Shown: positions 1-22,073 of the stretch, in pieces
Position numbering within the stretch: position 1 is the first letter of the stretch
Layout: every line of letters begins with the position of its first letter
From: a virus
Virus record (IMG/VR): IMGVR_UViG_3300025112_000215
Location: 1 to 22,073 of that record
Length of the DNA stretch: 22,073 nucleotides
Strand: one strand, 5' to 3'
Position numbers and translations under genes: made by a program
Notes under the pieces: generated by a model
What the model saw: the letters and a program-made list of their open reading frames with translations, nothing else
Told to the model about the DNA's origin: nothing
Databases searched by the model: none

Positions 1-57
1 CTGAACGAATCTGACGATCAGATCATAGATAAGCTGGGGGGCGCAATAGGATATTAA
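1..57 (+). CDS. C-terminal end of an upstream protein (partial)
   Basis: Frame 1 is open from the first base and ends at a TAA at 55-57, giving the last 18 residues of a protein that ends in GGAIGY. Its position directly before the portal gene fits a terminase large subunit or another packaging or head gene, because terminase usually precedes portal in phage genomes. The fragment is too short to identify from sequence, so that identity is context only. The stop is followed at once by the promoter element at 59-125. Confidence 0.6.
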   Translation: MNESDDQIIDKLGGAIGY

Positions 58-58
58 A

Positions 59-125
59 TTGTTGAACAGCTAAATTTGTGTTATAATTACTCTAGTTTGG
101 GGGGATTATAATTTAGCTAATTGAT
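59..125 (+). promoter_or_regulatory. Promoter and G-rich leader element, copy 1, upstream of portal
   Basis: A perfect -10 box TATAAT lies at 82-87 with an extended -10 TG at 79-80. A weak -35-like TTGTTG at 59-64 is 17 bp upstream. Downstream is a run of six G at 99-104, then a second TATAAT at 107-112 inside ATTATAATTTA. The G run starts exactly 27 nt before the portal ATG. The same arrangement (TGnTATAAT, 10-11 nt, GGGGGGAT, ATAATTTA, ATG) recurs at 9459-9505 with the same 27-nt distance, which supports a real phage element over chance. Transcription probably starts a few bases before or at the G run. I read it as a sigma70-type promoter with a conserved 5' leader; a phage-specific polymerase is an alternative. 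Confidence 0.7.
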
Positions 126-1913
126 ATGACGGAGCTAGAAACCCTCGACCCTAAAGTTAATACGAATGTACGAGACGACAAGGAGAATAAAACCGTTATC
201 ACTGCTTTAAAAGTGATTGATCGTTTTAACAATGCGAAAGTACAGAAAGACATAGACAATAGGTCGATACAAGATTTGTTTGAGGCTGGGTTCGAGATAC
301 ACGAGCCTAACGGTCCAAGAAAGATAAACTCCAAAATGCTTCAACAGGCTATCTGGAGGATTATCTCAAGAATGAAACCTTTGGACTTCACGATTCACGG
401 ATCTAATAGGCCGCCAGAGGTTGAGAAGTTAGTGACCGCAGGCGTGTCTACCGTTCTAGATCAGGGCGGCTATATCGGCAGTTTAAGGGATAAGCAGGGA
501 GCGTTCTTTAATCAGGTTTTATTTGGCGACGCTTTTATACTTCTAGGTGCAACTGAGAAAGGCAAGGACGTAATGCCGATTGAGTTTATGCCAGTGGATA
601 ACACTAATGTTTGGATTGATCCGTTTGGCACAGTTATGAGAGGGCAAGGACGCTCGGTGAGCAAAATGGTTGTTATCTTCAGTTATTCATGGGCTGAGTT
701 TCTCCAGTTGTATCCGAAGGCGAAAAAGAAAGCTGGTGTGGGGCAAATCCCAAGAGCTAACATGGGCGTAAACGATTACCTATTTAGGGACGACGATCAG
801 GAGACAGAGGCTACAGAAGACGCAGTTATCGAGGTGGCTCATTATTTTGACATAGCTAACAAGGCTTACGCTGTTTTCGCAGGGAGCCATTGTACGTTAC
901 TCGAAGAGAAGAAGGGCGACGATTATCCGTTCATTATGAAGGGTAAACCTTACATTCCAGTTTTACATTTCTTCTGCCAACCTTCTAGTGAAGGGTTCTA
1001 TAATCACGGGGTAGGTTCAATGATCTACGATTTAGCGAAACTATCGCAGCAGTTAATGAATCTAGCCGTTGGACATATAGCAGAAAACACTTATCCTATT
1101 CAGCTAGTTAATATGCCAGAGGGTGAGCAGGCCAAGTTCTTCAAGAAACTAGGACTAGCTCAGAAGCAAAGAGCGGCAGGGCAGCAAGCGTTTGTTACTG
1201 TTGAATACGATCCAAACAACCCAGGGGCTTCACAAGTTGGCTCACAAACTTTACTCACTCAAGGATTATTCCAAGAGTGGCAAGCTATGTGGGAGCAATT
1301 AACCCGTGAATTAAACAGACTAGGGATCAACCTAGACGAATTAGACAGGGGCAACGTAACGGCTACTCAGGTACTAGCAGAAGAGGAGAGCCAAAGTGCA
1401 TTTGTAAAACAGATGATGGAGTACAACGCTTCTGAAAGTAAGTTCGCCGTAGAGATCACTATGGACTTTATTAAATCGTTTGTCAGGCCAAGCAGTAAGA
1501 CTCCTATCCAAACTACCGTGAAACTTGAAACAGAAGCAGGGGGTGAGATAGAAGTTCCACCAGTTCCATTTGGTTTAATCGCTAAAGAATTAAAAGACAA
1601 CGAATACTTTGTTAGAATTAACGCTCGTACTGGCGCTATTCCTAGTAATGTACTTCAACAGGCCCAGATAGTTAGGACTTTGCAGGCTACTCCACCAGGA
1701 TCGCCAGCGTTCTTTAAGCTACTTCAACAATTCGCAAGTATTAACGATAGGGACCTAAGCTTAGAAGATTTTGGATTCCAAGCTCAACAGGCAGCGGGTC
1801 CAGCTCAAGGAGTGCCAGGGGGCGTGGACGAAAGTTTAGAAGCTCCAGCAGCAGCAGAAACTGAACGCCAATTAGTTAATAAAGGTAGATTACAAGAGCA
1901 ACCAGCTATATGA
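126..1913 (+). CDS. Portal protein (head-tail connector)
   Basis: This 595-residue protein has the size and features of podovirus-type portals. The portal forms the dodecameric ring at one capsid vertex through which DNA is packaged and released, and on which the tail is built. Supporting segments are an aromatic and Asn-rich middle part (about residues 150-170, ending DPFG), a conserved-looking helical stretch at about 295-330 with SMIYDLAKLSQQ, and the TATQVLAEEE motif near residue 412, which matches the TATEV-type motif common in portal proteins. The C-terminus is Ala/Gln/Pro-rich and probably flexible. The chosen ATG sits 27 nt downstream of the G run in the leader; no Shine-Dalgarno is present. 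Its stop overlaps the next start (ATGA). Placement ahead of scaffold and capsid genes fits a portal. Confidence 0.85.
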   Translation: MTELETLDPKVNTNVRDDKENKTVITALKVIDRFNNAKVQKDIDNRSIQDLFEAGFEIHEPNGPRKINSKMLQQAIWRIISRMKPLDFTIHGSNRPPEVEKLVTAGVSTVLDQGGYIGSLRDKQGAFFNQVLFGDAFILLGATEKGKDVMPIEFMPVDNTNVWIDPFGTVMRGQGRSVSKMVVIFSYSWAEFLQLYPKAKKKAGVGQIPRANMGVNDYLFRDDDQETEATEDAVIEVAHYFDIANKAYAVFAGSHCTLLEEKKGDDYPFIMKGKPYIPVLHFFCQPSSEGFYNHGVGSMIYDLAKLSQQLMNLAVGHIAENTYPIQLVNMPEGEQAKFFKKLGLAQKQRAAGQQAFVTVEYDPNNPGASQVGSQTLLTQGLFQEWQAMWEQLTRELNRLGINLDELDRGNVTATQVLAEEESQSAFVKQMMEYNASESKFAVEITMDFIKSFVRPSSKTPIQTTVKLETEAGGEIEVPPVPFGLIAKELKDNEYFVRINARTGAIPSNVLQQAQIVRTLQATPPGSPAFFKLLQQFASINDRDLSLEDFGFQAQQAAGPAQGVPGGVDESLEAPAAAETERQLVNKGRLQEQPAI

Positions 1914-2209
1914 TAAAACATTTCAAATACCTGACGAAGTATTTACGAAATCCTAAAGAGGGTAGAAGCTACTGCGTTGGTATACTTGGGGACAAACCTA
2001 CCGTGGCTAAGTTCCACCAGTTCTGGAATGTTAACGGTGAGGATCTCATGGTGGCCTCCGCTTACCTACTACACGAGTTTGTAACGAGTAATACTTATAC
2101 ACCTACTGAGTTAGCTGCTTATCAGAAAGGAGTGGCCGACGTAGGTAATTTCTTCCACAGTTGTTATCAGGAGAGAGAGATTGAAAGGTTAGACAGTTCT
2201 TTGAAATAG
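1910..2209 (+). CDS. Small hypothetical phage protein between portal and scaffold
   Basis: This 99-residue protein starts in an ATGA overlap with the portal stop, so it is probably translationally coupled to the portal. It has a basic N-terminus (HFKYLTKYLRNPKEGR), no signal peptide and no membrane segment. The second half looks helical, with YTPTELAAYQKGVADVG and three Cys in total. I do not recognise the family. Small proteins here in phage head operons can be head-completion or regulatory factors, but nothing in the sequence decides between these. The 91-nt gap downstream is filled by the structured leader of the scaffold gene. Confidence 0.7.
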   Translation: MIKHFKYLTKYLRNPKEGRSYCVGILGDKPTVAKFHQFWNVNGEDLMVASAYLLHEFVTSNTYTPTELAAYQKGVADVGNFFHSCYQEREIERLDSSLK

Positions 2210-2222
2210 AGGTCGATTCCGC

Positions 2223-2304
2223 TCTGCGTTAGAGCACACCCCCCTGTTCTTTAACGCAGAATGGAGTTTATCTCCACATTGTTCTTTAACACTCACAACA
2301 ATGT
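2223..2304 (+). promoter_or_regulatory. Structured leader of the scaffold gene: three consecutive hairpins, the last over the start codon
   Basis: Three inverted repeats follow each other nearly without gaps. Hairpin A pairs TCTGCGTTA (2223-2231) with TAACGCAGA (2252-2260), 9 bp. Hairpin B pairs TGGAG (2262-2266) with CTCCA (2272-2276). Hairpin C pairs ACATTGTT (2276-2283) with AACAATGT (2297-2304), 8 bp, and its 3' arm contains the ATG of the scaffold gene at 2301-2303. The 11-mer TGTTCTTTAAC occurs twice (2245-2255 and 2280-2290), once in the loop of A and once running from the 5' arm of C into its loop. No U tract follows, so this is not a simple terminator. I infer translational control of the scaffold protein. 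Confidence 0.6.
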
Positions 2305-2963
2305 CAGATTCAAACCACGACTCTACTGAGCTGTTCGCAGCCACAGAAGTCGCTGAAGGCGAGGAAGACGCCGCAAGTACCACTGAAGAAGCTGAACCGA
2401 AGGCCACTTCTGAAAGTGAAGAAAGCACGGACCAAGAGTCCAAACGCACTGCTGACGAAGCTCGTGCAGATCAACTATCAGCATGGAAAGCGAAAATTAT
2501 CGCTGGAAAGGCTGATTTAGGCGAAGCGCCTGGTTGGTTGCAAGACGATCTTAAAAAAGCATTACCTAAGTCCTCTGAGGATTTAGAAGCGTTAGTTGAC
2601 GCAAAGCTCGAAGAAAAGCTGAAGATACAGAATGAACAGCAAGCGTATGAAAGTATGCACGCCGCTCTAACTGCACGAAAGCTATCCGATGAGCAAAAGA
2701 TCACTATTCAATCTGAATTTAACGATTTAGTTGAAGAAGGTTTATCGCGCAGCAAGGCTCTTGAAAAAGCTGTAAGAATTGCCAATGTTCCAGACGTACT
2801 GGAGCAGGCTACAGAAGAAAGGCGTAAAGCCATGACTTTGCCTAAGCCTGGTAATTATACAGACGGTTCCGAAAACAAAACATTAGACAATATTGAAAGT
2901 CTCAAAGACGACGAGATCGTAGAGCTGGCAATGAAAGACACTAATGGATTGTTCGGATACTAG
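2301..2963 (+). CDS. Capsid scaffolding protein
   Basis: This 220-residue, strongly acidic protein lies directly upstream of the major capsid gene. The first 60 residues are almost all Glu, Asp, Ser, Thr and Ala, and the rest is predicted helical and charge-rich (for example DAKLEEKLKIQNEQQAYES), as in the coiled scaffolds of podoviruses. It ends in NGLFGY. Scaffolds direct capsid protein into a procapsid of the right size and then leave; they are recognised more by composition and position than by sequence. I see no protease motif that would suggest a prohead protease. The ATG is chosen because the preceding bases fold into a hairpin that includes it and no better upstream start exists. No Shine-Dalgarno is visible. 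Confidence 0.8.
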   Translation: MSDSNHDSTELFAATEVAEGEEDAASTTEEAEPKATSESEESTDQESKRTADEARADQLSAWKAKIIAGKADLGEAPGWLQDDLKKALPKSSEDLEALVDAKLEEKLKIQNEQQAYESMHAALTARKLSDEQKITIQSEFNDLVEEGLSRSKALEKAVRIANVPDVLEQATEERRKAMTLPKPGNYTDGSENKTLDNIESLKDDEIVELAMKDTNGLFGY

Positions 2964-3006
2964 TCCCCGTGAGTTATTGGGGGAAAAATATTAATAACCA
3001 ATAACT
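2964..3006 (+). promoter_or_regulatory. Competing inverted repeats in the capsid gene leader
   Basis: The 47-nt gap between the scaffold stop and the capsid ATG holds two overlapping inverted repeats. AGTTATTGG (2972-2980) pairs with CCAATAACT (2998-3006), 9 bp with a 17-nt loop, ending 4 nt before the ATG. TCCCC (2964-2968) can pair instead with GGGGA (2980-2984). The two structures cannot form together because they share bases. No U tract follows either one, so a classical terminator is unlikely. A role in translation or mRNA stability of the capsid gene is inference. Confidence 0.5.
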
Positions 3007-3010
3007 AATT

Positions 3011-4171
3011 ATGGCTAATACAACAACAAGCCTAAATCAGACTAAGTTTGTACGAACAGTACAAGCGTTCCGAAACAAAATGTTGGTATCTATGAGATTC
3101 GCAAGAACTCAATTACCAGTCGACGTTTCAAACGGAGATCAAATTGATTTCCCAACTATAACTGACCTTCGAGCCCAAAATTACAGTTCCCAGGTCGACG
3201 CAACAATCGATGATTTTGTGTCTGCTAGCGACACTCTTGACTTGGACAACAGAGAAGTTGTGACTTTCCACATCGACCCTGCACAAGTCAAACAAGCGAC
3301 TTCAGAGTACGAATCTGCTCTAGCTTTCCAAGCTGCATATCAGCTTGCTAACAGAGTTGACCAGACTGTTATCAACGCAGGTATCACTGGGGCTTCAAAC
3401 TCAATTTCAGGTTTCACGACAATCAACTCAACAAACATTCTAAACATGTTTACTGAGGCGACTTCTAACCTATTCAGACAAAACGCTGGACCAGGACGAT
3501 CATTCGCACTTATTGATCCTGAAAGATTTGCACTCCTAGAACAAAACGTAGTTGCTAACGGATTCAACCTTGGCGACACAACTCTAAAAAATGGTTACAC
3601 AGGAGACTATTCTGGATACAATGTACTTGTATCTAACAATCTTCCTTCAAGCCAAACTCTAGGTATGGCTACTAACCCAACAGCGGACGATACGTTCACT
3701 TTATACGGAGTAACATTTACATTCAAAGCAGCACCCGCAGCAGCAGGCGAAATTGATATTGGAGGATCAGCAGCAGCGACAGGAGCAAACATTGTTCTAG
3801 CTATCAATGGTACAGGTACTGGTGACGGTACTGACTACTTTGAACTATCAACTGCTAATAGAAGAAAACTTCAGAACGCTCAATGTTCAGCGGCAGCATG
3901 GGGATCAGACGCTTCAGTTGTTACTGGATTTGGTAAAATTGATGGTGAAGAAACTTTCACTGACGGTACAGATGCTTGGGGTACTGAAACTTCAAGCCTT
4001 CTATTCGGAAGAGTTGGAGCAGTATCTATGGCTATGCAAATGGCGCCAAAGCTATTTGTTCGACCAGAATCTAAACAGGTTGGTGATAACCACATCTTGC
4101 ACCAGCTTTATGGTGACAAAGTCTTCACAAGAGACGCAGACAGACTTATCAAAGTACCTTATAACGTATAA
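3011..4171 (+). CDS. Major capsid protein with an inserted beta-rich domain
   Basis: This 386-residue protein follows the scaffold gene, as expected for the HK97-fold coat protein. The N-terminal part (to about residue 215) resembles P22-like and related coat proteins: an N-terminal helix with RNKMLVSMRFARTQLP, a long spine helix around 92-125 (QVKQATSEYESALAFQAAYQ), then the FALIDPERFALLEQ segment near 165-178. The C-terminal part (about 328-386) runs from LLFGRVGAVSMAMQMAPK to a typical ending with LYGDKVFTRDADRLIKV. Between SNNLP (208-212) and that part lies an Ala/Gly/Thr-rich segment of roughly 110 residues with TFTLYGVTFTFKA, which looks like a surface-exposed insertion domain. The leader contains inverted repeats and no Shine-Dalgarno. 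It is followed after 19 nt by a fibre-like gene. Confidence 0.9.
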   Translation: MANTTTSLNQTKFVRTVQAFRNKMLVSMRFARTQLPVDVSNGDQIDFPTITDLRAQNYSSQVDATIDDFVSASDTLDLDNREVVTFHIDPAQVKQATSEYESALAFQAAYQLANRVDQTVINAGITGASNSISGFTTINSTNILNMFTEATSNLFRQNAGPGRSFALIDPERFALLEQNVVANGFNLGDTTLKNGYTGDYSGYNVLVSNNLPSSQTLGMATNPTADDTFTLYGVTFTFKAAPAAAGEIDIGGSAAATGANIVLAINGTGTGDGTDYFELSTANRRKLQNAQCSAAAWGSDASVVTGFGKIDGEETFTDGTDAWGTETSSLLFGRVGAVSMAMQMAPKLFVRPESKQVGDNHILHQLYGDKVFTRDADRLIKVPYNV

Positions 4172-4190
4172 TCCTTAACAACATTTTTTT

Positions 4191-5294
4191 ATGGCTAATA
4201 AAAGACTCAAAATCGTTGGAAGGATGGTAGACCCTGATGGCAATGAGCTTATCGACTCAAGTGGTAACTTCGTTGGAGACCTAGAGGTCGAGAGCGGCGA
4301 CGCTATCGTTGATTCCAGTGGTAACGAAATGCTCGAATTTACTGTTACGGCAAGTGCTGTAAACCATGTGGGCATTTCTAACACGGGTACAGGTGTAAGC
4401 CCTGTATTCATTGCGGAAGGTGAAGCCAATACAGGTTTCAATTTCGTAAACTCAGAAGCAGAAGAAGTTTTAATCTTAGATTCAATAGCGACTTCTGTTA
4501 ATGAATTAACTATCTCAAGCGCAGCTACAGGTAGCGGACCAATCTTAGCGGCTACTGGTGACGACACTAACGTAGACGTAAATATCAACCCTAAAGGTAC
4601 TGGTAGCATTATTTCTACTAGTACAGAAGCAGGAGTGACAGGAGCAGGACTAGTCCTTTACCAAAACTCAGCTTCACCAGCTGTAATGGATTCTGTAGGT
4701 GTTATCACCTTCAGAGGAAAAGATGACGGTGGCAATGTTACTGACTATGTAACATTAAGCGGTATGCTCGCAGATCCGACAGGTGGTGCAGAACTGGGTG
4801 CTTTTGCAATTGGGGGACAAGACCAATCAGGTTCAGCATCTAACTGGTTGGCTGTTCTTAGAGAAGGTACAGAAGTGTTAATCTCAGCTGTTAACGCTGG
4901 CGATGATCTAAAAATAGATACAGACTCATCAGGTGATATTTACCTAATTCCAGGGGGCTCAAGTAGCGTGATCTTAAGTGGCGGTGTTGTCTTTTCAGAT
5001 ATCACTTCTTCTTCAGGAGCAGGTGCAGTAGCTATTACTAGTGGTGTTCACGAAGTGACTACTACTGGTACAGGTGACGCACTTACTCTAGCTAACGGTA
5101 CGGCGGGTCAAAGACTTTGCGTTGTATACGTTGCTGAAGGAGCAGGTGGAGACACAGCAGTTATCACTCCTACAACTTTTGCAGGAGGTTCAACTATCAC
5201 TCTTAACGACTTAGGTGATTCATGCGATCTAGTATATTCCAGCACAGGTGGTTGGTATGTACTTGGATTAGGTGGAGCAGCCGCAGTTGCTTAA
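4191..5294 (+). CDS. Fibre- or decoration-like structural protein with a module shared with 9912-10715
   Basis: This 367-residue protein is rich in Gly, Ser, Thr, Ala and Val with almost no long helices, as in phage fibres. It starts with two short repeats of the type DPDGNELIDSSGN and VDSSGNEM, then short beta repeats to about residue 145, with the fibre-like NINPKGTGSI at 131-140. Residues 151-226, beginning GAGLVLYQNSASPA, form a module that recurs in the protein at 9912-10715. The C-terminus (about 285-361) has DALTLANGTAGQRL and ends GGWYVLGLGG, a pattern also seen in the proteins at 7769 and 9912. It could be a head fibre, capsid decoration protein or tail fibre; lying directly after the capsid gene favours a head-associated role. 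No enzyme motif is seen. Confidence 0.75.
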   Translation: MANKRLKIVGRMVDPDGNELIDSSGNFVGDLEVESGDAIVDSSGNEMLEFTVTASAVNHVGISNTGTGVSPVFIAEGEANTGFNFVNSEAEEVLILDSIATSVNELTISSAATGSGPILAATGDDTNVDVNINPKGTGSIISTSTEAGVTGAGLVLYQNSASPAVMDSVGVITFRGKDDGGNVTDYVTLSGMLADPTGGAELGAFAIGGQDQSGSASNWLAVLREGTEVLISAVNAGDDLKIDTDSSGDIYLIPGGSSSVILSGGVVFSDITSSSGAGAVAITSGVHEVTTTGTGDALTLANGTAGQRLCVVYVAEGAGGDTAVITPTTFAGGSTITLNDLGDSCDLVYSSTGGWYVLGLGGAAAVA

Positions 5295-5298
5295 TCAA

Positions 5299-5325
5299 TT
5301 AACTAATTTCATTTAACTAATTTCA
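5299..5325 (+). repeat. Tandem 14-bp repeat in the leader of the 75-residue gene
   Basis: TTAACTAATTTCA occurs at 5299-5311 and again at 5313-5325, giving two copies with a 14-bp period. The second copy supplies the 5' arm of a hairpin that covers the next start codon. Confidence 0.75.
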
Positions 5326-5335
5326 CTATGAAATT
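5319..5335 (+). promoter_or_regulatory. Hairpin across the start codon of the 75-residue gene
   Basis: AATTTCA (5319-5325) is complementary to TGAAATT (5329-5335) with a 3-nt loop CTA. The ATG at 5328-5330 spans the loop and the 3' arm. The stem is A/T-rich and therefore weak, but it repeats the pattern of the scaffold leader, where the start codon also lies in a stem. Confidence 0.4.
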
Positions 5336-5555
5336 GAAGTACGAACTAGGTAGCGCTGTAGTAGATTACCTACTCAGAGCTCTAAATCGGACTCAGATTG
5401 CAGGTGTGCAATCAGCAGAGGATCTACTAGGAGTTGTAAAACTTCTACAAAATCCGTTGAACGCTGAAGACCTAGAAAAAGAGCAATACCATGCTCTCAA
5501 ATCTAAGTTTGATAAGGAGATTCCCGTAGAGGAACCTCCTAAGAAAAAGAAATAG
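5328..5555 (+). CDS. Small hypothetical protein with a Lys-rich tail
   Basis: This 75-residue protein has a helical body (YELGSAVVDYLLRALNRTQI, then a Leu-rich segment with GVVKLLQNPLNAEDLEKEQ) and ends in EEPPKKKK. It has no signal peptide or membrane segment. Small helical proteins with this kind of sequence (a conserved-looking PLNA.DLE.E.Y..LK stretch) occur in phage structural operons, but I cannot assign a function. It lies within a run of capsid and fibre genes, after a 33-nt leader with a tandem repeat and start-codon hairpin, and before a strong UUCG hairpin. Its Lys-rich end resembles that of the protein at 7527-7772. Confidence 0.65.
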   Translation: MKLKYELGSAVVDYLLRALNRTQIAGVQSAEDLLGVVKLLQNPLNAEDLEKEQYHALKSKFDKEIPVEEPPKKKK

Positions 5556-5562
5556 TTTTCTA

Positions 5563-5584
5563 GAGCCCCTCTTCGGAGGGGTTC
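5563..5584 (+). terminator. Strong hairpin with UUCG loop (possible terminator or mRNA-processing hairpin)
   Basis: Bases 5563-5571 pair with 5576-5584 in a 9-bp stem (core CCCCTC/GAGGGG, one G-U wobble) closed by the very stable C(UUCG)G tetraloop, starting 8 nt after the stop codon of the preceding gene. Only two T follow the core stem, so intrinsic termination would be weak. It may slow or partially stop transcription, or protect the upstream mRNA end. The next start codon is 22 nt downstream, so transcription clearly must continue at least in part. Confidence 0.6.
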
Positions 5585-5605
5585 AATGAAGATTAAAACC
5601 TCAAT

Positions 5606-6010
5606 ATGACACAAATAAGAAGTACAAGTAAATTAACGACAATCCTAAACGCTAAAGCAGCTAACGGTGTAGGAGATACATTCGGGGTAACAGAATTCAG
5701 ACATATAGTCGGGTATATTTCAACAGCTAGCAGTGGTGATCTTACGGTCAAAGTCCAGGCTAGTATGGAAGAAGAAGCCCCAGATTTTAGCTCTACGGCG
5801 AGTTCTACTAACGTATGGGACTATATCCATGTTTGGAACTATAACGCAGCTACGGGCATTGCAGGTGATACAGGATTTGTTTATTCAGGAACGGACGCAG
5901 TTGAAAACTTTATGATTAACTTAGACGGTATGCGGTGGGTGAACTTCGAGGTTTCTAGTTATGTTGCGGGTAATGTGACAGTGAAAGTACAAGGATTTAC
6001 TAATTTATAA
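5606..6010 (+). CDS. Small beta-rich structural protein, paralogue A
   Basis: This 134-residue protein has the same length as the protein at 9505-9909, and they align without gaps at about 57 identical positions by my hand count. Shared segments include RS..KL..IL near the start, WDYI (72-75), AGDTG.VY.G.DAV (about 87-100), M.W.NF.V and GNVTVKVQ-like strands near the end. The pattern of alternating hydrophobic residues suggests a beta-sandwich. No catalytic motif, signal peptide or membrane segment is visible. It is followed after 3 nt by the beta-helix protein at 6014, just as paralogue B is followed after 2 nt by another fibre-like gene, so the pair may act as a two-gene unit, for example an adaptor and its fibre. 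The function is inferred. Confidence 0.75.
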   Translation: MTQIRSTSKLTTILNAKAANGVGDTFGVTEFRHIVGYISTASSGDLTVKVQASMEEEAPDFSSTASSTNVWDYIHVWNYNAATGIAGDTGFVYSGTDAVENFMINLDGMRWVNFEVSSYVAGNVTVKVQGFTNL

Positions 6011-6013
6011 AAC

Positions 6014-7183
6014 GTGTCATTTGAACCAGATTATTTAGGAGGGGGGCTTCCAGCAACATTTACCGATCTAACGGTAACAGGCGACGCTGAGATTAACGGC
6101 GAATTGACCGAAAACGGAGCTCCAGTATTTACTGCTTCACAAACAACTAGAAACTTATATGTCAATGGAGCAACAGGATCAGATAGTAACGATGGCAGAA
6201 CAAGTGGTACAGCATTTAAAACAATCCAAAAAGGTGTGAATATAGCAGGGTATCAAGCCAGCGATACGCAAACGGTAGTCAATGTAGCGGCTGGTACTTA
6301 CCACGAACCGAATGTTGTAGTCCCGAAGTACGCTATAGGAGAGATCCTAATTTTAGGGGATAGAACAACTCCTAGTGATATAGTGCTTACAGGTGATTTA
6401 AGCTTGGTTGAGACACATGTAGCGTTTACGCATGAGAATAATTCAGCCTTATTGGTGATAGAGGGTATCCAGTTTGAAGATTATTTCCGAGGTGTACGAG
6501 TAGAGAATGCAGCGGTATCAATTGGTGGATGTATTTTCGAGGACATGGGGCAGGCTGTGAGTGGAGTTAACTATGCTAATATCTTATATTTCGACAACGG
6601 GGTATTTAATACGACCTATAACGGCACCACGGCTTTCTATCTCGGATGGATGACAGTTGTATCCGATTTTTGTAAAGTAATAATCAGCGACGATATTGTC
6701 GCAACTAACGTAGACAGATTCGTAAACGCTCAGAACAGGTGTCGGGTAGCCCTTTCGACAGGGTATGACCTGAACATTACTTTCAAGACTACAGGCCCTC
6801 AATGCTTCTTCTTGTTAGATAGTGACCTTTTCACTGGAGGTGACATTATTGCAGACGGGAATAAGGCGGCTCCAGTAACGAATAGTGCGTTTGTCTTTAT
6901 ATCAGGAGGTAGCTGTCAGACATTCTTCTTAGGAGGGACTGCTTGGACGATTGACGACTTTGATTATGTATTCTTAAATTTCAGAGTAGGGCAAGCCTAT
7001 TGGTCGGACGATAGTTCAGTAGGTATGACCTTAACGAATGTAAATAATAAGGGTAAATTTGGATTTAACGACACAGGATACGACGATACAGGCTTAATGG
7101 CAGGAGGAGACGTTGTGTACGAAATAGGCGGATATGACGCAAATATGATTCTCACTCAAAAAATAGCATACTTTAATCGATAA
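6014..7183 (+). CDS. Tailspike-like right-handed beta-helix protein
   Basis: This 389-residue protein starts at a GTG 3 nt after the preceding stop. A short N-terminal region (1-45) is followed by NLYVNGATGSDSNDGRTSG at about 47-65 and then AFKTIQKGVN, the signature opening of pectate-lyase-like parallel beta-helices. Repeating short strands continue (TVVNVAAGTYHEP, LLVIEGIQFED, VSIGGCIFED) with turns of about 20-25 residues, up to about residue 330. Such proteins form trimeric spikes that bind, and in many cases degrade, surface polysaccharide. I see no certain catalytic residues, so it may only bind. The GTG start is used because it gives a compact gene junction; no upstream ATG in frame is closer. 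It probably partners the small protein encoded just upstream. Confidence 0.75.
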   Translation: MSFEPDYLGGGLPATFTDLTVTGDAEINGELTENGAPVFTASQTTRNLYVNGATGSDSNDGRTSGTAFKTIQKGVNIAGYQASDTQTVVNVAAGTYHEPNVVVPKYAIGEILILGDRTTPSDIVLTGDLSLVETHVAFTHENNSALLVIEGIQFEDYFRGVRVENAAVSIGGCIFEDMGQAVSGVNYANILYFDNGVFNTTYNGTTAFYLGWMTVVSDFCKVIISDDIVATNVDRFVNAQNRCRVALSTGYDLNITFKTTGPQCFFLLDSDLFTGGDIIADGNKAAPVTNSAFVFISGGSCQTFFLGGTAWTIDDFDYVFLNFRVGQAYWSDDSSVGMTLTNVNNKGKFGFNDTGYDDTGLMAGGDVVYEIGGYDANMILTQKIAYFNR

Positions 7184-7185
7184 TT

Positions 7186-7530
7186 ATGACCACAGGTTTC
7201 ACAATCAAACAACTAGGACAACTACGACCAGCCAATACAACGGCTGCAAGTATCTACAGCCCAGCTTCGGGGGTGAACACGGACGTTAAGACTTTAGTGG
7301 TCTGTAATCAAACAGCGGGCGCAGCGGATTATAGAATCTTTCACGACGACGACGGTACTACGTATGACGAGACTACGGCCTTACTTTACGACGTAACGCT
7401 CTCAGCGAACGCAACGGACATTATCCCTCTTCACATTGGTATGGACGACGACAGCGGAAATGTAGCCGTTAGAACAGACACTAACGACGCACTTACTTTT
7501 ACTCTTTATGGAGCTGAATATACATTATGA
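7186..7530 (+). CDS. Small beta-sandwich phage structural protein
   Basis: This 114-residue protein is made of short beta strands: FTIKQLGQLRP at the start, DVKTLVVCNQTAGAADYRIF in the middle, and DALTFTLYGAEYTL at the end. The layout (a LGQ..P opening, a VCN strand, an LTFTLYGAEY ending) is one I associate with small virion-associated proteins of environmental phages, though I cannot name a family. It starts 2 nt after the tailspike-like gene and overlaps the next gene by ATGA, so all three are likely translated in series. It is acidic, with several DDD runs. A decoration or fibre-attachment role is possible. Confidence 0.7.
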   Translation: MTTGFTIKQLGQLRPANTTAASIYSPASGVNTDVKTLVVCNQTAGAADYRIFHDDDGTTYDETTALLYDVTLSANATDIIPLHIGMDDDSGNVAVRTDTNDALTFTLYGAEYTL

Positions 7531-7772
7531 GGATTACTGAAAAAATTGAAGGCAGCAAGAACACTTTGGACATTTCGTTCATTGAGACAAATGAGCCACG
7601 CATGAGAATCGAGCAGGTACCAGACGGTGACACGATTAGGATCACAGTACGGGGGCCGAAAAAAGAATTGAAGCGTTGGTACGACGATAGAGTAAAGAAG
7701 AAATTTAAAGACAAAGACGGCTACGATAAGCTCAAGCTGAAACCTAAAAACCCTAACCCTAAAAAGAAATGA
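7527..7772 (+). CDS. Small basic hypothetical protein
   Basis: This 81-residue, strongly charged protein overlaps both neighbours through ATGA junctions, which supports that it is a real, translationally coupled gene. The first half looks beta-rich (TLDISFIETNEPRMRIEQV, then TIRITVRGPKKELKRWYDD). The C-terminus is Lys-rich and ends in PKNPNPKKK. There is no membrane segment or signal peptide. I do not recognise a family. The basic tail could bind nucleic acid or an acidic virion protein; that is speculation from composition. A similar Lys-rich end occurs in the small protein at 5328-5555. Confidence 0.65.
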   Translation: MRITEKIEGSKNTLDISFIETNEPRMRIEQVPDGDTIRITVRGPKKELKRWYDDRVKKKFKDKDGYDKLKLKPKNPNPKKK

Positions 7773-9157
7773 GTAACTTCAGATCAAATTCATGGAGAAC
7801 GCCATCACAGATACGATATGGCGACGAAGGGATTGGAATCAACATTGCTCCAAGAAATGACTGGGAGCTAGATGTGTGGTCTGACAGTGGTACTAATACT
7901 ACATTTAGTGTTGAGTTTGATGGTGGTGCAGAATTATTATTTCAGGCACAAGCTGCGTTTGCTACGTTTGGAACACAATCTAACCATGACTTTGCAATTC
8001 TAACTAATGCTACTCAAAGAATAAAAATAGAATCCAGTGGTCTGGTAAAGATCGGTGATGTGAATGAGGTAGCTAGTGCTTTATTACATGTTGAATCTTT
8101 AACTGATGATACTGCTTTAATGATTCAGGGTCATTCTACTCAAACTGAAAAGCTAACTGAATGGCGACAAGATGATGATACTATTGTAGCTAGTATTGAT
8201 AATGATGGAGATTTTGTAGTGGGAAAGATTGACGCTAACGCTACATTAACTGACGTTGCTGCTGCAACGAACGCATTTGATTTCCAAACTACAGTAACAA
8301 CTACAGCAAACAACGCTCAATCACATAGGGGACTTGTTTCGTCGATTGTTTATTATGATAACGACGACCTGACACATGCTGGCGACTCATTAACAGGTGG
8401 TATTTTTGAGGCTGTATTCATGGGGACTGGTACGGTAGCTGGTGTAGCGGGGCTATATTTCAACAGTACAAGTATTGGTTCAGGAACAATCACTGAAGGA
8501 CTTGGAGCCGAGTTTAATCATATAATAGGAGTATTCGGTACTGCGGGTAACATGACGACAGGAACAGGTGCGAGATTCAAGCATGATAATCTAGGAATTG
8601 GATCATTTGGTACATATAGGGGAGCTCATTTCGTCAATTCAGCTACGGCTACGGCTACAGCGTTATACGCATTTGATTTCGAGACTGACTATATTAGTAA
8701 CAGTAGAGCTGTTTCAGTATCAGATACCCTAGTACAGAGATACATGCCGCTTTCAACTGAAGACACTGGTATCACTTTCGATTCAGCCGACGTAGTTCTT
8801 GCGAACACGACAAGCGGAGACGTAGTAATAAATCCATTTAATGAGTTGCTTATTAACGGTACAACTGTATTAACTGGAGGTATGAGGTTGACTACAACAA
8901 GAGTTACAAACACTTATGTGGTTCTAGGGTCGGATTATGCAGTGTTTTGCGATACTGACGGAGGAGCGTTTACGGCAACTCTACCAGCAGGTGTAGACGG
9001 ACAGACTTATAAAATAATTAACTGTGGTACTTCGGCTAATAATTTAACTCTAGCACCTAATGGGGCCGAGCTTTTGATAGGGGTGAACGCTAATCTCACA
9101 CTAGCAGACGGTGAGTCCCTAATATTAACCTATGAAACCTCAGAAGGTTGGTATTGA
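7769..9157 (+). CDS. Tail-fibre-like protein
   Basis: This 462-residue protein overlaps the preceding gene by ATGA. The N-terminal part contains fibre repeats: AELLFQAQAAFATFGTQSN, then HDFAILTNATQRIKIESSG and LVKIGDVNEVASALLHVESL, all typical of phage fibre shafts. The middle (about residues 150-330) is Gly/Thr/Ala-rich beta sequence. The C-terminus (about 375-462) holds TATLPAGVDGQTYKIINCG and LTLADGESLILTYETSEGWY, then stops, so it ends within a pattern that continues for some 10 more residues in the proteins at 4191 and 9912. Codon choice changes inside the gene: from about 8050 to 8215 Asp is always GAT, whereas later GAC dominates, which suggests mosaic assembly. Likely role: receptor-binding or decoration fibre. 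Confidence 0.75.
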   Translation: MSNFRSNSWRTPSQIRYGDEGIGINIAPRNDWELDVWSDSGTNTTFSVEFDGGAELLFQAQAAFATFGTQSNHDFAILTNATQRIKIESSGLVKIGDVNEVASALLHVESLTDDTALMIQGHSTQTEKLTEWRQDDDTIVASIDNDGDFVVGKIDANATLTDVAAATNAFDFQTTVTTTANNAQSHRGLVSSIVYYDNDDLTHAGDSLTGGIFEAVFMGTGTVAGVAGLYFNSTSIGSGTITEGLGAEFNHIIGVFGTAGNMTTGTGARFKHDNLGIGSFGTYRGAHFVNSATATATALYAFDFETDYISNSRAVSVSDTLVQRYMPLSTEDTGITFDSADVVLANTTSGDVVINPFNELLINGTTVLTGGMRLTTTRVTNTYVVLGSDYAVFCDTDGGAFTATLPAGVDGQTYKIINCGTSANNLTLAPNGAELLIGVNANLTLADGESLILTYETSEGWY

Positions 9158-9206
9158 TATATCAGCTGAAGACGTGGCAAGAATAATTTAATTTTTATTT
9201 ATCATT

Positions 9207-9404
9207 ATGGCGAACGGCTCAATAGACTACAATTTAGGACACCTAAAGGCTGACATGGATATTGTGAAAGAAGATATTAACGAACTTAAAGGCTCTGTAG
9301 CAGGATTATCAATATGGAGGGTAAGGACGATTGCATTCTTTTCAGGTGTAATTGCAGCAGTCACAACGACAGCTAACGGGATATTATTTTTATTCTTCCA
9401 GTAA
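9207..9404 (+). CDS. Small membrane protein, holin-like (XhlA type)
   Basis: This 65-residue protein has a charged helical N-terminal half with heptad-like spacing (LGHLKADMDIVKEDINELKG) and one hydrophobic segment at about residues 41-64 (TIAFFSGVIAAVTTTANGIL and onward to FLFFQ) at the very C-terminus. This coiled-coil plus C-terminal membrane-anchor plan matches XhlA-type haemolysin/holin accessory proteins and similar small phage lysis proteins. If so, it acts in the inner membrane at lysis. It lies inside the fibre cassette with gaps of 49 nt before and 100 nt after; no endolysin gene is adjacent. An alternative is a small virion membrane-contact protein. The start has the usual A/T-rich leader without Shine-Dalgarno. 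Confidence 0.55.
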   Translation: MANGSIDYNLGHLKADMDIVKEDINELKGSVAGLSIWRVRTIAFFSGVIAAVTTTANGILFLFFQ

Positions 9405-9417
9405 TTTATATCTAACA

Positions 9418-9504
9418 ACCACGTTCAATGTAATTTAATTTATTAAAGCCACGAAACGTGGTATAATATAAAAGAATGGGGGGATATAATTTAATTCTCT
9501 CAAA
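9418..9504 (+). promoter_or_regulatory. Promoter and G-rich leader element, copy 2, with palindromic operator-like site
   Basis: An extended -10 box TGGTATAAT lies at 9459-9467. It is followed by GGGGGG at 9478-9483 and ATATAATTTA at 9484-9493, with the G run starting 27 nt before the ATG at 9505, exactly as at the portal gene. No good -35 is visible. Instead the region before the -10 holds the palindrome CCACG-AAA-CGTGG (9449-9461), which overlaps the TG of the extended -10. A further half-site ACCACGTT (9418-9425) is an 8-bp inverted match to AACGTGGT (9455-9462). TAATTTAATT occurs at 9431-9440 and 9487-9496, and once more at 9184-9193. I infer a regulated internal promoter for the genes from 9505 on. 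Confidence 0.65.
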
Positions 9505-9909
9505 ATGGCTGAAACAAGAAGTGCAACCAAGCTGCAATCAATACTTAGTGCAGCGGGAGCAACGGGGGTGGGTACAGGAGTTAATGTAGCGCCTTATCAA
9601 CATATTTTACTTTCGGTAAGAAGTGACAATTCGGCTAACCTAACGGCTAAGTGCCAAGGGTCAATCGCTAATGAAGAACCTACTTGGGGTTCTGCGGCGG
9701 CAGTGGATAATGACTGGGATTACATAGGTATTCAGTTATTAGACGACGGCACTATCGTAGCTGGTGATACAGGGGTAGTTTACGCAGGATCTGACGCTGT
9801 TCATTATTACATGGTCAACACTGACGCAATGAACTGGATCAACTTTAACGTGACAGCTCGTGCAGCAGGTGATGTAACAATTCAAGTTCGAGCATTTAAC
9901 AACTCTTAA
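9505..9909 (+). CDS. Small beta-rich structural protein, paralogue B
   Basis: This 134-residue protein is a paralogue of the protein at 5606-6010 (same length, gapless alignment with about 57 identities by hand). Conserved parts include RSATKLQSIL-like residues at the N-terminus, DWDYI near 71-75, VAGDTGVVYAGSDAV near 86-100 and MNWINFNV near 109-116. The two genes are well diverged at DNA level, so the duplication is old or one copy was acquired. It is the first gene after promoter element copy 2 and is followed after 2 nt by a fibre-like gene. I infer a virion protein working with its downstream neighbour; no enzymatic motif is present. Confidence 0.75.
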   Translation: MAETRSATKLQSILSAAGATGVGTGVNVAPYQHILLSVRSDNSANLTAKCQGSIANEEPTWGSAAAVDNDWDYIGIQLLDDGTIVAGDTGVVYAGSDAVHYYMVNTDAMNWINFNVTARAAGDVTIQVRAFNNS

Positions 9910-9911
9910 AC

Positions 9912-10715
9912 ATGGGATTTCATAGAAGTACACTAAGCCAAGGGGGAACGGCTGAGGGGCCAATTACGATACAAACAGATAATGCAAATGCTCTTTTAAT
10001 TGAGCAGGTAGATGGTGATGATGTGGCGGTTTTTGATACGTCTGGTTTTGGGGCTGCAACTTTCACTAATCATAATGATGGCGACACAGGTTTTGGTCTA
10101 ACGCTATTCCAAAACAGCGCTAGTCCAGCGTCAGAGGATGTGGCGGGATTTATTTCTTTCGACGGGAACGATGATGGGACAGCGCAATCTACATACGCAA
10201 CTATTTACGGTGAAATAGACGATACAACCGCAGGCTCAGAAATAGGCCTTCTTAGTTTCACTGTAGCAGACGGAGCTGGTTCTGAAGGTGGGATATTGTT
10301 GTCAGCAGACGGCGGCACAGGTGTATCTTCAATCGAAGCCTTTGACGACGATATTGAGTTACTCTTTTTGACAAATGCAGACGTAGGTGCTCCGCATATT
10401 ATCTTCCAGCCAGGCGGCACAGTTGCATTTAATATTGCGTCTGAGACTATTTCCGACACAACAGCATGTGATCCTGAAGTGGGGACTACGATATTCACAG
10501 GTAACGGTACGGCTAACACTCTAGGTGACGGCTCACAGAGCGGCCAAATGAAGATTTTATTGCATATCACAGGAGCTGGAGCTACAGACGTAAATATTAC
10601 AAATTTCCTTCACGACGCAGCGGGGCTGCAACTGGCTCTTAAAGGAGCAGTGACTTTGCTATGGGGAGGGACTTCATGGTTTATTCTCGGTGGGGACGGT
10701 TATACATTAGGATAA
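9912..10715 (+). CDS. Fibre- or decoration-like protein sharing a module with 4191-5294
   Basis: This 267-residue protein opens with a short N-terminal segment (GFHRSTLSQGG), then fibre-like strands (ITIQTDNANALLIEQV). Residues 60-134, beginning GFGLTLFQNSASPASEDV, align with residues 151-226 of the protein at 4191-5294. The C-terminal 80 residues have TLGDGSQSGQMKILLHITG and end in TSWFILGGDGYTLG, again like that protein. It is shorter and lacks the repeated N-terminal strands of its relative. Asp codons are mostly GAT in the first 60 codons and shift toward GAC later, as in the gene at 7769. It is a likely surface fibre or decoration protein, paired with the small protein just upstream. Confidence 0.75.
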   Translation: MGFHRSTLSQGGTAEGPITIQTDNANALLIEQVDGDDVAVFDTSGFGAATFTNHNDGDTGFGLTLFQNSASPASEDVAGFISFDGNDDGTAQSTYATIYGEIDDTTAGSEIGLLSFTVADGAGSEGGILLSADGGTGVSSIEAFDDDIELLFLTNADVGAPHIIFQPGGTVAFNIASETISDTTACDPEVGTTIFTGNGTANTLGDGSQSGQMKILLHITGAGATDVNITNFLHDAAGLQLALKGAVTLLWGGTSWFILGGDGYTLG

Positions 10716-10729
10716 TAAAAAAATATTAT
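10712..10729 (+). promoter_or_regulatory. A/T hairpin overlapping the adaptor start codon
   Basis: ATAATA (10712-10717) is complementary to TATTAT (10724-10729) across a loop of six A. The 3' arm includes the first two bases of the ATG at 10728. The stem is only A-T pairs and could arise by chance in A/T-rich leaders, so I rate it low. Confidence 0.25.
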
Positions 10730-11378
10730 GGCAATTCAGTTACAAACAGCGAAAGATAGTTTTGCTCGCTACAAGCACGATATTTCAGACGTCGACAACA
10801 CTCAGTTTATCGAATGGTGCGATTTCTTAAATAAGTTCGCCTACCGATATTTACAAGGGATTGATCCTGATAGATTTATCGAGGAGTCAAGTTATACGGT
10901 TTCAAGTTCACCGAGTTCACAGGCTTTGCCAGCAGATTTCGATAGTATGCAGCCTTTAGGGTGTGGGATCTATGAGGTTGACGATTCAGGCGACGATACA
11001 AGCAAAGAGATAACGCAAACAGGTCACGGACGCAGGGATCAAGGGTTTTACTTTGAGCAAGGCAATGTGGTATTTACAGGATTTGACGGGACTTCAAAGA
11101 CGCTAAAAATGCGGTATATCAAGAATATCACCGCTTTAACTGCTATTACTGATTACCTAACTGTTGAAGGGACTTCGGGAGGATTAGAAATTATCCCTGA
11201 CGAATATCTCCAGTATGTGATTTATGCTTTGGATACACTTTATACTCAATGGGACGAAGAAGTCGGCGCTGAAAGTTTTTCTGACGCTAGATTTACCCGT
11301 GCCTTAGACGAATTAGCAAGAAATATAAAACGAACAGGGGGCGTGTACTCAATACCTTCTTTTAACCATTACTACTAA
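10728..11378 (+). CDS. Head-tail adaptor (tail tubular A / gp11-like)
   Basis: This 216-residue protein has the features of podovirus adaptors that form the ring under the portal. The N-terminal helices contain FIEWCDFLNKFAYRYL (about 28-43). A beta-rich middle follows with SSQALPADFDSMQPLGCGIY (about 63-82) and a strand TLKMRYIKNI. A C-terminal helix region has IPDEYLQYVIYALDTLYTQW (about 156-175), where the P(D/E)...YLQYVIYAL pattern is typical of this family. It starts after a 12-nt gap and its TAA overlaps the next ATG by one base, coupling it to the nozzle gene, the usual partner. It should assemble on the portal and connect it to the tail nozzle. Confidence 0.75.
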   Translation: MAIQLQTAKDSFARYKHDISDVDNTQFIEWCDFLNKFAYRYLQGIDPDRFIEESSYTVSSSPSSQALPADFDSMQPLGCGIYEVDDSGDDTSKEITQTGHGRRDQGFYFEQGNVVFTGFDGTSKTLKMRYIKNITALTAITDYLTVEGTSGGLEIIPDEYLQYVIYALDTLYTQWDEEVGAESFSDARFTRALDELARNIKRTGGVYSIPSFNHYY

Positions 11379-13162
11379 TGCCATACACGGCTATCCAGTC
11401 AAAGGGAGGGGCAACACGAACGCAGGCTCGTAGTTTAACACCGACTAGCGGTTTAGATTTAAGGGATTTGCCGCAGCTTCTTCAGCCTGAGTTGGCTTTT
11501 AAAATGGTTAACTACATAACTGACGCTCAGGGACGGTTAAAGAAAAGAAAAGGGATTGAGGAGCTATTTACGGTAGGCGGGACTGATCCTATTACATTTA
11601 TTGAAAGATACGATTCAGATTTATTTATTTTTGGCTACGGTACGACGGTTGCTGCTTATTCAGTTTCAGCGGACGCAGTGACTAGTATTAAAGCAGATTT
11701 TACGGATTCCGACGCTTTAATAGGTGTTAGATACGGCGATTACTTCTTCGCAAGTAATGGGATTGAGAAGATATTTAGAATATCAAGAACTTTAGATTAT
11801 GACGCTCAGACAGGTAACTTCACAGCGGGAGACATTGTAACTGGCGGCACAAGCGGAGCCACAGCGATAATCCTTGAGGATAACGATTCAGGAGTAACTG
11901 GAACGCTAACTTTAGGGAATATCTCAGGGACTTTTTCGGATGGCGAGGTTATTACTGATCCGAGCGGTGGATCAGCAGACGTTGACGGGACGGTAGACTG
12001 GACAGCGTCTGAGGTTACAGATTCAAGCCCATGCACGGTAATGAAGGTGATCAACGCTAGATTATTCACAAACTCAGATACGCAGGGAGAGGTTAAGTAT
12101 TGCGCTATTGACGACGGGACTAACCCACCTTTTACTGACTGGACAACTTCAGCGACTGCGGACGACGCAGGAGGTGTAAACGATAGGTTTATTGGAAACA
12201 TTAACGCAATCGAAGCTCTGGGAGAGAATATTGTGGTTTTTGGAGATAAGGGTAAATTTGCATTTTTCATTAATACTATTGATTCGGCTGGCACGCTGAC
12301 TAAAGTAGAGGTATTTCAAATGAGTCGTAGAGATTTCGGGGGAGCTTCGGGAGCGATTGCAACAGACATAGGACTTGTTTATATGAACGAGGCTGGCCTG
12401 TGGGCGCTTTCTTCTATCGGACAGCCCAATATACCATTCTCAGACCAAGAAGGCCTTATAACTAAACTATTAGGCCCAGACTACTTTGCAGATGCTACGT
12501 TTACGAATACGGATATAGTTTACGACGAAAGACAAAATTTAGTGTTACTTACATACGGTGATGATTCTACGACTAATAATGCCGTAATCGCTTATAATGT
12601 TGAAACGAAAGCTATGTCAGAATTCTCAGGTTGGACATTCAACCGATGGCTCAACGACGACGGGACAATTTATGCAGGCAGCGCAGTAGACGGAGCGGTG
12701 TATACTTGTTTTGTCGGATACGACGACGACGGGCTTTCGATTGGTACTGAATTTGAACAAGAAATGCAGTTAGGATCTTTAGAAGAATTAAAGGATATAG
12801 GCAAATTTTACGTTCAGGGATTCTTAACTTCTGGAGCGCCTATCACTGTCAGTTTTAACGTTTATGACCGTACAGGGCGATATGCGAGCAACAGGATGCA
12901 GTATACATGGAGCGCACAGGTAGCCTTGGGTAGTGGCAAAGGATATGACGCAATGGCCTACGACGCAGGAGCTTATGACGGTGATTTAGACTCAAGTGAA
13001 CTTATTGAAAGCTTTGACGGAGCAATGACAGGTATTAAAAGAGTGTTACGACTAAGAGTGAATTTTTCAGCTTCGGACACAAGTCAACATGAGATTAACT
13101 GGTTTAGCGTGGCGGCTAAACGAGGTCCACTAGCAAGAAGAAGAAAGCTAACTAAAGTATAA
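11378..13162 (+). CDS. Tail nozzle / hub protein (tail tubular B / gp12-like)
   Basis: This 594-residue beta-rich protein immediately follows the adaptor, as gp12 follows gp11 in T7-like phages, and has a similar overall plan. The N-terminus has LDLRDLPQLLQPELAFKMVN and GRLKKRKGIEELF (about 26-65), typical of nozzle proteins that list conserved residues for the portal-side platform. Propeller-like repeats follow (TFIERYDSDLFIFGYG, LIGVRYGDYFFASNG, FIGNINAIEALGENIVVFGD, GLVYMNEAGLWALSSIG). Residues 144-206 look like an inserted domain with FTAGDIVTGGTSGATA and GTFSDGEVI. The basic C-terminus ends RRRKLTKV. The nozzle closes the tail channel and takes part in DNA release. A P22-like tail needle or stabilisation protein is a less likely alternative. 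Confidence 0.75.
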   Translation: MPYTAIQSKGGATRTQARSLTPTSGLDLRDLPQLLQPELAFKMVNYITDAQGRLKKRKGIEELFTVGGTDPITFIERYDSDLFIFGYGTTVAAYSVSADAVTSIKADFTDSDALIGVRYGDYFFASNGIEKIFRISRTLDYDAQTGNFTAGDIVTGGTSGATAIILEDNDSGVTGTLTLGNISGTFSDGEVITDPSGGSADVDGTVDWTASEVTDSSPCTVMKVINARLFTNSDTQGEVKYCAIDDGTNPPFTDWTTSATADDAGGVNDRFIGNINAIEALGENIVVFGDKGKFAFFINTIDSAGTLTKVEVFQMSRRDFGGASGAIATDIGLVYMNEAGLWALSSIGQPNIPFSDQEGLITKLLGPDYFADATFTNTDIVYDERQNLVLLTYGDDSTTNNAVIAYNVETKAMSEFSGWTFNRWLNDDGTIYAGSAVDGAVYTCFVGYDDDGLSIGTEFEQEMQLGSLEELKDIGKFYVQGFLTSGAPITVSFNVYDRTGRYASNRMQYTWSAQVALGSGKGYDAMAYDAGAYDGDLDSSELIESFDGAMTGIKRVLRLRVNFSASDTSQHEINWFSVAAKRGPLARRRKLTKV

Positions 13163-13177
13163 TCTAAACAATAAACT

Positions 13178-13726
13178 ATGGCAGAAATGAAAAAATGCAA
13201 GAAATGTGAAACGGATAAAGCCGTGTCTGAATTCTACTGTAAAGACAAGAAAACTGGACGGATAGATTCTTCTTGCAAGAAATGCCATTATTTTAGTAAA
13301 GACAGAAGCAAGAAATATCCTAAGCCAGCGTTATATATGGTATGGGCTGGCATGAAGGCTCGTTGCGATAATCCGAACAACCCTCGATATAATCGATACG
13401 GTGGTCGCGGCATCACATATTGTAGCGCATGGAAAGATTACAAAGTTTTCGAACAAGATATGCTCAATGACTACAAGAAAGGACTGCAGCTAGACCGTGT
13501 TGATAACGATGGCAATTATTGCCCAGCGAACTGCAAATGGAGCACGCCGCGAGAACAAAGCAACAACAGAAGCGATAATAAATACTTCCGATTTAACGGT
13601 AAAAAACAGACCTTGCCTGCATGGGCGCGTGAACTAGGAGTTAACAGGAGTACCCTAGCGCAGCGATACTATGGGCTTAAATGGCCTATAGAGAAGGTAT
13701 TGACATATAATATAACACACACATAA
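13178..13726 (+). CDS. Free-standing HNH homing endonuclease
   Basis: This 182-residue protein has three parts. At the N-terminus Cys7, Cys10, Cys33 and Cys36 form two CxxC pairs of a zinc-binding finger. Residues 52-130 carry the motif set of a common phage homing endonuclease group: YMVWAGMKARC, RYNRYGGRGITYC (70-82), LDRVDNDGNY (105-114), NCKWSTPREQSNNR (118-131). The C-terminus (about 145-176) has TLPAWARELGVNRSTLAQRY and WPIEKVLTY, the DNA-binding repeat often found at the end of these enzymes. It would nick or cut DNA of related phages lacking the gene, so the gene spreads. It lies between two tail genes with 15 nt before and 1 nt after, with no intron borders visible. Confidence 0.85.
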   Translation: MAEMKKCKKCETDKAVSEFYCKDKKTGRIDSSCKKCHYFSKDRSKKYPKPALYMVWAGMKARCDNPNNPRYNRYGGRGITYCSAWKDYKVFEQDMLNDYKKGLQLDRVDNDGNYCPANCKWSTPREQSNNRSDNKYFRFNGKKQTLPAWARELGVNRSTLAQRYYGLKWPIEKVLTYNITHT

Positions 13727-13727
13727 T

Positions 13728-15809
13728 ATGAGTGATGCTACGGCTGTACCACAATTACAACTATTTCTATGGGGGACGCCAAGCGCGCCCAACCCGACAC
13801 TAACTAGTCCGCTAGAAGATTCGGCAACAGCGCAAACGGCTACATTTAGCTCTGCGCCCTTAGACAGTGCGGGGGCTAAGTTAACAGGAGATTTCTTATT
13901 CGCTGTCCGAAACAAGGCAGGGTTCACAGAAGTTTGCTATATCCCTGCTGCGGGTATGAGTGCAGACGGATTAACTGCTACGGGTGTAATCCGAGGTATT
14001 AACACTGGTGGAGGATCAATCGACTACACTGCTACAGGAGGGGATGATTACAGAGCTGAACATGAGCAAGGGTCAGCGGTATTCTGCCCAGCTAGTTCAA
14101 CTCATAATAATATAATTATGGATTGGATTCAGGGTACAGGTAGCATGGCTTCTGGTGGGACTACATTGACTTTAGGTGACGAAACTGACACTGACGTAAC
14201 GATTGAAGCAGCTTTGACTTCAACTGTTGGATTCTTGAGAAAGGACGCTGGTACAGGTAAAGCTCAGTATTCTAACGACGGTGCTGCATGGGTGAATATA
14301 GATTCGGTTTCGGCTAGTAACTTAATTGAAGTAAGCGCAGCAGATACAACGCCAGGGTATTTAGATACAAAGATTACGGTTGATGCAGACACCATGGCTA
14401 AGACTATAACTAGCCCTGGAGGTGATGAGAGACTAGAGTTGAGCGCAAGTGGAGGGTTAGCGGATATGATTGACGACGTAACGGCTACAGCCACAGAGGT
14501 AGATCAAGCGTTATCAGGGATTTCAGCTAATGTAACACAGGCGAATCTTGATACTTTAACGGCAGGAGCTGCAAGTAACGCAGACGCATTGCATACACAT
14601 TCAGATACGGCGATTTCTTTTACCGCTGGAGAGTCTATTACTGAGGATGACGCAGTTTGTTTACTGCCAATCGAGGTAGAATATTTTGCTCAATTGACAG
14701 AAGGTGATTTAGTTTTAGGGCAAACAAATGCTTTAAGGGCATATGCAATTAAAATTACTCCTTCTGAAACAACCTCAACATTAACTACAATGCAGTTCAG
14801 AGCAAAAGAATCGGTGAATGGCGCAACCACGTTGGGGGATTTAGATATTTCTATCCAAGGGGACAATGCTGGCGAGCCAGACGGTACACCGATTGCAAAC
14901 GGAAGCGCCAATGCGATCACTCAGGCTACGCAAAGAACGTGGAATACTACATACGGAACTAGAACAGCTACATGGGCTGCCTCGCCTACTCTAACAGCAG
15001 GGACGACTTATTGGATTGTGTTCGAGGTAAACGGGACAGACAACACTAATTACTTAAGACTTGGGGACAACAGTACGTATGACGAAAACTATTTTACTTT
15101 CACTAGATTGATCTACGATTTAGACGCAGCTACATGGGGGAATTCGTCAACAACTTTAACCCCATTCTTTTGGTTTAATTCGCAAGTTAAATTACTTGGT
15201 ATGGTAGTAGTCCCAACGGATGCTAACTTCGGTGGAAGAACATGGGGATTCGTAGGATTTGCAGAATCGACAGTATCGGCAGGTGCGAGCGTGAATATAT
15301 CAACTAAACTTTACGACGGACTAACGGGGCTAGAGCCAGGGAAAGATTATTATATAAGTGCTACAGCAGGTGAAGTCACTGATAGTCCACCTACCCCTAC
15401 AGGTTCTAACGGAACGATGAGATATAAAATTGGGCGAGCATATAATACTACGAATTTAGCGATAAGATTAGGGGAGAAGAAGACGTGGGCAACACAAAAT
15501 GTTAGCGCAACAACAACTTATCCAATCATTACTTGGTTTAGGCCAAACGAAGTGTACTGCAATAATGGTACGGCAGGAGCAGGGCAATATTGGGGTGGCC
15601 AAGGTACTGGATATTACAATATTGGAATTGACGAATACTTCAGTGCGAACTCGGTTACAGGTGAGCCATTCTTGTATGACTGTGACCGAGGAGATGGAGC
15701 GGGCACACTGAATACTGGTACAGGTACAGCTACTACAGATGTAGGATTCACCGTAAGTAATACGAATAGCTCTGGGGGTAACGAGATAATCCTAACAATG
15801 ATCGGATAA
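13728..15809 (+). CDS. Large fibre-like virion protein
   Basis: This 693-residue protein combines several fibre modules. Residues about 225-290 have ATATEVDQALSGISANVTQA, NLDTLTAG and ADALHTHSDTA, a common fibre arrangement (VTA.NL.TL...LHTH). Residues about 350-435 form a beta-sandwich-like region with TLTTMQFRAKESVNGATTLG and TYWIVFEVNG. Residues about 520-585 contain LYDGLTGLEPGKDYYISATA and GRAYNTTNLAIRLG, a C-terminal module found in many phage fibres. The last 100 residues are rich in Tyr, Gly, Asn and Thr and could be the receptor-contacting tip. It starts 1 nt after the homing endonuclease gene and stands between the nozzle and the ejection proteins. No cleavage or chaperone domain is recognised. 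Confidence 0.75.
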   Translation: MSDATAVPQLQLFLWGTPSAPNPTLTSPLEDSATAQTATFSSAPLDSAGAKLTGDFLFAVRNKAGFTEVCYIPAAGMSADGLTATGVIRGINTGGGSIDYTATGGDDYRAEHEQGSAVFCPASSTHNNIIMDWIQGTGSMASGGTTLTLGDETDTDVTIEAALTSTVGFLRKDAGTGKAQYSNDGAAWVNIDSVSASNLIEVSAADTTPGYLDTKITVDADTMAKTITSPGGDERLELSASGGLADMIDDVTATATEVDQALSGISANVTQANLDTLTAGAASNADALHTHSDTAISFTAGESITEDDAVCLLPIEVEYFAQLTEGDLVLGQTNALRAYAIKITPSETTSTLTTMQFRAKESVNGATTLGDLDISIQGDNAGEPDGTPIANGSANAITQATQRTWNTTYGTRTATWAASPTLTAGTTYWIVFEVNGTDNTNYLRLGDNSTYDENYFTFTRLIYDLDAATWGNSSTTLTPFFWFNSQVKLLGMVVVPTDANFGGRTWGFVGFAESTVSAGASVNISTKLYDGLTGLEPGKDYYISATAGEVTDSPPTPTGSNGTMRYKIGRAYNTTNLAIRLGEKKTWATQNVSATTTYPIITWFRPNEVYCNNGTAGAGQYWGGQGTGYYNIGIDEYFSANSVTGEPFLYDCDRGDGAGTLNTGTGTATTDVGFTVSNTNSSGGNEIILTMIG

Positions 15810-15833
15810 ACTAAGATTCTAATTAATTAAAAC

Positions 15834-18464
15834 ATGCCAACACAAGCAGAAAGAGATTTGAAAGCAAAACGAGCCAGGAATAGGGCAAAGCTCGCAAAGG
15901 CTAGAGCTAAAGTTGCAACTAGCGCTATAGGTTCTGGTAAAGCAGTCAAGGGAGCCAAAGCGCACGTTAAAAAGCAAATGGGCGTAATCGACCAAAGTCG
16001 AAAGGAGTTAGCTACTTTGGATAAGCTCGGTGCTGCTAGTGGCCCAAAGCCAACGACCACTACACCTAAAACGACTACAACTAAGCCTGTAACTACTACG
16101 ACGAAGCCTACTGTCACCGCGCCTACTCCAGCGCCAGTAGATACATTTAAAGCTCCAGGGGGGCAGGATTTTAGTTATGCGGACGACTTTGTATTCACGA
16201 CTGATGATACTGGAGCAGTATTCGTTAATGATATTGAAGGGTTTAAGCGGGCGTCTAGGAATTCTCCTTTTGATTTCTTTATATCTAAGAGCGGCAAGCT
16301 AACAGACAAGCAAGGTAACCCAATAGACCAGTTCGGAAAGCTTATCTCTTCGGGATCAGATTTATTCGGTAGTGGATCTTCAAGTGGAGAACATGGGAGT
16401 CTTGACGAGTTTTTAGACGGGATAGGTAGTGATAGGGACGCGACAGACTCAGAGCTAGTGAATCGTGGGCTGTTTAGCGAATTTGATATACGGGCAAGGG
16501 AGCTAGCAAGGGAGCAAGGAATAGACATCGATCGACAACCTGAAACTTACGCTCAATTAGTACGACAGGCAGAGGAAGAATTCCGACGTAAAAAGAAACA
16601 TTTATCTGAAGATATCGCGCGGCAGGCTGAAGCGGATAGTATTGCGTTGCACCAGGTTAAAGTATCGGCAGAGGGGAGCGCAGGTGCAGCAAGCGCAGCT
16701 CTAGCCCAAGACAGAGAAGGGCCGATGAGTCAAAGTGCGCCATTTGCTTTAGACGTATTCGAGAAAACATTACAACAAAACGTGCGTAAGTCAGTGCTAA
16801 GTTTCGAGCAAAGTCAGGCGAATAGATTGCGGGCAATGGAGGATCTGGAGAGAGCAAAGAAAAGTAAGGATAAAGATTTGATCGATCTTGCGAGTGCAGC
16901 TTTAGGACGGGCAGAAATGGCTATTGAAAAGTCACAGACTGACCTACTCAACGCTCAAACTGCGGCGAATAATCAGGCGATCAAACTACAGGAAAGTACT
17001 ATTGCGACCTTGGATACTCTTGGAGCGGGTACTATTGCTGGTATGCAGGCGGAGGATATTGCTGCATCGTTTGCAGAAGTCGGGTTAAATCCGATGATGG
17101 GCAGAGCGTTTCACGCTAATTCGGTTCGTATCGCTGCTGCGGAGGCCATAGGAGACGAGCAGGCTGTGGAGAAAGCAAAATTAGACAATCTGAAAATACA
17201 GGCAGAATTAAATAATACGTTGCAGGGCGCCACTACAGCTCAAAAGGATTGGAATTTCTTAAATATGCTGAAGAACGGGGGAATGGCAGGAGTAACTAAT
17301 CAGGACATTCTTGATTTCAAGCGACTTTCAAATATCGCGCCAAACGCTTTGTCACCACTTGACGACGCTAGAAGACGCGAGATTGAAGCTAAGCTGAGAG
17401 AGGGTAAGGACGCGTTTGGGTATGGAGACGCTAGTGTAGCAAGCGAATATGCTAGTCTTAAGCCAACCCAAAGTTTCAATACTCCAATCGAATACAGCGT
17501 AGGCTCAACTACTCCTCCAGGCACGCATGGAGGAATAGATATCGTATTGCCAGGGGGGCAAAACGCTGATGTTAGAGCAGTCGCTGGTGGGGTGGCTAGT
17601 ATATTTTCCATAGATAATGGCCAGGGTACTGGCTGGGGTAACTCAATTGAGGTCGTAGATAACGACGGAAGAATACATAGGTACTCACACCTGAGTAGTG
17701 TTGATTTATTCGACTTATTTGGAGAAGACGGCGTGCTAGACAAAACAAAAACTGTTGGGATAGTTTCGGGAGAGGTTCTCGGTAAACAGGGAAATACAGG
17801 GTTTTCATTCAGTACGACTGGAGGTGACGGAACGCATTTAGACTACAGAATTATAGAAAATGGACAGACGATTGATCCTGAGCCATATCTAAAGAATTTA
17901 CAAGCTACTTCGGGAGAATTATCACCATTAGCCCAGTCTGTTGTTGACGGAGTACTTACATTAAAGGATTTAACTCCTACGCAGAGAGCTGAACTTGCGC
18001 CTGAGTTAAATTCGATAGGGTTTAAATCGGCCATAACGGGAGAAATGAAGCATGAGGTTGAGTCAATTCAGGACGGGCTACAGGCCGTATTGTCAGCACT
18101 TGACAAGGTTCCGAGTGGCCATAAAGGATCGATAGAGGGAAGATTCTCAACACTGATTGCCTCAAAGGAACGTGTCCCTGAGATAGCCGCTTTCGATACA
18201 CAGGCGAAGATAGTTGGCATGCAGATTACTCGTTTATTTGAGAAGGGGCGAATATCGGATGCAGATCGCGAGTTTTATTTAAGCCTAATGCCAAACTTAA
18301 ACCAGTCGGACGAGGCAGCGAAGATATCAGCACAAAATGTTATCGACAGGCTAAATTCAAAAATAGATAAGATCCAAGAAGTTGGTCTGCTTGGCGATTC
18401 TGACCCGCTTGAATTAGGGATATCCTCTGATACCGAGGACCCACTAGACATTAACAAAAAATAA
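15834..18464 (+). CDS. Ejection-type virion protein with M23 peptidase-like domain
   Basis: This 876-residue protein begins with a Lys/Arg/Ala-rich helix (1-60), followed by a Thr-Pro-Lys linker (about 72-104). Long charged helices follow at about 215-470 (EEEFRRKKKHLSEDIARQAE and others). Residues about 548-685 form an M23 (LytM-type) zinc endopeptidase-like domain: HGGID gives ligands His565 and Asp569, YSHL gives His619, and THLDYR gives His668. The usual second His of the HxH motif is Asp670. The C-terminal part (about 690-876) has VGMQITRLFEKGRISDADRE, a helical module I associate with phage virion proteins. I infer a particle-borne enzyme that opens peptidoglycan during DNA entry; the changed ligand leaves activity uncertain. 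It precedes the giant protein by 1 nt. Confidence 0.75.
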   Translation: MPTQAERDLKAKRARNRAKLAKARAKVATSAIGSGKAVKGAKAHVKKQMGVIDQSRKELATLDKLGAASGPKPTTTTPKTTTTKPVTTTTKPTVTAPTPAPVDTFKAPGGQDFSYADDFVFTTDDTGAVFVNDIEGFKRASRNSPFDFFISKSGKLTDKQGNPIDQFGKLISSGSDLFGSGSSSGEHGSLDEFLDGIGSDRDATDSELVNRGLFSEFDIRARELAREQGIDIDRQPETYAQLVRQAEEEFRRKKKHLSEDIARQAEADSIALHQVKVSAEGSAGAASAALAQDREGPMSQSAPFALDVFEKTLQQNVRKSVLSFEQSQANRLRAMEDLERAKKSKDKDLIDLASAALGRAEMAIEKSQTDLLNAQTAANNQAIKLQESTIATLDTLGAGTIAGMQAEDIAASFAEVGLNPMMGRAFHANSVRIAAAEAIGDEQAVEKAKLDNLKIQAELNNTLQGATTAQKDWNFLNMLKNGGMAGVTNQDILDFKRLSNIAPNALSPLDDARRREIEAKLREGKDAFGYGDASVASEYASLKPTQSFNTPIEYSVGSTTPPGTHGGIDIVLPGGQNADVRAVAGGVASIFSIDNGQGTGWGNSIEVVDNDGRIHRYSHLSSVDLFDLFGEDGVLDKTKTVGIVSGEVLGKQGNTGFSFSTTGGDGTHLDYRIIENGQTIDPEPYLKNLQATSGELSPLAQSVVDGVLTLKDLTPTQRAELAPELNSIGFKSAITGEMKHEVESIQDGLQAVLSALDKVPSGHKGSIEGRFSTLIASKERVPEIAAFDTQAKIVGMQITRLFEKGRISDADREFYLSLMPNLNQSDEAAKISAQNVIDRLNSKIDKIQEVGLLGDSDPLELGISSDTEDPLDINKK

Positions 18465-18465
18465 T

Positions 18466-21400
18466 ATGGCAACAGTACAAGAATTCGCGGCTAAGATTAA
18501 AGAAAAATACCCACAGTATCAGGGTATGGACGATATAGAATTAACAGAAAAGATAGTCGCTAAATACCCCCAGTATAAAAGTGCTGTAATCATGCCAGCA
18601 CAGAGTTCGATCTCTGCGGCTGTATCTTTAGGTAAGGGCGAAGGGTTATCCCCAGGACGCATAACCGAGAAAGAAAAGGCATTAATTGGTCGCAGTACTA
18701 AGGATATTATGGCCGAGAGCCAGCAGTTCGATAAGCCAGGTAATATATTTAGTCGGGCAGTTGGTCGTGGGGTAGAAAATATTAAAGAGGAATCTGCGGC
18801 TATTACGGAGCGTGAACAGAATATTGAACAAAGACGAGCGGCTGGAGAGTTCGGGGCGCTCGGTGGTTTCATTAGACAATTAGGGATTGAAACGCAAAAA
18901 ATGTTCTTGCCTACCGCAGCCTTTGTTGGAGGAGCTGGTGAGCCAGTTATAGAGCCTGTAGTTGAAACACTAACACCCCCAGTTAAAAAGGTGGCGGAGG
19001 ATGCGGCAGAGACATTACGGGATATCAACACCGTTCAAGACTTCTTAACGAAGCCCTTGCAAAACTTAATAACCGAGCAGGTAGGGGAGGAGAACATACA
19101 AAACTTACAAGATAGAATGTTTGAGCCAATAGAGGTAGCTTTAGAGGACCCAGGGTTTAGAGCTGATGCTGAAAACTTTTTCCAGTCTATTAGGGCGGCT
19201 TTCGTTCCTGCTGACGCAGCACTTGTAGGCGCTGGCTTTGAAGCGCTTAGGAGGACTGGCTTCAGTAAAGCCATAGCTGCTACCCTAAAAGGGACGCCAG
19301 AGGCGGCTAAAACTGAAACAATTAGGATTGTCCGAGAAGGAGTTGAGGGGTTAAGCGATCAGGCTAAAAGGACACATGCGGCCAGAACTGACAGAGTTGT
19401 TGACAACGTAGATAAGGCTGTTGCGCAGATACTACAAGGTGAGCCAGACGATATTGCAAGAGGTACAAAAGCATTATCAACTATTGACGTTGACGGTATA
19501 GACACTTATAAGGATTTGAAAGTGGGGACTAGGAACAAGGTTGGCTTAGTGGCTGCTGAAATGGACGATTACTTATCACAGTTTCCTGATACGAAATTAT
19601 TGGGTGATTTTGAGAGGACAGCTACAGTAGGTGGACGCACAGCGAGTGCTAATCATACAAAAAATGCTTTAGACAATTTAGAGGAGTTATACGACGACAT
19701 TGACGCTATTGAGGATTTAACTAGAATTCAGGCATTAAGAGATCAAGCTGAAACCACTGGCCTTACGGTGCTAGAAGCTAATCGGTTATCTCGAGAGTAC
19801 GGGATTAACTTTAAGGAAAAGGCTTTCACTAAGAAGGGTGATCCTAAAACAAGCGTAACGGCAGCTAGGTTTGAAAATACACGAAAAGGGGTCAAAAATG
19901 ACGTTAGGGATAGGCTGCCAGACGATACTGCTAAGATCTTCGATAAACAAATGTCGGACCTGATTAACACCGAGCAACTATTAAAGAAGATGGAGATAAA
20001 GGTTCAGAACCTTGTCCAAAAGACTAAGAAGCGAGGCGTGGGGGCTAAACTAGGTCGGGGTACTGCGATTTTACTAGAGAAGTTGTCGTTCGGTTCGTTG
20101 CCTGCATTCCTGCAAAGACTAGGAGTGCAAAGTAATTTAGGCCGTAAAACAATGAACTCATTAGATATGCAGAACGCATTGAAAAAGAACCTCAAGACAC
20201 TTCAGAAATTAGAAAAGACAACTGACGAAAGCAAGATCGGTAAGTTTCTTGATGAACTTTTAGAAGAGTTTGGTGATACCCCCTCCGATTTTAAAAAGGC
20301 GGGAGCTGCCAAAAGTGCCACTCTCGAAGTAAAAGGTTTTAGTAATGTAGAGGAATTGCAGGGTATTTTTAGAAGTACGAAAGGCATGTCGGCTGACGAC
20401 ATAATGAAAACCCACCCTGACATTCAACTTAAAAGGGACGTACCAGCTAAAGATATTTACGGCAATAAGGTAGAAATCCCAGAAGGGGAGGTTTTAACCC
20501 CGTATGAGTTGAAGGGTAACAAGATCCTGCTGCAAGACGGTGAAACGTACGTTGTATCTAAGAACCAGTTTCAGAACATTAAGGGTAATTCCATTTCAAG
20601 TGAGGCTAAAGAGTTTGCTCCTGAGTTGAAAGGGTTGGAGGAAACGGTAAAAGGTACGGCAGATCGTAAAATAATGAACGCAGAGGAAGCGAAAAAGTTT
20701 CTATCAGAAGCGAACGGCAGGGGTGAACAAGTTATAATTTACGGTATTAACGACACAGGTAATGCAATTAAAATATTTAAAAAAGAAGAATTTGATTTCT
20801 TCGATAAATTTACTTCAGATCACCTTGTGCCACCTACCAAATACTCAGACTACCAACTACCAGAAGGGAAAAACTACAAAGAGATATTGATTAAAGCACC
20901 AACAGAAGGGGGCGTATTAACCAAGAATAGCATCAAGGAGGTTGTCCAAAATCCAGATGGAGGCTGGGATGTAAAAATAGAAGATGGCAGGAAGTTCGTT
21001 TATGATGATGCGGCTACGTCAACAGAGGCAAGAAACGAGTTTGATAGGGACTTGAGAACTGGGAAAATAGACGTAGGGGCTACGGATAAGAGCGTGTTCA
21101 GATCCTCCCACTGGGAAGAACCAAACGTAATCTCTCACCTTAGAATGAACGAAAGAACCTACAAAGGCAAGAAGGTTGCATTTATGGAAGAAGTACAGAG
21201 TGATTGGGCTAGGGAGGGGAGGAATAAGGGGTTTCAGAAAGATGTTAGTGCGGAAAAGGCAGAAGCAGAATTAATCCTTAAAAAGTATGGTGAGGAAATA
21301 GAAGGTGCTTCTGGGGAGTATTATAGGCGGTTAGACGAAGCGATAGATAGGATGGATGTGGATTACAAAAACAAGGATTATGAAAGAATAGCAGAGTTAA

Positions 21401-22073
21401 GCAAGACAATATATGACGAAACCAAGGACTTCGGGGGCGTCCCAAGCCACCCCCTAGTTAAAGGAAACAAGTGGCAAGAGCCTAGTGTAAAACGAGCATT
21501 AAAAGAGGCCGTAGACTCTAACGCAGATTACTTTGCTTGGATTAACGGAGAGCAGACAAGTGCAAGGTATAATTTGACGACGCAGCTAGATAACGTGAAA
21601 TGGAAGGCAGCAGATCGTGGCGGTAAAGACGTAACGCTGAGGCTGGCAGAGGGCGGCAACCCTAAGCAATTCTTCTTAGACGAGTCAGGGGTCATTAGAA
21701 GCAGCGACATACCTAGCTTCAGAGACAAGCCACTCAATGAAGCACTTGGCAAAGGTCTAGCAGATTCAATCATGTCTAAACCTAAAGGAACGCTATCAGG
21801 CGAGGGCTTGAAATTTGGCGGTGAGTGGGCTTCAAACCTGTACGATAAGCAAGTGGCTAACATTGTTAAAAAGCTAACTGGCGGCAAGATTGAGAAACTT
21901 GATATGGGGCTGCCGATAGAAAAGACAAAATCTTACAATATAGCGAACGATAGAATGGTAACTAAAACAGTTGTTACCCCTAAGAACGCTAAAGTTGGAA
22001 TGGAAATCGCAGGGGCTTCGAGAGATCGGTACATTATAACCGAGGTGCTAAAAGACGGCAAAGTTAAGGCTGT
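18466..22073 (+). CDS. Giant phage polyvalent-type protein, probably injected (partial, runs off the window)
   Basis: The frame is open from the ATG at 18466 to the end of the window: 1,202 complete codons without a stop. The N-terminus (6-40) has two copies of a K.KYPQY-type motif around MDDIELTEKIVAKYPQY, seen at the start of several phage injected proteins. Residues about 80-800 are mostly charged helices. From about 877 there are motifs typical of phage large polyvalent proteins: HWEEPNV (882-888), FMEEVQSDW (906-914), KWQEPSVKRALKEAV from 1002, WINGEQTSARY (1025-1035) and SGEGLKFGGEWASNLYDKQV near 1110-1130. Such proteins are thought to enter the host with phage DNA and act early. More domains probably follow beyond the window. 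The specific enzymatic activity is not known to me. Confidence 0.8.
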   Translation, partial: MATVQEFAAKIKEKYPQYQGMDDIELTEKIVAKYPQYKSAVIMPAQSSISAAVSLGKGEGLSPGRITEKEKALIGRSTKDIMAESQQFDKPGNIFSRAVGRGVENIKEESAAITEREQNIEQRRAAGEFGALGGFIRQLGIETQKMFLPTAAFVGGAGEPVIEPVVETLTPPVKKVAEDAAETLRDINTVQDFLTKPLQNLITEQVGEENIQNLQDRMFEPIEVALEDPGFRADAENFFQSIRAAFVPADAALVGAGFEALRRTGFSKAIAATLKGTPEAAKTETIRIVREGVEGLSDQAKRTHAARTDRVVDNVDKAVAQILQGEPDDIARGTKALSTIDVDGIDTYKDLKVGTRNKVGLVAAEMDDYLSQFPDTKLLGDFERTATVGGRTASANHTKNALDNLEELYDDIDAIEDLTRIQALRDQAETTGLTVLEANRLSREYGINFKEKAFTKKGDPKTSVTAARFENTRKGVKNDVRDRLPDDTAKIFDKQMSDLINTEQLLKKMEIKVQNLVQKTKKRGVGAKLGRGTAILLEKLSFGSLPAFLQRLGVQSNLGRKTMNSLDMQNALKKNLKTLQKLEKTTDESKIGKFLDELLEEFGDTPSDFKKAGAAKSATLEVKGFSNVEELQGIFRSTKGMSADDIMKTHPDIQLKRDVPAKDIYGNKVEIPEGEVLTPYELKGNKILLQDGETYVVSKNQFQNIKGNSISSEAKEFAPELKGLEETVKGTADRKIMNAEEAKKFLSEANGRGEQVIIYGINDTGNAIKIFKKEEFDFFDKFTSDHLVPPTKYSDYQLPEGKNYKEILIKAPTEGGVLTKNSIKEVVQNPDGGWDVKIEDGRKFVYDDAATSTEARNEFDRDLRTGKIDVGATDKSVFRSSHWEEPNVISHLRMNERTYKGKKVAFMEEVQSDWAREGRNKGFQKDVSAEKAEAELILKKYGEEIEGASGEYYRRLDEAIDRMDVDYKNKDYERIAELSKTIYDETKDFGGVPSHPLVKGNKWQEPSVKRALKEAVDSNADYFAWINGEQTSARYNLTTQLDNVKWKAADRGGKDVTLRLAEGGNPKQFFLDESGVIRSSDIPSFRDKPLNEALGKGLADSIMSKPKGTLSGEGLKFGGEWASNLYDKQVANIVKKLTGGKIEKLDMGLPIEKTKSYNIANDRMVTKTVVTPKNAKVGMEIAGASRDRYIITEVLKDGKVKA

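Follow-up and report, generated by a model that had tools for sequence, protein, structure and literature searches.

The window analysed here, which is the whole 22,073-base stretch of the virus record, has a gene order matching a podovirus-like structural module, running from a portal-like gene to a virion protein gene (Table 1). The window and all its close relatives are genome fragments, and the early region of the phage lies outside the window. The second of the two gene starts considered below belongs to a 134-aa gene that has a paralog in the same window. At 24 nt upstream of this paralog we observed a CCCCTC-TTCG-GAGGGG hairpin (5566–5605), which is nearly identical in the relative L093, upstream of its position 1601. 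Besides, a 182-aa ORF (13178–13726) lies amid the tail genes and resembles by eye a zinc-ribbon or HNH-type endonuclease; a Pfam search gave no match for it, and a counterpart is absent at the equivalent place in L093. In another relative, L006, a gene with a Cpn60/GroEL domain (466–1602) sits immediately before the terminase.

Table 1. Features of the two promoter-leader elements and neighboring genes in the window, and layout of the corresponding sites in related phages.
Feature	Position	Strand	Remarks
-35 element TTGTTG, copy 1	59–64	+	17 bp from the -10
Extended -10 TGTTATAAT, portal promoter (copy 1)	79–87	+	
Predicted transcription start (A), copy 1	94	+	7th base past the -10
G6 run, copy 1	99–104	+	about +6 to +11 of the predicted transcript; 27 nt before ATG
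ATAATTTA, copy 1, putative A/T-rich translation-start signal	108–115	+	of a kind seen upstream of many clade genes
Portal-like protein gene, 595 aa	126–1913	+	named from gene order and size; no family match
Scaffold-like gene	2301		structural module
Major head protein	3011–4171		PHROG matches
Surface-like genes			between head protein and adaptor-like gene in the gene order
-35 position TTTATT, copy 2	9439–9444	+	weak, poor match; 17 bp from the -10
Extended -10 TGGTATAAT, copy 2	9459–9467	+	
Predicted transcription start (G), copy 2	9474	+	
Predicted 5'-terminal RNA hairpin, copy 2	9477–9502	+	UGGGGGGAU (9477–9485) pairs with AUUCUCUCA (9494–9502)
G6 run, copy 2	9478–9483	+	about +5 to +10; 27 nt before ATG
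ATAATTTA, copy 2, putative A/T-rich translation-start signal	9486–9493	+	
134-aa gene downstream of copy 2	9505–9909	+	paralog of 5606–6010, 43% identity
SU10-adaptor-like gene	10728		
Tail-tube-like gene	11378		large
Virion protein with M23 peptidase	15834		
Window portal site			TTGTTG-17-TATAAT-11-G6; first G to ATG 27 nt
L004 portal site			TTGTCT-17-TATACT-9-G5; first G to ATG 20 nt
L005 portal site			TTGTCC-17-TAAAAT-9-G5; first G to ATG 25 nt
Window copy 2 site			TTTATT-17-TATAAT-10-G6; first G to ATG 27 nt
L023 second-gene site			TTCATT-17-TATAAT-11-G7; first G to ATG 29 nt
L006 portal site			TTGTTT-18-TATAAT; G run absent

The same composite element stands in front of the portal gene and in front of the 134-aa gene. 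Copy 1 consists of TGTTATAAT (79–87), 11 nt, GGGGGG (99–104), ATTATAATTTA (105–115) and the ATG at 126, while copy 2 consists of TGGTATAAT (9459–9467), 10 nt, GGGGGG (9478–9483), ATATAATTTA (9484–9493) and the ATG at 9505. The doubled order of TGnTATAAT, 10–11 nt, GGGGGG, ATAATTTA and ATG that the original prediction had described at 79–128 and 9459–9507 is confirmed in the letters. An inverted repeat, CCACG-AAA-CGTGG (9449–9461), abuts the copy-2 promoter and overlaps its TGG; the equivalent in L023 is CTACA-GAA-TGTGG, so the dyad is largely retained. It is a possible operator.

Scanning both strands of the window gave two exact TGNTATAAT sites, copy 1 and copy 2, and a search for further copies of the element with up to 3 mismatches found none. 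By itself, the number of TGNTATAAT sites is ordinary (2 observed vs 1.1 expected from 400 dinucleotide shuffles). The combination TGNTATAAT-N8-12-G5 was found twice vs 0.005 expected from 400 dinucleotide shuffles, and the full TATAAT-N8-12-G5-N0-5-TAATTTA pattern, also found twice, appeared in none of the 400 shuffles; these patterns were defined after both copies were known, which makes the enrichment figures somewhat flattering. G5 runs are common on their own (26 on the coding strand in 22 kb). Hence, neither the G run nor TATAAT would mean much alone; what stands out is their combination and where it lies. A consensus promoter scan of the window listed neither copy, because it required a stronger -35.

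Regarding related phages, IMG/VR holds two near-identical fragments (L002 and L003), two relatives with portal identities of 74% (L004) and 76% (L005) to the window, and three at around 40% (L006, L022 and L102). One further relative, L023, carries the second gene, that of copy 2, at 72% identity. The same arrangement was present at the portal genes of L004 (TGTTATACT-9-GGGGG) and L005 (TGGTAAAAT-9-GGGGG), and at the second gene of L023 (TGGTATAAT-11-GGGGGGG). The proposed promoter and leader at structural genes therefore recurs at orthologous genes of these three phages, and a motif search of the window and its relatives yielded copies in the relatives but no further ones in the window. Across the window and the relatives, the run has 5–7 Gs and lies 9–11 nt past the -10 (9, 9, 10, 11 and 11 nt over the five sites) and 20–29 nt before the ATG, at about +4 to +11 of the predicted transcript. 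The 27-nt distance from G run to ATG, originally thought to be fixed, holds for both window copies but becomes 29, 25 and 20 nt in the relatives.

The extended -10 is also kept in L006, at about 40% portal identity and with no G run, which makes the -10 more broadly common than the G run. No G-run promoter was seen upstream of the equivalent genes in the distant relatives L022, L102–L108, L089/G006 and L123. A G run is likewise missing from the other extended -10-like sites that we found before genes of the clade (G002 4662; L093 15515, 17193 and 17319), so it appears tied to structural-gene promoters. From this alignment of sites we conclude that the extended -10 is more widely spread than the G run, which among the sites compared is confined to the close clade.

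A TGn directly precedes the -10 in all six sites, and the seventh base past the -10 is a purine in all six. A TTGTnn -35 at 17 bp is present in the three portal sites of the window, L004 and L005, and is poor at copy 2 and in L023. On this basis, both copies are probably bacterial-type promoters with G-run leaders, read by the host RNA polymerase; the sigma-70 rules applied here come from well-studied bacteria. As read from the sequence, the composite is made up of three parts, namely an extended -10 promoter, a G run and an A/T-rich start signal. The extended -10 TGnTATAAT would recruit the host RNA polymerase carrying its principal sigma factor, of the sigma-70 type, assisted at the portal promoter by the TTGTnn -35 at 17 bp, and initiation would occur at the purine 7 nt past the -10. 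The resulting leader would be about 31–32 nt long in the window and 23–34 nt over all sites, with 2–5 nt, G5-7, an A/T-rich TTTAA stretch and the ATG in this order, and the TTTAA stretch would load the ribosome independently of Shine-Dalgarno pairing. In this way the structural genes would get two transcript starts, one before portal, scaffold and capsid, and another before the second surface-protein cassette and the tail genes. What we observe directly are the sequence elements, their conservation at orthologous genes and the enrichment of TTTAA/TTAAC before genes; where transcription starts, its dependence on sigma-70 and its late timing are inferred.

At gene starts we found TTAAC upstream of 15 of 57 genes (2.5 expected) and TTTAA upstream of 15 of 57 (4.6 expected), mostly 10–20 nt before the ATG, while only four of the 57 had a Shine-Dalgarno-like sequence. 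In the distant relative G006 the motif precedes 15 of 39 genes (2.6 expected), with no Shine-Dalgarno at all. TTAAC/TTTAA and a near absence of Shine-Dalgarno sequences were likewise noticed at the gene starts of the window, L004, L094, L093 and G006. A/T-rich signals at about -10 to -20 are known in groups with few Shine-Dalgarno genes (PMC5397173). The ATAATTTA block had been seen as part of a special late signal; with TTTAA/TTAAC lying 10–20 nt before many genes of the clade, that role is not supported, and the block is best read as the general A/T-rich TTTAA-type start signal of the phage group. TTAAC is not enriched in the small MAG carrying a related terminase, so it gives no help in naming the host.

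The G run lies downstream of the predicted starts, as expected from the proposal that it belongs to the transcribed leader. In copy 2 the leader is predicted to form a 5' hairpin in which the G run pairs with UUCUCUC (-8.5 kcal/mol, z -3.0), and the L023 leader shows the same fold through its G run (-10.8 kcal/mol, z -4.8). The portal leader of the window shows no fold (z +1.3), and the L004 and L005 portal leaders are almost without one. One leader fold common to copy 1 and copy 2 was thus rejected, and the idea of a shared leader RNA signal, taken as a common structure, falls with it: copy 2 folds and copy 1 does not. Besides, the major head protein gene of the window has a GGGGG at 2979–2983, 32 nt before its ATG and soon after the scaffold stop codon, and that of L004 has a GGGGGG at 9391–9396, 31 nt before the ATG. 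No promoter was found near the head-protein-gene G run in either phage, and the run folds into a hairpin in both, by different pairings. Since the hairpin is absent from the portal leader and the capsid G run sits in other hairpins, no one mechanism fits all cases.

One could argue that the G run is instead where a phage-encoded single-subunit RNA polymerase initiates, in the manner of T7. T7-type polymerases initiate at GGG. The two copies ahead of structural operons and the position of the G run downstream of a TAAT-containing block agree with this idea, and the window and its close relatives are incomplete genomes that may carry such a gene elsewhere. However, the -10 and the G run are separated by anything from 9 to 11 nt, with different intervening bases, the -35/-10/+1 layout suits sigma-70, and L006 keeps the extended -10 without any G run. 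Scanning the fragments revealed no such polymerase: among the large proteins of the relatives examined there are a primase and a helicase and no RNA polymerase, and an RNA_pol family search of the fragments, which had no working positive control, did not find one. The original suggestion that a phage polymerase might start on the G run is therefore very unlikely to be right in view of the variable spacing, the host-type layout and this outcome. Even less probable is that copy 2 arose by recent duplication of copy 1, or resembles it by chance, and that the shared parts have no function. There are just two copies in the window and both adjoin similar-looking A/T-rich start regions, but they sit at orthologous genes of diverged phages in which the surrounding bases have changed, and the shuffles make chance unlikely.

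Two further readings assign the G run to other signals. Together with a downstream TATAAT-like stretch, it might form an early-transcribed pause signal in the style of lambdoid late promoters; loading of lambda Q takes place at a promoter-proximal pause that depends on sigma (PMC7171158). A second TATAAT does lie about +12 to +19 in both window copies, with near matches in L023 (AATAAT) and L005 (TAAAAT). We nonetheless consider this unlikely: a good second -10-like element is missing from L004; with the gene beginning at about +32, no terminator-bearing leader remains to be read through; and the TTTAA translation signal, which shares bases with the second TATAAT, accounts for it with no need of a pause. 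The G run could also serve translation, as a remote site for ribosome pairing or standby that is present as well before the promoterless capsid gene. The capsid gene G runs, 32 nt (window) and 31 nt (L004) from the ATG with no promoter nearby, point this way, and a G5 can pair with the CCUCC of 16S rRNA with one wobble. Still, the run ends 15–27 nt before the ATG, far past the usual pairing distance, in a phage group that otherwise makes little use of Shine-Dalgarno pairing; it is absent from most genes, and at the capsid gene it folds into different hairpins, all of which leave this option doubtful.

Returning to host-read promoters with G-run leaders, the weakest step is the role of the run itself, which most likely acts in the transcript or during early elongation rather than as a polymerase recognition site. 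We favor this RNA-level or early-elongation role because the run sits at a variable distance from the -10 and the fragments scanned yielded no polymerase. The run may protect the 5' end, where copy 2 would carry its 5'-terminal hairpin, or affect promoter escape. More tentatively, the G5-7 run might be a clade-specific control point for late genes, restricted to structural-gene promoters and working, for example, as a site for a phage or host factor, through control of promoter escape or slippage, or through 5'-end protection.

To see how far the motif extends, we scanned IMG/VR and obtained 16 stretches for GGGGGGAN{0,1}TATAATTTA and 66 for a looser pattern. None of the matches outside the phage and its relatives resembles a promoter before an ATG; they lie in unrelated contexts, so the motif is not a widespread phage element. 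Annotated phages gave no match to the window by megablast or to the portal by tblastn, a portal profile search of bacterial genomes gave none either, and our literature searches found no report of the motif. A terminase profile matched L112, a MAG of about 0.8 Mb, and L113, an Arthrobacter contig, and the G-run promoter motif is absent from both. The terminase in L112 (10001–11173) is 70% identical to that of the phage group and lies inside this bacterial MAG of about 0.8 Mb; its presence there hints at a small-genome host.

Taken as a whole, the analysis maps promoters and operons of the structural genes in a form that can be tested, for a phage group without a close relative in the phage record collection searched. 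It suggests that the phage relies on host transcription and on translation starts of a non-Shine-Dalgarno type. Should the G run prove functional, it would offer an easy way of recognizing late promoters in this phage group.

In comparison with known systems, the sites resemble T7-type promoters in having a G run at a possible start and more than one copy before structural genes. Promoters of phage polymerases are contiguous and nearly invariant, whereas the phage sites have neither a fixed distance nor a contiguous 20-bp consensus. In lambdoid late promoters, sigma rebinds a -10-like element at the pause and the Q protein is loaded. What recalls lambdoid PR' is a -10-like sequence that, in both window copies and partly in L023 and L005, falls among the first predicted transcribed bases of a putative late promoter; the phage sites differ in lacking a long leader and terminator, and the second -10-like sequence is not kept in L004. 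As in the 5' stabilizing stem-loops of the ompA type, the predicted hairpin of copy 2 and L023 begins 2–4 nt from the predicted 5' end; copy 1, unlike these, has no hairpin, and that of copy 2 and L023 ends 2–3 nt before the ATG, where, if formed as modelled, it could hinder translation. Extended -10 (TGn) promoters of the sigma-70 type serve many phages dependent on host RNA polymerase, and in this class a -35 hexamer at 16–18 bp is optional. The phage sites match it in TGnTATAAT, in the -35-like hexamer at 17 bp (portal) and in the purine 7 nt past the -10, and differ from it in the conserved G5-7 run among the first predicted transcribed bases. Promoters of this kind are already known; what is unusual in the phage sites is the G run conserved in their leaders.

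Follow-up and report, generated by a model that had tools for sequence, protein, structure and literature searches.

A giant polyvalent-type phage protein with a widespread conserved block of GNAT-like predicted fold

The last gene on this viral DNA encodes a very large protein that is still open where the sequence ends. What kind of protein is it, and what could the conserved block in its C-terminal third do? The window, meaning the whole stretch of DNA analysed, is the entire virus record, a contig of 22,073 bases, and the 3′ end of the gene is therefore cut off. The features to which we refer are these:

3011..4171, + strand: major head protein of this phage (phrog_267, E 3.2e-17)
15834..18464, + strand: preceding gene, 876 aa, with a Peptidase_M23 domain at residues 564-682 (E 1.1e-9)
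18466..22071, + strand: giant protein gene from the ORF call, 1202 codons, ATG start, truncated at its 3′ end where the contig stops
18466..18600, + strand: N-terminal 45 residues with a KEKYPQY...KYPQY repeat, whose sole match is an ORF of Maribacter phage Panino
20347..22071, + strand: module common to close relatives, residues ~628-1202, from comparison with those relatives
20833..21903, + strand: conserved block, apparently a GNAT-fold-like domain, residues 790-1146, from tblastn, alignments and models
21190..21207, + strand: EVQSDW motif, residues 909-914, with E, Q, S and D nearly invariant
21538..21570, + strand: WINGEQTSARY motif, residues 1025-1035 (R in 157/162 members, Y in 148/162)
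21796..21828, + strand: SGEGLKFGGEW motif, residues 1111-1121, preceding a helix with a nearly invariant Y (160/162)

The giant gene is in a virion and cell-wall-hydrolase neighbourhood. The head gene and the M23 gene lie upstream of it and share its strand, a late-virion-gene setting such as phage polyvalent proteins have. The preliminary description had reported more than 1,200 residues without a stop, directly after a peptidase gene, and both points hold: the ORF of 1202 aa is open to the window end, and it starts one base past the stop of the M23 gene. When the window was shuffled by mononucleotides 20 times, the longest open frame on the plus strand reached 154 codons. A search for relatives of the M23 gene found none, and an exact 40-base pattern from the final 100 bases of the giant gene had no match in viral_contigs. 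The full-length giant protein as query also found no relatives, and its C-terminal third alone gave matches. Another window protein, of 595 aa (126-1910), matched five contigs, each of 4.9 to 10 kb. A phmmer comparison of nine window genes with the ORFs of twelve loci gave no matches, so PHROG labels and the order of the genes are the sole basis for synteny with relatives.

The giant protein resembles little in the libraries searched. No Pfam or NCBIfam match in it exceeded its curated cut-off, nothing in PHROGs was convincing, and the whole protein had one match among PDB sequences, at E 0.79. A ketol-acid reductoisomerase match (E 0.0038, 18 bits, under the 29.1 cut-off) and a TRCF match, also under its cut-off, were rejected. 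Several effector domains had been expected in such a protein; the block is the one domain recognised in it. The injected-like N-terminus proposed at the outset is only weakly suggested by residues 1-41, which match a single phage record (E 6e-3).

The block itself is a real domain, conserved far beyond chance. All three motifs that had drawn attention to it are present in the window protein, and tblastn of the block against other virus contigs gave E values as low as 1e-97. Its near-invariant polar residues, in the numbering of member L046, are R89, E105 and Q107 (162/162 members), H78 (161/162) and Y316 (160/162), with S108 and D109 kept in 160 of 161. The Glu and the Tyr are retained together in 160 of 162. 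At least 531 stretches in IMG/VR encode the block (531 of 599 candidates confirmed), as do 138 of the 190 candidate stretches from prokaryotic genomes. With a compact member as query, just 7 of 50,697 cultured phage records matched; cultured carriers include Pelagibacter phage HTVC028P, with the block in the C-terminal part of gp34, Pseudoalteromonas phage PH1, in ANY29564.1, and Nostoc phage Nsp-JY18.

Domain libraries do not hold this family. No relevant Pfam or NCBIfam model matched any of 75 block members, and neither did the Pfam LPD models (DUF2188 appeared in one member) or the acetyltransferase family models of Pfam and NCBIfam at E 0.01. The block alignment matched no PDB sequence. 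Matches to DUF2188, cobalt-precorrin methyltransferase, IscA and a salt-regulated protein were sporadic, in one or two members each, and were set aside. The block might have belonged to an ordinary structural family; no such family was matched. We recognised no publication describing the domain, in a literature search whose coverage of subscription papers, preprints and supplements was slight. The "acetyltransferase" of phage JC1 is a separate 146-aa gene and not the block (PMC9144972).

One library does offer a label. The PHROG family phrog_7348, annotated "endolysin", matches 63 of the 75 block members, which would make the block part of an endolysin or lysis protein. We consider this highly improbable. 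Two members match positions 1618-2104 of a 2564-position profile, whereas a real transglycosylase gene of relative L008 matches positions 2100-2151, beside and not on the part that the block matches, and Pfam shows no lysis domain in the block. The label most likely comes from a fusion.

What fold does the block adopt? AlphaFold models of two different members reached pLDDT 81.5 and 92.8. Their best VIA matches had Z 8.6 over 106 residues at 3.5 Å and Z 8.8 over 121 residues at 3.3 Å, Z values of 8 to 9 being about those that models without clear relatives give. The 50 VIA rows listed for each model are, judged by title or known fold, GNAT-fold proteins. No PDB match in Foldseek reached E 0.001; the best values were 0.033 and 0.045, and the second of these belonged to a tail fibre. 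In a profile comparison with 30 GNATs the block scored 27.1, and none of 60 column shuffles exceeded 16.0, but the absolute probability was only 11%. In this alignment, GNAT motif A and the strand after it line up with the W-helix and the AW strand of the block. The predicted layout would be a series of strands, a strand ending in EEVQSDW, a W...KR helix, the AW strand, a beta-hairpin insertion, a YD helix and two closing strands.

GNATs carry an acetyl-CoA pyrophosphate loop, [QR]xxGx[GA], before helix 3. Of 162 block members, 2 have this canonical loop where it would be expected, compared with 25 of the 30 GNAT controls. The best VIA matches of the two models are to GNAT structures such as TacT, NatD, spermidine acetyltransferase and the C-terminal part of ICL2, over about 105-125 residues at 3.2-3.9 Å. 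The models differ from these in lacking the loop and, judging from the assigned elements, in having a long variable insertion past the central strand and a long beta-hairpin insertion ahead of the last helix. The block seems to be GNAT-fold-like without being a member of the GNAT family. A rather unlikely alternative is a polyvalent-protein domain whose fold is separate, sharing with GNATs a common sheet-and-helix arrangement and serving another function; the ART neighbours of the block would suggest, for instance, an activity linked to NAD or to nucleotides. The weak Foldseek statistics, middling VIA Z, low absolute profile probability and missing loop would fit such a fold. However, two separately predicted members returned one fold family across 50 listed rows, and the profile register is the one that GNAT topology demands, with a score above all 60 shuffles.

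The block does occur in proteins of the kind the preliminary description named, large and polyvalent-type, in phages and also in plasmids. Its carriers span 660 to 5410 aa, with varying N- and C-terminal partners. LPD38 or ART-PolyVal is present in 17 of 50 virus records with the block (LPD38 in 10, ART-PolyVal in 10), nearly always in the block's own open frame. Two relatives have, between them, GGDEF, SLT, 2H phosphoesterase and RelA/SpoT domains alongside the block, and a methyltransferase is also found in one frame with it. Terminase, portal, head or wall-hydrolase genes were beside the block gene in the neighbourhoods examined, and in a plasmid relative it adjoins T4SS genes. In all 16 records with a phrog_156 portal, the block gene was on the portal's strand; this comparison is of strand only, and distance was set aside because many contigs may be permuted. 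In HTVC028P, the block gene is flanked on one side by "putative internal virion protein" and on the other, beyond one further gene, by "putative internal protein A".

Very large size, a virion-gene or T4SS neighbourhood and domain shuffling are likenesses to the polyvalent proteins of Iyer et al. 2017 (PMC5512222), and the ART-PolyVal and LPD38 partners of those proteins also occur in the block's relatives. Polyvalent proteins are expected to hold several (2-15) distinct domains within one polypeptide; the cut window protein differs from those of PMC5512222 in having one recognised domain, and no Pfam LPD match. That work defines 40 LPDs, and the block is set apart only from those with Pfam models. 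The same source describes two RimI-like GNAT families in polyvalent proteins. These and phage Rac (PMC7824862) share with the block the GNAT-like fold proposed for it, the type of carrier and frequent ART domains, but as far as their descriptions go, the block is distinct in lacking both a Pfam acetyltransferase match (75 members) and the loop.

A GNAT-like fold need not be an enzyme. Chimallin, the shell protein of the jumbo-phage nucleus that surrounds the replicating genome, has a GNAT fold without acetyltransferase active-site residues, according to PMC9365700, and it is among the VIA matches listed. Like the carriers of the block it is a phage protein, and usual active-site features are missing from it as from the block. 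The block could be a catalytically dead scaffold, with a structural or protein-binding role in the virion or ejection apparatus. The absence of the canonical acetyl-CoA loop is in keeping with this, as is the HTVC028P gene, whose position is that at which T7-like phages keep their internal core protein genes. We regard a dead scaffold as doubtful. Unlike the shell protein, the block retains near-invariant polar residues, which resemble an active or binding site, and occurs in giant late-gene proteins. It also moves between very different proteins and is found beside plasmid T4SS genes, where a virion is absent.

The region beyond the contig end had been proposed as the likeliest site of new anti-host activities. 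This is a possibility, and the relatives point both ways. The shared module extends ~70 residues beyond the window end in relatives. In the eight closest ones whose end is readable or which continue far, the tails that follow it measure between ~15 and more than 1,100 residues; two end at once, two add ~165-190 residues and four add more than 800. The gene may stop soon after the contig end, leaving a variable N-terminus and the block with no further effector, although we put this at clearly less than an even chance. L009 and L030 stop ~15 residues beyond the module, and in 30 of 85 viral ORFs whose 3′ end is readable, no more than 120 residues follow the block. Against an early stop, 38 of the 85 have more than 400, and L008, L010, L013 and the open-ended L011 continue for between 840 and more than 1,300 residues, L011 and L013 having LPD38. 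The L010 tail contains a candidate Ref-like endonuclease (PHROG E 0.0011); Pfam RecA_dep_nuc matched 0 of 8 records and was likewise silent in control genomes. An early stop would be compatible with our preferred account of the block.

That account, which we think has an even chance of being correct, is of a large polyvalent, virion-associated tailed-phage protein whose GNAT-like block probably works in the newly infected cell. The giant protein would probably travel in the virion and enter the cell along with the cell-wall peptidase protein encoded next to it; the position of the gene, and the relatives, are what we infer both packaging and injection from. In that cell the block, one mobile domain of GNAT-like fold, would modify a macromolecule of the host (or of the phage), most likely as a transferase or as a ligand-binding module. 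Two residues could supply the chemistry, the Glu of the central strand, which is invariant, and the nearly invariant Tyr of the last helix; we assign these roles from general knowledge of GNATs.

There is also a broader and tentative reading, to which we give a fairly low probability: the block would define a family of injected transferases that have the GNAT fold but not the usual CoA loop, among the commonest effector domains of uncultured phages. Such a family would have escaped notice because cultured phage genomes, like domain libraries, contain almost none of it. Other loop-less GNAT-fold enzymes use aminoacyl-tRNA as donor. A loop-less transferase here may use another donor of this sort for host protein or RNA modification at the start of infection.

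The domain is widespread, yet it is uncatalogued in Pfam and NCBIfam and tagged "endolysin" in PHROGs. Naming it, with its likely fold, would provide an annotation for many "hypothetical" giant phage proteins. HTVC028P, PH1 and Nsp-JY18, as cultured carriers, make both packaging and activity testable. Phages may be using the block on their hosts as a tool that has so far been overlooked.

The giant protein is encoded by an open reading frame at 18466-22071 (+), which opens with an ATG and stays free of stops up to the window end. It spans 1202 codons, while the longest open plus-strand frame across 20 mononucleotide shuffles of the window was 154 codons. Because the window takes in the whole 22,073-base record of this virus contig, the contig end truncates the gene; a 40-base pattern taken close to this end had no exact match in viral_contigs. 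The reading frame starts one base past the stop of the preceding gene, whose 876-aa product has a Peptidase_M23 domain at residues 564-682 (Pfam, E 1.1e-9). The preliminary description's long, stop-free gene directly after a peptidase gene is thus upheld. It had also quoted three motifs from a conserved block (residues about 790-1146), and all were located in the window protein:

residues 909-914, + strand, EVQSDW
residues 1025-1035, + strand, WINGEQTSARY
residues 1111-1121, + strand, SGEGLKFGGEW

Elsewhere in the window, an HNH endonuclease gene (13178-13726; phrog_3377, E 4.4e-48), perhaps a homing endonuclease, lies amid late genes. A 9129-base contig from another metagenome (L106) encodes a protein 100% identical to its window match and placed equally far (base 126) from the contig end; the common start could mark a genome end or a break in the assembly.

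The domain search suggested by the preliminary description found nothing over the curated cut-offs of Pfam or NCBIfam for the window protein, and PHROGs gave a single weak match (E 0.0094), outside the block. The block itself recurs in phages and plasmids. By tblastn, the last 358 residues matched phages, Dfl-JY45 (E 1e-19) among them. They also matched plasmids of Pseudomonas aeruginosa (E 1e-14, in a 5000-aa protein with an LPD23 annotation) and of Variovorax, where one match adjoins T4SS genes. The C-terminal third matched 19 loci in viral_contigs, seven with 45-53% identity. When the block alignment was searched against viral_contigs (IMG/VR), a relative was encoded in at least 531 stretches, among 599 candidates listed. 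The same was true of 138 of 190 candidate stretches in the prokaryotic genome_contigs, and all 80 of those kept were confirmed with the block profile. With a compact member as query at E 0.001, by contrast, only 7 records were matched among 50,697 from phages, and only 7 among 72,556 from plasmids. The block is rare among cultured phages and common among uncultured ones. A small contig (L111, 3988 bases) binned to a Candidatus Nomurabacteria (Patescibacteria) MAG encodes a protein closely related to the window module (46% identity, E 4e-96), which may reflect either the true host or a binning error.

Close relatives share a module corresponding to window residues about 628-1202 and about 70 more residues past the window end. 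N-termini vary, and window residues 1-570 were unmatched in any relative compared. Past the shared module, proteins end after about 15 residues (L009, L030), 165-190 (L029, L032), 840 (L010), 1080 (L013) or 1160 (L008), and L011 continues for >1,300 in a reading frame that is itself cut. Among 85 viral ORFs with a readable 3′ end, the block is followed by at most 120 residues in 30, 121-400 in 17 and >400 in 38. The window gene may thus carry effector domains past the contig end, as the preliminary description proposed, or may finish soon after it. LPD38 lies in the L011 tail (E 4.7e-17); in that of L013 it fell slightly under the cut-off in one search and slightly over in another. A search of 50 of the 95 viral block records found LPD38 in 10 and ART-PolyVal in 10, with either or both in 17, bearing out the earlier claim that the block is known from large polyvalent proteins. 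Open-frame lengths equalled that of the block ORF, or were compatible where loci cut the frame, with the exception of one LPD38 case. Other block proteins also carry GGDEF, SLT and methyltransferase domains (L019) or 2H phosphoesterase, GGDEF and RelA/SpoT domains (L016). These varying partners, and the company of LPD38 and ART-PolyVal, place the block among the mobile domains of polyvalent proteins as defined by Iyer et al. 2017 (PMC5512222).

Two further observations concern the variable regions. Residues 1033-1147 of the L010 tail gave a weak, unconfirmed match to a Ref-like RecA-dependent endonuclease (E 0.0011). The only relative found for the window protein's N-terminus is a short ORF of Maribacter phage Panino (8980-9252), which shares its 3′ bases, in a different frame, with the beginning of a 1829-aa CDS (9171-14660, 'tRNA methyltransferase'); a frameshift near the start of a further giant protein is a possible cause.

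AlphaFold modelled the window block (75 sequences) at pLDDT 81.5 and pTM 0.68, and the compact member L046 (71 sequences) at 92.8 and 0.81. Foldseek found no PDB match at E < 0.001 for either model. The top hit was the GNAT 2eui (E 0.033) for the window block and a tail fibre (E 0.045) for L046, the latter followed by a mix of acetyltransferases, Hsp70s, enolases and others. VIA-align over the Foldseek candidates placed GNAT-fold proteins, some of them identified by title, throughout the 50 matches listed for each model. The best Z scores were 8.6 (window block; 1z4e, 106 residues, 3.5 Å) and 8.8 (L046; Mtb ICL2 C-terminal part, 121 residues, 3.3 Å), on a scale where models that have no relatives often reach 7-8. 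TacT3, NatD and others, chimallin among them, came after these. In BFVD the block matched giant proteins of phages, several of which bear the names ART-PolyVal-like or LPD. Against 30 GNATs, hhalign gave the block profile only 11% probability; in its best alignment, the block W-helix and AW strand pair with GNAT motif A and the strand that follows it. This alignment scored 27.1 versus a maximum of 16.0 across 60 column shuffles; with a smaller alignment the values were 25.1 versus at most 19.9 in 30. This comparison can be counted as sequence evidence independent of the structure models.

Across 162 non-redundant block members (L046 numbering), R89, E105 and Q107 are each present in 162/162, H78 in 161/162, Y316 in 160/162 and R217 in 157/162; S108 and D109 are each found in 160/161. 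E105 and Y316 occur jointly in 160 of the 162. GNAT enzymes hold a base and an acid at sites like those of E105 and Y316, which the L046 model puts on strand 98-107 and within helix 310-329. The acetyl-CoA loop [QR]xxGx[GA] occurs at the expected place in 2/162 members versus 25/30 GNAT controls, and the string appears elsewhere between strand and helix in 40/162. The block is probably GNAT-fold-like, and we do not class it as a GNAT family member because so few members have the loop in place. It may be a transferase that uses a different donor or binding mode, or it may serve as a scaffold, as chimallin does (PMC9365700).

Upstream of the block gene lie a transglycosylase gene in L008 and one for an L-alanyl-D-glutamate peptidase/transglycosylase protein in L009, wall-hydrolase partners that parallel the window's M23 gene; the upstream partners in L010 and L013 had no match. 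In the compact class (L046, L058, L100) and in L032, the block gene adjoins or is near terminase, portal or head genes. Block and phrog_156 portal were on one strand in all 16 records with that portal (50 searched). In cultured Pelagibacter phage HTVC028P, gp34 (954 aa) ends in the block (profile E 3.9e-40). Two genes upstream of gp34 is 'putative internal protein A', and the next gene downstream is 'putative internal virion protein'. In T7-like phages, ejected core proteins are encoded at a similar gene position. This position is the best available hint, though no proof, that the block protein may be packaged and ejected. Two cultured phages, HTVC028P (gp37, 9967-10428) and Nsp-JY18 (2622-3077), have a solo 'acetyltransferase' gene only a few genes away from that of the block protein, between tail tubular genes and internal or lysozyme proteins.

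None of 75 block members matched a noteworthy Pfam or NCBIfam family, and phrog_7348, labelled 'endolysin', matched 63 of them. In two members checked, the match covered profile positions 1618-2104 of 2564. The real transglycosylase gene of L008 matches another part of the profile (2100-2151), so the label on the block appears best explained by a fusion, and it may propagate wrong annotations. What is new here is the identification of the motif block as a widespread, uncatalogued domain, probably with a GNAT-like fold.
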